From: Halorientalis litorea
GTDB taxonomy: Archaea; Halobacteriota; Halobacteria; Halobacteriales; Haloarculaceae
Direction of reading: 5' to 3'
Assembly (NCBI RefSeq): GCF_023028225.1
Contig: NZ_CP095484.1
Span: 1 to 64,000, forward strand
DNA length: 64,000 nt
The position numbers and the translations under genes were made by a program. Of the stretch, positions 1 through 64,000 are shown piece by piece. The first letter of the stretch is position 1; the number at the start of each line of letters is the position of its first letter. The notes beneath the pieces are model-generated. The model did not search any database. It was given only the letters and a program-made list of their open reading frames with translations, and was not told the DNA's origin.

Positions 1-81
1 TCACTGATTCAGTAACTGCCAGTAGCAAGCTCCAATCCCCGAGGAATCAACAATCGAGGATTCCAGAATGCGTTGACTCAA

Positions 82-95
82 TGAATCAGTGATTC
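82..95. promoter_or_regulatory. Partition-locus palindrome, copy upstream of parA
   Basis: TGAATCAGTGATTC is an odd palindrome, GAATCA-G-TGATTC. Related sites lie at 1-11 (TCACTGATTCA, cut by the window edge), 213-226 and 1595-1609. The family frames the ParA operon, as parS centromere or operator sites do. The role is inferred from position. Confidence 0.6.
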
Positions 96-212
96 TTTGA
101 CTTTTCACCAAGTACAACGCCATAAGCGCCTTTTAGCGGTTTATACCGCGGAATACAGCACTTTACCATTCCCAGAGCGGGATTAGATGTCTGACGTGGA
201 TTTATGAGTCAT

Positions 213-226
213 TGAATCAATGATCG
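213..226. promoter_or_regulatory. Partition-locus palindrome at the parA start
   Basis: TGAATCAATGATCG ends four bases before the parA ATG at 231, with a second half-site (TGAGTCA) just before it at 205-211. The position over the transcription start fits autorepression of the par operon. This is a degenerate copy of the site at 82-95. Confidence 0.55.
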
Positions 227-230
227 TACT

Positions 231-1142
231 ATGACCGAGTCACCTCGTGGCTGGGGCGTCACACCATCGACTGGCATTCCCACGATCGCCTTCGGCAATC
301 AGAAGGGCGGGACTGGCAAAACAACGGCGACGATAAACAGTGCAGCGGCACTGGCCTCGCGAGAACACGATGTCCTCGCGATCGATATGGATCCACAGGC
401 CGATATGACGAAAGGCCTGGGACTCGGCCCGGGCGACGACAACGATCCATCAAGCCCGAAGAACGACCTTCCAAATACGCTCGCTACGGATGATGCAAAT
501 CTTCTCGACGTCCTCGTCGACAATCCGCGCACTGACGACACGACTCTTTCAGAAATTATGATCCACAGCGACGATTACGAACACCTGAATTTCGATCTCG
601 TACCGAGCCACAAGGACATGGGGCTTGCCCGGGATTGGATGGACGACGCAGGCGCTCGTCTCTCGTTGAAAGTTGCTCTCGAAGAGTTGGTCGACGACGG
701 CTACGACTACGATTTTATTTTGATCGACTGCCCCCCTGATCTCTCGGTCCTGACGGATGCAGCGTTCATCGCGGCGCAAAACGTCTTCCTGGCTGCGCAA
801 ACCCAAGCGACATCCCGGGATGCTCTAGACGATCTCTGGGATCAGCTGGAATCCATCGAGGACAACCAACAGATCGAGATTGCGATCGTGGGACTGCTGG
901 CAAACATGTACAGAGACGATGGTCAGTCACAGAAGTTCCTGGAGGCATTTGACGAGTCATATGCGTCACTAGCGCCGATCTTCAAGCTTCCAATGCGGGT
1001 AGCGATACAGCGCGCGTGGGACAACGGCTGCGATATTTTCGAATGGGAGGACGCCAACGACCAGCAAGTCGAGCGCGACCTCTTCCTGGAGGTTGCTGAG
1101 ACGATGGAACGGGCGTTCGACAAAACGCAGGTGGAGGTGTAA
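231..1142 (+). CDS. parA: ParA-family partition ATPase
   Basis: A 303-residue ParA/Soj-type ATPase that segregates the replicon by a nucleotide-switched, DNA-bound cycle. The deviant Walker A motif KGGTGKTT is at residues 25-32 after a short N-terminal extension, with DMDPQAD (switch I region) near 50 and LIDCPPDLS (Walker B region) near 163. Length is normal for archaeal plasmid ParA. The start follows the palindrome at 213-226. The next gene begins two bases after the stop, so the two form one operon. The position beside an Orc1-type origin fits plasmid maintenance. Confidence 0.93.
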   Translation: MTESPRGWGVTPSTGIPTIAFGNQKGGTGKTTATINSAAALASREHDVLAIDMDPQADMTKGLGLGPGDDNDPSSPKNDLPNTLATDDANLLDVLVDNPRTDDTTLSEIMIHSDDYEHLNFDLVPSHKDMGLARDWMDDAGARLSLKVALEELVDDGYDYDFILIDCPPDLSVLTDAAFIAAQNVFLAAQTQATSRDALDDLWDQLESIEDNQQIEIAIVGLLANMYRDDGQSQKFLEAFDESYASLAPIFKLPMRVAIQRAWDNGCDIFEWEDANDQQVERDLFLEVAETMERAFDKTQVEV

Positions 1143-1144
1143 GT

Positions 1145-1597
1145 ATGCCCCGAGGGATGGATGAGCGATTTGATGACCCGTCAGAGGAAGCAGAAAAGGA
1201 AGAAGCTGCGAGCGACGACGAAACAACGGAGGCGACGTCGGAATCAGAGAGACAAGACCAGGAACCTGCAACCGCCACCGAAGAACAACCAGATCAGCAG
1301 AGGGGTGCTGGCTCGGCGGATGCTAAACCCTCTACTGAGGAGGCAACGGAAGCAGATGATGGACCGTTGAATATTCGTGAGGACTGGGATTCAGCCACGA
1401 TATACGTTGAACCGGAGCAGAGCGAGGACATCGAAGTCACATTCACGCGACTGAAAAAACAGTTGAAGCGGGAGAACGTCACGCTGGAGAAGAACAAGCA
1501 CTTCTATCGTGGGATCTTTGAAGTGGCGTTCGGCGAGCACCGCGAAGAGACGAAGGAAAAAATTCGTGAATTGGCGAAGGAAGACGTCGATCAATGA
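1145..1597 (+). CDS. ParA partner, acidic candidate ParB-like protein
   Basis: A 150-residue protein starting two bases after parA. Residues 1-75 are very acidic and low complexity. Residues 80-150 are more ordered, with IYVEPEQSEDIEVTFTRL and a helical, charged C-terminus ending in ELAKEDVDQ. No ParB/Spo0J or KorB motif is visible. Being the second gene of a par operon whose end carries another TGAATCA palindrome (1595-1609, overlapping the last codons) suggests it is the centromere-binding adaptor. The function is inferred from position only. Confidence 0.65.
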   Translation: MPRGMDERFDDPSEEAEKEEAASDDETTEATSESERQDQEPATATEEQPDQQRGAGSADAKPSTEEATEADDGPLNIREDWDSATIYVEPEQSEDIEVTFTRLKKQLKRENVTLEKNKHFYRGIFEVAFGEHREETKEKIRELAKEDVDQ

Positions 1598-1609
1598 ATC
1601 AGTGATTCA
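1595..1609. promoter_or_regulatory. Partition-locus palindrome at the operon end
   Basis: TGAATCAGTGATTCA, the most complete copy of the family, followed by a further overlapping half (TTCACTGAAATTC, to about 1618). It covers the stop codon of the parA partner, where repression of parA would not be the only purpose, so a centromere role is plausible. Confidence 0.55.
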
Positions 1610-1715
1610 CTGAAATTCGGATATTGCGTGATCGAGAGACCCAAGAAAACCTCGTCTGCTAAACGTGTACAGAGTCAAGCTATTTACACGGCTGGTGCGA
1701 ATGATTTTGTACTAG

Positions 1716-1952
1716 ATGGCTACCATCAACGTCGACAAATTGGAGCTATCCCAAGAACATCAGGGTGCTCTCGCCGCAGTCATCTGGGGATGGTTTCTTC
1801 GAACTCATCACCCGTACCTTTGGCAAACGCTCAATCTGGCCTTCGATTCGGCGGAGACGACCAAAGAGTGGGCAATGAAGTTGCCCACAAAGCTGATTGA
1901 GGCATACATCCTGAACGAAGCCCTCAAAGGACTCCCCGATATCCATCTGTGA
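1716..1952 (+). CDS. Small hypothetical protein
   Basis: A 78-residue frame starting MATINVDKLELSQEHQGAL, with a hydrophobic/aromatic stretch (AAVIWGWFLRTHHPYLW) and a helical C-terminus. The composition looks protein-like rather than like a shadow frame, but I recognise no family and there is no clear operon partner. It lies between the par operon and the convergent giant gene at 2097-8264. The shorter overlapping frame at 1628-1900 looks less natural. Confidence 0.4.
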   Translation: MATINVDKLELSQEHQGALAAVIWGWFLRTHHPYLWQTLNLAFDSAETTKEWAMKLPTKLIEAYILNEALKGLPDIHL

Positions 1953-2096
1953 AAGACACAGAGGACTACAGCAGATAGCAACGGTGATGTGGTTTATCAA
2001 CCCTTCCGAGGTTTTGCAAAACCGGATTTTGGCTGACTCGTAGCAGTCAAAGAGTCTGCTAATTCCGGCAGCTATCAGGTACTCACGCCTGTGAGA

Positions 2097-5000
2097 TCAT
2101 CCGATATCAAGGCTAATCGTTCCCTGTCGAACGTTTCGTTCGAACTCGCGTAGGGGGATCAACTCCCGAAGGTCGGCTTTTGACTCTAGAACAATATCCT
2201 GCTGTAGCGTCGCATTAGCTACACGGTTGTCCGACTCAGGGACGTAGACCAATCGGAGGACATAATCCTGACCGGGTGTCGTAACGAATTTCAGGCATTG
2301 TTGGTACTCGTTGGTGGTAAGCCGTATACTGTAGGGAGGATCACGCCCAACAGCCTTGACTTCGATCGGGGAGGAAGCGAGCTCGCGGTCAATCGTCTCG
2401 TCCTGTCGCGTTGGGCCCAGTGGATCGATCATATCGAAGCCGGGTCCATCCTCCTGCGACACATCGAGCATTCGGAAAAGGTGAGAATCGTCAAGAGAGC
2501 CCTGTTCGAGGTCGGTACGCCAGTTCAAGAACCGTACCTCGATATCGTCAGCGGTCAAGCTCGACTCTAACAGGTCGAGGATCTGTTCCTCCCAGACATC
2601 GCTCTTGTGCCATGCGTAGTCGCGTTCGCTTTGTTCGTCGTAAAGACGGTATATGTGCTCGACGAACCTGTCGTAGTGCGTTTTTGGGTCACGTTTTATC
2701 CACTCAGTCAGATCGTCGAGGATCTTTATCGCTGTCGCGATTTCAGCGTCTTCGCCACGCCCCTTAGTCGGATAGCCGCCGCTATCTTGATGCACACTCC
2801 CCGACACGTTTTGGCCCTTCTCTTGAATCGACGACTTCCGTGAAGATCCGCCAGACGATGACGACGTCTGAAGGATTGAGAAGTCGCGCTCTGCGTCTTT
2901 CGACACGTCGCCGGCACGACTCATCGAATCTGCTCGGAACTCACGATCGGTTTTTGTTTGGAGTGACCCCGTTCGGATGTACTCCTCCAGAAACGCAGGG
3001 AGGTCATCATTACTGGCTTCATTCTGGATTCGATCCAGCCATAACGATAGTCTATCCTCGAAGCTCGTCGAACTGAGCTCTAGCCATCGGGTATCAGTGC
3101 TGGAATCAATTTGGAGTTCGGCCGGTACCACGTCCTGCCACTGGACATTGGCAGTGACTGAATCTACCTCCGTCTTCCAGTCGATCGGATCCGCAGACGC
3201 AATAGAGAGGGCGTCATTGACCTTTGAGACTTCGACCAACCGTCGAGCTTTAGTCCGATCGATATCGGCTGTGAGATCCGCCGGGAGGAATCGTTCGTTG
3301 GTGACCCACCATTCGATGACGCGTCCGACTCGATCTCGCTCAAAGCGCTGTAAAAGCGTCCGCCAGTCGCGGTCCAACGTATCTACGTAGAGCCCCTCAA
3401 CCAGTCTTCGATAGGGGTCCGGCAGGCTCTGGACAGTCCGAACGTATTCAACGATCGGTTCGGGGTTACTATTGGAGTCGTTGATGTTGAACACTGCTTC
3501 GAGTCCTCCGACAATTCGTCCATCACTCTCTCGGCTCTCTAATGCCTGAACGGTGGTCTCGAGGTCGGGGAGTGACGGATCACCAGGCGCGATGTTTTCG
3601 ACGAGATCACTCGATGCTCGCACCCGCTGTCGGATCGAGTGCTCGAAATCACTCTCTAAGTGGCTCCGGACTTCTTCGATGGGGAAGGTGTCCTTCTTGA
3701 GTCGTTTGATCAGGTCCGCTTTGTCCTCCGTGAGGTCAAGAATAGACTCGAAATCGTTACGTGCGCGGTAATTCTCGGTCACGAGCGCGAATCCCATTCC
3801 CAGTTCAGGGACGATACCACATCGTTTCAGCTCGGGCCACGATAGCTCGCTCAAGTCACTAGCAGAGGAGACTTCGTCGATGCCCTCCAGATTCAGTACG
3901 AGCCCTTTATTCTCCTCGCTGTCTCCTCCCTCCTGCAAGTAGTACGTTCCCGATCCCGTTTTCGAGAGGGGGTTGGTCGTCTCATCCGGAAGCGACTCAA
4001 CGACTGCAAGATTTTCGATTGCTATCTCGAGTCCTGCCCGACTCTCATCAATCGAGTCCTGCGTTTCGAGTTCCTGAATCGCGATCAGTAAATCAAGCCG
4101 GTTCTGAAGTTCACGACGGATATTCCGCAAACATGTATTGAGTCCATCCGCGGTGCACTGTCGTGTTTTGAACTGGGCCGCATCAAGTGTAGGATCCGGT
4201 GCCTTGACTAACCCGACACCGAGGATTGTCATGAACTCGTCGAATCCTCTTTGTTCTTGGCGTCTGAGTTCGAATACCCGTTTCGAGTACACGTCACTGT
4301 CTGGATCAGTTAAAGCCCGTTTTTCCCATGGCGTCGGGGTGGACGAGAGATACTTGACTAAGGCATCGCGGTCGTCGCCCACAATCCAATTGATCGGGGC
4401 ACTGAACCACGTCGTTCCACGACGGAGCGGAAGATGAGTGAGCATAGGGAGGTCGAGATCCTCCCAGGAATCAGCGTCAGAGTGCTCGTCGACATATTCG
4501 AGAATCGGTTCGAAGAGTTTCGTCCGAGCACTATCCCAGTATCTCTGATTCGGGATGTCCAGTTGTGTGGGTCTTCCATCGCCGAGTCCAGTGGGTTCGT
4601 CGGCGAACGCCTCCTGCACTTGCTGTAGTTTCTGTGCTGCCTGGGAGGCGTTCAATTCTCCTAATCGTTTCACGCCCAGATCTTCCAGCAAGGCTTCGTC
4701 GGGAACCCGATCGCTATCGGGATCGATGTACGGGAAGAGCCGCCAGCCTAGCGCTTGGTCTGCCCCCCTGATGATGGCGCTGTCTAGGGTATCACTTCCC
4801 CAGCCGCGGTTTGCAGAGTCCGCGGAGTCCGACAACTTGAGGATCTCGCTCCAGATCGGTAGGGTTCGGAGCTGCCAGTTAGCGAGTGTCGGAATCGTGC
4901 GTTGCTTCTGGTGGGAACACCCCTTCCCGCCCTGACAGTACCAGTACGTCCGCAGAAGCCCCGATCGATAGGCTTCAGGGTGGTTTAGCAACGCGTCGAG

Positions 5001-8000
5001 TACTGCGTCCGGATGAGATTCTATCCATTCAAGTCCGTCGTTAGTGAACCAGACCCATGTGGCCACGTACGAGCCGCTGCTGCCTGCCGTGGAGACCGGA
5101 TCGACGTTACAGGTCTTGTTGTGATCGATGACGGCACTGGTCTGGTATCGGCCGTTCGTGATCCAGGCCTTGTACCCATCACGCCCTTCGAGAGCGGTGG
5201 CCAGTGTTTCATGAAGCTCCCGCCCGACATCTGTCGGAATCTTCTCTCGCTCCCATTCGGTGGGCCACCAGTGGGGATTCTCGCCGGTATCGCCGGTCGT
5301 ATCATAATCCATGTCGGGATCCGGGTGGAGACGGCGATCCAGCAACCAACCGTATCGGAGCCCGGGTAGACGACTCGAACCAAGCAACGAGAGGACTCTA
5401 GCGACGTTCCCGACAGGCACATCTTGATCAGCTAGTAAGGTGTCTATCTCCCCAGTCACCAATGCATCGGGCTCAGGAAGCCAGCAGTCCGTCGATAGAG
5501 TGGGACAGCTGTCAGGTCCAGAGTCAGCTTCGGCAGTATTGGCGTCCGTAGCCCGCGCTTGTTCTCGTATGGCAGCCCACGTTGGTGAGAGGGCGATGTC
5601 GGCGACGCACTCGCTCTTGCCGTCAATTTCGAGATCAATTCCACGGAGTTTCGTCCGCAATCGTTCGTCACGCCTGTCTTGCCCACTGCTTCGGACTTTC
5701 TCGAAAAGATTGTCAGTATCGAGGAAGGCCAGTTCGCCCGAGTTCAGCGTCTCCGCGCGGTTCTCGTTGTAGCAGGTCACTAGATCGGCAAGTCCGGCTA
5801 TCTCTGCTTCTCCAACACGTGCATCTTCCCTGTCCGGTAGCGGTTCTAAGAGAGATTTGTACAGTTCTGCGGGGCTATCACCCTTCCGCACGCCCCAAGC
5901 CTGACCGGCGTTTGCCAGCGTGTTACGGGTATCCCCGTTGGTGCACTCCGGATTCAGAAAGTAAACGTCGAAATCGCCGTACTCGGGCGGGAAACTGTAG
6001 TCGCGAGATTCGGTCTCGTAATCCCAAATGACTGTCCGGGAGGATCGGCGGCCACTCTCCCACGTACCTCCCTCACCTTTGCGACGGGATTCTGTGGCGA
6101 CGAGCTGTGAATTTTCGTCGCTTTCAGCCAGGCATGGGAGGAGGTATACGCCGTCGAGGCGCTGTTCGTTCTCGTCATTGCGCAGAATTGCCTTCATACC
6201 TCTGTCGGTCTCCTCCCGATAGTCCTCGAAGATACGAATCGTCCCATAGAACAACCGCTGTGCATTCGAGGCAGTGACGGTCACGACATCGTCACCCCAC
6301 CGTTCTGAGTCAAGATGCTCAGCGAGCCAGTCTACCCACGCTTCGAACTCTGACTCCGGTGCGGGATGACCCAGCAGTTCCCCAATCCGTATGTTCCAAT
6401 CGGATACGCTATCGAGTGCCTGCGTCAGCGCCTGCAACGATGTTCGCGTTGGAAGAGTTTTCGTCTCTGAGCCCACTCCTGTATGGTTATTTGACTGGTG
6501 ACGCGATTCGAGATTCGCTCGAATGGCAACAGCCGCTTCGACTCCTTTCCTGATCGTATCCGACGTCCCGATGAAGACATCCGCCGGTAAGGCAGGGGAC
6601 ACTCCAGTGGAGATACACGCCGAATCTGAGAGTCCATCATAGATCCGGGCCTTACAATACGCCAGGAGTTCCGGCGCATCGATGGGATCCGATGTCGGCT
6701 CCGATTCTGGGGGGTCCGGTGGGAGCAATAGCCAAGGATACACCTCCCACCATGGGCTGTCCCGAGACAGTTCTGCTGTTGTCTCGCCAACATACCGGAT
6801 GAGATCGCTTCCCCTCTCGAGTACCCGACAATTCTTTTCGTCGTCACTGAAATCCTGCCTGTTCGTCGCCACCCGGAAGCGACCATGGAGACAAAACGGG
6901 AACCGCCCCTCGCTAGTGGCATCAATTGGATAGTATAGATGCAGTGGATACTCAACTCGCCGTTCAAGCTTGTCGTCTGGAGATGGGCTACTCGACAACG
7001 GAATCTCCACAGTATCTGCGAGGACGGGCAACTCCGGCGTCCGATCGACGAGCACACTAACGTCCGTTTCCGGAGCGTTCTGGTGTTCGAACTCGTCGAA
7101 ACACCGGTAAGTCGGAGATTCGCCTTCGATCTGGGCTTCTACGAAGACTCGTTCATAGTTTAGCATCTCGTGGGGAACCGATTCACTCCCGTCTCGGCGG
7201 ATTGACCAGTGTTCCGCCGCCTCTACGCCCTCGTCCCCGATATTTTCGATGTAGAAGTCGTCAATTCCTTGGAAGTGGATCAGCGTCTCAACATCGAGTG
7301 ACGACGATCGTTCGCTGTCTATCGAGAGTGTCTCCCAGACCGATTGGCGGTCCCCCCGTGGTTTCTCATCGAGGTCCTTCTCGGGCTCAATCCCTAACTC
7401 AGAGAGGAGATCACGCCACTGGTCGTCTCGAAACTCGATGAATAGCGCCGTTGTAAACGATTTTGTGGGCGGGTCGTCGAACACTCCGAAATCAGATTCA
7501 CCATTGGAGACGAGGCTTCGACAGCGCCGGGCGAGCTCACTGTCGGCTGTTCTCGGATCGAGCGCAACGGGATACCAAAATAACGGAATGCCACCAACGA
7601 CATCTGGGACGTTCTGTTCATCGACTGTGTTCGGCTTAGGGAAAAGTTCAGTTTCGCTATCGCCCTGGAAGGAGTCGTGGAAATTTGATTTGAGCTCTTG
7701 GGAATCGACCGAGCGGCCGCAGTTGCGGGCGATAGCAGCAGAGAGATAGGAGCGACTGTATCTAACGCGGAGCGGCTCGGCCAGTTTGTCGACGTTCGAC
7801 CAGACCTCGAACGTGTCGCCGATGGAGAGGATGGATTTGAGACCGACGCCGATGTGGCCAACGGTGTTCGTCGTCGGCTCTAGTTCCTCGTCATCGTCGG
7901 TCTTATTCGACTCACCAACCATACGGACGGCCCGTTCGACTTCCTCATCCAGGAGATCGAACGAGTCCCCGGTATTCGCTACGACAAGTCCTTCGTCGTG

Positions 8001-8264
8001 GACACCGATGTAGATCTCGCCCGCCAGTGAGTCATCGGCTTCATCCTTGGCGGCGACGATCTCGTCACGGGCATTTTGGATGAGTTCGAGGAGTTCCCGT
8101 CCAGTATGATTTTCGGCTAAGAGACGCTCAGTATTACCGTTGTTCTTCAGCTTATCGACATCGTCACTTACCCCATTTGTAATCGTTGCCGCCTCAGAGC
8201 TCAGTTTCTCGTACCAAGTCCCGTATTCATCGATAACCTCCACTTGCTCCTCGGAAACATCCAT
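2097..8264 (-). CDS. Giant sacsin-like GHKL ATPase with NO VEIN (DUF3883-type) C-terminus
   Basis: A 2055-residue cytoplasmic protein. The N-terminus has the GHKL fold: N-box ELIQNARDE near 60, G1 box DEGLVVANTG near 95, and G2 box GHIGVGLKS near 140, as in sacsin/Hsp90-like ATPases. The last 70 residues (GFDMIDP, then SSPIEVKAVGRDPPYSIRLT) match the NO VEIN/DUF3883 pattern, a PD-(D/E)xK-like domain often found with defence genes. The middle 1700 residues show no motif I know. I place the start at the internal ATG (8264), which follows GAGAGGT, rather than at 8291. It stands alone beside the replication region. A defence role is inferred. Confidence 0.8.
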   Translation of the reverse strand: MDVSEEQVEVIDEYGTWYEKLSSEAATITNGVSDDVDKLKNNGNTERLLAENHTGRELLELIQNARDEIVAAKDEADDSLAGEIYIGVHDEGLVVANTGDSFDLLDEEVERAVRMVGESNKTDDDEELEPTTNTVGHIGVGLKSILSIGDTFEVWSNVDKLAEPLRVRYSRSYLSAAIARNCGRSVDSQELKSNFHDSFQGDSETELFPKPNTVDEQNVPDVVGGIPLFWYPVALDPRTADSELARRCRSLVSNGESDFGVFDDPPTKSFTTALFIEFRDDQWRDLLSELGIEPEKDLDEKPRGDRQSVWETLSIDSERSSSLDVETLIHFQGIDDFYIENIGDEGVEAAEHWSIRRDGSESVPHEMLNYERVFVEAQIEGESPTYRCFDEFEHQNAPETDVSVLVDRTPELPVLADTVEIPLSSSPSPDDKLERRVEYPLHLYYPIDATSEGRFPFCLHGRFRVATNRQDFSDDEKNCRVLERGSDLIRYVGETTAELSRDSPWWEVYPWLLLPPDPPESEPTSDPIDAPELLAYCKARIYDGLSDSACISTGVSPALPADVFIGTSDTIRKGVEAAVAIRANLESRHQSNNHTGVGSETKTLPTRTSLQALTQALDSVSDWNIRIGELLGHPAPESEFEAWVDWLAEHLDSERWGDDVVTVTASNAQRLFYGTIRIFEDYREETDRGMKAILRNDENEQRLDGVYLLPCLAESDENSQLVATESRRKGEGGTWESGRRSSRTVIWDYETESRDYSFPPEYGDFDVYFLNPECTNGDTRNTLANAGQAWGVRKGDSPAELYKSLLEPLPDREDARVGEAEIAGLADLVTCYNENRAETLNSGELAFLDTDNLFEKVRSSGQDRRDERLRTKLRGIDLEIDGKSECVADIALSPTWAAIREQARATDANTAEADSGPDSCPTLSTDCWLPEPDALVTGEIDTLLADQDVPVGNVARVLSLLGSSRLPGLRYGWLLDRRLHPDPDMDYDTTGDTGENPHWWPTEWEREKIPTDVGRELHETLATALEGRDGYKAWITNGRYQTSAVIDHNKTCNVDPVSTAGSSGSYVATWVWFTNDGLEWIESHPDAVLDALLNHPEAYRSGLLRTYWYCQGGKGCSHQKQRTIPTLANWQLRTLPIWSEILKLSDSADSANRGWGSDTLDSAIIRGADQALGWRLFPYIDPDSDRVPDEALLEDLGVKRLGELNASQAAQKLQQVQEAFADEPTGLGDGRPTQLDIPNQRYWDSARTKLFEPILEYVDEHSDADSWEDLDLPMLTHLPLRRGTTWFSAPINWIVGDDRDALVKYLSSTPTPWEKRALTDPDSDVYSKRVFELRRQEQRGFDEFMTILGVGLVKAPDPTLDAAQFKTRQCTADGLNTCLRNIRRELQNRLDLLIAIQELETQDSIDESRAGLEIAIENLAVVESLPDETTNPLSKTGSGTYYLQEGGDSEENKGLVLNLEGIDEVSSASDLSELSWPELKRCGIVPELGMGFALVTENYRARNDFESILDLTEDKADLIKRLKKDTFPIEEVRSHLESDFEHSIRQRVRASSDLVENIAPGDPSLPDLETTVQALESRESDGRIVGGLEAVFNINDSNSNPEPIVEYVRTVQSLPDPYRRLVEGLYVDTLDRDWRTLLQRFERDRVGRVIEWWVTNERFLPADLTADIDRTKARRLVEVSKVNDALSIASADPIDWKTEVDSVTANVQWQDVVPAELQIDSSTDTRWLELSSTSFEDRLSLWLDRIQNEASNDDLPAFLEEYIRTGSLQTKTDREFRADSMSRAGDVSKDAERDFSILQTSSSSGGSSRKSSIQEKGQNVSGSVHQDSGGYPTKGRGEDAEIATAIKILDDLTEWIKRDPKTHYDRFVEHIYRLYDEQSERDYAWHKSDVWEEQILDLLESSLTADDIEVRFLNWRTDLEQGSLDDSHLFRMLDVSQEDGPGFDMIDPLGPTRQDETIDRELASSPIEVKAVGRDPPYSIRLTTNEYQQCLKFVTTPGQDYVLRLVYVPESDNRVANATLQQDIVLESKADLRELIPLREFERNVRQGTISLDIG

Positions 8265-8327
8265 ACCTCTCACACATCGGGCATACATCAAAAAAGTCTA
8301 AGGGAGAGCCACCAGCTGAGCCTCCAC

Positions 8328-8516
8328 TCATTCGGGATAGTCGTCGAAGGCGGCCTCGCGTATCTCCAGTACACGATCGAGCAACTTCACCGGGATCAAT
8401 GCGGGTTGAACTGATAAATGATATTGCATCTCTCCAAACCCCTCGAAGGTTATAGACAGAATACACAGAACGTGACGACGCTCGAACGGACTTACGGCTA
8501 GAACCTCGTCGTCCAT
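8328..8516 (-). pseudogene. Possible gene remnant
   Basis: A 62-codon frame ending LIPVKLLDRVLEIREAAFDDYPE, with natural-looking helical composition. The frame stays open upstream to about 8561 without a good start. It sits just upstream of the giant gene, on the same strand, and looks like the 3' part of a lost gene. I do not recognise the family. It could also be a chance frame. Confidence 0.3.
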
Positions 8517-8700
8517 CCCGGACAGGATATCGATGTACGTCGTCGTCGACGACGAGAAGCCTCACGAGAGCGGGTCGCCCTCGTACTATGAAACAAAGTT
8601 GGTCCAGGCTGTCGAGAGGACACTTCCCTTTGACTGAATTAGAACGACATCCGGCGAGCTCAATGGAACACGTGTAGTCGCGGATTGGATCTGACGAACC

Positions 8701-8725
8701 CCCTCCCCCCTTTTTCGAGTTGTAA
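8701..8725 (-). repeat. Origin recognition box, inverted copy
   Basis: On the minus strand this reads TTACAACTCGAAAAAGGGGG and continues GGAGGG. It is the only box of the cluster pointing left, and it faces the plus-strand box at 9040 across the AT-rich core. Such inverted ORB pairs around a duplex-unwinding element are the usual haloarchaeal origin plan. Confidence 0.85.
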
Positions 8726-8825
8726 ACTCGTGGTGATGGGAGGGGTGAACAGGAAGAGAGACCACAAAACAGCCGATTATGGCAGAAACACGCGATAGAA
8801 GGCCTGAATATCCATTCCTATAACT

Positions 8826-8960
8826 CATAACTTAAAATGCGAAGTTTTATGTTATGTTATATCTAACCAAACCCGTAGTAGAGACAAAAGAGACGAATCT
8901 TCTAGCTCAACTAGAAGATTGAGATTCTTGGATATAGAGAATCTTCTATTAGAAATTATC
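8826..8960. other. AT-rich duplex-unwinding element of the origin
   Basis: The most AT-rich stretch of the left half (ATAACTTAAAATGC..., TTATGTTATGTTATATC...). It includes a perfect 10-base inverted repeat, AATCTTCTAG-CTCAA-CTAGAAGATT at 8896-8920, and a further AATCTTCT at 8941-8948. It lies between the inverted boxes at 8701 and 9040. Inferred to be where Orc1 opens the duplex. Confidence 0.7.
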
Positions 8961-9039
8961 ACGTTTCATTGCCTCTACGTCCTATTCCGTGAACTCCGTT
9001 CTCACTCCAGGGTGTCTGGAGTGGTCTGCACCCAGCAAC

Positions 9040-9535
9040 TTACAACTCGAAAAAGGGGGGAGAGGGTAGATTGTTCGAGAACGCTATACGAACACCACCA
9101 ACCATCGTGTTTGTAAACCGGTATTACTCTCATTCGTGAACTGCTCCTACGAGCGTTGCCCTTTCGCGACAATTCTGGTGCTTACTACTCGAAAACGGGG
9201 AGTGTAGGATACACCGTTTCACCCTAAGCATCATTCGCAAAACTCAGACGATACAGATTTGCTTCTATACTCAGTGCGACTCACTGTTACTTACAACTCG
9301 AAAATGGGGCGGGTGGGAGAATCAGACCAGGTGTGTAACCGCTCCTCAAAGTCTTACAACTCGAAAACGGGGGGTCTGGGCTATCGAGGGATTTCGATGA
9401 TAGATCTTCGTCGAACCGTTACAACTCGACAACGGAGGGTGATAGATTCCGAAGACGGTATCTGACTCATCCAGAGGATACGGGGCTGTAGTAGTTATAT
9501 AGCCTGTTTTCGCCCGGTTACAACTCCACAAGGGT
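9040..9535 (+). repeat. Upstream origin recognition box cluster
   Basis: Plus-strand boxes of the form TTACAACTCGAAAACGGGGG start at 9040, 9182 (TTACTACTCG variant), 9291, 9354 and 9419, with a degenerate one at 9518. The last is just upstream of the orc1 TATA-like TTTTTATACC at 9541, so Orc1 may repress its own gene there. Boxes match the haloarchaeal ORB pattern of a core followed by a G-run. Confidence 0.85.
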
Positions 9536-9571
9536 CCATATTTTTATACCCAGAGTTCGAGGGGGTTCATA

Positions 9572-11071
9572 ATGGGACGAGAGGGACGTAGAGCAGGATC
9601 GAATAATCCGGAAGGTGAGGAGGATCGTGAATCTTCTGCTGCTGATCCTGAAAATCCCGAGTCGATGGATGAGGGAATGGAATCTCCTGGCACGTCACAA
9701 ACGACCTTCGAAAACGGATCAGATTCCGCCGATTCGTCTCAAGAAGCAACTAACGGCGACGGTGGAGGCATCTCAATTCGTGATCGGCTCCAAACTGAGT
9801 CGTCCGGTGGCGTTTTCGCGAACAAAGACCTCGTCCGATCAGATACCATCATCGACGAGGATCGTATCGTTGGTCGTGACGACCAGCTAGGCCGTGTCGT
9901 CGACAATCTAAAACCGGTCCTCCAGAATGAAGGGATCCCGGATATGCTTCTGAGTGGTCCTTCTGGAACTGGGAAGTCGCTCATCATTCATGCGGTCTGC
10001 AAACAGATCGTCGAACTGTGTGAATCCCAAGGCAAGACCTTCGGGGTCATTTCAATCAACTGCGAGGGGCCGAAGACAGCAGATCGGGCTGTCTATCGGT
10101 TAGTCAAAGCTGCTGCCGACGACCTCGGCGTTGATCCTGGTGTTCCCCAAACCGGCGTCTCAACGGATCAGAAGCTCGAGAGACTGTATGAACTCATGCG
10201 AGAGTACTACGACGGTGTCATTTTTATCCTCGATGAGATCGATATGCTCGAGGGGCCGTATCAGGAAGCAGAGTACAATTCTCTCATCTACCAGCTTTCA
10301 CGGGCTCGCAAACTCGCCGATTTTGATGGTCCCATCTCGCTCACGACGATTACGAACTACGCCGACTTCATGAAGGACCTCAACAGCCGCGCACAGAGTT
10401 CTTACAATCCTGACGATATCTTCTTCGACGATTACGATGCGACGCAGCTCCGTAGTATTCTCAAACATCGGCGAGACGCCTTCAAGCCAGAATCACTTGC
10501 AGATGACGTCGTTCCGCTTGTTGCTGCGTTCGGATCCCAAACGCACGGGGATGCACGGAAAGCGATTGATCTCCTCAGGTGGGCGGGCGAATTAGCCGAG
10601 CGGCGTGGAGCTGACACAGTTACCGAGACTGATGTCCGTGAAGCTCAGGAGAAGTACACTGAAAACCGCAAACTCCGCCATATCAGCGGGATTTCAACTC
10701 AAAAGAAACTCTCCATCTACGCTGTGGCGGCCACTGCCCACTACGCAAGAGAACATCCTGAGTGGATCCCTGCTGGACCTGCGTTCAAGACGTACCAATT
10801 CATTGCTGATACGATGGACGCAGACCAGTACAGTCGCGAGACCTTCGTAAATCACGTCACTGAGCAGAGTACGTACGGTGTGTTGGACTTCGAGCGTCGA
10901 GGTAAGGGGCGGGGCAGAGGAGTGCATATGTATTTCTCCCTCTCCGAGGATCCGGAAACGATCATGGAGACGATCCGTGAGGATTCCCGGTTCGAGGATC
11001 TAGCTCACGAAGAGGCGACTATCAGCGCGGTTGTCCGCGAACGGCTGAAGCAGTTCCGGAGTAAGAACTAA
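9572..11071 (+). CDS. orc1/cdc6: Orc1/Cdc6 replication initiator
   Basis: A 499-residue AAA+ initiator that binds origin boxes and recruits the replication machinery. The first 85 residues are an acidic, low-complexity extension. Then follow Walker A GPSGTGKS at 129-136, Walker B IFILDEID near 217, the sensor region TITNYADF, arginine-finger/sensor-2 region GDARKAIDLL, and a C-terminal winged helix (about 370-490). Length is typical of haloarchaeal Orc paralogs. The TATA-like element at 9541-9549 is about 28 bases before the ATG, implying a leaderless transcript. Boxes on both sides identify this as the cognate origin. Confidence 0.97.
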   Translation: MGREGRRAGSNNPEGEEDRESSAADPENPESMDEGMESPGTSQTTFENGSDSADSSQEATNGDGGGISIRDRLQTESSGGVFANKDLVRSDTIIDEDRIVGRDDQLGRVVDNLKPVLQNEGIPDMLLSGPSGTGKSLIIHAVCKQIVELCESQGKTFGVISINCEGPKTADRAVYRLVKAAADDLGVDPGVPQTGVSTDQKLERLYELMREYYDGVIFILDEIDMLEGPYQEAEYNSLIYQLSRARKLADFDGPISLTTITNYADFMKDLNSRAQSSYNPDDIFFDDYDATQLRSILKHRRDAFKPESLADDVVPLVAAFGSQTHGDARKAIDLLRWAGELAERRGADTVTETDVREAQEKYTENRKLRHISGISTQKKLSIYAVAATAHYAREHPEWIPAGPAFKTYQFIADTMDADQYSRETFVNHVTEQSTYGVLDFERRGKGRGRGVHMYFSLSEDPETIMETIREDSRFEDLAHEEATISAVVRERLKQFRSKN

Positions 11072-11094
11072 TCTCGCCCGTATTCTCTCCACAC

Positions 11095-11289
11095 TTACTT
11101 CTCGAAAACGGGGGGTGTTCGTATCCCGCGTGGTGCGTTACAACTCGAAAATGGGGGGTGTCAGTCGTCGGGATGTCTCGTTACTACTCGAAAACGGGGG
11201 GTGGGTGAGCCAAGAGATTTGACGTGCCGGTCGATGTACTGTGCTATCCCCTTTCCATCTCCCATTTACAACTCGAAAACGGAGGGTGT
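11095..11289 (+). repeat. Downstream origin recognition box cluster
   Basis: Four direct boxes start at 11095, 11138, 11181 and 11266 (for example TTACAACTCGAAAACGGAGG at 11266). The spacings are 43, 43 and 85 bases, close to four, four and eight helical turns, so the initiators would sit on one face of the DNA. All point the same way as the main upstream cluster. Confidence 0.85.
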
Positions 11290-11405
11290 GTCCTACGATT
11301 TTCTTTCGTCGGTACCATCGATGATGCGGAGACGGTGGAGAAACGACGGAAATACGGGGGTGTGGTCGCTTCAAAATCAGCGTCACCCCTTCCACCCACA
11401 TCCAG

Positions 11406-11431
11406 TTACGACGGAAACATGGGGTGGGTGT
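11406..11431 (+). repeat. Degenerate origin box
   Basis: TTACGACGGAAACATGGGGT continuing GGGTGT keeps the box outline but has lost the CTCGAAAA core. The surrounding 11290-11583 holds no gene; apart from this site and a few G-runs I see nothing else in it. Confidence 0.4.
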
Positions 11432-11583
11432 CCTCCCTCATCGAGTTTTACTCGTCCGGGTTGACCGGACCTATTCACACTGAGGGGTGTTGGACAAACC
11501 GATCCCATTCACCCTTTGGGGGGTGTCGCCTGCTACGTCTCTAATGGTGCTGAAAAGAACATCAGACTACAGTTCAATCTCGT

Positions 11584-11910
11584 CTACTCGCCGGGATTCA
11601 CTGGGCCTTTGTACTTCGACGTCACCGAATCTCCTTCCCGCCACTGCCAGTAGTAGTAGCGGTTGTCGTTGATCTCCTTGATCGTGATCGTCGCCTTCGC
11701 TGGCACGTCGTCCGGGAGGTCATCGGGGCGCTCCTCGACGTCGGCGTCATCCGCCTCTTCCTCCTCGAGACGAGCTTCACGCTCCTTGTATTCGGCCAAC
11801 GCCTCGGCGTAGCTGGCAACGTCCCGAAGATGCTCCGATGAGGCTTCGTTGAGTGTGTTGACGATCTCCGTTGGGAGGTTCGCTGGTGGGGTCGGGGGTT
11901 CGTAGGACAT
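11584..11910 (-). CDS. DUF6788-like small acidic protein
   Basis: A 108-residue protein. It has an N-terminal helical, proline-led segment (MSYEPPTPPANLPTEIVNTL), an acidic middle, and a C-terminal module KATITIKEINDNRYYYWQWR...VTSKYKGPVNP. That module resembles the DUF6788 pattern (tyrosine-rich strand pair ending in a basic turn), which is frequent in archaeal mobile elements. Function unknown. The ATG is 15 bases from the inverted-repeat element at 11925-11965, so the element covers its promoter. Confidence 0.6.
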   Translation of the reverse strand: MSYEPPTPPANLPTEIVNTLNEASSEHLRDVASYAEALAEYKEREARLEEEEADDADVEERPDDLPDDVPAKATITIKEINDNRYYYWQWREGDSVTSKYKGPVNPGE

Positions 11911-11924
11911 CGGCTGCTCTCGTG

Positions 11925-11965
11925 TTAACCAACACTATCCGCGACTCCATAGTTTTGTTGGTTAA
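11925..11965. promoter_or_regulatory. Plasmid inverted-repeat element, copy 1
   Basis: TTAACCAACA-N21-TGTTGGTTAA, perfect 10-base arms. It lies between the divergent genes at 11910 (minus) and 12049 (plus). Centre-to-centre distance of the arms is 31 bases, three helical turns, as expected for a protein binding two half-sites on one face. Eight copies exist in the window. The operator role is inferred. Confidence 0.75.
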
Positions 11966-12048
11966 GACGATGGAGACGGTTCTCACGATGGTTGTCTGTA
12001 ACACTACTCGAAACTTGTTTATAAAGAAGTTTCCTACTATGTTACACC

Positions 12049-12972
12049 GTGCTCCGGCTCATCGAGCTTGAGGTCCTCGCCACGGTCGACCGCGGCGACA
12101 CGATCTCCGAACTCGCGACTAAGCTCGACCACAGCGAGAGCTATCTCTCTCGTGCCGTCGGGGACCTCGTCGAAAAGGGACTCGTCTACACGGAACGCGA
12201 TGGCCGGCGAAAACGAGTCGTCCCGTCGGATGCTCGTGCCGTTGAACGCTATCAGGACCTCGTCCGCCAGCACTCCCACATCGACTTCCCCGAGCTACTG
12301 ACCGGCAAAGCACTCGAGGTACTGTACTACCTCGACCAGCCGCGAACTGTCTCCGAGATCGCCGACCGGAGCGATAACTACCGCAACACGGTCAACCGCG
12401 TCCTCAAGCGGTTTCGTGACCGTGGGCTCGTCGGGACCGTCGAGGGCCACTACGAGTTCAACGCCGACTTCGACCGCCTCCACGCGGTCGCACGTGAACT
12501 CGCACACCATCTGCATCGTCAACGCCTCGAAGCCGTCGCCCCGAAGGGCACGATTCTCTGGGAGGACTACGACGAATTCCTCGCCCAGGCCGAGACGGAA
12601 ATCGACGCGGAGGCGTTCCACGAAACCGGCCTCGCTCGATTCGCGGCCTTCGACCTCCAGCTCCTGCTCACCGGGCACCGCTACTACGTCTACTCCGAAG
12701 ACCTCGACGTAGTCTCGCCGGCGGAGCTCTGCTGTCACACGCTGTTAATCGACGATGGCAGCCGCCACCGCTCGTACTGTCTCCTCCTGCTCAGCCACGT
12801 CGACGTCGACGAGGAGAATCTCCGAGAGCAGGCAGCGAAATACGACCTTGAAAACGAAATCGACGCCTTGCTCCGCTACCTTGAGACGCACGGTGAGGTC
12901 GCAGATGACCAGCTTCCGGAGTGGGACGAGTTCCAGGAGCTGGCGGCTGACTACGAGGTACGACTATCCTGA
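12049..12972 (+). CDS. Winged-helix regulator, orphan paralog of the 35476 gene
   Basis: A 307-residue DNA-binding protein with two tandem winged helices: residues 1-65 (ISELATKLDHSESYLSRAV) and about 85-140 (VSEIADRSDNYRNTVNRVL). The C-terminal domain is shared with the protein at 35476-36399 (both have CYLLLLSHVDVD... ending LPEW-EFQELAADY). The start is GTG, with TTTATAAAG about 29 bases upstream, so the mRNA is probably leaderless. The paralog is translationally coupled to a nucleotidyltransferase; here that gene is missing and convergent VapBC follows. It may be an orphan antitoxin-like regulator. Confidence 0.8.
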   Translation: MLRLIELEVLATVDRGDTISELATKLDHSESYLSRAVGDLVEKGLVYTERDGRRKRVVPSDARAVERYQDLVRQHSHIDFPELLTGKALEVLYYLDQPRTVSEIADRSDNYRNTVNRVLKRFRDRGLVGTVEGHYEFNADFDRLHAVARELAHHLHRQRLEAVAPKGTILWEDYDEFLAQAETEIDAEAFHETGLARFAAFDLQLLLTGHRYYVYSEDLDVVSPAELCCHTLLIDDGSRHRSYCLLLLSHVDVDEENLREQAAKYDLENEIDALLRYLETHGEVADDQLPEWDEFQELAADYEVRLS

Positions 12973-13009
12973 GACCGAACATCGTCAGCAGCAGTGCCGT
13001 CTGCCAGCG

Positions 13010-13444
13010 TCAGTTCGGATCGTAGGGATTCGTTGCTGTATCGAGTCGATAGACATCCTCGACAGCGTCAAAATCGTCGTCAAACGCATACAGGTAGCCA
13101 AGCCCCTCGGTTTGCATATACGCCACAATGCAGGCATCGACGAAGGAGAGGGGTTCGTGTTGACGAAAGAGTGCCTTCCCGGTCGCGAGGGCATCGGTGG
13201 TGAGGGAGTCGATGTGGAAGCGGGCGTTTTCTTCGATGCGATCGAGGAGATCGACGGCTGCGTCGTGGCCGGCGTGGGTCGTGAGGCCGTTGAGCGTTTC
13301 CGCGAGCACGTAGTCGAGGACGACTGCTTCCGGGAGCGTTCCGTCGTCGATGCCGTGGAGCACCGGGAGCGCGGCATCGTGGGATCCATCTCGCCGGTAT
13401 GCGGCGGCAAAGAGGACTGTCGTATCGATGAGTGCCCGCGGCAT
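13010..13444 (-). CDS. vapC: VapC-type PIN-domain toxin
   Basis: A 144-residue PIN ribonuclease. Acidic residues at the expected places are D7 (ALIDTTVLFAA), E49 (LAETLNGL), D103 (LSFVDACIVAYM) and the DDDFD cluster at 122-126. PIN toxins cleave RNA in a metal-dependent way until bound by their antitoxin. The ATG begins directly after the stop of the upstream vapB-like gene, giving one operon. A complete, intact gene. Confidence 0.9.
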   Translation of the reverse strand: MPRALIDTTVLFAAAYRRDGSHDAALPVLHGIDDGTLPEAVVLDYVLAETLNGLTTHAGHDAAVDLLDRIEENARFHIDSLTTDALATGKALFRQHEPLSFVDACIVAYMQTEGLGYLYAFDDDFDAVEDVYRLDTATNPYDPN

Positions 13445-13696
13445 TTACTCGACGTCGACGCCCCAGGCGTCGTGCTCGCTCGTGACATCGGTCGGCTCCT
13501 CACCAGCGTAGCCGTCGAAGTCGGCGAACGTGCCCGTTTGCTGTTGGATCACTTGGACTCGGATGCTCCCGTCATCCTCGAGCTGCCAGCGGAGCTGATC
13601 GCCATCATCGATATTGAGTTCACGCCGAATCCGGGCGGGGATGTTTGCCTGGTTTCCAGACACCTTGCTTTCGGCGTCGATTCTGTCGCTGCTCAT
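13445..13696 (-). CDS. vapB: AbrB-type VapB antitoxin
   Basis: An 83-residue protein. The N-terminal swapped-hairpin AbrB pattern SKVSGNQANIPARIRRELNI is at about 9-28, and the acidic C-terminus would neutralise VapC. It precedes and abuts vapC. An inverted repeat at 13729-13746 overlaps the likely promoter, fitting autoregulation. The leader reads CCTACCGTGAGGTATG, nearly the same as that of the P-type ATPase gene at 28956. Confidence 0.88.
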   Translation of the reverse strand: MSSDRIDAESKVSGNQANIPARIRRELNIDDGDQLRWQLEDDGSIRVQVIQQQTGTFADFDGYAGEEPTDVTSEHDAWGVDVE

Positions 13697-13728
13697 ACCT
13701 CACGGTAGGTGACCGGCCGTGAAAAGTC

Positions 13729-13746
13729 TAGTGTGCCGCCACACTA
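13729..13746. promoter_or_regulatory. Inverted repeat upstream of vapBC
   Basis: TAGTGTG-CCGC-CACACTA, perfect 7-base arms, 33-50 bases upstream of the vapB ATG, where the archaeal core promoter should be. A likely operator for the antitoxin complex, inferred from position. Confidence 0.5.
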
Positions 13747-13770
13747 CCACGCGCTCCAGAAGATATCGTT

Positions 13771-14592
13771 CTAGTTCGAGGGTGCTGGAAGGCGCCCATC
13801 CGGACGTGGAACACGACCCTGTTTTATCTCGTGATCGACGCGACGCAGATGCTTACAGCCGCCTTCGGGTGAGCGCTGCTGCCAGTCAGGGCAGGTACAC
13901 GACTCGTCGACGACGTCAACTTCATACCGGTTTCCGGACGCGGACTGTACTTCGTAGCGGCCACCTTTCGAGAGGAGTGAGACGTCCATCGCTTCGGCGA
14001 CGGCACGCTTCGTGCGAGGCTCGAGATCGTTCTGCGACTGTGTGTTCTCGTCGACGACCAGTCGGTCGCGAACGTCGCCCGTTCGGCCACCGTCGGGAGC
14101 GACGGCTTCCGCAGGGCCACTAAGCCGCTCGTGGAGTACTTCCTCCACCGGATGGCCTTCCGGCCAGAGGTAATGGACCTCGCGGCGCTCGCGATGGTCA
14201 TAGGAGCCGCACGCGGCTGCGCTCCCAGTCCAGACACGCCACGCCCCGAGTGCTGCCATCACGTCGACGATGACTCGCGGAACAGCCTCGTGCTTGTCGG
14301 GGTAAAACATCCGAAAGCGAGTACATTCCGCCTGCGGCGGAACCGTCTCCCACCACTCGACGTCGTCGTCCCAGCTCTCGCACATCGCCTTATCCTCCCC
14401 GTATCCAACGGTCAGGCCGTCGATCTGCGGTATCTCCACCGATGTCTCGTCAGCCTCGTCTTCGAGCAGCCGAAGGACGGCGTACCGGAGATACTCGTGA
14501 TTCGGATTGTCTGAAGATTGGGCGACCTGCTCGTGGTGCTCTGCGACTCGCTCTGCCTCGTCGAGAACGGTCGTTAGATATTGGTCGGTCAT
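13771..14592 (-). CDS. SWIM zinc-finger protein
   Basis: A 273-residue protein. The C-terminal SWIM finger is C-x-C-x(n)-C-x-H, seen as SCTCPDWQQ and GGCKHLRRV (about residues 235-260); it probably binds nucleic acid. The N-terminal half is helical (MTDQYLTTVLDEAERVAEHH) with no motif I know. I chose the ATG at 14592. The longer frame starting at 14655 runs through the promoter hairpin (14613-14644) and into the inverted-repeat element, so it is not used. First gene behind these two control elements. Confidence 0.75.
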   Translation of the reverse strand: MTDQYLTTVLDEAERVAEHHEQVAQSSDNPNHEYLRYAVLRLLEDEADETSVEIPQIDGLTVGYGEDKAMCESWDDDVEWWETVPPQAECTRFRMFYPDKHEAVPRVIVDVMAALGAWRVWTGSAAACGSYDHRERREVHYLWPEGHPVEEVLHERLSGPAEAVAPDGGRTGDVRDRLVVDENTQSQNDLEPRTKRAVAEAMDVSLLSKGGRYEVQSASGNRYEVDVVDESCTCPDWQQRSPEGGCKHLRRVDHEIKQGRVPRPDGRLPAPSN

Positions 14593-14612
14593 GGGTCGGT
14601 GGAGACGGAAGT

Positions 14613-14644
14613 GCGCCTCCGCCCCTCGGCGGGCGCTGAAAAAC
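14613..14644 (-). promoter_or_regulatory. PLH element (promoter-leader hairpin), SWIM gene
   Basis: Read on the minus strand: GTTTTT, then arm GCGCC, centre containing GAGGGGCG, arm GGCGC, 20 bases before the ATG at 14592. It directly abuts inverted-repeat copy 2. This is the reference copy for the PLH family: a T-run resembling a TATA box followed by a GC-rich inverted repeat with a G-rich centre. Confidence 0.65.
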
Positions 14645-14686
14645 TTAACCAACAAATACCGATCAATCGTATCCTCTGTTGGTTAA
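14645..14686. promoter_or_regulatory. Plasmid inverted-repeat element, copy 2
   Basis: TTAACCAACA-N22-TGTTGGTTAA with perfect arms, touching the PLH element of the SWIM gene (no base between). It is also upstream of the plus-strand gene at 14818. Confidence 0.75.
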
Positions 14687-14746
14687 CCCCTCTCTGCTCG
14701 AATGCTGAGCCCGATCGGACTACCGGAGCCAAGAATTGTATATCTG

Positions 14747-14764
14747 TATAGAGATAACTCTATA
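14747..14764. promoter_or_regulatory. Inverted repeat upstream of the regulator at 14818
   Basis: TATAGAG-ATAA-CTCTATA, perfect 7-base arms, ending 53 bases before the ATG. It may be the binding site of the winged-helix protein it precedes. Confidence 0.45.
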
Positions 14765-14817
14765 GGGAATACGGGGGACAAGACTAATACAGTTAGATAC
14801 GATACCGATAACTAGCG

Positions 14818-15492
14818 ATGATGGAGTACGTCGACGAGACCGCGGCGAAGATCATGGTCGCGGCCCGGCCGGGCGACTCGATCCGGCGGATCGCCCAGAA
14901 GATCGACGGCTCCTACTCGTGGGTCTACGACTGGATCGAGCGGTTAGAGGACGCCGGCTTCATCCGACGTGAGGATGGCGTCTACATCGAGAAGTACGCT
15001 GTCAGGGATCGCTACTACGACCTCGTCGCGGCCATTTCCCGCGCTGCTTCCCCCTCGATCGACGAGGGCTACGTCATTCCGCACTTCGCGGGGATGCCCT
15101 TTGCGTACACGAAAATCGACGGCGTCTACGTCTGGACCCACGGCGGCTATCAGATCGCCCGCGGCCACGACGACTATCCGATCTTCATCCAGGTCGCCGA
15201 CCGGGATGTCGAGCAGTGGACGGCATTCTTTGATGAGTTCGGGATTCCGAGCCGGATCGAAGAGCGGCCGGATGCGACCGACTCCGACGCAGCCGTCTCG
15301 TACGTGTTGTTCCCGACGAGTGGGGAGATCACTCGCGAGTGGGTTGACGGCAATCCGGTTATTCCGTTGGACGAGGCAATCGAGCATATGTTGGAGTACC
15401 GGGTGAACTACGAGCCGGCGTTGGAGATGATCGCCGATGAGTACGACCGCGATATCGACGCGTCCCACGAGGATCCGCGTCTCAATGCATGA
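14818..15492 (+). CDS. Winged-helix regulator coupled to a nucleotidyltransferase
   Basis: A 224-residue protein with an N-terminal winged helix (about 5-60: DSIRRIAQKIDGSYSWVYDW, then wing) and a C-terminal alpha/beta domain of unknown type. Its stop overlaps the start of the nucleotidyltransferase by four bases (ATGA), so they are translated together. The pair has the architecture of AbiEi/AbiEii-like toxin-antitoxin systems, with the HTH protein as antitoxin and repressor. Sequence similarity to the regulators at 12049 and 35476 is weak. The second ATG (14821) is an equal start. Confidence 0.78.
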   Translation: MMEYVDETAAKIMVAARPGDSIRRIAQKIDGSYSWVYDWIERLEDAGFIRREDGVYIEKYAVRDRYYDLVAAISRAASPSIDEGYVIPHFAGMPFAYTKIDGVYVWTHGGYQIARGHDDYPIFIQVADRDVEQWTAFFDEFGIPSRIEERPDATDSDAAVSYVLFPTSGEITREWVDGNPVIPLDEAIEHMLEYRVNYEPALEMIADEYDRDIDASHEDPRLNA

Positions 15493-16184
15493 GTCTCGGT
15501 GAACGCGAAGATGAATTGCTGGACACCCTGGAGGCCGTCATTGACGCTGACCTGCCATACGTCCTCGTCGGTGGGTGGGCGATCGCGGCGTTCAATCAGC
15601 GCTTCACCACGGACGTCGACGTCGTCATTCCGGCCCAAGCGGTCGACGACTACACGGACCTTCTCACCGACCGCGGCTACGAGAAAACGGCCGATGTCGA
15701 GCGAAACGAGCTCTACGAGGGCCGTACCATCCGGTTTGAGAAGGACATCGGGAATCCGGTTCGGTTCGACGCGATGGTCGACGCGTTGGGCTGTCGCCAG
15801 ACGGAAGCTGAATGGTCGTATCGCTATCTGACCCAGCACTCCGTCACCCAGGAACTGCGAACCGGGCGCCCGGTAACAGCCAGGATTCCGGAACGGGAGT
15901 TGCTGTTTGCCGTGAAACTTCACAGTGGCCGCAAGGCAGACTCCCGGGATCTGGTGGTGCTGGCTGCTGGCGCGGATTTCGACCGGATCGCGACTCATCT
16001 GCATCGCGGAGAATCCGAGAAGCTCGCTGGTCGCATCGAGACTGTCCTCAACCGCCTCACGTCGGAGGATTTCGCAGATGCATTCAAAGGAGTCTTCGAA
16101 CAGCAAACGGTTCCCGAACAGGATATCGATGCCGTCGTTGAGTTCCTTCGTGACCAGCAGCGCCGAATCGATTCTGAACGATAA
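15489..16184 (+). CDS. AbiEii-like nucleotidyltransferase
   Basis: A 231-residue protein of the DNA-polymerase-beta nucleotidyltransferase fold. It has LVGGWAIAAF at 26-35 and the metal-binding pair D42-x-D44 in TTDVDVVIP. Enzymes of this group add nucleotides to targets such as tRNA and act as toxins when unpaired. Coupled to the regulator upstream by an ATGA overlap. The cassette of two genes lies between inverted-repeat copies 2 and 3. Target and toxicity are inferred. Confidence 0.82.
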   Translation: MSLGEREDELLDTLEAVIDADLPYVLVGGWAIAAFNQRFTTDVDVVIPAQAVDDYTDLLTDRGYEKTADVERNELYEGRTIRFEKDIGNPVRFDAMVDALGCRQTEAEWSYRYLTQHSVTQELRTGRPVTARIPERELLFAVKLHSGRKADSRDLVVLAAGADFDRIATHLHRGESEKLAGRIETVLNRLTSEDFADAFKGVFEQQTVPEQDIDAVVEFLRDQQRRIDSER

Positions 16185-16249
16185 CATCGACTGTCGATGG
16201 GTATGTCTCGGGACCGATCGAAACACACGGGGTCGGGATGCCGAACGAA

Positions 16250-16291
16250 TTAACCAACAATGTCGACAGAGTACCCTCCGGCGTTGGTTAA
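16250..16291. promoter_or_regulatory. Plasmid inverted-repeat element, copy 3
   Basis: TTAACCAACA-N22-CGTTGGTTAA, one mismatch. Unlike the other copies it lies between convergent gene ends (16184 plus, 16310 minus), with no gene start behind it. It may have been separated from its gene when the regulator/nucleotidyltransferase cassette was inserted. Confidence 0.7.
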
Positions 16292-16309
16292 CAGCCGGGA
16301 AGGGGGTGT

Positions 16310-17239
16310 TCAGCCCTCTACAACTGTGTCGATGATTTCCTGAGCGGTCGAACTGATCCGGCCGAGACGCTCCTGAATACTCTCCGCATCGTCGTCCTGC
16401 CACGCGGCAAGATAGAACGCTGACCCGCTCGTATCCAGGTTGAAATACCGCCCGACGATGTACGCAACGGCTTCCGCTTCGACCTCGCGTTTTGCGCGCT
16501 CGGGCTCGTCGTCGCCATCGAAATGAAGCAGCGCGTGGGCGTACTCGTGAACCAATGTCACCGCGAGATCGGCCTGATTTGAGCGGGCTTTCGCTTCGAC
16601 GACGGGCTGGCCCTCGTGGAGAGTCCGGTGTTTGCAGACGCCTTTCGCGTCGCCATGCTCCCACTCGGCAGCGTCGACGACACGGACGTCGATATCGAGA
16701 GTAGTTGCCGCATGGAGGAGCGCTGGCACCAGGTCGTCGGCGTCACCAGCTGCCTCGGTTTCCAGCTCGGGTAGCGGTTCGCCCTCGGTTTGAGACACGT
16801 CGAAGACTGCCGTTGGTTTGAATCCAACCAGTCCTTTCGACCACTCCTCGGGCGATGTCTCGTCATAGTCACAGTCGCTTTGCTCGTGGTAGCTCGGTGA
16901 GTTCTCGCACTCGGGGCACTGCTTCGTAATAATGGGTGCCCAGATCCAGATCGCCTGTTCGCCCTCTTGGACGTGCCGGTCGAACTCCGATCTCCACGTA
17001 TTGTAGCCCGCCACGCGGGTCGCCTCGGGACACTGGAGTTTGATCAGGAGGGTGTTACGATGAGAATAGTCGTGGAATCGGGACTGGACATCGAGCCACT
17101 CCTGGAACTGTTGGCTGGCTTTTGCCTCGTCGACGTCTGCGACGAGATCGTCGATCCAGTCTTCGATCGTACTGTGCATCTTGTCGTGTCGGGTGTCGGT
17201 CTCCTCGAACGAGACCCCCGACTCACTGGCTGTCATCAT
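16310..17239 (-). CDS. ArdC-like antirestriction protein with zincin domain
   Basis: A 309-residue protein. The N-terminal ArdC-type domain (residues about 20-130: FHDYSHRNTLLI, then GYNTWRSEFDRHVQEGEQAI) binds single-stranded DNA in relatives. It carries a CPEC/C zinc-like insert. The C-terminal metallopeptidase-like domain has LVHEYAHALLHF with a downstream glutamate in EVEAEAVAYIVGRYF. ArdC proteins protect incoming conjugative DNA from restriction. Several starts are possible (GTG 17251, ATG 17248, 17239, 17236); I use 17239. A PLH element precedes it. Confidence 0.88.
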   Translation of the reverse strand: MMTASESGVSFEETDTRHDKMHSTIEDWIDDLVADVDEAKASQQFQEWLDVQSRFHDYSHRNTLLIKLQCPEATRVAGYNTWRSEFDRHVQEGEQAIWIWAPIITKQCPECENSPSYHEQSDCDYDETSPEEWSKGLVGFKPTAVFDVSQTEGEPLPELETEAAGDADDLVPALLHAATTLDIDVRVVDAAEWEHGDAKGVCKHRTLHEGQPVVEAKARSNQADLAVTLVHEYAHALLHFDGDDEPERAKREVEAEAVAYIVGRYFNLDTSGSAFYLAAWQDDDAESIQERLGRISSTAQEIIDTVVEG

Positions 17240-17285
17240 GGATTGCATCACATCGAGTACGACGACGTCTCCGAGAAGTCAGGAC

Positions 17286-17316
17286 GCGCCGCACCCCTCG
17301 GGGGCGCACGATAAAC
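17286..17316 (-). promoter_or_regulatory. PLH element, ardC-like gene
   Basis: Minus strand: GTTTAT, arm TGCGCC, centre CCCGAGGGGTGC, arm GGCGCG. It lies between the 17352 gene end and the ArdC-like start. Confidence 0.65.
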
Positions 17317-17351
17317 ATCGGCGCGACTTCGGGGGGTTTAGATCGGAGCTG

Positions 17352-17699
17352 CTATCGGAGCGCTGCTTTCTCGTCAGCGAAGCCGACCGTGACGAGGTAC
17401 TCAAGGAACGCGTCGAACTGGTCGACATCGCTCGGCGTGTCCGTCGCGAGGTGTCGTGCCCACTCGATGGCCCACTGGAACGCAGGATCGGTCCCGCCCT
17501 TACCATGTATATACCACCAGCGGGCGGCCTTCAGGACGACGAGCGGATTCGTCGGCGGTTGCTCGCTTGCGAGTCCACGAGTGATCGACCGAATCTCCTC
17601 GGGTACCTCGGCGGGGTCGACCTCGCCTGATTGGGTGTTCGATACGTCGACTGGAATGTCGTCAATCGAGACATCGTTCGGACGCTGTTGTTGACTCAC
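17352..17699 (-). CDS. Hypothetical plasmid protein
   Basis: A 115-residue protein with an acidic, disordered first 40 residues and then a helical part (NPLVVLKAARWWYIHGKGG, then FDAFLEYLVTVGFADEKAALR). I do not recognise the family. The start is GTG, eight bases behind a GGTGATT ribosome-binding-like sequence. It has its own PLH element and sits between the ArdC-like and DUF6610-like genes in one orientation. Confidence 0.65.
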   Translation of the reverse strand: MSQQQRPNDVSIDDIPVDVSNTQSGEVDPAEVPEEIRSITRGLASEQPPTNPLVVLKAARWWYIHGKGGTDPAFQWAIEWARHLATDTPSDVDQFDAFLEYLVTVGFADEKAALR

Positions 17700-17731
17700 G
17701 GAAAATCACCTTCTCGGAGGACTTTTTGGAT

Positions 17732-17763
17732 CGAGCCCTCGCCCCCTCCGGGGCGCGAAAAAC
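17732..17763 (-). promoter_or_regulatory. PLH element, 17699 gene
   Basis: Minus strand: GTTTTT, arm CGCGCCC, centre CGGAGGGGGCGA, arm GGGCTCG (one mismatch in seven pairs). Confidence 0.6.
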
Positions 17764-17774
17764 CACTCGTAGCG

Positions 17775-18782
17775 TCACGCCGGTGGAATGTACACGCTCT
17801 GCTCGCTGGCGATCTCCTCCAGGTTGTTCCGATGGCGATGTGAGAAGTAGCACTCGTAGCTGCAGTAGCCACAGAGCACGCCGGTATCATACTCAGCGAT
17901 GAAGGGACCGCGTCGAGTCGTCCAGACGTTCGCTTCGCATTCGGTACACACAGCGCTATCGAGATTGGTCGGTGACGGACCCTCGTACTCGATTTCGAGG
18001 ATGTCGCTATGTGGCGTTGAGTCGGGCCAGACGCCGTGAGACTGCCAGAAGGCCTTGATGCGGGCGAGACTGTGTCGGACTGTCTTCCGAACTGTGACGT
18101 GGGAGGCGTCACGACCGCTATCATCCCAGCCGTCAGCCGTCCAGAACTCCCCGAACTGCGCGCCGCGATGCAGCCCGTTCCAGTCGAGGCCGACGATGTC
18201 GGCCGGTGGGTCGTCCGTGAGTGTCGGTCGGGTCAACTGCTGGATGACGTCCCACTGTTTCGGTGGGCTGCCCCCCAAGATGTGAACACGACGGCCACGC
18301 CAGTCGGTCGGCTCGGAGAACTCGTGCGCCAATCGGTCGGCGTACCCCCGCGAGTAACCGAGCACGAGGTCGTTCGGGATCGTGTCGATCACCTCGCGAC
18401 ACTTTGGGACGATGATGAGTTCTGCGTCGGGATAACTCGCCTGAACTTCGCGGGCAGCGGCCACGTACTCGTCGACGTCGTCTCCCTCGTACACATCTCC
18501 GATCACGCCAACCTTGGGTTCGTATTCGAAAAATCGGGCGACGTACCGATCCAGATCGGGATTCCGAAAGTCGTTATCGAGCATCCCGACGGGGATGTTC
18601 AGGTCCTGATACTGGGTCTGCTGGTACCCACAGTCTTCTCGGAACCCAGGCAAGAATCCGAGCCGATACGCATCCAGAGCGAACGGCGCTCGATGGAGGA
18701 ACGCCACGACGTCGGCTTGTCTGGCAGCGGTGATGTCGCGATCAGTACTGCTGCTGGAGTTGATTTCGAGCGACATGAACAT
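17775..18782 (-). CDS. DUF6610-like protein with C-terminal zinc fingers
   Basis: A 335-residue protein. The core (VGVIGDVYEGDDVDEYVAAA, then AELIIVPKCREVIDTIP, then VHILGGSPPKQWDVIQ) alternates strands and helices like a TIM barrel and recalls DUF6610 proteins. A relation to the tRNA-guanine transglycosylase/DpdA fold is possible but unproven. The C-terminus has paired cysteines CTEC and CGYCSYEC, a likely zinc site. Start at 18782 or 18776 (MFMSLEI); the long frame reaching 18884 would include the control elements. Inverted-repeat copy 4 and a PLH element precede it. Confidence 0.6.
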   Translation of the reverse strand: MFMSLEINSSSSTDRDITAARQADVVAFLHRAPFALDAYRLGFLPGFREDCGYQQTQYQDLNIPVGMLDNDFRNPDLDRYVARFFEYEPKVGVIGDVYEGDDVDEYVAAAREVQASYPDAELIIVPKCREVIDTIPNDLVLGYSRGYADRLAHEFSEPTDWRGRRVHILGGSPPKQWDVIQQLTRPTLTDDPPADIVGLDWNGLHRGAQFGEFWTADGWDDSGRDASHVTVRKTVRHSLARIKAFWQSHGVWPDSTPHSDILEIEYEGPSPTNLDSAVCTECEANVWTTRRGPFIAEYDTGVLCGYCSYECYFSHRHRNNLEEIASEQSVYIPPA

Positions 18783-18805
18783 GGGCTGCGAGGGCGAATC
18801 CAGCC

Positions 18806-18835
18806 GCCCTGCACCCTCTCTGAGGGGCAATAAAC
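18806..18835 (-). promoter_or_regulatory. PLH element, DUF6610-like gene
   Basis: Minus strand: GTTTATT, arm GCCC, centre CTCAGAGAGGGTGCA, arm GGGC. Seventeen bases separate it from inverted-repeat copy 4. Confidence 0.55.
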
Positions 18836-18852
18836 GGAGCCGCAGTCCGCTA

Positions 18853-18894
18853 TTAACCAACACTAGTCTCCAGAACCCGCACATCGTTGGTTAA
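18853..18894. promoter_or_regulatory. Plasmid inverted-repeat element, copy 4
   Basis: TTAACCAACA-N22-CGTTGGTTAA (one mismatch), upstream of the DUF6610-like gene and its PLH element, 48 bases past the stop of the micro-protein gene at 18943. Confidence 0.75.
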
Positions 18895-18942
18895 TATAGA
18901 GACGACGTAGCCACCGTGTCCGCTCAACGGTGAGTCAGGCCT

Positions 18943-19074
18943 TCAGTCGAGTCGGTGGGGAACGATACGATGCCCGCACGGCGTGACCACTGCTTCACTC
19001 GGCCCGACGATTGTCACGCTCGCGATTCGGCGATCACAGACCGGACACTGCTGGTGGGCGTTTTCGTTTGCCAT
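18943..19074 (-). CDS. 43-residue CPxC zinc-finger micro-protein
   Basis: ATG at 19074, stop at 18943-18945. The sequence has CPVC at residues 10-13 and a second half TPCGH at 32-36, the spacing of small haloarchaeal zinc-finger micro-proteins. It follows the DUF932 gene (end 19102) by 27 bases on the same strand, so it is probably co-transcribed. Such proteins act as small binding adaptors in haloarchaea; the partner here is unknown. Codon use and the tight spacing make a chance frame unlikely. Confidence 0.75.
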   Translation of the reverse strand: MANENAHQQCPVCDRRIASVTIVGPSEAVVTPCGHRIVPHRLD

Positions 19075-19101
19075 ATGGAAACGCGAAAACGGATGACTGC
19101 G

Positions 19102-20262
19102 CTAGTTCGTCACCTGCTGGAACCGCTCGCGAAGCGCCTCTTCACGTGCTTCGAACTGCTCGACGTTGGCCTGCAGGTCTTCGTTCACACGCTCGATGCT
19201 CGCGAGCGCCCGCTCGCCGGCGAGCGACGCCTGCGACCCGTCGTCGCCGTCCGCCTCCAGCTGCTCCTCGTAGGCTCGTTCGACGCGCTCGATGGTGCCC
19301 TCCGGGTTGAACAGGATGTCGTTCGCAACGCGGACGTACTGGTCGAGGGACGTGCCCTCTTTCCCCTGGAAAAAGTGGGTGAGCGCGTATGTCGCGCCGG
19401 AGTGCAGCGTCCACATATCGATTGCAAACGGCGACGCTGCGTTCGCTTCGGCGTCCTCGGCAGCACGCTCTGCGAGATAGTCCGGGAATCCCAGCAGGCT
19501 GTAAAATTCGGTGACGGTGAACGGGAGCTCGGAGAACTCGAGATCAATCTCCTGCGCATCTCGGATGAACTCGAAGAGATCGTCAGCGACGAGCTCGACC
19601 TGTGCGAGAATCTCTTCCCACCAGGTCCGGAAGTCCCGAACGTCCCCGACGTGCTTGATGACCTCCTTATCGGTGAGCGAGCGCATCGAATTCGAGCAGT
19701 ACCCGTCCTGAGCGAATCCCTCTACGTAGACTGCGTGCTCACCGAAGAAGTCGTAGCCGGAGGTCACGGCCATCGTGATCGGGTCCGCCCGGCCGGGAAG
19801 CCGGACTTCGAGGCCGTCGAACATCACGTCCATATGGACCTCGCCACCGCCCCGGTAGCGCCGGATTTCGCCGAACATCACGTCATCCAGCGGCGTCCCG
19901 TCGATGGTCTCCTCGCGAAGGACCTCTTCCAAGGGCCTGTACACGTCCACCGGGTTGATGATCGCGTAACTGTCCGTGGGGACGTGAAATAATGGGTCTG
20001 CGCCGGGCTCATCGTCTGTCGCGTGGTCGCGCGCTCTCGTCGGCTCGACTAAGGCGTTGAAGCGATCCGTTTCGACCCACTCGTCGGAGTAGGGATTCCG
20101 GTATGCGACTGTCGTCTCGACGGCCTGGGGGAGGTCACGAATCGTCTCGGCGAAGGACTTCGGTTCGTCGACCGTTTTCTTCCGGCGGTACCAGTCGGGT
20201 AGTTCTGTATCGGTTCGTCCGTCGACGCCGGCGAACACGGTTCTGGATTCTGGGTCTTTCAT
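19102..20262 (-). CDS. DUF932 plasmid/phage protein
   Basis: A 386-residue protein of the DUF932 phage/plasmid family. Visible features are DSYAIINPVDVYRPLEEVL near 100, RRYRGGGEVHMDVMF near 135, GYCSNSMRSL near 190, and FAIDMWTLHSGATYALTHFF near 275, followed by a coiled-coil C-terminus (ASIERVNEDLQANVEQFEAR). The function of the family is not known; it is common beside conjugation and replication genes. It is preceded by a PLH element and inverted-repeat copy 5. Confidence 0.82.
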   Translation of the reverse strand: MKDPESRTVFAGVDGRTDTELPDWYRRKKTVDEPKSFAETIRDLPQAVETTVAYRNPYSDEWVETDRFNALVEPTRARDHATDDEPGADPLFHVPTDSYAIINPVDVYRPLEEVLREETIDGTPLDDVMFGEIRRYRGGGEVHMDVMFDGLEVRLPGRADPITMAVTSGYDFFGEHAVYVEGFAQDGYCSNSMRSLTDKEVIKHVGDVRDFRTWWEEILAQVELVADDLFEFIRDAQEIDLEFSELPFTVTEFYSLLGFPDYLAERAAEDAEANAASPFAIDMWTLHSGATYALTHFFQGKEGTSLDQYVRVANDILFNPEGTIERVERAYEEQLEADGDDGSQASLAGERALASIERVNEDLQANVEQFEAREEALRERFQQVTN

Positions 20263-20311
20263 CTTGTCTCCTCGAAATTGAATTCGTCACCCGCGACAGC
20301 GCTCTCATCAC

Positions 20312-20343
20312 GCGCCCTGCGCCCCTCTCACGGGCGCAAAAAC
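20312..20343 (-). promoter_or_regulatory. PLH element, DUF932 gene
   Basis: Minus strand: GTTTTT, arm GCGCCC, centre GTGAGAGGGGCGCA, arm GGGCGC (perfect six pairs). Six bases separate it from inverted-repeat copy 5. Confidence 0.65.
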
Positions 20344-20349
20344 AACCTC

Positions 20350-20390
20350 TTAACCAACATTCTACCCAAAAATCCAGTACTGTTGGTTAA
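20350..20390. promoter_or_regulatory. Plasmid inverted-repeat element, copy 5
   Basis: TTAACCAACA-N21-TGTTGGTTAA, perfect arms, 40 bases past the stop of the gene at 20431 and upstream of the DUF932 gene. Confidence 0.75.
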
Positions 20391-20430
20391 TCATCTGGAC
20401 GGTCCCGACACCTGGCTTCGGCTCTTCAAT

Positions 20431-20967
20431 TCACTCGTCGGCTTCGCGTCGACGGCGCACCTGTTCAGGATTTGGCACCCACGGATGGTCGTCCCAGCAG
20501 TGGAGGGCGTGCTCTCGTGACGTGTCGAACAGCGTCTCACACGACCCACACTCGTAGGCGGTCTCAGGCCAGCGTTCCGTGACGAACATCGCCGTCACCG
20601 TCGACCTGACTGGATCTGGTGCGGCCGACCGCTGAACATAATCATAGCCGGTCACTGTCCGTCGACGAAGCGCTGACTGTGCCAGCCGTTCGGGCCGGTC
20701 TGCTGGGAGATACACCCAGCGGACGAACGCCTCTTCTGAGTCCTTCGCCGAGGGTTGAAGGATGAACCACCGGTCGTGATCGTCGCGGAAAAGATACCGT
20801 TCTGTTCCCCGATTTTGGAGATAGAGCGGATCCTCGCGACCGGGAATCACCCGCAGACCGATGGACGGGGATATCGGGGCGAGGAGTCGCTCTTCCAGCG
20901 TGAGCGAGCGAGACTCACCGGCTGAATTCTCGCCCTCGAAGTAGTCAAGCGTCGCTTCGTCAGTCAT
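20431..20967 (-). CDS. Hypothetical protein with zinc-finger-like C-terminus
   Basis: A 178-residue protein. The C-terminal segment YECGSCETLFDTSREHALHC followed by WDDHPW has C-x2-C-x(n)-H-x3-C spacing, a single zinc finger. The N-terminal part contains GLRVIPGREDPLYLQN and RYLFRDDHDRWFILQPS, strand-rich and unassigned. Last gene of a tightly overlapping operon (21805 to 20431) driven from the PLH element at 21830. Its start overlaps the stop of the 51-residue gene upstream (ATGA). Confidence 0.7.
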   Translation of the reverse strand: MTDEATLDYFEGENSAGESRSLTLEERLLAPISPSIGLRVIPGREDPLYLQNRGTERYLFRDDHDRWFILQPSAKDSEEAFVRWVYLPADRPERLAQSALRRRTVTGYDYVQRSAAPDPVRSTVTAMFVTERWPETAYECGSCETLFDTSREHALHCWDDHPWVPNPEQVRRRREADE

Positions 20968-21119
20968 GATTCGCTGGGATTCGTCTCATCTGTGTCTTTC
21001 CCAGCTGTTCGCTCATGCCGGTCGTTGTATCGCTCGAGTTCTCGGCCGATGCACTCCAGCGCCGTGACGGCGCGTTCGATGAGTTGGTACGTGGCCCGCG
21101 AGAGTCGGATGTTCTCCAT
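20964..21119 (-). CDS. 51-residue hypothetical protein
   Basis: ATG at 21119, stop at 20964-20966. The sequence begins MENIRLSRATYQLIERAVTA and is helical and amphipathic, with no cysteine pair. It overlaps the upstream gene by one base (TGATG) and the downstream gene by four (ATGA), so all three are translationally coupled. That double overlap is the main reason to call it real. Function unknown. Confidence 0.7.
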   Translation of the reverse strand: MENIRLSRATYQLIERAVTALECIGRELERYNDRHERTAGKDTDETNPSES

Positions 21120-21805
21120 CAGATGTCCTCCTCTGGCTCGACGAGATCGTTACTCTCAGCGACGAGTGCCTGCACGGTTGAAGCAGGATTGTTCTCGACC
21201 GGAAGTGTTCGATGGTCGAGTGGGGCGGGATACGCCCGGTCCCCCTGCGCACAAAGTATGATCAACCACTCCTCGCTCCCTTCGGCGAGGACGACGTAGT
21301 GGTCGATATCCCGACGTTGGAAGACTGTCCGATCTGTCCGGCTCACCGCACTCCAGTTCGCCGGCAGTGACGATGACGGCGTCCCACCATCTGGCGTGAG
21401 TGCTCGGGACTCTTCGAATTCAGCGAGTGCCGCCTCGATATCCTCTCCGGTGAGGTGCCAGCAGTCGGCCGGGCCATCACACACCAGCTGACTGACCACG
21501 TCGTTGCGGAACTGGATGTAGTGATGCTGGGCGACAGTTTCGTCGTCGGTATAATCGAGGAGGAGCGCACAGGCGAGCTGTGCCGGTCCGCTCCCGACGT
21601 AGCCCCAGTCGAATCCCGCCGGGCTATGCCGCACGAGACCGAGACTTTGATGGGGGGAGAGGCGTTCGTGTGCGGTGAGGTTCAGGACAACTGGCGTTCC
21701 GTCGACACGCATCCCGACGTACTCGACGCGGTCTGTACTCGCCTGACATCGCTCATCCGTATCCTGTACGACTGCTCGTGGGTCGGTAGTCGAATTCGTC
21801 TCCAT
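21119..21805 (-). CDS. DUF6166 protein, long form
   Basis: A 228-residue protein. Residues 30-130 carry the DUF6166 pattern: VEYVGMRVDG, LSLVRHSPAGFDWGY-like segment with GYVGSGPAQLACALLLDY at about 68-85, then FRNDVVSQL. The remaining 100 residues are an extra domain (ADCWHLTGEDIEAAL, then DHYVVLAEGSEEWLIILCAQ) not present in the short paralog at 24118-24519. First gene of a three-gene overlapping operon. The molecular function of DUF6166 is unknown. Confidence 0.78.
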   Translation of the reverse strand: METNSTTDPRAVVQDTDERCQASTDRVEYVGMRVDGTPVVLNLTAHERLSPHQSLGLVRHSPAGFDWGYVGSGPAQLACALLLDYTDDETVAQHHYIQFRNDVVSQLVCDGPADCWHLTGEDIEAALAEFEESRALTPDGGTPSSSLPANWSAVSRTDRTVFQRRDIDHYVVLAEGSEEWLIILCAQGDRAYPAPLDHRTLPVENNPASTVQALVAESNDLVEPEEDI

Positions 21806-21829
21806 CGGTTGAATGCGGGCGTTCGGATT

Positions 21830-21858
21830 CCCCGCACCCCTGCTGGGGGTCGAAAAAC
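21830..21858 (-). promoter_or_regulatory. PLH element, DUF6166 operon
   Basis: Minus strand: GTTTTT, arm CCCC, centre AGCAGGGGTGC, arm GGGG, 25 bases before the ATG at 21805. Confidence 0.6.
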
Positions 21859-22023
21859 CACCACCGGCTATTAGACCCTCAACGTCGCTTCAAAGTTAGA
21901 ATTCAGTATAACAATTCATCAGACAACCAACTGATAGAGGCAAGCGGCTCTGTTGAAATCCCATTTTTCAGACAAATTCTCGACTGAAACAGCCGTTCGC
22001 TGAAGATTGCGTGCTGACCGACA

Positions 22024-22224
22024 CTAGATTCTAGCTTTGATGTAATCGAACCCGCCTCTGTAGACAAGGAGATACGAAACAACCACCGTAACCGGTACTA
22101 ATGGTAAATAGTAGTAAAATTGTGTGAACGGGTCGGGGGGAGATACTATTGCCCCAATGATGAACGCAATCATATTCGATACAAGTATTGTGAGTAGAAA
22201 TTCACTAAGCGTTGTATAGTCCAT
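22024..22224 (-). CDS. Small membrane protein inside the IS (passenger candidate)
   Basis: A 66-residue frame with two clear membrane segments: LLTILVSNMIAFIIGAIV (about 10-27) and YYLPLVPVTVVVSYLLVY (about 38-55). It lies between the IS end (21946) and the transposase stop (22310), in the same orientation. The region is more AT-rich than the plasmid. It could be a passenger gene, or residue from an earlier host site. No family recognised. Confidence 0.5.
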   Translation of the reverse strand: MDYTTLSEFLLTILVSNMIAFIIGAIVSPPDPFTQFYYYLPLVPVTVVVSYLLVYRGGFDYIKARI

Positions 22225-22309
22225 AATGGTGATCCACTACCACGAGATATGTGTTTTGCGTCTTTTACCACACCGGAGTAATGAGAATTAAATGGCCTGT
22301 ATTGACCGC

Positions 22310-23131
22310 TCAGAGTGATCGATCTACGTTATGAATGAGACAGGCGATGGTGAGTTCACGGAACTGCTTCCACCAGCGCCGTGACCGGACAAACGCGCCG
22401 TACTTCCGCTTGAGTGTTGAGTTGACAGTCTCGGATTGACTCCGCTGACCGTAGAGATCAGTGTCTAAGCGTACGTTCCATGCCTTATGGAGTGACGTGA
22501 ACTCACGATGCTTGATCAGTGGTCGAACTTCGTGTTGCCGGGCGAGCCGCCTGATCTTCTGATCGTCGTACCCTTTGTCACCGAGCAAAACGTCAATATC
22601 GTCGGGATTGCGCTTGATCAACGACGGAGCGATCTGGCTATCGTGTTTCCGCGTCGTCGTCACGTGTAGATCGAGAATTGCGTTCACCTTCGCATCGACC
22701 AGCAACGTCACCTTGAGCTGCTGAATCGTGAGTTCAGCACGTTTCGTGTAGTGTTTCGAAGCGTGACTACGGTCGAACCCCGACGCATCAACACCAACAA
22801 CTCCGCTTGTCGGAAGTAACGTCGCTGAGAGAGTCAAAATGACACGCCACACAGCCATATCAAGCCGGTTGAACGCCTTACAAAGCGTTGATGGCGTAGG
22901 AAGTTCAGCTAATCCGAGGGCGTGACGAATGCGTGGCATCTCGATCAGTTCGTCAAGCAGGCCACGATAGGTCGTGTTCTTCCGAACTTTGAGACACAGC
23001 AAAACAACGTGCTGGGGAAGTGTATAGCGATGTTTGGAGAACTTCGAGGAGTATCGAGAGACAGCTCGCCGTGCCAGATGGATTGCCTTCTCAGTAAACC
23101 GGAGAATCTGCGACTTAGGAAGGGACTCCAT
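22310..23131 (-). CDS. IS5-family (ISH1-like) transposase
   Basis: A 273-residue DDE transposase, full length for the ISH1 group. The catalytic aspartates and glutamate are read as GVDASGFDRSH, VLLGDKGYDDQ and SQSETVNSTLKRKYG, the last being the IS5-type E-x6-K/R signature. The N-terminus (YSSKFSKHRYTLPQHVVLL) is typical of haloarchaeal members. It starts 52 bases inside the right end. No frameshift seen, so it is probably active. Confidence 0.93.
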   Translation of the reverse strand: MESLPKSQILRFTEKAIHLARRAVSRYSSKFSKHRYTLPQHVVLLCLKVRKNTTYRGLLDELIEMPRIRHALGLAELPTPSTLCKAFNRLDMAVWRVILTLSATLLPTSGVVGVDASGFDRSHASKHYTKRAELTIQQLKVTLLVDAKVNAILDLHVTTTRKHDSQIAPSLIKRNPDDIDVLLGDKGYDDQKIRRLARQHEVRPLIKHREFTSLHKAWNVRLDTDLYGQRSQSETVNSTLKRKYGAFVRSRRWWKQFRELTIACLIHNVDRSL

Positions 23132-23191
23132 CTCGTCGAATTACAGGCTGAATATGTAACTCTCTGAGGATTTCAACAGAGCCAGGCAAGC

Positions 23192-23548
23192 CTATTCTTC
23201 GAAGAGACAGCGAGCGGCTGCATCGTCGCCAGCGAGGGTCTGCTGATCCTCGTCCGTATCAGCGAAGAGTGTTGACTGATCTCCCTCGGATGTTTGCTCA
23301 ACTTCGGGTCGATCGTCGACGCCGAACTCACACGCCTCGGGCTGATCAAGACGTGAATCCCGGTCACGATGATCCACGTCAGCGCCGAAGTCCTCAAGCG
23401 AGGTCTCGACGCTTGTTTCGGTTACTTCGAGTTGGCCATCGTCACCGAATGCGGTCTGTCGTTGAATCTCGATCTCTGGTCGATCGCTCATCTGGATTGA
23501 GCCTCCACCCACCGAGGCTCCGACAGACACCTCCGGGCGTTGGGTCAA
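23192..23548 (-). CDS. Acidic hypothetical protein
   Basis: A 118-residue acidic protein if the TTG at 23548 is used, which overlaps the upstream stop by four bases (TTGA); 99 residues from the ATG at 23491. It is low in hydrophobics and probably disordered (QTSEGDQSTLFADTDEDQQT). Its stop lies directly next to the IS target duplication, so the gene is intact. No family recognised. Confidence 0.6.
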   Translation of the reverse strand: MTQRPEVSVGASVGGGSIQMSDRPEIEIQRQTAFGDDGQLEVTETSVETSLEDFGADVDHRDRDSRLDQPEACEFGVDDRPEVEQTSEGDQSTLFADTDEDQQTLAGDDAAARCLFEE

Positions 23549-23766
23549 TCGTCTTGTGCGCGGAGTTCGCTGGCCCGCTGTTCAAGCTGGCGGAGGATCT
23601 GGACCCGTTGCTGATTCGCGTTCTCGTAGGCGACGCAGGCTCGCAGCGTCTCCATATTGTTGATCGTCACGATACCAGCGTTGATGAGTCGCGTATTCGA
23701 TGGCTCGAGCCGTTGTTCTGGCGAAAGATCGCTTGCGTCTGTTGTTTGACCGTCTGGATTGCTCAC
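23545..23766 (-). CDS. Hypothetical helical protein
   Basis: A 73-residue protein starting with GTG at 23766. The C-terminal half (LRACVAYENANQQRVQILRQ...LEQRASELRAQ) is a likely coiled coil. It overlaps the next gene's TTG start. A PLH element ends only six bases before its start, so the transcript would be nearly leaderless. Confidence 0.6.
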   Translation of the reverse strand: MSNPDGQTTDASDLSPEQRLEPSNTRLINAGIVTINNMETLRACVAYENANQQRVQILRQLEQRASELRAQDD

Positions 23767-23772
23767 TGATGA

Positions 23773-23804
23773 TCGCCTCCGTCACTGCTGAGGCGACAAA
23801 AAAC
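23773..23804 (-). promoter_or_regulatory. PLH element, 23766 gene
   Basis: Minus strand: GTTTTTT, arm TCGCCT, centre CAGCAGTGACGG, arm AGGCGA (perfect six pairs). The centre departs from the GAGGGGTG pattern although the arms pair perfectly. Confidence 0.55.
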
Positions 23805-23815
23805 AGCCCCCGCCG

Positions 23816-24094
23816 TTACTCGTCTTCTTCCTCGGGTTGGATCTGGCGGGCGTCCTCAGCGAGATCGTGGATGTACTCCCGAAGAATCTCCATGTCCTCG
23901 CGAGCGTCTTCGAGAGTCTTGCCTTTCGCTTTGGCCACGATTTTGTCCTGATCGCGGGTGCCCGTCCCGCGAGTAAGCTTCACGGTGAGGGAGACGCCGA
24001 CGTCACTGCGTTCGACGTACTCCGTTCGTGTCGTCTGTTCACTGGCTGCGGTCGATTCGTCATCCGCACGAGATGGTTGGGTATGTTCTGACAT
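23816..24094 (-). CDS. DUF7389-like plasmid protein
   Basis: A 92-residue protein with a disordered N-terminus and the conserved block VSLTVKLTRGTGTRDQDKI, then AKGKTLEDAREDMEILREYI. I associate this pattern with the DUF7389 group of haloarchaeal plasmids; function unknown. A strand pair followed by a helix suggests a small alpha/beta fold. The ATG is preceded by an AAGGT ribosome-binding-like stretch, 23 bases after the DUF6166 short form. Confidence 0.68.
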   Translation of the reverse strand: MSEHTQPSRADDESTAASEQTTRTEYVERSDVGVSLTVKLTRGTGTRDQDKIVAKAKGKTLEDAREDMEILREYIHDLAEDARQIQPEEEDE

Positions 24095-24117
24095 GGGTTA
24101 CCTTCGGTGATTGATAT

Positions 24118-24519
24118 TCAGATGGACGGTGCGGCCGGCTCGCCGGGTGTTTCGTGAAGGATTGCGTCGATCTCGGCCCCGGTGAGTCGCCAGCGTCCAG
24201 CAGACCCAGCACAGTCCAGTTGGCTCACGACCTCGGTTTTGAATGCCTGGTAGTGGTCGAGGGCGAACGCTTCGTCACCTGTGTAGTCGAGGAGGAGTGC
24301 GAGCGCGAGTTGTGCCGGACCACTACCACCATATCCCCATTCGAATCCCGAGGGACTGTGATTCACCAGCGCGAGACTCCGCTCTGGTGTGAGCCGTTCT
24401 TGGCCGGGACGTTTCTCAACGATAGCCTGCCCGCTCTGCCGATACCCGACGTAGGCGATGTCGCAGTCGCTCGCTGGGTGTGTCTGTTCAATCGAGTGTG
24501 TGTCGCTAGGTCTACTCAT
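24118..24519 (-). CDS. DUF6166 protein, short form
   Basis: A 133-residue protein, essentially only the DUF6166 domain. It has CDIAYVGYRQSG, then LVNHSPSGFEWGY, GGSGPAQLALALLLDYTGD and FALDHYQAFKTEVVSQL. It is close to residues 30-130 of the protein at 21119-21805, so the plasmid carries two copies about 2.7 kb apart. Preceded by a clear PLH element. Confidence 0.82.
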   Translation of the reverse strand: MSRPSDTHSIEQTHPASDCDIAYVGYRQSGQAIVEKRPGQERLTPERSLALVNHSPSGFEWGYGGSGPAQLALALLLDYTGDEAFALDHYQAFKTEVVSQLDCAGSAGRWRLTGAEIDAILHETPGEPAAPSI

Positions 24520-24548
24520 TGGTCTGTTCGGGAGCTACTCGTTCGAGC

Positions 24549-24577
24549 ACCCCCGCACCCCTCAGGGGGTGAAAAAC
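24549..24577 (-). promoter_or_regulatory. PLH element, short DUF6166 gene
   Basis: Minus strand: GTTTTT, arm ACCCCC, centre TGAGGGGTGC, arm GGGGGT (perfect six pairs), 29 bases before the ATG. One of the best-preserved copies. Confidence 0.7.
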
Positions 24578-24598
24578 AGTCACAGGGACTGCTTGCCC

Positions 24599-24994
24599 CT
24601 ACGCGAGATGGGAGATATCGGCTGGTTCGTCGACCTCATCGAATTCACCACGCTCGACCGGCTGCCAGTCATCGCCGGGTGCTGGACTCCACCAGTCGAC
24701 CTCGTAGGCACCCGGTGCGCCGAGGATCTTCACCCGTGCCGACCCATCGGGTAGATCGCGACGGAGCTTTTCGTCGACGTGGAGGTTCCACGTTGAGTGG
24801 GTGTCGAAGCAGGCGAGCACGGCCTCCTCGTAGCCGCGTGTCTCTCGGGATTCTTGGAGTTCGACCTGTGTGTTGCAGTTCTTGCAGAACACACCTTCGA
24901 ACGGAATGTGACTGAATATCTCGTGCCCGCAGACGGGACACCAGAGGAACTCGAACAGTGCTTCGCTGTGGCGGTCGATGACTTCCAGACTCAT
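24599..24994 (-). CDS. Zinc-ribbon plasmid protein
   Basis: A 131-residue protein with an N-terminal ribbon CPVCGHE...CKNCNTQ (about 18-45) and a C-terminal domain (YEEAVLACFDTHSTWNLHVD, then VKILGAPGAYEVDWWSPAP). I chose ATG 24994, because the longer frame to 25129 overlaps the neighbouring gene and crosses the PLH element. Haloarchaeal plasmids carry similar proteins (DUF7567-like); the function is unknown. Confidence 0.7.
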   Translation of the reverse strand: MSLEVIDRHSEALFEFLWCPVCGHEIFSHIPFEGVFCKNCNTQVELQESRETRGYEEAVLACFDTHSTWNLHVDEKLRRDLPDGSARVKILGAPGAYEVDWWSPAPGDDWQPVERGEFDEVDEPADISHLA

Positions 24995-25018
24995 CTGTGA
25001 ATCTGGCCCGATTGAGAC

Positions 25019-25046
25019 GGGCCACCCATTCCGGCCCAAAATAAAC
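25019..25046 (-). promoter_or_regulatory. PLH element, 24994 gene
   Basis: Minus strand: GTTTATTTT, arm GGGCC, centre GGAATGGGT, arm GGCCC. The arms have the opposite base bias from other copies yet pair perfectly. Confidence 0.6.
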
Positions 25047-25071
25047 GTCACCGCAGATACGCTCCTATCAA

Positions 25072-25437
25072 TCAGCGCTCGGCGCCGTACACGATTCGCG
25101 AGGATGTTTCGTACCCACAGTTCCGACACTCGACCCAGCGCTGAACCTTCGCACCGTCAGCCGTTTTCCCACCGATTGCTATATCGCTGTTCGGACACTC
25201 GGGACAACTCAGTTCGGGCGCTGGCCGGTCACGGAGCTCGTCACGGAACGATTTCGCGTCCTTCGTCTCGTACCCCCGCGACCACACTGGGTAGCCGTCG
25301 ACGAGGATTACGCCACGCCACTTGTAGCGGTATGAATCCGGCGCTCGGTGTAAGACCGCCCGAGCGCCGGTCTCGGTATTCCGGTATGCGAGTGTGGGCG
25401 TGCGGCTCTCGCGCTTCCAGTTTGTGATCCGGGACAT
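25072..25437 (-). CDS. Zinc-ribbon plasmid protein (DUF7568-like)
   Basis: A 121-residue protein. N-terminal strands (YRNTETGARAVLHRAPDSY, then GVILVDGYPVWSRGYETKD) precede a C-terminal ribbon CPECPNSDIAIGG...CRNCGYE. The pattern recalls DUF7568 of haloarchaeal plasmids. It starts three bases after the stop of the gene at 25441, so they are co-translated. Confidence 0.7.
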   Translation of the reverse strand: MSRITNWKRESRTPTLAYRNTETGARAVLHRAPDSYRYKWRGVILVDGYPVWSRGYETKDAKSFRDELRDRPAPELSCPECPNSDIAIGGKTADGAKVQRWVECRNCGYETSSRIVYGAER

Positions 25438-25440
25438 CTG

Positions 25441-25932
25441 TTAGAAGTGGACGTCGGCGGGCACGATCCAGAGCTCCTCGCTCTCCTCCAGCACTCGATC
25501 CAGCTGCTCACGGTGACGGATCCCGTTCGCATATTCGTTGTACAGGAAGATCGTTGGCCCGTCGTAGGCGCCAACCTGGTGGAAGGCGTGCCGAGCGAGA
25601 TCTTCGTCGCGCATGATCTCCTCATCGGAGAGCTCGTCGATGGCCTCTTTCACCCGGTCGAGATTCCGCTCGAACTCCTCTTTCGTCGCCTCCCAGCCAC
25701 GCTCAAGCAGGTCTTGGCCGGCATCGGAGTCGACGGGGGCTGCAGTCGGCAATTCACCCCATCGCGCCTTCCCCGCAACGGACGTGTCCTCCTCATCGAA
25801 CGTCACGTGGTAGTCGAAGACTGCGCCGGCGTGTGGGTCCGCGCCGACCAGGCGGTCGAACACCGACTTTCCGCTGGCCAGTGCGTCGTCGTGGGTCGAT
25901 TCTTCTACCAGAGCGTAAATTACCATGTGCAT
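25441..25932 (-). CDS. Hypothetical plasmid protein
   Basis: A 163-residue acidic protein starting MHMVIYALVEESTHDDALAS. The first strand and helix look like a small ferredoxin-like or phage-type domain (FDRLVGADPHAGAVFDYHV). The C-terminus reads LWIVPADVHF. The ATG at 25932 is used; the frame extends to 26001 but would cross the PLH element. No family recognised with confidence. First gene of a two-gene unit with 25437. Confidence 0.65.
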   Translation of the reverse strand: MHMVIYALVEESTHDDALASGKSVFDRLVGADPHAGAVFDYHVTFDEEDTSVAGKARWGELPTAAPVDSDAGQDLLERGWEATKEEFERNLDRVKEAIDELSDEEIMRDEDLARHAFHQVGAYDGPTIFLYNEYANGIRHREQLDRVLEESEELWIVPADVHF

Positions 25933-25987
25933 CTCGAACACCTCGAAACGCCGACGCACCGGGAGTGGTTGATCGTTCGCTCCTGCT

Positions 25988-26019
25988 GCGCCGGCACCCA
26001 TCGCCGGCGCTCGAAAAAC
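25988..26019 (-). promoter_or_regulatory. PLH element, 25932 gene
   Basis: Minus strand: GTTTTT, arm GCGCCGGC, centre GATGGGT, arm GCCGGCGC (perfect eight pairs). Among the strongest stems in the family. Confidence 0.7.
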
Positions 26020-26039
26020 CCTGATCTAGCGGTCGATTC

Positions 26040-26462
26040 TTAGGACTCGTTCGTTCGATCGACTGTGATGGTCAGGTTTCCGGACTCGTAGTCAGCTTCG
26101 AAGTCGACGGTGAACGCATCCGAGTCATATGCGGCGTGGTAGGCGCGGTGACGCCTTAGCGAGCCCGTCGCCTTGAAGTGGAAGAACGCAGCCGACGTGT
26201 AGGGCTTACTCTGCGTCTCGATTTGCGTCTCAACTGACGCCGGAAGTGCAATCTGTGGCGTGTCGGTGTCAATACTCGCAGCGAACTCCTTCGCTTCCTC
26301 GACGGTCGCCTGTGAATGTGCGGGCGTCTCGCCAGTGAGCACGTTCACCGGTGTCTCCGTCTCATCGGTGAACAGGACATCGTGGAAGGTGCGCGTCCCG
26401 AGGACTGCGTCGGGATCTAACTCGCAATCGTGGAATGGATCGTCGTCTGAATTCTCGGGCAT
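26040..26462 (-). CDS. Hypothetical plasmid protein
   Basis: A 140-residue acidic protein from ATG 26462 (or 145 from 26477). The middle (QIALPASVETQIETQSKPYT) and the end (FEADYESGNLTITVDRTNES) look strand-rich. No family recognised. Last plasmid-block gene before the metal-transport insert at 26584-29766. Confidence 0.6.
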   Translation of the reverse strand: MPENSDDDPFHDCELDPDAVLGTRTFHDVLFTDETETPVNVLTGETPAHSQATVEEAKEFAASIDTDTPQIALPASVETQIETQSKPYTSAAFFHFKATGSLRRHRAYHAAYDSDAFTVDFEADYESGNLTITVDRTNES

Positions 26463-26480
26463 CAAATCACGAGCCAACGG

Positions 26481-26512
26481 TGGGGCTCAGTCCTTTCTGC
26501 CCCAGACAAACC
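26481..26512 (-). promoter_or_regulatory. PLH element, 26462 gene, reversed arms
   Basis: Minus strand: GGTTTGTC, arm TGGGGC, centre AGAAAGGACTGA, arm GCCCCA (perfect six pairs). The purine-rich arm comes first here, opposite to most copies. The stem is kept with a different sequence. Confidence 0.5.
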
Positions 26513-26583
26513 ACAACTAGTCTCGATGTAGCGGAGGTAAGTCCCGAAAGAAGAGCGTCCTGCCCGCACTTCCCGCCGCAGAA

Positions 26584-28956
26584 TCAGGCGTCGATGATTC
26601 GATCGGGCTCGATTCGTGACAACCGCATCGCGTTCCCGGTGACGCCGAGGCTCATCCCCATATCTCCGACAACGACTGCCAGCGCAACGCTGACCAGGCC
26701 CAGCGGCACGCCTAACGCGAGCAGAAGCTTCACGCCGAGGCTCGCCCAGATGTTCTGCCGGATCACGCCGTTGGCCGTATGCGACAGGTCGTACAGGTAC
26801 GGGAGTTTCCCGATGTCGTCGCCCATCAACGCAATATCAGCCGTTTCGAGGGCGGTGTCGGTGCCCGCCGCGCCCATCGCGATGCCGACCTCCGCAGTGG
26901 CCAGCGCGGGGGCGTCATTGATGCCGTCGCCGACCATCGCGACCTCCCCGTACTCCGCCTGTAACTCCTCGACTGCGTCGACCTTCTCGTCGGGTAGGAG
27001 TTCGGCGCGATATTCATCGACACCGACCTGCTCGGCGATGGCGCGGGCGGTGCCCTCGTTGTCCCCGGTCAGCATCACCACGCGCTCGACGCCCAGCTCG
27101 TGCAGGCGTTCGACAGCCCGCTTCGAGGCCGGGCGCACCTCGTCGGCGATGGCGATTGCACCCAGCAGTTCCGACTCCGTCCCGACGATAACGACCGTCT
27201 TGCCCTCCCGCTCCAGTGAGGTGAGCGCGTCCTCGGCGAACGCCCCGTCGTCGGCCTCGGTCGCCTCTTCCGCCACGACGCCGCCGTCTGTCTCGCGGCG
27301 TGCTCGAGCGAGGTCGAAGCCCAGCTCCTCGAAGAGCGCGGGCTTGCCCGCATAGTACGTCTCGCCGTCGATCTCGCCCCGGATGCCCTTCCCCGTGAGG
27401 CTCTCGAAGCCACTCGGGTCGGGCAGGTCGCCCACGCCCGCCTCCTCAGCACGGGCGAGAATCGCCGCAGCGATGGGGTGCTCACTGCGCCGCTCCAGCC
27501 CGGCGGCGCGACGGAGCAGATCATCCTCAGTGGTGTCGCCGACCGGGACGACATCGGTGACGGCGAGTTCGCCCTTCGTGAGCGTCCCCGTCTTGTCGAG
27601 CGCGACGGCATCGACTTCGCCCATCGCTTCGAGGTAGTTGCCGCCCTTGATCAGGACGCCGTTCTTCGCGGCGCTGGTGATGCCCGACACCACCGAGACG
27701 GGTGTGGAGATGACGAACGCACAGGGGCAGGCGATTACCAGCAGGGTGAGCCCGCGGATGAACCAGGTCTGCCAGTCGCCGGCGAAAGTGAACCCGTACC
27801 CGGCCACGTCCACCGAGATGGGGTCGGCGATAACCAGCGGCGGGATAGCGGCGGTCAGGATTGCCAGCACGACGACGAGGGGTGTGTAGTAGCCGGAGAA
27901 GCGGTCGACGAACTGCTCAGACTCGGTCTTCTTCGCCTGTGCGCCCTGTACCATCTCGATGATGCGCGAGAGCGTCGAATCGCCAGCGGTCGAGGTGACC
28001 TCTACCTCGAGGTACCCCTCTTCGTTGATCGCGCCGGCGTAGACCTCGTCGCCGGCAGTCTTGTCGACGGGGACGCTCTCGCCCGTGATCGGCGACTGGT
28101 CGACTGCACTCTCGCCGTCGATGACCGTTCCGTCGAGCGGAATCTTGTCGCCGGGGCGGACGACGACGGTCTCGCCAACGTCGACCTCCTCGGCGGGAAC
28201 GGTCACTTCCTCACCATCGCGAAGGACGGTCGCCTCGTCGGGCGAGAGTTCCATCAGCTCGCGCAGGGAGTCCCGTGCCCTGTCCATCGCGTAGTCCTCG
28301 AGCAGCTCGGCGATGCTGAATAGGACGGCCAGCGTGGCGGCCTCGACGAAGTAGCCGATACCGGTCGCCGCGATGATCGCCGTCCCCATCAGCAGGTCGA
28401 TGTCGAGGCTTCGGTTCTTCGCGGAGTAGTACCCGCTACGGACGACGGGGATGCCGCTGGCGGCGACGGCGCCGAGGAACAGGACATCTGCGATGTGGAG
28501 CGGGTACTCGAGGACGCTCGCCACCGTGACGTTCTGTCCGGTGAGGAGGAATTCGAAGAGGAGGCCGAGCGTGACGAACGCCGCGCCGAGCCACGTCTTC
28601 TTCGCGCGAGGACTCGTCCAGACCTCCGATGGTGGCGCGATGTCGACGCCGTCGGTCGCCTGGTTGTCCTCATCATCGCCCTCAGCGTCCGAGCCCCCGA
28701 CGACCTCGTAGCCGGCGCCTTCAATCGCCTTGATTACGTCGGCTTCGCTAGTCCGATCAGGGTCGTACGTGACGTTGGCCGTGCCGGTGGTCGGCTGGAG
28801 CGTGGCGTCAGTAATGCCGTCGACACGCTGGAGGCTCTTGTCCACCTTTTGGGCGCAAGAGGGACAGTCCATCTCGGGAACGGCGAGGCGGGCGGTCAGC
28901 TCACGTCGCTGTCCGCCGCCGCTCGTTTCTCCTGCTGCGTCCGGATTCTCTGTCAT
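26584..28956 (-). CDS. Zn/Cd/Pb-type P1B ATPase
   Basis: A 790-residue heavy-metal exporter of the inner membrane. It has an N-terminal HMA domain with MDCPSCAQKV, actuator-domain PITGESVPVDK, metal-binding membrane motif ACPCAFVISTPVS, phosphorylation site DKTGTLTKG, nucleotide-binding SEHPIAAAI, and hinge GDGINDAPALA. The last membrane helix has VVGDMGMSLGV, the D-x-G pattern of zinc/cadmium/lead pumps rather than copper pumps. Full length. ATG 28956 is used. An HTH regulator gene lies upstream, and a palindrome covers the promoter. GC content and lack of PLH elements suggest cargo gained by the plasmid. Confidence 0.93.
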   Translation of the reverse strand: MTENPDAAGETSGGGQRRELTARLAVPEMDCPSCAQKVDKSLQRVDGITDATLQPTTGTANVTYDPDRTSEADVIKAIEGAGYEVVGGSDAEGDDEDNQATDGVDIAPPSEVWTSPRAKKTWLGAAFVTLGLLFEFLLTGQNVTVASVLEYPLHIADVLFLGAVAASGIPVVRSGYYSAKNRSLDIDLLMGTAIIAATGIGYFVEAATLAVLFSIAELLEDYAMDRARDSLRELMELSPDEATVLRDGEEVTVPAEEVDVGETVVVRPGDKIPLDGTVIDGESAVDQSPITGESVPVDKTAGDEVYAGAINEEGYLEVEVTSTAGDSTLSRIIEMVQGAQAKKTESEQFVDRFSGYYTPLVVVLAILTAAIPPLVIADPISVDVAGYGFTFAGDWQTWFIRGLTLLVIACPCAFVISTPVSVVSGITSAAKNGVLIKGGNYLEAMGEVDAVALDKTGTLTKGELAVTDVVPVGDTTEDDLLRRAAGLERRSEHPIAAAILARAEEAGVGDLPDPSGFESLTGKGIRGEIDGETYYAGKPALFEELGFDLARARRETDGGVVAEEATEADDGAFAEDALTSLEREGKTVVIVGTESELLGAIAIADEVRPASKRAVERLHELGVERVVMLTGDNEGTARAIAEQVGVDEYRAELLPDEKVDAVEELQAEYGEVAMVGDGINDAPALATAEVGIAMGAAGTDTALETADIALMGDDIGKLPYLYDLSHTANGVIRQNIWASLGVKLLLALGVPLGLVSVALAVVVGDMGMSLGVTGNAMRLSRIEPDRIIDA

Positions 28957-28992
28957 TACCTCACGGTAGGAGTGGGAGTTCCATATGTCTTT

Positions 28993-29008
28993 GTTGGAAT
29001 ATTCCAAC
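28993..29008. promoter_or_regulatory. 16-base palindrome upstream of the P-type ATPase
   Basis: GTTGGAATATTCCAAC, perfectly palindromic, 37-52 bases before the ATPase ATG, over the expected TATA position. A likely operator for a metal-responsive regulator. It lies between the ATPase and the end of the HTH gene. Confidence 0.6.
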
Positions 29009-29016
29009 TGCGGCCC

Positions 29017-29766
29017 TCAGTGCGATGCCAGCCGTTCTTCCGCTACCCGCTCGCCGGCGACATGTTGCTTCGCCAAATGTTCTTCCGCCCGACGGAGTCG
29101 GTAGGTGAGTGTTGACCGTGGCACGTCGAGATGCTCGGCGAGTTCGCCGACGTCGACCTCGCGGGGTGACTCGTAGTAGCCGTGTTCGACAGCGGCCTGG
29201 AGTGCGGCCTCCTGTGCTGGCGGCAGGCCGCTCGGTGTCCCGTCGCCTCCCCCAGCTGATGTCGTCGTATCCGCGGTGCGGAGCATCTCCATCTGGGCGC
29301 ATTCCCCGACGGCAACCCCGAGGGAATCGAAGAACGCCGCCACATCGCCCTCGTCGGAGTGAATGAGCCGCCACGTGTAGTGGCGGCCCTCGTGACGGGT
29401 CTCGAACAGCACACCGTCGCCGAGGTGGTCGCGGGCGATGTGGGGGACTGAGGCACAGGCAGGGGTCCGCTCCCAGTCGGAGTAGAGGATGAGCGTGTCG
29501 TCCGTGCGGTCGAGGACACGGGTGGTCTGGGTTGCGCCGCAGTCCTCGGTGGCGAGACAGTCGGCGTAGTAGTCGCTGTTGCGAAACGCGTCCTCGATGG
29601 CGTCGAGTGCGTCCGGAGTGCCGGTGGCATGGTCGACTCGCCAGAGCTGGTCGGCAGTGGCGTGCAGCGAGAGTGAACGAACGCGAGCGTCGGGGTGGTC
29701 TGCGAGGGCGTCCGCCACCCTGTTGCAGCCGGGCTCGTATTCGAGAGCGAAGACGAGTTCGCGCAT
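29017..29766 (-). CDS. HTH_10 (Bat-type) transcription regulator
   Basis: A 249-residue regulator. The N-terminal sensor-like domain has scattered cysteines (GCNRVADAL, YADCLATEDCGATQ, ACASVPHIA, GECAQMEML) that could bind metal. The C-terminal HTH_10 reads VDVGELAEHLDVPRSTLTYR, then LRRAEEHLAKQHV. Such proteins are common haloarchaeal regulators. Genomic pairing with the ATPase, and the palindrome between them, point to metal control. ATG 29766 is used. Confidence 0.82.
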   Translation of the reverse strand: MRELVFALEYEPGCNRVADALADHPDARVRSLSLHATADQLWRVDHATGTPDALDAIEDAFRNSDYYADCLATEDCGATQTTRVLDRTDDTLILYSDWERTPACASVPHIARDHLGDGVLFETRHEGRHYTWRLIHSDEGDVAAFFDSLGVAVGECAQMEMLRTADTTTSAGGGDGTPSGLPPAQEAALQAAVEHGYYESPREVDVGELAEHLDVPRSTLTYRLRRAEEHLAKQHVAGERVAEERLASH

Positions 29767-29827
29767 ACCCCGACTAAGGCCTGCCACGACATAACCCATG
29801 GCTTGGGGCGATGTCTACTGGCGGGTA

Positions 29828-30112
29828 TCAGATCACGTCGTCCGGGTCGTGAACCTCCTGCATTCGCTGTGCTTCGGCCGCGTATTGCTCCTGGAGGTCG
29901 GGGTCATCGACCATGCCAAGATTGCCGGGTTCAGCATCGACTGCTGCTGTCGTATCTCGGACGTCGGTGAAGGACGTGAGTGCGCGTTCCTTCCGATAGT
30001 ACTGTTCTCCATCGGGTGTTGCGTAGGTGAGGATGATCAGGTTCTGCTCGTCATCGGAGTACGTCCGTTCGACAAGCCAAACACGAACGTCATCTTCAGA
30101 CTGATTTGACAT
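29828..30112 (-). CDS. Hypothetical plasmid protein
   Basis: A 94-residue acidic protein beginning MSNQSEDDVRVWLVERTYSD, with a strand pair (NLIILTYATPDGEQYYRK) like a small beta domain, then a helical C-terminus. No family recognised. It lies 37 bases after the DUF6735-like gene and probably shares its transcript. No PLH element precedes it. Confidence 0.6.
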   Translation of the reverse strand: MSNQSEDDVRVWLVERTYSDDEQNLIILTYATPDGEQYYRKERALTSFTDVRDTTAAVDAEPGNLGMVDDPDLQEQYAAEAQRMQEVHDPDDVI

Positions 30113-30149
30113 ACTTAGACGTCCCCCGATATCCACTAAGGGATTGGTG

Positions 30150-30812
30150 TTACGGCTTGCCGAGACTCGCTGTCTCGAAGGGTGATTCTCCGGTCGGAAT
30201 GAGCAGCTCCTGTCGGTCTCCGACCCGCTCAGCGAGCTTCCGTTTCAGATACTGTATCGCCGTTGACGGCGTGAAGACGCCCTTATCGAGCATGTCGCCG
30301 ACGACGTCTTTGAGGGCCGCGAACTGTCCCTGTAGGTGGCCGTCGCCGACCGGCTTGCCGTCGTACCAGCGCACCGTCGCGAGCGCGCCGTTCCCGACGG
30401 TCTCTCCCTGTTCGACCGTCTCCGAGTCGTACTGCAGCCCGAACCACAGCGTCCGATAGGCGGTCACCTCGAAGGTGGGTGACACCACGAAGATCGCCTC
30501 GTGGTGGAGATAGTCGAGGTGGTCCGCGACGATCTCGTCGAGGGTGAGCCCGGTGGCACGGGACTTCGGCTTGACGACCGACGACGGACGATCCTCGCCG
30601 GCGAGGTAGCCGTCGACGCCATCTGCTTCGAGGCCATCGGCCAGTTCCGCCAGCAGCTGTTTCGCCCACTTCGAGTCGGTGTCGTCGCCACCGAACGGTG
30701 TTTCGGCCGAGATTCGGTGCTTGAGCTTGAGATTCGCTGCACCCCAATGAGAGTAGTGGAGCGTGTACTGTCCGTCTGTGCGTTCGTACGCAACGAGTGC
30801 GCGGTGGCCCAT
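30150..30812 (-). CDS. DUF6735-like protein
   Basis: A 220-residue protein whose N-terminus MGHRALVAYERTDGQYTLHY and following HWGAANLKLKHRIS match the DUF6735 pattern of haloarchaeal plasmids. The C-terminal third is helical (AALKDVVGDMLDKGVFTPS). Function unknown. ATG 30812 follows a PLH element; frames extending to 30974 or 31323 cross it and are shadows. Confidence 0.78.
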   Translation of the reverse strand: MGHRALVAYERTDGQYTLHYSHWGAANLKLKHRISAETPFGGDDTDSKWAKQLLAELADGLEADGVDGYLAGEDRPSSVVKPKSRATGLTLDEIVADHLDYLHHEAIFVVSPTFEVTAYRTLWFGLQYDSETVEQGETVGNGALATVRWYDGKPVGDGHLQGQFAALKDVVGDMLDKGVFTPSTAIQYLKRKLAERVGDRQELLIPTGESPFETASLGKP

Positions 30813-30847
30813 TGAACAATCTCCTTGCAGGACGACCCACGACTGGA

Positions 30848-30879
30848 TCGCCCCGCACCCCTCCCGGGGGACGAACAAC
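30848..30879 (-). promoter_or_regulatory. PLH element, DUF6735-like gene
   Basis: Minus strand: GTTGTTCGT, arm CCCC, centre CGGGAGGGGTGC, arm GGGG. The T-run is interrupted. Confidence 0.55.
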
Positions 30880-30880
30880 G

Positions 30881-31261
30881 CTACTCGTCGATCGGGTCGG
30901 GGGAACTGAGGTCCGCGTGGAGGACTTCGCCGTCGCGAACGACGTACCGTTTCGCCAGCACGGGAAACCGGCACTTGGTAAATCCGGCTGTCTGGATGTC
31001 GAATTCTTCGTTCGGTTCGAGATACTCCGCGAGCGACCGGAGGAACTCGTGAGTGACGATGCCACCGTCGTAGTCAGGAAGACCGTTCTCACGGGCCTCG
31101 TACACTTCGAAGCTGTCGTAGCCCCAGATAACGAGTTCGCCGTCGTCGTCCACTTCCCAGTTGAGCGTCCCGAAGCAGTGGTTCTCACAGAGCTCGCGGA
31201 CTGCCTGTGGATCCGATACGAGCGCGCCGGTCGATGTCGTTGCGGCTTGCAATGTTGCCAT
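30881..31261 (-). CDS. Hypothetical plasmid protein
   Basis: A 126-residue protein with LVSDPQAVRELCENHCFGTL near the start, then alternating strands (GELVIWGYDSFEVYE, FPVLAKRYVVRDGEVL). The composition is natural and it fills the space between two PLH elements. No family recognised. Confidence 0.65.
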   Translation of the reverse strand: MATLQAATTSTGALVSDPQAVRELCENHCFGTLNWEVDDDGELVIWGYDSFEVYEARENGLPDYDGGIVTHEFLRSLAEYLEPNEEFDIQTAGFTKCRFPVLAKRYVVRDGEVLHADLSSPDPIDE

Positions 31262-31285
31262 GGATTGTTCTCGGGAGCGGTCTCG

Positions 31286-31316
31286 CGCCCCCGCACCCTT
31301 TCAGGGGGCGAGCAAC
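31286..31316 (-). promoter_or_regulatory. PLH element, 31261 gene
   Basis: Minus strand: GTTGCT, arm CGCCCCC, centre TGAAAGGGTGC, arm GGGGGCG (perfect seven pairs), 24 bases before the ATG. Confidence 0.65.
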
Positions 31317-31367
31317 TGCTCACGCTGTGACGGCCACATGACGTTGCGCTGCCGATGCGTCGAGCTG

Positions 31368-31556
31368 TCAGGATTCTCTGTTGATGTCACCGTCCCTCGT
31401 CGTATTCGGTTGGGTGAGAAAATCTACCTGCTCGAGGAGCGTCGTCGCGGTGCTAATTCGCTCTCGATCAGCGGGCTCCAATTGGTCGCTGTCGATACTG
31501 GTGAGGCTACTGAGCGCGCGGTGGAGTCGATAGCCGGGGGTGTCTCGTGGATCCAT
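31368..31556 (-). CDS. 62-residue helical protein
   Basis: Begins MDPRDTPGYRLHRALSSLTS and continues as a helical hairpin (ADRERISTATTLLEQVDFLT). The PLH arm ends four bases before the ATG, implying a nearly leaderless transcript, and inverted-repeat copy 6 stands upstream. No family recognised. Confidence 0.6.
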   Translation of the reverse strand: MDPRDTPGYRLHRALSSLTSIDSDQLEPADRERISTATTLLEQVDFLTQPNTTRDGDINRES

Positions 31557-31560
31557 GTGT

Positions 31561-31591
31561 GCGCCTCCGCCAATTCTCGGCGCCGAAAAAC
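31561..31591 (-). promoter_or_regulatory. PLH element, 31556 gene
   Basis: Minus strand: GTTTTT, arm GGCGC within CGGCGCCG, centre GAGAATTGGCGGA, arm GGCGC. The arms pair as GCGCC/GGCGC on the plus strand. Confidence 0.6.
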
Positions 31592-31646
31592 ACCGGCGGG
31601 CAGTCAGCAGGTGTGGTATCGTCGGGTGGTCGCGAGCTGGCTTCTG

Positions 31647-31687
31647 TTAACCAACAACTCCGAGCCGACACCAGAATTGTTGGTTAA
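31647..31687. promoter_or_regulatory. Plasmid inverted-repeat element, copy 6
   Basis: TTAACCAACA-N21-TGTTGGTTAA, perfect arms, 13 bases past the stop of the gene at 31701 and 90 bases before the ATG at 31556. Confidence 0.75.
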
Positions 31688-31700
31688 TTTGACGTCGTCT

Positions 31701-32588
31701 TTACTGATCGGCTTCGGGTTCGGGCCCGTAGCGTGGCGTGCCGCACCGCTGACAGCCCCACATTGGCTGCCCGGTCCACTCGTCATCGGGGACAGCCTCG
31801 AATTCGCGGAATCGATGCTTAGTCTCCCGATCACACTCTCGACACTCGAGGTGAGTTCTGTTTGGGCGCTCGCGTCGTGGCTGTTCGGTATCGGTCTTGT
31901 CAACGGATTTCTGGAGCGCAATCGCTGGCACCAGCCAGAGGTCGTTGTCTGCGTCCTCACGTAGGCTTGCAAGACGAGCTTCGGTGCGAACCTCGCTCCC
32001 GGTTTCGTCGTAGAGGAACGTCGTGTGCTCGCCGTCGTGACAGGACTGCGTCGTCTCTGTCCACGCCGTCCGCTCACGAGCAGCCGCGAGCAGCTGATTA
32101 CCACATTCAGACGTGACCCGTGTCGCCGAGGGGAGCGAGGGCCACTGATCGACAAGCCGTGGGGCCGGTTCCTCGTCGAGATCATAGATTAGCTTGCAGT
32201 CATCGACTACTGGGTCATCGTCTGCCTTCGCGAGGAGGGTGGCCGCAGCAGATCCCTTCCCGACGGCGCCGTAGAACGTCGACGCCTCAACGACTATGTG
32301 GATGATATGGAGGAGAGTCTGTTCGGCAGTCGATGTGTCCTGATCGTCGGCTGCTTCGAGATGGTTCGTGAGACAGAACCGGCACTTCGACTGGCCAGCG
32401 GGGATCGACGCTCCACAGGAATCGCACTCGGTCTCACCTTCTGTCGGGTCGTCTGGATAGCCCGCGTCGACGCCACCAGAGCGTTGCCGCCGGGGCTCGC
32501 CACTACTACTGGCGAGTTGATCGTCGGGAACGTGGGTCGCTTCGCCGAGCGGTCGGAGGGCTTCGTAGTCGGCGTACTGGTCGGTCAT
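31701..32588 (-). CDS. Multi-zinc-ribbon protein
   Basis: A 295-residue protein with two ribbons: CDSCGASIPAGQSKCRFC near 55-72, and CRECDRETKHRF...WGCQRCGTPRYG near the C-terminus. The middle has helices (AEQTLLHIIHIVVEASTFYG) and histidine/cysteine-containing loops. Probably a nucleic-acid or protein adaptor; function unknown. ATG 32588 has a TATA-like TTATTTAAA (32620-32632, minus strand) upstream, so it has a classical promoter in place of a PLH element. Confidence 0.68.
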   Translation of the reverse strand: MTDQYADYEALRPLGEATHVPDDQLASSSGEPRRQRSGGVDAGYPDDPTEGETECDSCGASIPAGQSKCRFCLTNHLEAADDQDTSTAEQTLLHIIHIVVEASTFYGAVGKGSAAATLLAKADDDPVVDDCKLIYDLDEEPAPRLVDQWPSLPSATRVTSECGNQLLAAARERTAWTETTQSCHDGEHTTFLYDETGSEVRTEARLASLREDADNDLWLVPAIALQKSVDKTDTEQPRRERPNRTHLECRECDRETKHRFREFEAVPDDEWTGQPMWGCQRCGTPRYGPEPEADQ

Positions 32589-32688
32589 AGAGTGATCTGG
32601 CCGTATCATGCTTCGTCTTCGGGTTTAAATAATGGCTCTCACATCAATCAGCCTACAGACATACAATCGAAAATCAGCAGTGTGGGCG

Positions 32689-33615
32689 TTAGACAGCCAG
32701 TTCGTCCAGTGTGTCGCGGTGGGTCCGCACGGTGACCACCGAGACGTTCGCAACGTCAGCGACGTCCGACTGGGTGAGCCATTGCCCGTCTTCGCGTCCG
32801 GCTTTGTACAGACAGGCTGCAGCGAACCCGGACGGCCGAACCCCGGTGGTTGCCCCAGTCGATTCGGATGCTTCCGCCAACTGCCGAGCCCGCTGCCGGA
32901 TTTGATCGGAGACGTCGAGCTCCGAGGCCAACCGCGGAACGAACGCACTGGGCGTCACGGGTTGGGCTGGCAGGCCAAGTTCCGTATTCAGCGTCGTGTA
33001 TGCGTTCGTCACCCGCGATTGCTCGACGCGCGCCGACTCGGTGATGTCGTCGAGCGTTCGTGGTCGCCCGTTACACCGACACGCTCCGTAGACACTCGCG
33101 GCGGCCATCGCCTCAATCGACCGGCCCTGCAGGAGTTCCTCGTTCTGAGCGCTGCGGAAGAGCTGGCAGGCCTGGTCACGGATCGTCTCGGATAGTTCGA
33201 GCGTACTACTGATCCGGCGGACTTCACTAAGCCCGTGTGCGAGGTTGCGTTCGGCTTTCGACTGAAACCGCCCACGCGTCTGTTCACGGCGCATCCGAGC
33301 GAGCCGCCGTCGCTTCTGTCCTGAGAGTTCGTTCCCGTTCGCATCGGTCCCGTGGCCGATCTCCGTCGACAACCCACGATCGTGCCGCGCCGCTGTCAAC
33401 GGAGCACCCGTGCGCTCCCGTTCGTCTTCGTCGAACCCTCGCCACTCTGGCCCGTGGTCGATCCGCTGCTCGTCGACGACGAGTCCACAGTCCTCGCAGA
33501 CGGTTTCAACCGCGTTGGTTGTAACTTGCCCGTTACACTCGGGACACTGCGTAGCATTCGAGTCGGTCTGGACGTCTTCGTCGAACGTCGTTTCGTAGAT
33601 CTCTCTGGTTGCCAT
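32689..33615 (-). CDS. tfb: Transcription initiation factor TFB
   Basis: A 308-residue TFIIB homologue that bridges TBP and RNA polymerase. The N-terminal zinc ribbon is CPECNGQ...CEDCGLVVDEQRI at about 23-50, followed by the B-reader/linker segment (GAPLTAARHDRGLSTEIG) and two cyclin folds (about 110-300: SIEAMAAASVYGACR and GFAAACLYKAGREDG). Complete. A TFB on a plasmid can give the element its own promoter choice. The gene follows a PLH element with a perfect eight-pair stem. Confidence 0.95.
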   Translation of the reverse strand: MATREIYETTFDEDVQTDSNATQCPECNGQVTTNAVETVCEDCGLVVDEQRIDHGPEWRGFDEDERERTGAPLTAARHDRGLSTEIGHGTDANGNELSGQKRRRLARMRREQTRGRFQSKAERNLAHGLSEVRRISSTLELSETIRDQACQLFRSAQNEELLQGRSIEAMAAASVYGACRCNGRPRTLDDITESARVEQSRVTNAYTTLNTELGLPAQPVTPSAFVPRLASELDVSDQIRQRARQLAEASESTGATTGVRPSGFAAACLYKAGREDGQWLTQSDVADVANVSVVTVRTHRDTLDELAV

Positions 33616-33656
33616 GGATACTCACGAGGGGACTCACGCGGATCGCGTCTCTCGGA

Positions 33657-33688
33657 GTGCCCCTCACCCATCAGGGGCACATACACAC
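33657..33688 (-). promoter_or_regulatory. PLH element, tfb gene
   Basis: Minus strand: GTGTAT, arm GTGCCCCT, centre GATGGGTG, arm AGGGGCAC (perfect eight pairs), 41 bases before the ATG. Between here and 33840 I see only GC-rich inverted stretches, no gene. Confidence 0.7.
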
Positions 33689-33839
33689 CACACGGAACAG
33701 CGCTGACACTGGAGGGCTGCGGTGGCGAAAGCCCGGCCGCGAAACGGCGCGTGAGCGCCGTGAGCAGCCCGGACCGTGGAGGTGGTGGGAGGTGGCGGTG
33801 ACCGCGTACACACCAGCAAAAAAGGGGTGCGCCGACCGG

Positions 33840-34736
33840 CTATTCCCACCACCGACCGCGCTCAGGGAACATAATGGTGCTCCACCCAGTGACAGCCAGT
33901 GAGACGCGCCCCTCGTACCAGTTCCGGGCTACCTTGTGAATACGCACCTGCTCGCCCTCTTCAATCCACGGCGCATCTGATTTCTCCCAGATCGTCACCT
34001 TCGTTTTTCCACTGTCGTCTGCGATCAGCCCGACTTGAGCGATGGCCGGCGAGTCCGCATCCCAGAGTACTTCGACTCGACCCTCGATGCTCACCTCTTT
34101 GCGATTGACGTCCTCGAGCTTCCCAATGGGGATCACCGTCCCAGGCGCCGTCTGCAACTCCTCGAACATCCCGACGACTGCACTCGTTAGGTCTTTCCCA
34201 CCGACGACGGCTTCACCCAACCGCCGGCCAATCGCTGCTCGCGACCAGCCATCCAGTTTTTCCGCCAACCGCATCGACTGCTTGTTCACCGCCGCCAACT
34301 GCTCCTGCGTGAGCTCTGCACGAGGATCGTCTCGCTCCGGGTCAGCCATCGGATTCACGCTCGCTGCCCGCTTCTGGAACTTCACACGCCGCTCAGCGCT
34401 TCGCTTCGCTGCGATGTCTCGCGTCCGCTTCGCACGCCCCTCCTGCTGACTGAGTTCTGCCTGGGCACTGATGTGTTCCAACTCGGCCTCTCGTGCCTTG
34501 ATGCGCTCTTCCTGTTCGAGGGTCTTCCCGAACAGGTGATCCGGGCCTTCCTCGACGCGCGCGTCTGGGTGGTTGGAATCGACTTTGGCCTGGACTTCCA
34601 TGTCGACCGTCGCCCGGAACTCCGGGGTCTCGTCGACGACTTCGAAGCCATCCTCGTCGACCTCGCCTTCATCGTGTTTCTCGAAAGCCTGTTCATCGAC
34701 CGAAACTACATCCGTGGTGACGTTGTTACTAGACAT
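33840..34736 (-). CDS. RPA-like single-stranded DNA-binding protein
   Basis: A 298-residue protein. A coiled, charged N-terminal half (ERIKAREAELEHISAQAELS, then QEGRAKRTRDIAAKRSAE) is followed by an OB fold at about 200-295: PIGKLEDVNRKEVSIEGRVE, VGLIADDSGKTKVTIWEKSD, VRIHKVARNWYEGRVSLAV. This is the haloarchaeal RPA pattern. It would protect single strands in replication or transfer. No zinc finger is visible. A 700-base structured non-coding stretch lies upstream. Confidence 0.8.
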   Translation of the reverse strand: MSSNNVTTDVVSVDEQAFEKHDEGEVDEDGFEVVDETPEFRATVDMEVQAKVDSNHPDARVEEGPDHLFGKTLEQEERIKAREAELEHISAQAELSQQEGRAKRTRDIAAKRSAERRVKFQKRAASVNPMADPERDDPRAELTQEQLAAVNKQSMRLAEKLDGWSRAAIGRRLGEAVVGGKDLTSAVVGMFEELQTAPGTVIPIGKLEDVNRKEVSIEGRVEVLWDADSPAIAQVGLIADDSGKTKVTIWEKSDAPWIEEGEQVRIHKVARNWYEGRVSLAVTGWSTIMFPERGRWWE

Positions 34737-35440
34737 TGGAATCTACCCTGATTCCTGAAGGCGCTCAGCGCCCGACACCGCGATGCTACAACATCGCGGA
34801 TTTCCTCGACGACAACGACCGACAGACTCGTCTGCGCGCTCTCGCTCGCGCCTTCGCGAGCGCCCCTTGGGGCGCGAGCGAGAGCGCGCCATAGGGAGGC
34901 CACTCAACCAGCACCGCGCGCCGACCCGCCCGGAGCGAGCGGCCAGCGGGATATGCCCGCTCGTGTCCGGCCCGATGTGCGGGTCCGTGTCCAGGGCGAC
35001 TGTCGCCGAGAACGCGCGCCGCGGTGTGGCGCGCGACAGCGCAGGCGGCACCAAGCGCTGGAACGCGAAAGCCCGCAAGGGGCGCAACCGACGGGGATAC
35101 CCGCTGGCGCCGAGGGCACATGCATTTTAGCCCGGAACGGGCGCGGGCGGTGCGGAGAGCGCCCGCACGCCCGGAATGGTCGGTCGCGAGCGACGCGGAG
35201 GGCGGAACGCGGCGAGCGGTGCGGGCCATAACGGACACACCTGTCCACCCAGCCGCGACACTCAGCGACCCAACTACTGCCCTGGCGGACTCAGAAAGGG
35301 CGAGGCCGCCTCGGTCACCGGGAGAGCCTGCTCTCCCGAGCTAACGGGCGGCGCGCCGCCCGTGAACGGCCGAGGGCCTTCATCGTGTTGCTCACCCAGC
35401 AACTTCAGCTGAGTCAGTCATACTCGTTGCGAGATAGCGA
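34737..35440. other. GC-rich, hairpin-dense non-coding region
   Basis: About 700 bases without a convincing gene but full of perfect inverted repeats. These are CGCGATG-CTACAA-CATCGCG (34779-34798), a 19-base arm pair 34834-34852/34871-34889 (GCGCGCTCTCGCTCGCGCC) with an 18-base loop, GCGCGCC/GGCGCGC (35014-35034), CGGGAGAG-CCTG-CTCTCCCG (35319-35338), and the perfect 20-base palindrome 35344-35363. It separates the RPA-like gene (minus) from the regulator/nucleotidyltransferase pair (plus). It could be a structured RNA, a transfer origin, or a long 5' leader. Long frames in it are products of the GC bias. Confidence 0.65.
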
Positions 35441-35475
35441 AGTTATTTAAATATCGGTTCGTATCTACGCAACAG

Positions 35476-36399
35476 ATGCTTACCGAAGGCGAGGTTCGCG
35501 CGCTCACCGTCCTTCACGGTGAACAGACAGTCTCCGAATTTGCGACCCAGCTGGACCGCAGTCTCAGCTACACGTCTGAACTTGTCGATCGTCTCGAAGC
35601 GACCGGACTCGTCGAGACGCGTCGACAAGGGAAAACAAAGCAGATCCGGCCATCGGACGCAAAAGCACTCGAACTCCTCGCAGACATCACCCAAGAGTAT
35701 TCGCACATCGAATGGCCTGAACTGTTGTCGGGCGCGACGTTCCGCGTTCTCTACTATCTTGAAACACCGCGGGTCGTAATGGAGCTCGCACGCCGGGCCA
35801 ACATTCACAGGAGTACCGTCCATCGCGCCCTCGATCCACTTCAGCATCGAGGGATCATCTACGAAACTGACGAGGATGCATATGTGCTGAACGAGGGATT
35901 CGAACAACTGAGTACGCTTGCTCGGGAACTCGTTCACCACGACCATCGCCAGACCGTCGAACAACACACCGACACCTACACGATTCTCTGGGAGTCACTC
36001 GACGAGTTCCTCGTCCAGACCGCAGATGAGATTACCGCCGAGGACTTCCTTTCGACGGGGCCAGAGCGTTTCCAGACCTACGACCTGCCCCTTCTGGCCC
36101 GCGACCGTCGGTACTATTTCCATTCAGAGACGATGAATGATCTCTCGCCGGCGATGCTGTGCTGTCATATGCTCGTGATCGATTCGGGCGCACGTACCCA
36201 GTCATACTGTCTGCTCCTGCTCAGCCACGTTGACGTCGACCGTGACGAACTGCGTGACCAGGCCACAAAGTACGGCGTCGACGATCTCGTCGAGGACTTG
36301 CTCACGTATCTCGACACGAGTGGCGAGGAGCGGGCATCTCGACTTCCCGAGTGGGAGGAGTTCCAAGAATTGGCTGCGGACTACGGGGTGTCAGCATGA
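35476..36399 (+). CDS. Winged-helix regulator coupled to a nucleotidyltransferase
   Basis: A 307-residue protein, the full-length paralog of the one at 12049-12972. It has two N-terminal winged helices (VSEFATQLDRSLSYTSELVD and VMELARRANIHRSTVHRALD) and a C-terminal domain with CYLLLLSHVDVDRDELRDQA. The TATA-like TTATTTAAATA is about 29 bases before the ATG, so leaderless. The stop overlaps the next start by four bases (ATGA). Probable antitoxin/repressor of the pair; the C-terminal domain shared with the orphan copy should be what contacts the enzyme or effector. Confidence 0.82.
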   Translation: MLTEGEVRALTVLHGEQTVSEFATQLDRSLSYTSELVDRLEATGLVETRRQGKTKQIRPSDAKALELLADITQEYSHIEWPELLSGATFRVLYYLETPRVVMELARRANIHRSTVHRALDPLQHRGIIYETDEDAYVLNEGFEQLSTLARELVHHDHRQTVEQHTDTYTILWESLDEFLVQTADEITAEDFLSTGPERFQTYDLPLLARDRRYYFHSETMNDLSPAMLCCHMLVIDSGARTQSYCLLLLSHVDVDRDELRDQATKYGVDDLVEDLLTYLDTSGEERASRLPEWEEFQELAADYGVSA

Positions 36400-37208
36400 G
36401 GGCGCGATTCGACAGTTCGTACATTCGGTCGGAACTCGAGCGCATCGGCGAGCAGCTAGACGACCCGCTCACTGTCTTCTTGATCGGCGGTGGGGCAATG
36501 GCGTTCCAGGATCTCAAGACCACTACCAAGGATATCGATCTCATCGTCGCATCCGGTGATGACCTCGGGCAGCTCCAAGCAGTACTGCTCGAACTTGGTT
36601 ACAATATCGTTCGGGAACCGGACGAAGAATACGAAGCGCTCGGTGCTCAGCGAATCCTCGAGAACGATGATGGGTGTCGAATCGACATCTTTCACCAGCA
36701 GGTAATCGATAAACTGGTTCTTTCTGACGGGATTCGGAAGCGCAGCGAGCGGTACCTCAACCCCAGCAACTTGGTGGTCGAACTCGTGAGCCCAGAGGAC
36801 ATCTTCCTATTCAAGGCGGTCGCCGGACGGGTGGACGATATCGAAGATATGTTTTCGCTGCTGCAGACTGACCTCGATTTCGACGTCGTCGAAGCAGAAC
36901 TCGCCGCGCAGATCGACCTCTTGGACCAAGAGCTATTCGTGACATACGTGAACGAGGCGTTGGCCGATCTCACCGAGCAACACAACGTGAGGACACCCCT
37001 GCATGAGCCGGTCGCGGAGATTACAGAGCGCGTATACGAGGAACTCGAAGTGCTTCACGCCCTCGACGAACCGAAATCTATGCCTGCCCTCCAGCAGGAA
37101 CTCGATTACACCACGGTTGAACTACAGGATATCGTGAGTCGTCTCGAGGAGAAAGACGCAATCAAGGGAACCGCTGATCGCATCGAGCGTCTTTCGACGA
37201 CGATCTGA
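36396..37208 (+). CDS. DUF6036-like nucleotidyltransferase
   Basis: A 270-residue nucleotidyltransferase. GGGAMAFQ at 31-38 and the catalytic D46-x-D48 (KDIDLIV) are followed by GYNIVREPDEEYEALGAQRI. It resembles DUF6036/AbiEii-like enzymes but ends with an extra winged-helix-like segment (about 205-265: MPALQQELDYTTVELQDIVS). Coupled by ATGA to the regulator. It is the counterpart of the enzyme at 15489 but of a different subgroup. Toxin role inferred. Confidence 0.8.
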   Translation: MRARFDSSYIRSELERIGEQLDDPLTVFLIGGGAMAFQDLKTTTKDIDLIVASGDDLGQLQAVLLELGYNIVREPDEEYEALGAQRILENDDGCRIDIFHQQVIDKLVLSDGIRKRSERYLNPSNLVVELVSPEDIFLFKAVAGRVDDIEDMFSLLQTDLDFDVVEAELAAQIDLLDQELFVTYVNEALADLTEQHNVRTPLHEPVAEITERVYEELEVLHALDEPKSMPALQQELDYTTVELQDIVSRLEEKDAIKGTADRIERLSTTI

Positions 37209-37296
37209 CGGCGAGGGATACCGGAATCTGTGGTGTAATGCCAAGCGGTGCGGCTTATTGGATACTTTCCCTATCCCTGGATAGGAGACCCCCCCA

Positions 37297-37377
37297 TTAG
37301 TCGCGGTCAAGCGCGACGTCGACTTCGTCAACGAGGTCCTCCATGGAAACGGTGTAAGCGTCGGCAACATGTCTCAC
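37297..37377 (-). CDS. Possible 26-residue peptide
   Basis: A GTG at 37377 overlaps the stop of the zinc-finger gene (GTGA); the frame reads VRHVADAYTVSMEDLVDEVD and ends DVALDRD. It may be a tiny coupled gene, or the former C-terminus of the upstream protein read through a changed frame. Weak evidence. Confidence 0.3.
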   Translation of the reverse strand: MRHVADAYTVSMEDLVDEVDVALDRD

Positions 37378-37697
37378 TCAACGAGATGCTCATCGAGGTC
37401 GTGCGTCCAGTACGTCGCGGGCCCGCCAGGACTACATCGCGCACACAGCTGCAGCGGCCCCTCGAGATGGCCGAGTTCCACACGGAAACGCGTGAGCGCC
37501 GCGAGGGCGTCGACGACGAGACCACAGCCATCGCAGGCGTAGCGATCGCGCTCGTCGGGATCCGGATCCATCTGGATCGCGCAGTCGACGCAGATAGGGT
37601 GGGTGACCCGCTCATCTTCCCCCCAGGTGTGGGCCTCGCCAGTCTCGGTGCTGGGCGGAGCGTCGCAGAACGCACACCCTGTAAGCGTCTGCTGCAT
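37374..37697 (-). CDS. Zinc-finger plasmid protein (DUF7558-like)
   Basis: A 107-residue protein with three cysteine pairs: CAFC at 8-11, CVDC, CDGC and CARC, enough for two zinc sites. Text such as RYACDGCGLVVDALAALTRF recalls DUF7558 of haloarchaea. It overlaps the stop of the 37697-37987 gene by one base (TAATG), so the two are coupled. Function unknown. Confidence 0.7.
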   Translation of the reverse strand: MQQTLTGCAFCDAPPSTETGEAHTWGEDERVTHPICVDCAIQMDPDPDERDRYACDGCGLVVDALAALTRFRVELGHLEGPLQLCARCSPGGPATYWTHDLDEHLVE

Positions 37698-37987
37698 TAC
37701 TCCGCCTCCGCGTCGGCGTCGCGGCCGGCCGTCCAGCCACGGTGGAAGACGGCCAATTGCGTCGTCGAGTCGAAGGTAGTAACACTCGGCTCGTGAACGA
37801 GAACGCGATCCTCGGGAACGGGTGTGACGACGTCCGCGTCGATGAGGTCGTCGACTAGGCTGCGGGCCGTTGCGTCGTCGACGTCCGCGGTCGCGACGCT
37901 CGCGGCGTCACGGTCCTGTGCGAGGAGTTCGGTTTCGCGCTGTTCGTGGTCGGCACTCGTGTCGTCGTGAGGATCGGGACCAACCAT
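37697..37987 (-). CDS. Acidic hypothetical protein
   Basis: A 96-residue protein with a disordered acidic N-terminus and a helical/strand core (ATARSLVDDLIDADVVTPVP, then VTTFDSTTQLAVFHRGW). No family recognised. It heads the two-gene unit with 37374 and is preceded by a PLH element and, further up, inverted-repeat copy 7. Confidence 0.6.
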   Translation of the reverse strand: MVGPDPHDDTSADHEQRETELLAQDRDAASVATADVDDATARSLVDDLIDADVVTPVPEDRVLVHEPSVTTFDSTTQLAVFHRGWTAGRDADAEAE

Positions 37988-38011
37988 GGTGAATCACGCC
38001 GCGCACGCTCT

Positions 38012-38043
38012 CGCGCGCTGCACGCCTCCCGGCGCCGATAAAC
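38012..38043 (-). promoter_or_regulatory. PLH element, 37987 gene
   Basis: Minus strand: GTTTAT, arm GCGC within CGGCGCC, centre GGGAGGCGTGC, arm GCGC. A weaker copy. Confidence 0.5.
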
Positions 38044-38156
38044 AGCCCAGTCGGAGGGCGTCAGTCCGACCCTGGGTCGCGGTACTCGAAAACGGCAACG
38101 TCGCGGAGGGATAGGGCGGTGGGCGTGGGTTGAGGGCATAAATTCTGGCAACGTCA

Positions 38157-38198
38157 TTAACCAACACTTCGACAGAACTGGTCCCGAGTGTTGGTTAA
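38157..38198. promoter_or_regulatory. Plasmid inverted-repeat element, copy 7
   Basis: TTAACCAACA-N22-TGTTGGTTAA, perfect arms, nine bases past the stop of the gene at 38208 and 170 bases before the ATG at 37987. Confidence 0.75.
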
Positions 38199-38207
38199 GA
38201 GTGTGGC

Positions 38208-38648
38208 CTATGGAGTCCGGAGTTCCTGAACCGGCTTCACGGTGAACGTGTCCGGCTCGCTGGCTGCTGCTTCTCGTGTGCGTTCCGCTTGTGAGGCTGC
38301 CGACCGGGTGAGCTGGGTGACGAGTTCGTCGCGAACGATCTCACGAGGAACGGTTGTCTCGTGCCAGCCCAGCCGGGCGTCGAAGTGCCGCTTTTGGAAC
38401 TGCTCGCTGACGTCGTCGACGGCGACGTACTGCGTGTGGTTTGTCCCCCGGACCTGGTGGGTGACGACGACTGCCCCCACGTGCTCGTGCGTCAGCTCGA
38501 TTAGGGCACACTCCACGAGCGCGACGAGCGACGCGTGATCGCGGTCGTTCGGGATCGCCACCTCGAGGTCTGCCCACGGAGCCTCCCCGTCGGAGTTGGT
38601 TGCTGCTTGCTGTACCGTCTGCGTTTGGGTCGTACGTTCCGAAGCCAT
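38208..38648 (-). CDS. Hypothetical plasmid protein
   Basis: A 146-residue protein: disordered N-terminus, then an alternating core (ADLEVAIPNDRDHASLVALV, GAVVVTHQVRGTNHTQYVAV) and a helical, charged end. It may be a small alpha/beta nucleic-acid-binding fold, but I recognise no family. It follows the primase gene and has its own PLH element. Confidence 0.6.
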   Translation of the reverse strand: MASERTTQTQTVQQAATNSDGEAPWADLEVAIPNDRDHASLVALVECALIELTHEHVGAVVVTHQVRGTNHTQYVAVDDVSEQFQKRHFDARLGWHETTVPREIVRDELVTQLTRSAASQAERTREAAASEPDTFTVKPVQELRTP

Positions 38649-38671
38649 CGTCTATCGGGGGCACGTGATGT

Positions 38672-38702
38672 ACCCCGCCGCCCCCTGGCGGGGGTGACAG
38701 AC
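38672..38702 (-). promoter_or_regulatory. PLH element, 38648 gene
   Basis: Minus strand: arm ACCCCCGCC, centre AGGGGGC, arm GGCGGGGT (eight pairs with one bulge). The T-run is replaced by GTCTGTC. Confidence 0.5.
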
Positions 38703-38722
38703 GTGCCGCTGCGGTCGCAACG

Positions 38723-39976
38723 CTACTTGGACCGACCGCCGAATAACCGACCCAACAGTGAGGATGACTCTGACTCACTACTGTTCTCACTCGTAGTAGC
38801 GGCGTGCTCGCCCTGGCACTCCTCCTCCTGGCCACGGGTGGCAAGTTCGTCAGTGAGTCGCTTGACCTCCGCTTCGAGAGCGTCGATGCGCTCGGTTTTC
38901 TCCGTGAGTGTCGCCTCGAGCTCGTCGACGCGGTCGCTCAAGATCTGGTTCTTCTCGGCGAGATATGCGCGACTCCGCTCCGAGTCAGCAGCGCCGACGT
39001 CTGGCGACGATGTGGCGGGGATCTCGTCCGCGGTATCGTCGCCGGCGTCCGGGTCGTAGAACTCCGAAGTAGTCGCAATTGCTCGCTCGATGGTCTTCTC
39101 CCCATACGTCGACCCATCAGCGTAGTGGACCTCGTCCCACTTCTCTCGCATCAATCCCGACTGGCGGAACAGCTGCTCCATTTGGGTCCGGTCACCACCG
39201 GTCCAGAACGCCAGCAAACAGCACAGCGCCATGTCGGCCTCGGACTGACTGTCGTAGCCGACCGTATTCCCGTTCCAGAGCCGCTCGAACTTCTCGCCGT
39301 TCGATGCGTTTCGCGCTTTCTCGAGGAGGTCATCGTCTTCGAGGTCGACGTCAACGCCGGCTGCACCGGTCGTCGGTGACTCGTCGTCAGCGCTACCACG
39401 CTGTTCGGGCTCTGCTGCCGTGTCACGCTCTGTCTCCTGAACGTACTCACGGTGAATCGCTCTGAGCGCGTCCTGTCGACGTGCGACGCACGTTGGTGTC
39501 CGCTCGACGTGATCGCCAGTGACGGTGAAAAAGCGTGCCGTGTCGTACAGTTCGATGCTCCCGCGACGGTTCCGCCCGTCGGGAAGTTCGCCCCTGATGA
39601 GGACGTGATAGCCGGTGCCGGACGGTGACACCTCCGTATAGGAGTCGAGGCGCTCGATGATGTCTAGTGCCGCGTCGTCGACGTCGCCGGTTTCCGGGTC
39701 GCGGCAGTCGTCCAGATCGACGCCGACGATGGGGTCGTCGTCGGTAAACACGAACCCGACGCCATCGGCGTGTGCCGTCTCGGTGTAGTCGAGCGCTGTC
39801 TCGAAACTCGCCCAGGTCTCCGACTCTGTTGATGACGCGAACCCCCCACCTCCCGGCGTCACCGGAATCTTCGTCGGCTTGCCGTCCCGCTCTTCTTCGC
39901 GCCAGCACACCCACTGGTCCCGTTCGCGTAGCGTCTCCGGAATCTCCTCCGGTTCGTCGATGATATTCTTATTCAT
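38723..39976 (-). CDS. PrimPol-type primase-polymerase (NrS-1 class)
   Basis: A 417-residue protein. The N-terminal domain reads RDQWVCWREEE (about 21-31), GFVFTDDDPIVGVDLDDCRD (metal-binding D-x-D), SGTGYHVLIRG and FFTVTGDHVE, the archaeo-eukaryotic PrimPol layout of phage NrS-1 polymerase. A helix-bundle domain (about 225-310: EADMALCCLLAFWTGGDRTQ) follows, then a coiled coil (DRVDELEATLTEKTERIDAL). It could prime or copy the transferred strand. Its ATG overlaps the stop of the repeat-protein gene by four bases, at the end of the conjugation operon. Confidence 0.82.
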   Translation of the reverse strand: MNKNIIDEPEEIPETLRERDQWVCWREEERDGKPTKIPVTPGGGGFASSTESETWASFETALDYTETAHADGVGFVFTDDDPIVGVDLDDCRDPETGDVDDAALDIIERLDSYTEVSPSGTGYHVLIRGELPDGRNRRGSIELYDTARFFTVTGDHVERTPTCVARRQDALRAIHREYVQETERDTAAEPEQRGSADDESPTTGAAGVDVDLEDDDLLEKARNASNGEKFERLWNGNTVGYDSQSEADMALCCLLAFWTGGDRTQMEQLFRQSGLMREKWDEVHYADGSTYGEKTIERAIATTSEFYDPDAGDDTADEIPATSSPDVGAADSERSRAYLAEKNQILSDRVDELEATLTEKTERIDALEAEVKRLTDELATRGQEEECQGEHAATTSENSSESESSSLLGRLFGGRSK

Positions 39977-40413
39977 GTTCTCACAGTACCTTGCATGGCT
40001 CTCACTAATTCTGAGCCAGCACAGAACTCACTCAATTCTACTCCTCGATCCAATCCCTTGGTCCCAACGGGGACCCCCCGTTCTATCCTAGTTGGTTTTC
40101 GCTCGGTGATACCCCTGACCAGCTTCGCCGTCTGGTGGTTTTTCCCCTGACCGCTGATACGGGCGGGAGTACCCTTTCTTAATTTCCCCTGACCAGCAGC
40201 GCCGTCCTGCGATTTCGTATGTTCACTTGATGTTAGATACTGTTGCCCCTCCCAGATGCCCTGACCGGCGGTTCCGTCTTGCGGTTTTCTCGGTCCATAA
40301 CCGAGTATTAACTCTTGATTCTTACCCTCTCGTGCTGTTACTGGTCGTTTCCCCTGACCGGCAACGCCTTCGGGCGGTTTTTTGATAACCCGTCTCGAAT
40401 TCAAGTACCTCAT
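39973..40413 (-). CDS. Basic AGQGK-repeat protein, unrecognised
   Basis: A 146-residue protein from ATG 40413 (152 from TTG 40431). Repeats of the form DGxAGQGK occur as EGVAGQGKR, DGTAGQGIW, DGAAGQGKL and RISGQGKNH, at codon-multiple spacings (93, 72 and 42 bases). It is strongly basic in an otherwise acidic proteome, and the DNA is lower in GC. Its stop overlaps the primase ATG (ATGA), and the TTG start overlaps the ATPase stop by eight bases, the same overlap seen at the VirB4 and ATPase junctions. That favours a real gene. It may be a nucleic-acid-binding accessory of DNA transfer. Function unknown. Confidence 0.6.
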   Translation of the reverse strand: MRYLNSRRVIKKPPEGVAGQGKRPVTAREGKNQELILGYGPRKPQDGTAGQGIWEGQQYLTSSEHTKSQDGAAGQGKLRKGTPARISGQGKNHQTAKLVRGITERKPTRIERGVPVGTKGLDRGVELSEFCAGSELVRAMQGTVRT

Positions 40414-40423
40414 AGATTTCTCT

Positions 40424-43400
40424 TCATTCAATCAATTGTTGCCCTGCTGCCGTGAGCGAAATACCTGTATAGCAGTTCACGCGGGTTTCGTTTTGACGAA
40501 TCCGACTCGTATCATGCGTTACGAACTCCCCGAGAGAACGGGAGAACCACGCTTTCGATTGAACTTCTTTGTCGTGTCTGATTGCCCATATCCGATACGC
40601 ATTATAGAGATCATCCTTCGGGAGTTCCGCCTCCTCTTCTTCGGTAACGTACACGTCAACGAATGACTCGAAATCGTCCGCGTCGTGATCGAGTTCACTC
40701 CCGTTAGTTTGGGAGATTTGCTCTGAGGAATCTTCCCCCGGCATATCCTCTCCCGGAGCAGATTCGGCCCGATAGTCAGTCTCCGCCCGGTCACTATTTT
40801 CGTCGTCGTTTTTGGAGTCCCCCTCTGATTCATTGTGGGCGGTTGAGTGATCAAATAGGGTTGTGAGAGGTTTCGTTGTCCCGTCCGTGTAGACGACTGA
40901 TGACTTCTCATCGGCAAGAATCACGATTACGTAGCTGTCGCAGCTGTACTCTGGGGTGGAGAACTCGTCTTCCGGAACGAACGGCTTTTTGATCCGAATC
41001 CAGTCGTCCTCGAACGCCGATTTCGTCTCGTAGATGTGTTGTTCACCGTGCTCATAAACGACGTACTCGTCGGCAGCGTGGTCGTAGCTGTAGATGGCCG
41101 GAACACGATCTTTCGAGAGTTTTTCCAGCGACTCGAGGCGGATATGTTCCGTCCCGCTGGCATCACGAAGGACGATCTCGTCGCCATCACGCTGCCAGAT
41201 GTTCTGGGTCCCGTTCTCGTCGTCGGTCGCCGGTCGCACGGCCGTCACTCCACCTTCTTCGGTCGCTCCACCGCTGAACGTGAGATTCGAGTCAGTCGTG
41301 TAGAACCGTGTCTCACCATTCTGGAGGGTACGGACGGGAGGTGTGAGAATGCCGTCAACACGCTCGGCCCACTCAGTTTCGTCGTTTCCTGGTCGAACGA
41401 CAAACAGCGGGATATCACCTGCTGCTTGGGCCTTCCGGAGATTCGTGAGCACTTTCGCGGGATTCTCGGGTGTCGTCGTTTCGACTTCGATGGCGAATCG
41501 GTCGGAAACGTCGGGGTGGCTCGCCCTCGCGTCAGGTTTCTCGCTGCCATCCTGTGCGAGGATCGAGACGGTGAAACCGAGTGCGGTGAGCTCTTCTTCG
41601 ATCTGAAGGAGTGCTGCGTCGTGGGCACTCCCACCAGCGGCCTGCACGCCACCAGTATCGGGTGTCGCGACCTCTTCTCCGGCGTCAGTGAGCCGGATGC
41701 GGAGCTCGTCGGCGTCGATATCGACGGTCGTATCGAGGTATCGTGATCGTTCTCGGATGTCCGCGAGGGCATCATACGATGGCGGCTCGGCGTCGACGTC
41801 GTCGAAGAGTCGTCTGAGTTCGTCGTCAACTGCTTCGACGGCCACCCAGCCGTTTTCCTCACGGCAGCCCTCTCGAAGCTGCAGACTCCGAACCACGTTC
41901 GCAATCGCGACGTCCAGGTCGTCGCTCGCGATATCGAGCACCTCGTGTCCGTCGGCAGGTGTGCTCGTTGTTGAAGTGTCTGGCTCAGCCGGCACACCGT
42001 GTTCGTCATTGATGTCCTCGTGCATCGAGGAGAGTGTCTCAGTGAACTGCTCCTCTTCACGCTCTGTGAGCGGGGATTCGCTCTCGGGGTGGCCCGGTGG
42101 AATCGGGAGTGGTTCGAGACTGAACGGATACGGCCCCGTTTCACCGAACGTCGGGCTTGGCAGGCTGGCGATCCACTCCCCTCGTGGCAACGAACGAATC
42201 CGATTGGCGAAATCCGCGGGGTCCATCTCTTCGTGGGCCATCGCTCGCGCCAGTTCCCGGTCGACGTTGATTTTCCCGATGAGTGAACTGCCGATGTTGT
42301 TCAGAGCATTCAGGTAGATCTTCCGCCCACCTTCAGCCTCCATCTGTTCGGGGAACTGCATCGACAGACCAACAGAGAGCCGGAATCCCCGGCCTTTCTC
42401 GAGGAGATCATTCATGATGTCGGAGACCACGACCGATGCTGCCTCGTCGACGAGCAAGTTCACGACGTAGTCGTCCGAGTGCTGGGGGAGGGCCTGTTTG
42501 CGGTCCTTGAGAGCTGCATCGAGATTGGTCAGGATCACACCGGTCATAATCCGGGCGGCGTCGTCGCGGAGGTCGCCGAGGTCGAAGAGAATGACCGTAT
42601 CCTCGTCGAGGACATCCCGAAAGTCGAACTGGTTCTCGGTATTGTTGAAGATCTGCCGCAGGTGCGTATCCTGTGAGATGTAGGCGAGACGGTTTCCGAC
42701 ACCGCCCATCACGTTCGCGAAGGTGTTCGAATCTAACTGGAGCTGCCGTCGAATCGTCCGGGTGACTTCCTCGTCGCTCGACCGTGGGGCGTCGCCGATG
42801 TTCTCGTTCGGTGGCCCGGCCTCCCAGAGCTGGTCGACGACGTGTTCGAGCTGTCGGTGGGCGAAGTAGTCCGTCGACGCTCGGTACAGCCCGTTTTCAC
42901 GGCCGTATTCCTCGTCGAACAGTGCCTTGATGAGTGTCTTGATGAGAGTCGGGGCCACAGTCGCCCGCTCGTAGCGGTCGGTTCCCATCACGAGCTTCAG
43001 AATCTCTTCGTAGTGGTCGGCCTTCCGTTGGACGGCGTCTTCGCGACGCCGTCCGCTCTCCATCGACGGTTCGAGATCGAAAAACGAGAACCCGGGGAGG
43101 ACGTCCGGAATCGGGAAGTGGACGACGTTCTCTTCGAGGTCGGTCATTCCGAACCGACGCGCGTGAGCCCGCATGTAATTCTGGGCCATATCGTCGTTCT
43201 TCGGGATGATGAGGATCGTCGGCCCCTCGGTGTTGTCGTACAGCGACAGCATGTCGTTGATGAGGGCTTTCGACTTCCCAGAGCCGGTTGTTCCGAATCG
43301 GCCGAAATGAGTGGGCAGCAGTCCGGGTGGAATGTGTGTCGGCACGTCTTCGGCCTCGCCGGTGTCGTTGAGAGCATACCCGATTGCCATCCCGTCTCGG

Positions 43401-44806
43401 AACTCACTCATGAGGTCCTGGTGCGGACGGGGCAACGGATTCCGACTCTGCTGTTCCGCACGCGTCCCACGTGTCCCCTCGACAGTAAGCTGTTCCGAGG
43501 AGGGGACGAGTACGAAATTCGCGAGCTCTCGGCCACTCAGCACGAACTCGGGTCGGGTCTTCCCACGGCCGGTCGTGATCTCACGATCCAAGAGCCGCTG
43601 CAGCGCCGCTCGGGCGTTTCGTTCTTTCGTGGCTGCCCGGAAGCCGCTGTCGCGTACCCGTTCAGCCGCAACCTGGTAGTACGGCCCGTCAAGCGGATCG
43701 AATACCGGAACAAGTGATTGCATTCGCTCATCGAGATCATCGTGACCGTCACTACCGGATGGAATCCCGACTGCTCGAATGTTCGCGGTGAACGACCGCT
43801 TCGGATTTTTCGCCTCGATTGCCGCAACACGTTTTGCAACCGCGTCGCTCAGCTGGTTTCTATCGCGACTCTCCGACTGATCGTCGAGTTCGAAGAGGGA
43901 GCCAATAATCTCCTGTGCGAGTGTGTCCCGTCCGTCGATGACGTCTTCTTTGCGAAGGTCGGCATCGGACTGCCAGCTCTCGCGTCGTTGGAAGACGACT
44001 TGGAACGCTACTGGTGCTGTCGCCTCCATCAGGTGGTCGACGAGCGACGCGAGCGCACCTCCTGGCTGATCGACGGCTGGGAGTTCCGCTTCGTCGTCGG
44101 CAGTAAATGGCGAGAGTGAGGTCATCCAGTCCTGCTTCCGAGTCGCCGACCCTTGCCACCGCACGCCGAGTGGGGAGACGGATTCGGTCGCTGGCCGGGC
44201 GAGTATCGTCCCCTCCGATGTTACCGTTGGTTTGGCAAGCGTCGTGAGTGGCTCATCCTCGGGAATCGCATCTGGTGGGGCGAGTTCGAGGACAGTATCT
44301 TCGGTTTCGATGAAGTGGTCGGCAGACTGGTCGCCGACTGTTCCTCCATCCGCGACTGATTCGGCGTCTGCTGGCCCCGCTTGACTATCGGCGTCAGTGC
44401 CACGTTCGTATTGCTCGTCAGGACCGAATTCGTACTGGAGGTCGCCCGACTCATAGTGCTCGACGAATGTCTCGCGGTCGAATTCGACAGGCTGTACGAG
44501 TCGGGATGCGATGTCGACCTCGGTACGGTCGATGTCGAACGTCTCGGGATAGACCGACCGGAGCCGTTTTTCAAGGGTATCCAGATGGTCGTCGGCACCG
44601 TAGTAGAATTCGACGGGGTCATCTTTCCCCTCACTGAGCGCGAGGAATTCGAAGCGTAGCGGTGTGTCGCTATGTAGCGGGTTGAGTTTGTCAGCTAGCC
44701 CTGCCGAGTCCGTTGAGGTCAGTTTGTGGAGGCTCTCCAGTGCCTGCGGCAGACGCTCCGGAGTGAGCCGTTCGGAGGTTGGCGTCACGCGAAGGTACTC
44801 ACGCAT
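40424..44806 (-). CDS. Conjugative coupling-type ATPase with nuclease-like domain
   Basis: A 1460-residue protein of the VirD4/TraD-HerA ATPase class. It has a long N-terminal part, Walker A GRFGTTGSGKSKALIND near 505, and Walker B VNLLVDEAASVVVSD near 785 followed by RGFRLSVGLSMQFPEQ. Near 1060-1110 the text LGFTVSILAQDGSEKPDARA...FAIEVETTTPENPAKVL resembles a PD-(D/E)xK nuclease core (PDA, then E-V-E). The C-terminus is acidic and disordered before a last folded part. It would feed DNA to the channel. ATG 44806 overlaps the VirB4 stop by eight bases. Confidence 0.82.
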   Translation of the reverse strand: MREYLRVTPTSERLTPERLPQALESLHKLTSTDSAGLADKLNPLHSDTPLRFEFLALSEGKDDPVEFYYGADDHLDTLEKRLRSVYPETFDIDRTEVDIASRLVQPVEFDRETFVEHYESGDLQYEFGPDEQYERGTDADSQAGPADAESVADGGTVGDQSADHFIETEDTVLELAPPDAIPEDEPLTTLAKPTVTSEGTILARPATESVSPLGVRWQGSATRKQDWMTSLSPFTADDEAELPAVDQPGGALASLVDHLMEATAPVAFQVVFQRRESWQSDADLRKEDVIDGRDTLAQEIIGSLFELDDQSESRDRNQLSDAVAKRVAAIEAKNPKRSFTANIRAVGIPSGSDGHDDLDERMQSLVPVFDPLDGPYYQVAAERVRDSGFRAATKERNARAALQRLLDREITTGRGKTRPEFVLSGRELANFVLVPSSEQLTVEGTRGTRAEQQSRNPLPRPHQDLMSEFRDGMAIGYALNDTGEAEDVPTHIPPGLLPTHFGRFGTTGSGKSKALINDMLSLYDNTEGPTILIIPKNDDMAQNYMRAHARRFGMTDLEENVVHFPIPDVLPGFSFFDLEPSMESGRRREDAVQRKADHYEEILKLVMGTDRYERATVAPTLIKTLIKALFDEEYGRENGLYRASTDYFAHRQLEHVVDQLWEAGPPNENIGDAPRSSDEEVTRTIRRQLQLDSNTFANVMGGVGNRLAYISQDTHLRQIFNNTENQFDFRDVLDEDTVILFDLGDLRDDAARIMTGVILTNLDAALKDRKQALPQHSDDYVVNLLVDEAASVVVSDIMNDLLEKGRGFRLSVGLSMQFPEQMEAEGGRKIYLNALNNIGSSLIGKINVDRELARAMAHEEMDPADFANRIRSLPRGEWIASLPSPTFGETGPYPFSLEPLPIPPGHPESESPLTEREEEQFTETLSSMHEDINDEHGVPAEPDTSTTSTPADGHEVLDIASDDLDVAIANVVRSLQLREGCREENGWVAVEAVDDELRRLFDDVDAEPPSYDALADIRERSRYLDTTVDIDADELRIRLTDAGEEVATPDTGGVQAAGGSAHDAALLQIEEELTALGFTVSILAQDGSEKPDARASHPDVSDRFAIEVETTTPENPAKVLTNLRKAQAAGDIPLFVVRPGNDETEWAERVDGILTPPVRTLQNGETRFYTTDSNLTFSGGATEEGGVTAVRPATDDENGTQNIWQRDGDEIVLRDASGTEHIRLESLEKLSKDRVPAIYSYDHAADEYVVYEHGEQHIYETKSAFEDDWIRIKKPFVPEDEFSTPEYSCDSYVIVILADEKSSVVYTDGTTKPLTTLFDHSTAHNESEGDSKNDDENSDRAETDYRAESAPGEDMPGEDSSEQISQTNGSELDHDADDFESFVDVYVTEEEEAELPKDDLYNAYRIWAIRHDKEVQSKAWFSRSLGEFVTHDTSRIRQNETRVNCYTGISLTAAGQQLIE

Positions 44807-47006
44807 CCTCGTCACCTCCCGCTGCGCCACCATCAGTCTCTGCTGGCGTCTGCTCAGGTGGGCGTTGTCCGTTATCGGTCGCTCGGCTTTCAATATCGTC
44901 TTGGAACGCCTGCACGTCCGCGTCTACAGCATCCTCGCCAGTACCAGGGAGCGAGGATCGCCGTTGCTCGGTTGGCTCGAAGTCGATGACTTGCTTCTCT
45001 TTGGGCATCGCTTTGACCTGGATGCCGCGCCACTCGCCGTCGACGCCCACGAGGGCCTCGGAGAAGCCGGCGTCCTCGTTGCCGGGCACGGCGTCCTGGA
45101 CGAACCGCATCTGCGCGTAGTTCAGCCCGAACTCGTCGGCCCACTCATCATCCATCCCGTCGAGGCGGTGGAACTGCTTGACCGCACACTGGTCGAGAAT
45201 GGCCTCACTCTCGGCGTGCTCGAAGAACTCGTCGACGGTCTGGGTGACCAGCCGGATCGAGAGGTCGTGGTGGCGGTGGTGCCGGAACACTGTTTCGAGG
45301 AACGCCAGACTCGCGGCGTCCTGCATGATGTAGCGCGCCTCGTCGATGTAGAACACGACCTCCTTCTCCGAGACTTTCGCGCGCTCGTAGACCAGCGAGA
45401 TGAGCAGTTGCATGGTCAGCGCCGTACTGCTGTCGACGCTCCCCTCCTGTTGGGCGAGGTCGAGATAGATGACCTTCTCGTCCCGGATGTCGAAGTCCGA
45501 TTCTTGGCCGAGGTTGGCGTGGCGACCGTCGTCCTCGAAGGGGCGGAGTTGATCGAGCAGCCACGTCGCATCCTCCTTGATCTTCCCGGCTTCCTCGTCG
45601 GATCGGACAACGAACTCCTCGGGATCGTTGACCATGTCCTCGAAGACGTCCATCATGTCCCGGATGGTCGGACTCGGGTTGCCGTGCGTCGAGATGTCGT
45701 CGGTGATGTCGTTACGCTTGTACGCTCGCTTGAGACCCAGTTCCAGTGTCGTCCGGCGGTCACCCAGCGAGATCCCGCGGAGCGCGAAGAAGTTGGTAAG
45801 GAAGCTCATCGCGTCGTCGAGCTTCTCGTTGAACGGGCTCGCGTCCTCACCCATCGCCCGCTGGACGTGCTCGGGTGTCTCGCGGATCTCCAAGGGATTC
45901 AGCCCGAGTGTCCCGCCGACCGTGATGCGTTTGGCATCGAGCGCTTCGGCGACTCCTGCCCAGTTGTTCAACGGCTCGAGGATGATGCCGATGCGGTCCT
46001 TGCTCTGCTCGATGGAACGGATGAAGTTCTGCTTCGAACTGAACGACTTCCCCGACCCCGTGTCGCCGACGGTGAACATCGCGTACCCGTTGTCCCGGGC
46101 GAACGGGTCGATGACCACGGGGCTCTGGTTGTCCTTGTGAATCCCGAACTCGACACCGCCCTCCTCGAGGATCGTCGCGTTGTGCGGCGAGGAGAGCAAC
46201 GCGCCGACGGCCCCGCCGAGTGCGATTGATGTCCGCCCGAATTCGTTGTCGCCGATGGGCGCGGCGGACTGGAGGGCGAGGTCCTGCCGACAAATTGCGG
46301 TCTTCGGCGTGAGGTTCGCCGGGTCGTCGCGGAGCGCACTCTTGACCGTCTGGACGGCGTCTCTGAGGTCGTCCTTCTCGTCGGCCCGCACAGTGATGAA
46401 CATCCCCTGGTCGAAAACGTTCGCGCCGTTCTCGACGGCCTTGTACGTCGCTGCGGCCTCGTTGGCGCGCTCTTGGAGATACGCGCTCCGGATACTCTGT
46501 TCCAGGTCAGCATCGACCTGGAGGTCGTCCGCGATGTCTTGCAGTTCGTTCCGGGCCCGCTCCTGATTTTTCGGCGTGATGTGGGCCGTCAGATCGAACT
46601 GGACGTCGGTCATCTCGAAGAGGTCGCTCAGATACCCGTCGTTGGGGTAGTCGGCATAGTTAGCGATGTACAGTGTCGTCGTCCACTGCTCGCCGACCCG
46701 TGCGGCTCGCGTTTCCCACTCGACAGCTCCGGGCGCGGTGACGGTCTTGTGCGACTCGGAGATGTCGTCGAGGAGCTTGCGTTCAGCCTCGCCTTCTTCG
46801 AGTGTCTCCTCGTCGAGGACATCGGTGAAGTCCACGTCTGGTTCATCATCCGCAGTGAAGCGGTCCCAGAGGTACTTACTGCCGACGCCAAGGCCGAGAC
46901 CCACTGCAAGGGCTAGTACTGCACTCTCTGCTGGTGTCAGGTTCTGGAGCCACCCGGCGACGGAGCCAAGCGCGCCACCACCGGTCTGGAGGGTCACGTT
47001 ACGCAT
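44799..47006 (-). CDS. virB4: VirB4-like conjugation ATPase
   Basis: A 735-residue ATPase that powers assembly of the transfer channel. An N-terminal hydrophobic segment (SAVLALAVGLGLGVGSKYL) anchors it to the membrane. Walker A GDTGSGKSFSSKQN is near 317, Walker B EVVFYIDEARYIMQDAASLA near 550, and RLVTQTVDEFFEHAES follows. Length and motif order match VirB4/TraC. The ATG at 47006 overlaps the upstream stop by eight bases. Core gene of the T4SS operon. Confidence 0.92.
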   Translation of the reverse strand: MRNVTLQTGGGALGSVAGWLQNLTPAESAVLALAVGLGLGVGSKYLWDRFTADDEPDVDFTDVLDEETLEEGEAERKLLDDISESHKTVTAPGAVEWETRAARVGEQWTTTLYIANYADYPNDGYLSDLFEMTDVQFDLTAHITPKNQERARNELQDIADDLQVDADLEQSIRSAYLQERANEAAATYKAVENGANVFDQGMFITVRADEKDDLRDAVQTVKSALRDDPANLTPKTAICRQDLALQSAAPIGDNEFGRTSIALGGAVGALLSSPHNATILEEGGVEFGIHKDNQSPVVIDPFARDNGYAMFTVGDTGSGKSFSSKQNFIRSIEQSKDRIGIILEPLNNWAGVAEALDAKRITVGGTLGLNPLEIRETPEHVQRAMGEDASPFNEKLDDAMSFLTNFFALRGISLGDRRTTLELGLKRAYKRNDITDDISTHGNPSPTIRDMMDVFEDMVNDPEEFVVRSDEEAGKIKEDATWLLDQLRPFEDDGRHANLGQESDFDIRDEKVIYLDLAQQEGSVDSSTALTMQLLISLVYERAKVSEKEVVFYIDEARYIMQDAASLAFLETVFRHHRHHDLSIRLVTQTVDEFFEHAESEAILDQCAVKQFHRLDGMDDEWADEFGLNYAQMRFVQDAVPGNEDAGFSEALVGVDGEWRGIQVKAMPKEKQVIDFEPTEQRRSSLPGTGEDAVDADVQAFQDDIESRATDNGQRPPEQTPAETDGGAAGGDEDA

Positions 47007-48120
47007 CGTGTGGATCCTCCCGGCGCGAGTGGCCGATGATCGATTGGTCGCGAACCACACGCTCCGCCTCGTCGTAGTCGTGTTCGCGGCCGTTCCAGAA
47101 GTCCATATTCAGAACGAACAGCTCGACCGTGCTGAGTCGACGTGCGGACCACCCCGACGCCTGCTGGATGAACTCGGATCGCACGTCGTTCACGCGACTG
47201 TCGAGCTTCTCGAACATCTGCGCACGACGTTCGACGTCGGTAAGGTCCTCGCGGCGGGTGACGAACGGGTTGAACAGGAAGCCGATGACGGGGAACTGGG
47301 TCAGCTTCTCTGCGGGGGTGCCCTCGTCGCGGAAGCGGTCGTAGACCTCTATCGGGCTAACTTCAACGCCGATGTAGTACCGGACCTGCTGGATGCCCCG
47401 GTCACGCATCTCCTTCGGCCGTGTCTCCCGGTACTCTTCGAGGAGTTCCCGGAAGATCGGGTTCTCCGTAACGTCTTCGTCAGTGAGGCGCTCCTCAATG
47501 GTCTCGGTGATCTGCTCGACCGGAAATGAACGGGTTGTGGCGTGGAGTTTGAGCTTCGAGTCCAGTTCTTTGTTGGCGAACTCTTCTCCGGCGTCCTGGA
47601 GCTGTGCCCAGTCGTCGGACATCGCGAAGTCCATGTTGGCCGGATCGATCTCGATGAACGCCTCCATCGCGCCGTCTTCACGCTGGATAGCACCAGCGCC
47701 CGGCCACGCTCGCTTGATGTTGGTGAGATCCTGCGTTCGCTCGTCCGGCTTGAACGGCGTGTAGTTCGCGAGTCCGTCCTCGTTGCGCTCTGATTCGTTG
47801 GTACTCGTGTCGGCTTCGGCGGGCGCACTGAACGTGACCTGAGGTCGCTTGAGATACCGATAGACATCTTTCGTCCACGTCCAAGCGTTCAGGTGGGTTG
47901 GTGAGACGTAAATGACGGCGACGCCAAAGCCAAGCCCGCCAGCAACGAACGGGAGGGCCAGTGATTCGATCCCGGTGAGGCCCGCGATAAACAGCCCAAT
48001 AATGGGGAAGGCGATGAGCATACCGACGTCTCCTTCCTCAATATTGAGATACGGGATGCGACTCTCCTCGCCGAACTGATCCATGATGCGCCGTGCGGCC
48101 GCGTCTTGATCTGCTGACAT
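46999..48120 (-). CDS. PrgI/VirB3-like membrane protein with VirB4-like N-domain
   Basis: A 373-residue protein. N-terminal IPYLNIEEGDVGMLIAFPII and two membrane helices (about 34-52 and 56-73) resemble PrgI/VirB3. A soluble domain follows (MEAFIEIDPANMDFAMSDDW, FPVEQITETIEERLTDEDVT) that looks like the N-terminal domain usually fused to VirB4. The VirB4 gene downstream is coupled to it. This looks like a VirB3-VirB4 fusion whose split falls in a different place. Confidence 0.7.
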   Translation of the reverse strand: MSADQDAAARRIMDQFGEESRIPYLNIEEGDVGMLIAFPIIGLFIAGLTGIESLALPFVAGGLGFGVAVIYVSPTHLNAWTWTKDVYRYLKRPQVTFSAPAEADTSTNESERNEDGLANYTPFKPDERTQDLTNIKRAWPGAGAIQREDGAMEAFIEIDPANMDFAMSDDWAQLQDAGEEFANKELDSKLKLHATTRSFPVEQITETIEERLTDEDVTENPIFRELLEEYRETRPKEMRDRGIQQVRYYIGVEVSPIEVYDRFRDEGTPAEKLTQFPVIGFLFNPFVTRREDLTDVERRAQMFEKLDSRVNDVRSEFIQQASGWSARRLSTVELFVLNMDFWNGREHDYDEAERVVRDQSIIGHSRREDPHDA

Positions 48121-48122
48121 AG

Positions 48123-49238
48123 TTAGTGAATCCCTCGGTCAAACTCCATCCCACGGTCGTCACTCGCTGATTCTGCTGTCGCTCCACCTGGGTCATTCTC
48201 TGTTCGACGGTACGACGGCGTGCCACCATCGTTTCCTCCATGCCCACCGCGGGCAGCCGCTTTTTGCGCGACGGCGTGGCCAGCGGCGGCTTTCGGCCCC
48301 CATCGAGCGGCGGTCGTCGCGACGCCGGCGCCACCGACGTAGGCTCCAGCGGCGACACCGCCAACGAGTGCTGCGCCTTTCGTCGCACCGCCGACGACTT
48401 TGGCCGTCAGCGGGGTCGCGTATTTGAACGTCTTCCACGTGATGTAGAGGGCGACCAGCGGGAGAGACGCAGCGACGAGATATTTGAGGAACGCTGTTCC
48501 TGGTGTGAGCGTTCCACCGCTGTAGATCAAATCGTATCCCTTGAGGACCATCGCTGCCGGGAGCGGGAGGACAGCCAACGGGACAAACCGTTTGCAGAAC
48601 CCCATCGCGATATCGGATACGACCGGAATGTTTCCGTAGGCCAGTGCAAATGCAATCGGCATTCCGTACAGGTAGACATAGAGCAGGATCATCCGGATGT
48701 AGAACAGCGCCTCCAGCGCCCACATCGAAATTCCACCAATCACGGCGAACAATAGCCCCAGCCCTGGGTTTGTGATGGCTGCACCCAAGAACTGAAGCAT
48801 TGCCGAGGCTACGGAGGAAAGCTCCGGCATCAGTGCAATGGTGAACCCGTCGACGAGGTAGAGCGCAAGAGTTCCAACCCAATACCACGTAATGATTAGA
48901 AAGGCCCCGACCCAGGCCGTCTTCTTCGTTTTTCGGGCTTCGTAGGTACTTCCAATATTGAAGATCCGAACCGTGTGACGCCCCTGGACACTCATTACGA
49001 GGAGCAAAAGGGAAACCAGCATGATTTCGCCGCCGATGAGAGCATCGTGAATCGCTGGCCAGGGTGCGTTGGTTGGTTCACCGAAGACAAATGCTCCGTT
49101 CGTCTCTGGGGTCGGCGTTCCGAACATTCCCTCAGACAGAGTCTCATACCCCGACCTGAGACCGTCCATGAAGAGCCCGATGAACCAATCAACGACGCCT
49201 TTGATACCCTCAAGAACGACGTCAATGAGATCAACCAT
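48123..49238 (-). CDS. VirB6/TrbL-like polytopic channel protein
   Basis: A 371-residue membrane protein with about seven hydrophobic segments, such as GEIMLVSLLLLVMSVQG, WVGAFLIITWYWVGTLALYL, LFAVIGGISMWALEALFYI and YLVAASLPLVALYITW. The C-terminus is glycine/alanine-rich and cytoplasmic-like (GGVAAGAYVGGAGVATTAAR). The layout matches VirB6/TrbL inner-membrane channel proteins. It starts two bases after the lipoprotein gene stop and ends two bases before the PrgI-like start. Confidence 0.78.
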   Translation of the reverse strand: MVDLIDVVLEGIKGVVDWFIGLFMDGLRSGYETLSEGMFGTPTPETNGAFVFGEPTNAPWPAIHDALIGGEIMLVSLLLLVMSVQGRHTVRIFNIGSTYEARKTKKTAWVGAFLIITWYWVGTLALYLVDGFTIALMPELSSVASAMLQFLGAAITNPGLGLLFAVIGGISMWALEALFYIRMILLYVYLYGMPIAFALAYGNIPVVSDIAMGFCKRFVPLAVLPLPAAMVLKGYDLIYSGGTLTPGTAFLKYLVAASLPLVALYITWKTFKYATPLTAKVVGGATKGAALVGGVAAGAYVGGAGVATTAARWGPKAAAGHAVAQKAAARGGHGGNDGGTPSYRRTENDPGGATAESASDDRGMEFDRGIH

Positions 49239-49240
49239 CG

Positions 49241-50077
49241 TCAGGCCTCCGTGATCGTGACCTCACAGTCTGTCATCTCGTCAGACCCGGAATACTGGAC
49301 ATTGTAGGTACTCGTGACCCGATTTCCACCGACTCGAGTCTCGACGATAACCGTGAACTGCCCGCTGTTACCATCTGGGGAACACCCCATTCCATCCTCA
49401 CTCTCTGAACCGAACGGGAACGAATTACTGAACAGGTCGGCCGTCTCGCCAGGGGAGACCACTACCCGGTCGGTTTCGTGCATTCCACTGCCTCTGGGGT
49501 TCTCAATTGGATTGGGAACGTCCCCGGAGAAGATTAGTTCAGTTATCGCTTCTGGACCGCTTCCTGTGTTCTCTACCGTGACGAATGCCTCGCCATTCTT
49601 GATCCGGTCAGTCTCGCTCTCACCATAGACCTCATCCCACGGCTTATCTGGATTATTCCGATAGAGTCCGACATCCTGTATCTGGATCTCTGGACGCAGT
49701 TCAGTCGTGGTCTCGACTACTGTCTCCTCACTCTTCAACGCGAGTACGCGATATTCACCGGGCGCATATGCGGTGCCGATCTCAAACGAGACCTGTTGAG
49801 CACCCGCAGCTACGTCACGCTTCCCGAATAGCTCGTCGTTCGGTTGGATGAGATTGACCTGGTCAATGTCGGCCTCTCCGGAGAGTTCGACGACGAGTGT
49901 TGTCCCCTCGACAGCGATACGCGTGAGTGGGCCGTTGCCATCTGGGGAGGTCGTTCCGTCACCAGGCGTCCCAGAACCGCCATTGTCGTTCAGACAGCCA
50001 GCGACGCTCACGAGGGCGGCACCTGCGACTGTTCGGAGGGCGGTTCGCCGACTGATGTGTGGGTGGTTTCTAGTCAT
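49241..50077 (-). CDS. Tat-exported lipoprotein of the conjugation operon
   Basis: A 278-residue secreted protein. Its N-terminus has the twin-arginine motif ISRRTALRTVAGAALVSVAG followed by C (lipobox VAGC), typical of haloarchaeal Tat lipoproteins anchored outside the membrane. A threonine/glycine linker is followed by beta-rich domains (VVELSGEADIDQVNLIQPND, AFVTVENTGSGPEAITELIF). The frame extends to 50275 but the Tat signal fixes ATG 50077. In the T4SS operon it may be a pilus or channel surface part. Confidence 0.82.
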   Translation of the reverse strand: MTRNHPHISRRTALRTVAGAALVSVAGCLNDNGGSGTPGDGTTSPDGNGPLTRIAVEGTTLVVELSGEADIDQVNLIQPNDELFGKRDVAAGAQQVSFEIGTAYAPGEYRVLALKSEETVVETTTELRPEIQIQDVGLYRNNPDKPWDEVYGESETDRIKNGEAFVTVENTGSGPEAITELIFSGDVPNPIENPRGSGMHETDRVVVSPGETADLFSNSFPFGSESEDGMGCSPDGNSGQFTVIVETRVGGNRVTSTYNVQYSGSDEMTDCEVTITEA

Positions 50078-50079
50078 GA

Positions 50080-51816
50080 CTATGGGTTCCGTTGGAAGAT
50101 GTCTTCTGGACCGAGCATTCGGAGGAGCCGCTTGCCAGCGTAGAACATCACAATGAACGGGATGAGCTGCCAGCCGACCTCGAAAATAAATGCGAACCAA
50201 CCGTCGATGGTACCGAGCGGATGCCAGCGAGCAGTAGCCGTCGCACTCACATATGCGGGGTTGTGCCCGAGCCACGAACCCGGATGGTACCGTGCCGTGT
50301 AGATACCCGGCTCGTCGATCGTCACAATCGCCACCCCGGAGGCGTTGGTCTCGACGCGTTGCTCCGCGATGGTGATGTAGCCGTTGCGAGTGTTCCCGCC
50401 AATTGGATACCGTCGGTCGGGATCGCTGAGCATGATCGGAGCGCCGGTCTCGTTGTCTCGGAGTTCGATGCGGAGTGTGGCCTGACTTTCGTTCTGCTGG
50501 AGCACCTCAACCGTCAGATTACTGTGCCGGAGCTGCCGCTCTGAGCTAGCGTCAGGTGCCACAATCGAGGCGTTCACGCCCCGTACGATCCCCGCCACCT
50601 GGAGCGCGTCGCGGTCGACGTTCTCCGCGCGAACCGCAACACCGTACGTCGTCGTGTACGACTGGTTGACGATGTCGATGTTGATGTTCTCACCGAGCGT
50701 TCCGTCCGGAGACGGTCGGTCACTGCCCCAGGTGTCGATAATCTCTGGGCCATCGCGAACTGGTTCAGCACGCGGGCCGATTCGCGACGGGTACGCGTGA
50801 ACATAGACCGGAATCGCATCCGACTCGACGGTGGCGCTGTCGGTCCGGTTCGACCTGACGAGTGTATCCCAGTTGGTGTTCCGAGCGGTGTAGAACCGCC
50901 AGACGCCACGCACTCGTGCGCTTCCATTCTCCGTCAGCGTGTACCCCTGCCACGGTCTGGACTGGAAGATAGCCACACCAGCGTCACCATTGGGGTACTC
51001 GGCGTAGTAGGGGTACGCCGAGAGGTCGTAGATCTCGACGGCGATCGAATCCGAGACGTTGAGCGATTCGGTTCGGTACGTGACCTCGACATCGGTCTCG
51101 TCGCCTCGGTCGATTCGCGTGGTCTTCTTCAGTCGGACGCTGATCTCGGCTTCAAGCGTGAGGTTTGCACTCCAGTCATCCTCGATCTGGTAGTCGAGGG
51201 CCGGCGTGTGCGAGCCGTCGCGCTCGACGATGGTTTCGCCGTCCTTCTGCAATCGAACTTCCTCAACCTCGTTGCTCGCGAGCGACCACTCGATCGTCGT
51301 GTTCCCCGAAGAGCTTCCGTTCGGGACGCGAACGCGATAGTCGACGAACCCCCGTATTGTGCCGTTCGGCGCGATATAGAGCGGCGTGTCACCCGACTCC
51401 AAGTGACCTCGCGTCGACGGCTGCACTGCGAACACCGTGGCGTGGGCGTCCTCGATAAACACGCCATCTTCGAGCGACGCGTGGTGCGGATGCACGGACG
51501 TATCCGACCCACCGGCTTCGAGATCAGCGAAGTCGTTTCGCGTCCACGTTGCAGCTGTCGCCGGCGGGCGCGTGAACGTGATGTCCGTCCCGTTTGCGAG
51601 CTGGTGCATCGCGGTCCGGCTCTCGCCGTAGCGCTGCTGGTACTCCTCTTGGCTGATGTAGTTGTCCGCGTCGCGAGACCACAGCGTCGCTGATTCATTT
51701 TCTGTGAGGCCATTCCCCTCCGTGCCTGGCCGTGGCGGGCTTGCAGTGACGAGACCTGTGACTAGGCTCGTCACGAACAGGGCGGCCATTAGCACGGAGA
51801 GCTCTCGTTGTGTCAT
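50080..51816 (-). CDS. Secreted surface protein with C-terminal membrane anchor
   Basis: A 578-residue protein with a signal peptide (LSVLMAALFVTSLVTGLVTA), many N-glycosylation sequons (NES, NGT, NGS, NTT, NLT, NVS, NAS), beta-sandwich-like domains, and a C-terminal helix (WFAFIFEVGWQLIPFIVMFY) followed by a short basic tail. An outward-facing adhesin or mating-contact protein is plausible. It is co-transcribed with the lipoprotein gene two bases downstream. No family recognised. Confidence 0.75.
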   Translation of the reverse strand: MTQRELSVLMAALFVTSLVTGLVTASPPRPGTEGNGLTENESATLWSRDADNYISQEEYQQRYGESRTAMHQLANGTDITFTRPPATAATWTRNDFADLEAGGSDTSVHPHHASLEDGVFIEDAHATVFAVQPSTRGHLESGDTPLYIAPNGTIRGFVDYRVRVPNGSSSGNTTIEWSLASNEVEEVRLQKDGETIVERDGSHTPALDYQIEDDWSANLTLEAEISVRLKKTTRIDRGDETDVEVTYRTESLNVSDSIAVEIYDLSAYPYYAEYPNGDAGVAIFQSRPWQGYTLTENGSARVRGVWRFYTARNTNWDTLVRSNRTDSATVESDAIPVYVHAYPSRIGPRAEPVRDGPEIIDTWGSDRPSPDGTLGENINIDIVNQSYTTTYGVAVRAENVDRDALQVAGIVRGVNASIVAPDASSERQLRHSNLTVEVLQQNESQATLRIELRDNETGAPIMLSDPDRRYPIGGNTRNGYITIAEQRVETNASGVAIVTIDEPGIYTARYHPGSWLGHNPAYVSATATARWHPLGTIDGWFAFIFEVGWQLIPFIVMFYAGKRLLRMLGPEDIFQRNP

Positions 51817-51844
51817 GGGGGCTCGCGACGGGGGTGGTAGTCGC

Positions 51845-52267
51845 CTACCAGGGGGCGAGGTCGACGCACTGCGCCAGCGGGAGGTTCATCATCGACCCAG
51901 CGACGGTGTAGAGTGGGCCGAGGGCGACGAGGACGACCGCGGACTTCATCGCCGACCGTTTGTGCCGCTTGAGGCCCTTCTTCTGCTCGGGCGTGATCGT
52001 GAACATCTCGATAAGGGAGTCAGCCTGCCACACGACTGCGAGGCCGACAATGCCCAGCGCCGTGGTAAGCTGGAAGAAACCCTCGATCATGCTGGGAAGG
52101 TTGTCCGCACTACAGACGGCATTCGTCTGTGCGGCGGCGGGTTCCACAGCGAACAGGCTCAGGGCGACGACGATGAACATAGCTTGCCTGGGAAGCCTAC
52201 TCGATGCCGTGGACTGGCTGTCGGGGCGATTCGAAGCCGTCTCGGAGGGCGTATTGTCCTGTGACAT
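51845..52267 (-). CDS. VirB2/TrbC-like small membrane protein
   Basis: A 140-residue protein with an N-terminal polar region, a signal-like helix (QAMFIVVALSLFAVEPAAA), then two membrane helices (MIEGFFQLTTALGIVGLAVV and SAVVLVALGPLYTVAGSMMN) separated by a basic loop. The layout is that of pilin-type VirB2/TrbC subunits or a small channel part. It leads the surface-protein genes in the operon. Confidence 0.65.
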   Translation of the reverse strand: MSQDNTPSETASNRPDSQSTASSRLPRQAMFIVVALSLFAVEPAAAQTNAVCSADNLPSMIEGFFQLTTALGIVGLAVVWQADSLIEMFTITPEQKKGLKRHKRSAMKSAVVLVALGPLYTVAGSMMNLPLAQCVDLAPW

Positions 52268-52273
52268 AGCGGG

Positions 52274-52522
52274 TTACTCCTCTGCGTCGTCGACGAGTGC
52301 TTTCAGATCAGCGTAGCGGTTGGTCTCCTCGACGATCTCGTCTTTCGTGTAGCCCTGTTCGCGAGCCCGTTCGAAGAGATCTCGAAGCTCGTCGGGGTCG
52401 ACGTCGCGAAGTTCCATCTCATCTCGGAGGGCGCGGCGGTAGAGGGCGGACCCGTTGATATGGCTGTTCCACGTCAGGTACAGGTCATCGATGTCTTCGA
52501 TGGTGACTGCCCGTGTGATCAT
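52274..52522 (-). CDS. Small acidic hypothetical protein
   Basis: An 82-residue helical protein (AVTIEDIDDLYLTWNSHING, then ELRDLFERAREQGYTKDEIV). The start at ATG 52522 is used; an ATG at 52543 is possible. First gene behind inverted-repeat copy 8. A weak PLH-like hairpin (GCGCC-AGTTGGT-GGCC behind a T-run, 52599-52620) lies upstream. Confidence 0.6.
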   Translation of the reverse strand: MITRAVTIEDIDDLYLTWNSHINGSALYRRALRDEMELRDVDPDELRDLFERAREQGYTKDEIVEETNRYADLKALVDDAEE

Positions 52523-52669
52523 ATGTGCGGGGTGGGTATGCACCGGTTGAGCCCCGGTCCATGGTGGTGCGATAGCTAGAAGATCGGTATATGCTTTCTG
52601 GCCACCAACTGGCGCAAAAATCTAAAGTAAATTATAACCGGATAGCTCGTTCACCTCGCAAGGGTACGG

Positions 52670-52710
52670 TTAACCAACAATGGGGCTAGATTCCGTTGTC
52701 TGTTGGTTAA
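52670..52710. promoter_or_regulatory. Plasmid inverted-repeat element, copy 8
   Basis: TTAACCAACA-N21-TGTTGGTTAA, perfect arms, 14 bases past the xseB stop and upstream of the conjugation operon, so this regulon would include DNA transfer. Confidence 0.75.
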
Positions 52711-52724
52711 GGTTAGGATGGCCT

Positions 52725-52907
52725 CTACTCGAGTTCCACGACCTCTCCACGCCCGTTGTCAAGGATTTCTCGCACCTCGGCCAAGCGTTCCTGACCCTCC
52801 TCGTGGAGCCTTGTCCCTTCATCGAGATCACACTCATCCGCATCGAGCTGCTCAATGATTTCTTCGACACGGGTCAGCCGGTCGTGGATCTCTTGGTCGT
52901 TTGCCAC
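52725..52907 (-). CDS. xseB: Exonuclease VII small subunit
   Basis: A 60-residue helical hairpin (LTRVEEIIEQLDADECDLDE, then RLHEEGQERLAEVREILDNG), the XseB pattern. The GTG at 52907, two bases after the large-subunit stop and behind GGTGATC, is a better start than the TTG at 52928. Together the subunits would degrade single-stranded DNA. Being beside transfer genes fits trimming of transferred or restricted strands. Confidence 0.85.
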   Translation of the reverse strand: MANDQEIHDRLTRVEEIIEQLDADECDLDEGTRLHEEGQERLAEVREILDNGRGEVVELE

Positions 52908-52909
52908 GC

Positions 52910-53962
52910 TCAGATCACCCCCAACCAAAGCCCAGTGATAGCCAACAACAGCAACAACAGCACAGCGATTGCGGCCTTGTAGTAGACCGGCGGGAGGCCC
53001 TCGGGTACGGCCGCCTCGTCGACTGCTTCGGCAAGCTCCCGTTTATGTTCGTGCTCTTGCTGGAAGGTCTCGTACGCGGCGTCGAGTTGCTGTGCCAGCG
53101 GCTTGACTTCGCCCGCCAAGAACTCCTCGCGGGAATTCACGATATACTCGCCGGCGGCCGTCGGCGTGATCGTTGCCACATCCGCGACCTGATCGGCGAT
53201 TAACCGGTCGTCAGTATGCCCGATCGCCGTGACGATCGGGGTGTTTGCGGTGAAGATAGCTTCCGCGACCTGCTCGGTGTTGAACGCCTGGAGGTTCGAA
53301 TCACTCCCGCCGCCACGGCCGACGATGATCGAGTCGACCTCTTCGGAACGGTCCAGATGGTGGATGCCATTCGCGATAGACGTGGGCGCCTCCGACCCTT
53401 GGACGGTGGCGTCCTTCACCAGGATGTCGACGGTAGGGTCCTGTTCGTGGATCGCGTTCTGGATGTCATACCGGGCATCGCCACGGAGGGAGGTTACGAC
53501 CCCAACCCGCTCTGGGAACGCTGGCGGGCGCTGTTTCTGCTCGTCGTCGAACCAGCCACGCTCTTCGAGTTCGCTTCGCAGTCGCTCGACTGCGGCCGCT
53601 TGGTCGCCGTCGCCGACGACAATCACCTCCCACGGCTTGAGATCGATTTTCCCACCCTCAGTCCAGTAGTCGATATCGCCTTCGAGGATGACCTCAGTTC
53701 CGTCCTCGAGGTCAGCATCCATCTTCCGATAGCGGTTCGCCCAGATCATACAGGGGAGCTCGGCGTCGCCGTCAGTGAGCGTGAAGTAGAGCGCCGTACT
53801 GTTTTTGTGGAGATCGGTGACTTCGCCGATACAGCGGACGCTATTGAGGGCAGGCGTGTCCTGGACGACCGACGCAATCCGGTCGTTCAGCTGTGACACG
53901 CTAAGGACCTCTCCTGCATCGGGCTCGGCTGCCTGCCGTTCAGCATCCGGTGCGTCCGCCAT
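52910..53962 (-). CDS. xseA: Exonuclease VII large subunit with C-terminal membrane helix
   Basis: A 350-residue protein with an N-terminal OB fold (VLSVSQLNDRIASVVQDT...YFTLTDGDAELPCMIWANR) and the catalytic domain with GVVTSLRGDARYDI, SIIVGRGGGSDSNLQAFN and TAIGHTDDRLIADQVADVAT. The long coiled-coil of bacterial XseA is replaced by a short helix and then YYKAAIAVLLLLLLAITGLW at the very C-terminus, a clear membrane segment. The enzyme would be membrane-tethered, plausibly at the transfer channel. The small-subunit gene follows. Confidence 0.88.
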   Translation of the reverse strand: MADAPDAERQAAEPDAGEVLSVSQLNDRIASVVQDTPALNSVRCIGEVTDLHKNSTALYFTLTDGDAELPCMIWANRYRKMDADLEDGTEVILEGDIDYWTEGGKIDLKPWEVIVVGDGDQAAAVERLRSELEERGWFDDEQKQRPPAFPERVGVVTSLRGDARYDIQNAIHEQDPTVDILVKDATVQGSEAPTSIANGIHHLDRSEEVDSIIVGRGGGSDSNLQAFNTEQVAEAIFTANTPIVTAIGHTDDRLIADQVADVATITPTAAGEYIVNSREEFLAGEVKPLAQQLDAAYETFQQEHEHKRELAEAVDEAAVPEGLPPVYYKAAIAVLLLLLLAITGLWLGVI

Positions 53963-54092
53963 ACACGTCTACTAACTTTTGAACAAGATCCTCAAAAAGC
54001 TATCTTCGTGCTGAGTATACCACCTCAGCAAGGGAATCGTAGTAGGGGACGACCCAGATATCAACAGACCATATCGCTTGTGCAGCGTAGAA

Positions 54093-54605
54093 CTACCCCG
54101 TTAGCTCCCCGTCGTCGAGTTCTTCATTTGCGACCTCGATCAGTTTCTGCAGTCTGTCGTCGAACTCGTCCTCGAACTCCGTATGTAGTGCGTCATCGTA
54201 CATTCGAAGAGTTCGCCCTAGCCCAATCGCAGCAAGCCATTCTTGGAACTGGTTATTATTCATATCATCAACCGATTTACTCAATGCATTCGTGTTTGAC
54301 CCCGTCGCCCAGAGCTGAAGAAGATCGAGGTCGTTGACCATCGCAAGACGAGCGAAATCCGCAAACGCGGCGCTCACCTCTCGAGAGAGTTGGGTATAGG
54401 AGACAGAATCTCGGTCAAGTTCCTGTTCACCGCCTAGTAGTTCATTGACGTACGAGAGCGAACGCAGTGACAGAAATCCATCTCTATCGACTGCCATTGG
54501 TGGATCGCTCTCCGATTCTGCGATCTCAGACAATGCCTGTCCACAAGATCCGCAGTAGTGGTGAACCGCCTTGACTTGGCTCCCACAATTCGGGCAGTAG
54601 GCCAT
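54093..54605 (-). CDS. Zinc-ribbon hypothetical protein
   Basis: A 170-residue protein with an N-terminal double-cysteine ribbon (CPNCGSQ...CGSCGQAL) and a helical rest (VSAAFADFARLAMVNDLDLL, then ALHTEFEDEFDDRLQKLIEV). It is divergent from mcrB across about 190 bases, so it may be part of the defence island. No family recognised beyond the ribbon. Confidence 0.65.
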   Translation of the reverse strand: MAYCPNCGSQVKAVHHYCGSCGQALSEIAESESDPPMAVDRDGFLSLRSLSYVNELLGGEQELDRDSVSYTQLSREVSAAFADFARLAMVNDLDLLQLWATGSNTNALSKSVDDMNNNQFQEWLAAIGLGRTLRMYDDALHTEFEDEFDDRLQKLIEVANEELDDGELTG

Positions 54606-54678
54606 ACTGTGAGCTACGAGTCAGACGTACTGAGGCTTTGCCGGTTTGGGAGATCGCCGTACGAATCTGAGGGGGCTT

Positions 54679-54729
54679 CCTTTTAGTTAGAGCTGTAGCG
54701 GAGTGGACTTTGTGAGCTTCTGACTTGAG
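54679..54729 (+). repeat. Direct repeat flanking mcrBC, left copy
   Basis: CCTTTTAGTT...TGTGAGCTTCTGACTTGAG. Compare the copy at 58372-58420: CCTTTTACTC...CATGAGCTTCTGACTGGAG. Shared cores are CCTTTTA, GAG-TGT-G and the exact 13-base TGAGCTTCTGACT. The repeats bracket mcrB and mcrC. Confidence 0.55.
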
Positions 54730-54753
54730 TACCTCGAATCATCTCACGCACCG

Positions 54754-54772
54754 GGACAAGGTTATTTTGTCC
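54754..54772. promoter_or_regulatory. Inverted repeat over the mcrB TATA region
   Basis: GGACAA-GGTTATT-TTGTCC, perfect six-base arms with the TATA-like GTTATTTT inside. The ATG is about 28 bases from its centre, so the mRNA should be leaderless. A repressor bound here would block TBP. Confidence 0.5.
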
Positions 54773-54792
54773 GTTCTGTCAATACCGGAGGT

Positions 54793-57132
54793 ATGGTTAA
54801 TCTGGTTTCAGTAGGGGAATTCAATCTCGACGAAGGGGCCCTCCACGCGGCTGTCGATACGTACCTCGATTTCAAATCGACTGATGAGGACCAGAGAAAT
54901 TGGACCCGAGAGGTTCTGAATAGCGGCCATTCGTGGCTCAATCAACGGGACCTGACTACGGACACGGTATCGGAATATACGTCAGAACTGAGAGAAGCAA
55001 CGGGAGATGATCACCCAATTCTGTCTGAGGAAGACTTCGACGACCTGGAAGCGAAGGTAGCTGACGACGCTGGAAATTTCGTCGAGGACCTGGTAGCGCT
55101 ATTCGAAGATGAGAGTTCACTCGAAGATCGCATCGAGCGATTCAGGACGAATCAAGATATAGATCCCACGGTCATTAGTGCTCTCTTGGCGACTTCCGAC
55201 CCCGACCAATATGTACTATACGACGAGAAAGGCTTTGAGACGCTCATTCGTTACTTCACTGGGTTGCACAGTCCCGATCTCGGCGATCTCTCTGTCGGGA
55301 AAAGATACGAACTCTATCGGGACTACTGTGCAACAATCCAGACGGACGTTTTGAGCGAGAAACTCGCTGACGCCACGCTCCAAGACGCTCAAGAGTTCGT
55401 AGGTACTGTAACGCACTCGGCGGAATGTAGATACAATTTCATTCTCAGATACCTCTTCAGACACACTAGCCGGTTAGAGGAGTTCGAGGACGAAACCTCT
55501 GTGTTCCTCGACGAAATTCGCACGCTACCACAGGCATTTCTCAGAGATCAGCTTGAGGCGTACGAAGGACGCCAGAAAATAGCCAAAATCCGGTACGATG
55601 TGCTCGATGCCATCCTTGACGGTGAATCCGTAGATATCGACGAAATCGCCGCACGAGAGAACGCAAACCACGAGAAGAACATTATGAACTCGTGGGACGA
55701 CTACAAGATCCTCGCTCAGATTTACTACAACTATGCCAAAGACCGTGTAGAGTCGTATATCGAGGATTTGCTCGATTATCTACGAAACGAGATAGACGCT
55801 GACCAACTGTCTACTCACTACGTCACCTACCAAGGCGCAACCAACATCCCGAGTACTCGCTCGTGGGCTGTTCTGTATCCGAGCGTTCTCGGAGATCACA
55901 AATCGGCATATCAACTGTACATCTATTTCTATCCCAACGAGATTGAATACGGGATCGATAACGGGAGCGACGTCCCTCGAAAGGAATACGATGACGAGTC
56001 GTTCGAGTCTGAAGACGAAATATCGATCCAGAGCGTGGTCGAAGCGTACAGAGAACGGCTGGACACGTTCTGGAGGTGGAACGAAGAACTGATCGAAGAA
56101 CCGGACTCCGCAGAGTACGACGAGTTACCGTGGTTCGAGACCGTCGAAAAACATCTCCAGCGCAAGAAACAGATCGTTTTCCACGGCCCACCAGGAACCG
56201 GGAAGACCTATGGAGCGCTCAACTTCGCCAAGTGGTGGATAGACAGGGGGCTGGACGAGCAAGACCACTTCGACGACGCTGTCGAGGACCGCCTTCGGAT
56301 GGTAACGTTCCATCCGACGTTTTCGTATGAAGACTTCATTGAGGGGATAACGGCGAAGACCCGTGACGGCGACCTCGTGTACGAACCCGAGGCTGGCGTG
56401 TTCAAAGAGATGGCTGAGGACGCCGTCGAGGCCTACGAAGACGCCGACTCGAAAGCAGATGCCCCCAGATACATCCTCATCATCGACGAAGTGAACCGGG
56501 GAAACATCCCGAAGATCTTCGGTGAGACGATCACCCTCATCGAGAACGACAAGCGACTCGGTGAGCCGAACGAGATGAGAGACGAGCTGCCACATTCAGA
56601 GGACCGGCTCGTAGTGCCCCCGAACCTCTACATCATCGGGACGATGAACACGGCCGATCGGTCAATCGCCCTTGTCGATGCCGCGATACGTCGGCGATTC
56701 CGATTTCGACACTTCCCGCCGAACTACGAAGTTCTCTACGACGAACTTGGCTTCGATGGTGAACAGGACGTCAAAACCAAGGCGTCAGTCGAGGAGGGAG
56801 AGGACCTCGGTGCTCTTTCCATTCTCGCACTCAGTGCTATCAACGAACGTATTCGGGACAGTGGGAACCTCGGGAAAGGCAAACAGGTCGGTCACTCCTA
56901 CCTCATCGGTGGGACGACGGACGAGCGCCTCGTAGAGTCCTGGAAGAACGAGATACTCCCTCTGCTCGATGAGTACTACTTTGGAGACATGGAGCGGCTT
57001 AAAGAGCACATATTCGATGGCGGGGGTGAGAGCCTCTTCAACTGGAAGGAACAGCGGATCGCCGATTTCGATTCCGACGCTCTCCGTGCCGCGCTTTCCG
57101 AACTCGTTGGCGAGGATGGTGAAGTGGAGTGA
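54793..57132 (+). CDS. mcrB: McrB-like restriction GTPase/AAA protein
   Basis: A 779-residue motor of a type IV restriction system that cuts modified DNA. The first 440 residues form a large specificity part with no motif I know (includes FDDLEAKVADDAGNFVEDLV). The AAA domain then has HGPPGTGKTYGAL (Walker A, 465-472), Walker B/McrB signature ILIIDEVNRGNIPKIFGETI near 560, and GTMNTADRSIALVDAAIRRR (sensor 1 and arginine finger). Ribosome-binding-like GGAGGT directly abuts the ATG, consistent with leaderless use. mcrC overlaps its stop. Confidence 0.93.
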   Translation: MVNLVSVGEFNLDEGALHAAVDTYLDFKSTDEDQRNWTREVLNSGHSWLNQRDLTTDTVSEYTSELREATGDDHPILSEEDFDDLEAKVADDAGNFVEDLVALFEDESSLEDRIERFRTNQDIDPTVISALLATSDPDQYVLYDEKGFETLIRYFTGLHSPDLGDLSVGKRYELYRDYCATIQTDVLSEKLADATLQDAQEFVGTVTHSAECRYNFILRYLFRHTSRLEEFEDETSVFLDEIRTLPQAFLRDQLEAYEGRQKIAKIRYDVLDAILDGESVDIDEIAARENANHEKNIMNSWDDYKILAQIYYNYAKDRVESYIEDLLDYLRNEIDADQLSTHYVTYQGATNIPSTRSWAVLYPSVLGDHKSAYQLYIYFYPNEIEYGIDNGSDVPRKEYDDESFESEDEISIQSVVEAYRERLDTFWRWNEELIEEPDSAEYDELPWFETVEKHLQRKKQIVFHGPPGTGKTYGALNFAKWWIDRGLDEQDHFDDAVEDRLRMVTFHPTFSYEDFIEGITAKTRDGDLVYEPEAGVFKEMAEDAVEAYEDADSKADAPRYILIIDEVNRGNIPKIFGETITLIENDKRLGEPNEMRDELPHSEDRLVVPPNLYIIGTMNTADRSIALVDAAIRRRFRFRHFPPNYEVLYDELGFDGEQDVKTKASVEEGEDLGALSILALSAINERIRDSGNLGKGKQVGHSYLIGGTTDERLVESWKNEILPLLDEYYFGDMERLKEHIFDGGGESLFNWKEQRIADFDSDALRAALSELVGEDGEVE

Positions 57133-58331
57133 CAACTGCTGACCTGATAGAACTGTCCGAGTACGACGAATCAGACCCAATCGACCTGTCCGATGACGAT
57201 ATCGAGATGGTCGAATCACAGGTCGATGGATTACGAGTGGAGTACAGACGAGGCAAACAGGTCGTACTGCACACGGATCATCGAGTCGGAGTCGTTGCCC
57301 TCCCTGATGGACCCACTATTGAGATACAACCGAAAATCGGGGAGCCGAACCTAGTCACGCTGCTACGATATGCAAACGGGACAGAACCAACCCATCTCTC
57401 ACACGAAACGGAACTCGAAAGCGGGACGAATTTTGTGGACACGATAGCAGCCCTGTTTCTCGAAGAACTGGAAACAGTTCTGTCTCAGGGCCTTAGGAGA
57501 GAGTACGTCGATGTAGAAGGAACAGAAGAGTATCTCCGGGGCAGATTGAACGTCCAGAGACAGCTCGCAGGAGGTCCCGGTAAGACGGATTTCGAGTGCG
57601 ATTACGACGAATTCACCTACGATACCACGCTAAACCAGACGATTCTCTGCGTTGCGAACACGCTGTCGTCGCTGGTGGATAGCACCGAGATCGCTGGCGA
57701 ACTACGCGAATACGAATCGCGGCTTAGACGACGAGTGACGCTCCGCGAAGTTTCGATCGAGGAAGCCGAACGGATCGAACTGACTCGCCTTACTGATTAC
57801 TATGGGAAGGTTCTGGCCTTGTCTCGGCTCGTGCTGAAACACATCTACATCGAAGACATCGTCGCCGGTGAGGGTGCATCGTACTCCCTGTTGATCGGAA
57901 TGAATGAGGTGTTCGAAAAGGTAGTGGAGAGAACGGCACGCGAAACCGTGGACGAACGAGATGGCTGGAGCGTAGAAGGGCAGGCTCGAACCGACAATCT
58001 ACTCAGGGGAAATCCGTCGATTCGTATGCGACCTGATTTCGTAGTCAAACGCCACGGTGAGCCGGTATTGGTCGGGGACGCCAAGTGGAAGACCGGCGTC
58101 AAGAATAACGACGTCTATCAGGTCGTAGCGTACCAGACAGCCTATGATGCGCCAGGTGTGCTGGTCTATCCAGACAACGATGGTGCTGTTGAGAATGACT
58201 ACTCCGTGAAGAACGGGCATAGTTTATCGATGTTGGAGCTACCGACAGGGGTGAATACTGCAGACGTTGGTGAATTTGGTCGAGAAAACGTTGAGCGATT
58301 TTTCGATTTTCTCTCCCGGACTGTAGGTTGA
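57129..58331 (+). CDS. mcrC: McrC-like nuclease subunit
   Basis: A 400-residue nuclease subunit of the McrBC complex. The PD-(D/E)xK core is RPDFVVKRHGEPVLVGDAKW with P302-D303 and D317-x-K319. The N-terminal domain (VVALPDGPTIEIQPKIGEPN) is the usual McrC beta domain. It starts with GTG inside the mcrB stop (GTGA), so the two are translated together. Complete, and expected to be active on modified DNA. Confidence 0.92.
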   Translation: MTTADLIELSEYDESDPIDLSDDDIEMVESQVDGLRVEYRRGKQVVLHTDHRVGVVALPDGPTIEIQPKIGEPNLVTLLRYANGTEPTHLSHETELESGTNFVDTIAALFLEELETVLSQGLRREYVDVEGTEEYLRGRLNVQRQLAGGPGKTDFECDYDEFTYDTTLNQTILCVANTLSSLVDSTEIAGELREYESRLRRRVTLREVSIEEAERIELTRLTDYYGKVLALSRLVLKHIYIEDIVAGEGASYSLLIGMNEVFEKVVERTARETVDERDGWSVEGQARTDNLLRGNPSIRMRPDFVVKRHGEPVLVGDAKWKTGVKNNDVYQVVAYQTAYDAPGVLVYPDNDGAVENDYSVKNGHSLSMLELPTGVNTADVGEFGRENVERFFDFLSRTVG

Positions 58332-58371
58332 CAACTCGGAGGGAGGAGTCGTGAACTGTCGAACCGAATTC

Positions 58372-58420
58372 CCTTTTACTCGGAGTTGTGGCCGCGGGCT
58401 TCATGAGCTTCTGACTGGAG
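58372..58420 (+). repeat. Direct repeat flanking mcrBC, right copy
   Basis: Same orientation as the copy at 54679-54729, 40 bases past the mcrC stop. About 70 percent identical over 49 bases by eye. It may mark cassette insertion or excision. The surrounding 58332-58491 contains no other feature I can support. Confidence 0.55.
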
Positions 58421-58491
58421 CTTCGTTGAGGAGAGTCAAACCAAATTAGGAATCCTATCGTGTGTAGCAGGGATCTGATCTTGGATCGATC

Positions 58492-59409
58492 TCAGAGTGA
58501 ATCTCGGACTAAATCGTCGAACTCAATCAGTATCTGCTCAGGAACAAACTGTTCGAAGGCTACCCACCCGTCCGGAAATCCAATTGTTACTCGCGGATGT
58601 AGCGGTTCGCCGTGTTCCATCGAGCGGACGTCAGTCGGGACGGTGACGAGTCCCGATGCCGCGTTGAGTTCCGTGTCACCTCGCTGGAGAAGGTCCTCGA
58701 CGATCGCGTCGGTACGAACGTCGGCTACGTTTCCAGCTTCTGGATCCTTTGACCGAACTTCGATCTCTCGCGTGCTGTCCCGTGGGTTCGTATTTCTCAA
58801 TCGAAGTGTCGAATATCCATCGACACAGGCATCTTCGAACCGGCCGCGGAATCCGGAGTCGAGAAAGGAAATTCGGGTCGCATCATCCAGGCCAAGATAA
58901 CTTAGCACAGCTTGCAAGGTCGCATCTGCGGTACTGTCGTCGGAAGCCCGAACAGCGAGGAGCTGGGTCCTCGGTTTGAACGTCGCGACGGTCGTTTCCC
59001 GGTCGTCAGGTGCGAGTGTGAGTTGTGTTTGTGAACCCGTTTCCGGCACCTGGCAGATGACGTAGATACGGTCGTGGTCCCTGATTGCAGTCTCGACATC
59101 TGGGCCGTATGCTCCAGAGGAACTCTCGTTATTGTTTCGTCCGAGGGCGTCATCGGAGGAGAGTCGGTGCAAGCCGTTGACCCGATAGTAATAGACGGTG
59201 TGTTCGCCGGCGAATCTGAGTTCGGAAGCGGCTCGCCGGAGTTCCACCTCGGATAGCTCGTCGAGGAAACTCTCGAAATTCTTGTCGTCGACGTCGATGG
59301 AGATCTCAGCTGCTTGGAGGACACGCCGGCGAGCGGCTTGGGTTGGTAGACTCTGTATTAATTTTTGTGGCGTAGATTCGTTTCCGCTAAGATCAATAGG
59401 GTCTTTCAT
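58492..59409 (-). CDS. Unknown protein paired with the TBP gene
   Basis: A 305-residue protein. The N-terminus is helical (LPTQAARRRVLQAAEISIDV), followed by strand-rich parts (AGEHTVYYYRVNGLHRLSSD, RIYVICQVPETGSQTQLTLA, VATFKPRTQLLAVRASDD) and a C-terminus with RVTIGFPDGWVAFEQFVPEQ. No cysteines suggest a zinc site and no catalytic motif is evident. It begins 15 bases after the TBP gene in the same direction, so the two probably work together. It converges on mcrC. Confidence 0.68.
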   Translation of the reverse strand: MKDPIDLSGNESTPQKLIQSLPTQAARRRVLQAAEISIDVDDKNFESFLDELSEVELRRAASELRFAGEHTVYYYRVNGLHRLSSDDALGRNNNESSSGAYGPDVETAIRDHDRIYVICQVPETGSQTQLTLAPDDRETTVATFKPRTQLLAVRASDDSTADATLQAVLSYLGLDDATRISFLDSGFRGRFEDACVDGYSTLRLRNTNPRDSTREIEVRSKDPEAGNVADVRTDAIVEDLLQRGDTELNAASGLVTVPTDVRSMEHGEPLHPRVTIGFPDGWVAFEQFVPEQILIEFDDLVRDSL

Positions 59410-59424
59410 GTATCGTGTTCCAAG

Positions 59425-59958
59425 TCACATTATTGATTTTAATGACTCGATAGCAGCTTTTGCAATTTGCTCAGTTTCGCTACCCGTGGCTATCACCTTG
59501 CCACTAGAGAATATCAGTAGAACGCACGAATGACTGGGTGGTCTGTAAATCAGCCCTGGAAACTGCTCAGGTTCGTATTCTGTATTTTCTAGCCCAAGTT
59601 TAATGGCAAGTTTGCCAAGATCTATATTCTTGCTGAGATCATCGGTACAAACGACATTTCGAATTACAAAATTCGGATCTACGGGTTCTTCAATAATACC
59701 TAGGTTGGTAAACTCATTTAATAACTTATTTTTCGCAGTTTCAATCTCCTCAATGGATCTAGCACCACGGATCGCATAAGTGCCTGTCCGGTAAACCAAA
59801 ATCAAGGAATTATTAGACTCTAATTGAAGCGTCGGCGGTGCTGGTCGATGTTCATCGTCATATTTTGCTTGTTGAATATCATTAGCTACCTCAACCAAAT
59901 CAATCTCTACTTGTAGGTCCCCGGATCCAACCACATTCACAATATTGGTGCTTCCCAT
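59425..59958 (-). CDS. tbp: Divergent TATA-binding protein
   Basis: A 177-residue TBP with the normal two-repeat saddle. The second repeat is canonical (EQFPGLIYRPPSHSCVLLIF, SSGKVIATGSETEQIAKAAI). The first repeat is diverged: where TBPs have FPGLVYR and LIFRSGK, it has APPTLQL and LVYRTGTYA, so both DNA-intercalating phenylalanines of that half are missing. It would bend DNA differently or only on one side. ATG 59958 has a TATA-like GAAAATA about 25 bases upstream. It is coupled to the unknown gene 58492-59409 inside the defence island. Confidence 0.85.
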   Translation of the reverse strand: MGSTNIVNVVGSGDLQVEIDLVEVANDIQQAKYDDEHRPAPPTLQLESNNSLILVYRTGTYAIRGARSIEEIETAKNKLLNEFTNLGIIEEPVDPNFVIRNVVCTDDLSKNIDLGKLAIKLGLENTEYEPEQFPGLIYRPPSHSCVLLIFSSGKVIATGSETEQIAKAAIESLKSIM

Positions 59959-60154
59959 GTGCAAGATGCTTGGCTACTCTATTTTCAGCAGAGACATAGA
60001 GATTGTCCTATCTAATCTGGATTTCTGGAATAGAGCCACTGAGCATCCTCTCTGATTAGAATTTGGTCAATGGATCCTACATATGCGCCACACAGTAACC
60101 GATGCGCTGTAGTACCAGTTTTATATATCCCTCGTGAAAATGGAAGGACATCTG

Positions 60155-62815
60155 ATGTCCGGACAGCAACCTCGCCAAGAAAACCGCCCTGAGCTTCCGA
60201 TCGAACGTGGTTTTCCGATCGAACGTGTGAACGAGATCGCAGAGAAAGAGAGTCGGGCGAAACAATACTATCGGCCTATTTATACGATGCACAAATGGTG
60301 GGCACGCCGTCCGGGGTGTCTCTTCCGTGCAATCACGATGTATTCACTTTTGGATGAGGAAACGACACCTGATGATGTCGCTGTCTACGAACCTGGCGAA
60401 AATCAACAGCTCGGGAGTAATGGATTAAGCGAGACTGACCTAGTTGAGGCTCTCGGCAATGTCGATATGGATGATCCGGAGTCTTTGTGGGAGTTTTATC
60501 CTAAGGATGTTCGGATAAAAGATAAGAAAATTCTAGACCCATTCATGGGGGGCGGAACTTCACTTGTAGAAGCCTCCCGTTTTGGAGTTGATTCAGTTGG
60601 TATGGATCTTAACCCTGTCGCCTGGTTCGTTACAAAAAAGGAGCTAGACGCTGGCCGAACTGATGTCGACGAACTGGAGGCAGCCTTTGAAAAAGTCAAG
60701 GCAGACGTTGCGGCTGAAATTCTAGAATACTATCGTACCCCCTGTCCGAACGGTGATCACCATGCTGATGTAATGTATAACTTATGGGTAAAAGAATTAG
60801 ACTGCGTTTCATGTGGGCATACTATTCCACTTTTCAAGGACTATCGGGTGGCCGCTGGACGCTACGAAAACGATGATAAATATAATGTTCTTTGTCCAAA
60901 TTGCAATGATGTAACTCTCGTAAATGACTGGCAAGATGAAAGCAACTGCAACAGCTGCAACCATCAATTCACTCCGAAAAATGGTAATGTTTCGAGGGGA
61001 GGTTACTACAACTGTCCCGAATGTGGGCAAAAAGAGTCAATCACTGACGCAATAGCTGATCAAGGAAAGGCGGATCAACGACTCTATGCAATTGAATACT
61101 ATTGTGAGCACTGTGATGATCAGGGCCGACAAAAAAGTGCTTACAAAGGCTACAAGAAGGCAGAACCCGCTGATAAGCAACTCTTCGAGGAGGCAAAGCG
61201 TGATTGGAAAACTAGAACAGATCTTCATGAGTATGTTCCAAAAGAAGAAATCCCAGAAGGTGCGATTACTGCAGCGTCGTCAGTGAGTGGGAACGATGTT
61301 TTCCAACATGGGTTCTCAAAGTGGACAGACATGTTCAATGAAAGGCAACTCCTATGTCTCTCTACGCTTCTTCGCTCTATAGAGAAAGTTGAAAACCAAA
61401 ATACGAAAGAATATCTATTACTTGCGTTCTCTGAGGCACTGAATTTTAACACAATGATGGTTCCCTATCAGGCAGGACGGAACCATACGAATCACTTATT
61501 TAAGACGAATTCTTTCGATCCACCACAGAAATCTTCTGAGGGGAATCTTTGGGGGACGAAATTTGGCATCGGTCGATTCCAAAGCACATTTGATATGATT
61601 TCTACCGCCATCGAATATGCAAAATCCCCGACTGATAGGTATGTTGAGAATGGCGAGACGGTGGAAACAAAAGGATTTGGGCAACCAATAGGCGAAAATT
61701 CAAAAGTCTATCAAGACGATATGCGGAATATTACCGCTGAGAACGAGTATGATGCAGTAATTACTGACCCACCATATTATGACAATATAATCTATTCTGA
61801 AGTTGCCGACTACTACTATGTCTGGCAAAAGATAATTCTTGAAGACGATTACCCAGGATTCGACCAAGAACAGACCCCGCGTGCGGAGTCAATCGTCACT
61901 AATCCGTATCTGGACAAGACGGCAGAAGACTTTGAACACGAAATGGGTGAAGCACTCTCAGTAATTAACCGTGCTTTAAAACAAGAGGGAACGCTCGCAT
62001 TCACCTATCACCACAGCGATCAGGAATCCTGGGGTGAACTCCTAGAATCTCTGTGTAATAATAACTTTGAGGTCACCGCAACTTATCCAATTAATTCGGA
62101 TATGCGGAAATTCATTGGTGGCGAATCAGTCGCATTTGATATTGTTATTGTTGCACGTCCGACTGAAGATAGACGCCCGACTTCCTGGGACTCGCTCCGC
62201 CGCCATATTGTCCGGACTGCCAGAGAAACTCGTGAAACTCTTGAGGAACACCGTGAACTTGCGGGAGGAGATATTGGTGTCATTGAGATGGGTGAATGTT
62301 TCCAAGTGTATTCAAAACATCATGGCGAGGTTCACCGCGCCGGCGAAGTAATGTCGGCAAAAGAAGTTGTTGACGAAATCTATGGTATTATTCAGGATAA
62401 CGATCGAGGTGAACAAGATATCTATCGAGATCTCCTCGAAGAACACAATCCAACATATAATGATTTAAACAAGCATCTCAAGCGCTCAGACGCTTCGGAA
62501 GAGCAGATGAAAGAGATGGAGTTGTTCCGTATAGAGGGTGGTGATTTCATACTCTGCCAATGGGACGATGAAAAGCGACAGGCATACGTCCAAAGTAAGG
62601 TAGAGGAGGGCAATGGCGATCTTACCGACCTCGACAAAGCACACTTCCTCCGTTACCACTTCGAGCAGGGAAAAGACCCGAAGGAATACCTCGAACGCTG
62701 GAACGATGACGAACTCCGTGAGCTTTGCGAGGGCCTCGCAGAAGCGACTGGTGACGAGACCTACCTAACGATGATTGGCGTGGATATGTCGCTTGATGCG
62801 TTCGGCGACGAATAA
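60155..62815 (+). CDS. DUF1156-like DNA adenine methyltransferase
   Basis: An 886-residue methyltransferase of the COG1743 type. The N-terminus reads RPELPIERGFPIERVNEIAE...YYRPIYTMHKWWARRPG. Motif I is DPFMGGGTSLVEASRFG near 130 and motif IV TDPPYYDNIIYSEVADYYY near 537. Between them are several CxxC ribbons (CVSCGHT, CPNCNDV, CNSCNHQF, CPECGQK, CEHCDD). The family is found in defence islands, usually with AAA and nuclease partners. TATA TTATATAT at 60121 is 31 bases before ATG 60155, so this start is preferred over the GTG at 60134. It overlaps the HEPN-like gene by one base. Confidence 0.85.
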   Translation: MSGQQPRQENRPELPIERGFPIERVNEIAEKESRAKQYYRPIYTMHKWWARRPGCLFRAITMYSLLDEETTPDDVAVYEPGENQQLGSNGLSETDLVEALGNVDMDDPESLWEFYPKDVRIKDKKILDPFMGGGTSLVEASRFGVDSVGMDLNPVAWFVTKKELDAGRTDVDELEAAFEKVKADVAAEILEYYRTPCPNGDHHADVMYNLWVKELDCVSCGHTIPLFKDYRVAAGRYENDDKYNVLCPNCNDVTLVNDWQDESNCNSCNHQFTPKNGNVSRGGYYNCPECGQKESITDAIADQGKADQRLYAIEYYCEHCDDQGRQKSAYKGYKKAEPADKQLFEEAKRDWKTRTDLHEYVPKEEIPEGAITAASSVSGNDVFQHGFSKWTDMFNERQLLCLSTLLRSIEKVENQNTKEYLLLAFSEALNFNTMMVPYQAGRNHTNHLFKTNSFDPPQKSSEGNLWGTKFGIGRFQSTFDMISTAIEYAKSPTDRYVENGETVETKGFGQPIGENSKVYQDDMRNITAENEYDAVITDPPYYDNIIYSEVADYYYVWQKIILEDDYPGFDQEQTPRAESIVTNPYLDKTAEDFEHEMGEALSVINRALKQEGTLAFTYHHSDQESWGELLESLCNNNFEVTATYPINSDMRKFIGGESVAFDIVIVARPTEDRRPTSWDSLRRHIVRTARETRETLEEHRELAGGDIGVIEMGECFQVYSKHHGEVHRAGEVMSAKEVVDEIYGIIQDNDRGEQDIYRDLLEEHNPTYNDLNKHLKRSDASEEQMKEMELFRIEGGDFILCQWDDEKRQAYVQSKVEEGNGDLTDLDKAHFLRYHFEQGKDPKEYLERWNDDELRELCEGLAEATGDETYLTMIGVDMSLDAFGDE

Positions 62816-63759
62816 TGATAGATCCGGATCAAATCGACTTCGTCAACGAGATCATCGACAAGCCTGCTGTCGAGCCGTTTCTGAGGGCAGAGTACGATAA
62901 TGAGTGGGAAGAACAGCTTTTCGTCGATACAGTTCTTGTACCTGTCTATCTCGCGAAAAACCTCTCAGAATCAGAATATAACTCTCTGATGTCGGACGAA
63001 CTGGTGAACTATGCTGCTTCGTTCTATGAACGATCTCGAATCTATCATTCGTTTTGGTCGGACTGGATTTCTTGGTATAGGGACGACGTTCAGAAACCGT
63101 ATACTACAGCTCGTTCGGGTATCCATCTCTTTGCACCGATATATGCGCAAGAGTTGGAAGGGCCCCTGCGTTATCAGATCTCTGCTCTGACTGATCTCCT
63201 AAACACCTACCGAGGAAATTACGGTGATTGGTCGGAGAGAATGTACGACGGCGATGAACGTCGGTATGTTCCTAGTGCTCTAAGCGATTGTATCCAGATC
63301 TCTCGACAATTGCACGGCTCTTCTGATAACGATGAACTGAACCAAGGGTTCGAGAATCTGACTTCGTCCCTAATTTTACTTGCCCAGCACGAATCATTCG
63401 CTGAGCAACACGAGCAGGATATCGATTTCAGTAGCGTCCTGCAGGAACACGAGACCGACGATCATCCAAATACTGGTGATGTTCGAAATGCTATCGCACA
63501 TGCTAATTACTACCTTGACTTCGAAGAAGCATTTGAGTCAGATGAGAGAAATGTAGTCTTTGAATTGGGTGATCAGGAATTTTCCCTGAACGCTGATGGA
63601 GTGTTGTTGTATCTAGGAAAACAGCTTATGCTGAGCTACGCAATTAGTACAGGGATTACACTAGCTCTGTTCCATGCTTCTCTTGAAACAGATTCAGACG
63701 AGTATATCTCTATTCTCTGGAATGTCCTCCCCGGAAGCGTCGACCAATCCCTCTTGTAA
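62815..63759 (+). CDS. HEPN-like protein coupled to the methyltransferase
   Basis: A 314-residue, mostly helical protein. NTGDVRNAIAHANYYLDFEE contains R-N-A-I-A-H at 224-229, matching the R-x4-6-H motif of HEPN RNases. It starts inside the methyltransferase stop (TAATG), so the two are translated together. A modification enzyme plus an RNA-cutting effector would suit abortive infection. The HEPN call rests on one motif and helical content. Confidence 0.6.
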   Translation: MIDPDQIDFVNEIIDKPAVEPFLRAEYDNEWEEQLFVDTVLVPVYLAKNLSESEYNSLMSDELVNYAASFYERSRIYHSFWSDWISWYRDDVQKPYTTARSGIHLFAPIYAQELEGPLRYQISALTDLLNTYRGNYGDWSERMYDGDERRYVPSALSDCIQISRQLHGSSDNDELNQGFENLTSSLILLAQHESFAEQHEQDIDFSSVLQEHETDDHPNTGDVRNAIAHANYYLDFEEAFESDERNVVFELGDQEFSLNADGVLLYLGKQLMLSYAISTGITLALFHASLETDSDEYISILWNVLPGSVDQSLL

Positions 63760-63978
63760 TCTCGTACCATTAGAATCTCTGAAGACAAGAGTTCCTTTCG
63801 TGGGCGACTAACCGACCTCTCGAGATGGCTTTCGGTACGATATACCAAAGAAAAACATAACTATGTTACTTATCTTGCTCTTTGAGGATTCTATATCGAC
63901 TAATACGGTTTAATAGTAGATTCTACTCTAATCGAATACATACTTTAATAAGATGATCGGCCATCGTGTCGGGTATAC
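63760..63978. other. AT-rich intergenic region with promoter
   Basis: The 219 bases after the HEPN-like gene are AT-rich. ACTTTAATAAG near 63943-63953 is about 31 bases before the ATG at 63979, a likely archaeal promoter for the next gene. No gene seen in it. Confidence 0.4.
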
Positions 63979-64000
63979 ATGAGCGCGGAAGGAACTCTCG
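63979..64000 (+). CDS. Start of a further gene, cut by the window edge
   Basis: ATGAGCGCGGAAGGAACTCT begins a frame (MSAEGTL...) behind a plausible TATA element. Only seven codons are in the window. As the third gene in line after the methyltransferase and HEPN-like gene it may belong to the same defence operon. Confidence 0.45.

Follow-up and report, generated by a model that had tools for sequence, protein, structure and literature searches.

The window, viz. the whole stretch of 64,000 nucleotides that was analysed, comprises the first part of a contig of Halorientalis litorea that is 109,717 bp long. The genes and features of interest in it are listed below, with residue numbers referring to the protein encoded by the long gene on the minus strand:

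231..1142, plus strand: ParA-type partition ATPase (ParA is annotated in the plasmid relatives)
1145..1597, plus strand: 150-aa gene, located 3' of parA in related plasmid loci
2097..8264, minus strand: tmtA-like gene, 2055 aa plus stop
2100..2759, minus strand: divergent NOV_C/DUF3883 tail, probably of PD-(D/E)XK type, aa 1836-2055
2355..2363, minus strand: E1968-x-K1970 motif of the tail
2433-2435, minus strand: D1944 of the tail
2742-2744, minus strand: E1841 of the tail
2763..2894, minus strand: Ser/Gly linker, aa 1791-1834, of low confidence and probably disordered (AlphaFold2 pLDDT < 50)
4911..5123, minus strand: probable zinc site, aa 1048-1118 (H1048-x3-C1052 ... C1110 ... C1116 or H1118)
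6600..8147, minus strand: predicted GHKL (Bergerat) ATPase with an Hsp90-like second domain, aa 40-555
8064..8096, minus strand: N-box, aa 57-67 (E60, Q63, N64, R66, D67)
8705..9534: origin-type ORB repeats, TTACAACTCGAAAACGGGG-like, in six direct copies and one inverted copy
9572..11071, plus strand: orc1/cdc6 replication initiator (TIGR02928, E 3.6e-105)

The open frame of 2055 codons and a stop, which the original prediction had placed at 2097-8264 with no strand given, is present there and reads from 8264 to 2097 on the minus strand. An in-frame extension of this frame up to 8291 is possible; in the copy from Halorientalis persicus, which is 90% identical, the first in-frame start is the equivalent of the ATG at 8264, and an A/T run at 8290-8295, 26-31 bp upstream of this ATG, lies where a haloarchaeal promoter is expected. 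This is a real gene, because full-length homologs of its protein (31-35% identity) are found in many haloarchaea and the dN/dS value against the H. persicus copy is 0.13 overall (0.05 in aa 1-200), and it is under purifying selection. The gene is located between parA and the Orc1/ORB origin, and its predicted position next to a plasmid origin is confirmed by the ORB-like repeats lying beside orc1/cdc6. Because the sequences matching the two ends of the contig are contiguous in H. persicus, the contig most likely represents an entire plasmid, circular and of ~110 kb, whose VirB4/conjugal-transfer backbone is common to many haloarchaeal plasmids.

No match to the whole protein was obtained in the Pfam scan even at E<=10, and searches of PDB sequences using profiles of the full protein, its head and its tail identified no genuine relative (the matches seen to a catalase and a xylanase were rejected as due to chance). 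Likewise, no relatives were found in the viral contigs that were searched. However, the earlier statement that about 1700 residues of this protein have no known domain holds for Pfam (where aa 556-1790 give none) but not for PADLOC, whose TmtA model PDLC03964 spans nearly the whole protein (aa 12-2053 against positions 4-1535 of 1538 of the model, 1009 bits, E 1e-303). The same model is matched by all 17 of the homologs in the family alignment and by bacterial relatives of ~1540 aa (13/13) and ~1400 aa (15/15). By PADLOC's models, the window protein is thus assigned as a haloarchaeal member of Tiamat (TmtA), which is a single-gene system. In addition to the full-length profile match, it resembles Tiamat in its sacsin-type GHKL head, its NO VEIN-type tail and its occurrence as a single gene; it differs in length, as these haloarchaeal homologs are ~2000-2200 aa long in comparison to ~1400-1550 aa for the bacterial TmtA relatives. 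An antiphage role has been reported for Tiamat (Millman et al. 2022, through PMC13321033 and PMC12926258), as has its occurrence in 20 archaeal genomes out of 382 complete ones (Millman et al. 2022, through PMC13321033), and its mechanism is listed as unknown in a 2026 review (PMC12926258).

The claim that this protein begins with a GHKL ATPase is well borne out by the motifs, the sequence models and the fold search. Of the N-box residues, E60, Q63, N64 and D67 are invariant in 27/27 homologs, as are N97-x-G99 and the glycines G136/G139/G141, so that an N-box with E/N/D, a D-x-G motif (in the form N-x-G) and a glycine-rich lid motif, which characterize the GHKL superfamily, are all found. The presence of N97 in place of the Asp of the Hsp90 D-x-G motif is, by comparison of the sequences, a family trait, because the same N is found in both bacterial TmtA groups, and it should not be interpreted as proof of ATP hydrolysis. 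The NCBIfam sacsin-type model NF047352 scores 49.7 bits, just below its cut-off of 50, and profile comparison with bacterial TmtA aligns aa 40-555 with a probability of 98.7 (E 1.8e-16). For an AlphaFold2 model of aa 1-1150 (mean pLDDT 74.8, pTM 0.65), all 50 Foldseek matches listed for the head are to Hsp90, TRAP1, GRP94 and MORC (E 1.3e-3 to 6.5e-3, with a Foldseek probability near 1), MORC3 appearing beside Hsp90 and TRAP1. The head is accordingly modelled as a sacsin/Hsp90-type GHKL ATPase fold. With sacsin, Hsp90 and MORC it shares the Bergerat ATPase fold and the Hsp90-like second domain, but HEPN or DnaJ domains are absent in the Pfam scan and the window protein ends instead in a nuclease-type tail. 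Sacsin or DUF3883 are not mentioned in the YprA/ARMADA preprint and the 2008 MutL/MORC paper.

Past aa 555, the haloarchaeal middle region and that of bacterial TmtA cannot be aligned by profile comparison. In this region, H1048, C1052 and C1110 are invariant in 27/27 haloarchaeal homologs, with the H1048-C1052 spacing ranging from x2 to x4, and the fourth ligand position, which lies a few residues past C1110, is H in most homologs and C where this H is missing. This exchange of H for C suggests metal binding, for which zinc is the predicted ion; AlphaFold2 confidence is low around H1048-H1118. The site is an additional feature of the haloarchaeal homologs as compared to bacterial TmtA, since an equivalent invariant Cys/His set is absent from the consensus of either bacterial group.

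In the tail, the motifs occur in the order R-x4-E ... G-P-G-F-D-x-x-D ... P-x-E-x-K-x-V ... N-E, and none of E1841, D1944, E1968 and K1970 is replaced in any of the sequences (27/27), which extend down to 17-25% identity; the catalytic D and E-x-K that are expected of a PD-(D/E)XK domain are thus present in all of them. The original prediction of a NO VEIN end is upheld in part. When searched alone, the tail matches NOV_C with E=0.0023, but the whole protein lacks any Pfam match and the score of the tail, 18.4 bits, is below the Pfam curated cut-off of 22.1, due to which we refer to it as NOV_C-like and do not file it as NOV_C. The NOV_C model is matched by 11 of the 27 homolog tails (best 2.6e-4), it is matched at gathering level by four haloarchaeal TmtA relatives of ~1600 aa, and it is present in all 13 scanned bacterial TmtA proteins of ~1540 aa (best 1.6e-15). 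The motif set G-[FY]-D ... E-x-K ... N-E is conserved in the haloarchaeal tails. The assignment relies on this model and on the invariant residues, because direct profile comparison of the window tail with the NOV_C-positive tails is weak (probability only 41.5, E 2.7e-4). The likeness to the C-terminal domain of the plant NO VEIN protein (Pfam NOV_C PF13020/DUF3883) consists of the G-F-D, P-x-E-x-K and N-E motifs, and this comparison covers only the tail, with its score under the Pfam cut-off. DUF3883 has been described earlier as a novel REase domain (PMC3710099). As to a nuclease fold, whose lack would have spoken against the earlier proposal, the predicted order of helices and strands in the tail is compatible with PD-(D/E)XK, but Foldseek found nothing significant for the C-terminal half, with Hjc, SwaI, HincII and EcoRV appearing at E 2-9 only. 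These sequence comparisons support the tail being a divergent NO VEIN-type domain of the PD-(D/E)XK type.

If the tail instead binds DNA or RNA without cutting it, then the protein would be a Tiamat protein of a non-nuclease kind, in which the ATP-driven clamp blocks replication or transcription. In favour of such a protein, the tail gives a fold match that is no more than suggestive, NOV_C takes its name from a plant protein and no PDB relative emerged from the sequence searches; however, the invariance of the four residues noted above is unexpected for a degenerate nuclease and counterparts of these motifs are present in both groups of bacterial TmtA, and we consider this alternative to be unlikely.

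The interpretation that we favour, and regard as probable though by no means assured, is that the gene is a single-gene antiviral cargo of the Tiamat family on the ~110-kb plasmid, in which an ATP-driven GHKL clamp controls a NO VEIN-type nuclease tail. In the mechanism that we infer for TmtA, which encompasses the nuclease activity, ATP gating, trigger, target and zinc, the sacsin/Hsp90-type head would bind ATP and dimerise into a clamp, and the long middle region, with its probable zinc site in the haloarchaeal clade, would recognise DNA or protein derived from an invader. The ATP-driven closure would then free or position the C-terminal PD-(D/E)XK domain, and the tail would cut nucleic acid, either that of the invader or, abortively, that of the host. 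An experimentally validated single-protein defence combining GHKL and PD-(D/E)xK is VcSduA, which no longer protects once either its ATPase Glu or its nuclease Lys has been altered (PMC12137116). VcSduA (Shedu type I-D) is similar in outline, viz. a single defence protein with a GHKL head and a PD-(D/E)XK tail, but its nuclease family is DUF4263 by the account in PMC12137116 and the two are likened by description, not by sequence; DUF4263, the Shedu nuclease domain, was not found in the Pfam scans of either the whole protein or the tail of TmtA. The presence of NOV_C in the 13 bacterial TmtA proteins and of the catalytic residues in the 27 haloarchaeal sequences provides a testable mechanism of a GHKL-gated nuclease, with the residues named.

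Relatives of the window protein are distributed patchily, being found in 39 of the 391 genomes of the class and in none of the 5 other sampled Halorientalis genomes, and many of the homologs are on main chromosomes. Except for TmtA itself, no neighbouring gene is common across 35 loci, and a conserved partner gene for tmtA was rejected on this basis. Several of the homologs adjoin defence genes, viz. BrxHII (locus L092), BrxB-BrxC-PglZ (L101), BrxC (L104), an HmaB-like methylase and DrmD-like helicase (L105) and, in some cases, a PbeA-like helicase; these are individual occurrences and not an enrichment measured against random haloarchaeal plasmid genes. Conserved housekeeping surroundings, which would have argued against a defence role, are not what the homolog neighbourhoods show, as their contexts are of the defence type. 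Along with the family membership, the head fold, the invariant active-site residues of head and tail and the purifying selection, these contexts and the mobility of the gene are computed results. The earlier view of this gene as a stand-alone defence candidate is retained in so far as it is one gene with no conserved partner in defence-type contexts, but the idea of an unrecognised system is not supported, since the protein falls over its full length within Tiamat (TmtA). The Tiamat system is already known, and what is new here is the shared ATPase-nuclease anatomy of Tiamat, the haloarchaeal H-C...C-H/C (probable zinc) site and a plasmid slot with at least four divergent TmtA lineages; the window gene provides useful mechanistic clues and is not a new kind of system.

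In Halobacterium salinarum DSM 3754 (L101:1-15838), the genes situated immediately upstream of tmtA, and in the same orientation, are BrxB, BrxC, PglZ and two of 183 aa and 213 aa, of which the 183-aa gene resembles, by eye only, a TATA-binding protein. At about a dozen of the tmtA loci (L105, L107, L111, G223 and others), a pair consisting of an AddAB-like UvrD helicase and a PD-(D/E)XK protein is found at a distance of up to ~9 kb; this pair is absent at the window locus.

Halospeciosus flavus has a tmtA with ~98% DNA identity at a different position on a related backbone. This copy (L090:14605-15560) is split by an element which was assigned by eye as IS5-like, with a 9-bp duplication CTTAGAGAG; the copy at L156 is interrupted by IS66, and those at L097 and L100 are fragmented. 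As the fold of the head is closest to Hsp90, TRAP1 and MORC, the protein could be thought of as a counterpart of eukaryotic sacsin that acts as a chaperone or in the stress response, with no role in defence. However, such a function is highly improbable in view of this repeated disruption, the patchy distribution, the carriage as plasmid cargo, the catalytic motif in the tail and the defence neighbours.

The slot after parA and the 150-aa gene (1598-8700 in the window) harbours at least four divergent TmtA lineages in related plasmids (L188, L189, L199, L215, L216, L223 and G081 (L181)). The TmtA types seen in it are that of the window and H. persicus, that of G081 and that of L112/L113, and both L216 and L223 have weakly matching relatives of TmtA there; the frame in L216 (G046:C4) also matches the TmtA model with E 2.5e-29. 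The ParA proteins of these slot plasmids are 90-100% identical, and the first three TmtA types are 23-33% identical between types. Most of the ~40 related ParA loci examined are without TmtA in this slot. If TmtA is directed not against viruses but against plasmids entering the cell or related replicons, which it would destroy to the benefit of its own plasmid, then its location between the partition and replication modules and the divergent lineages beside the same ParA could be accounted for. However, the homologs on main chromosomes or beside BREX and Hma/DISARM-like genes, and the antiphage activity reported for Tiamat (Millman et al. 2022, in the citations noted above), make a role in plasmid competition quite improbable. 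Returning to the antiviral interpretation, an extended form of it, which we put forward only tentatively, is that haloarchaeal TmtA represents a distinct variant of Tiamat, viz. a NO VEIN-type nuclease, ATP-clamped, whose enlarged middle region contains a zinc-binding sensor specific to the clade, and which would be swapped as interchangeable cargo with divergent sensors at a fixed slot between the partition and replication modules of conjugative-type plasmids. This recurrent slot is also a place to seek more haloarchaeal defence genes. On the same plasmid as the window gene, a second defence locus is possible at C3 99718-107690, where two genes have PbeA-like helicase matches (L082:15718-19548 and L083:730-3690).
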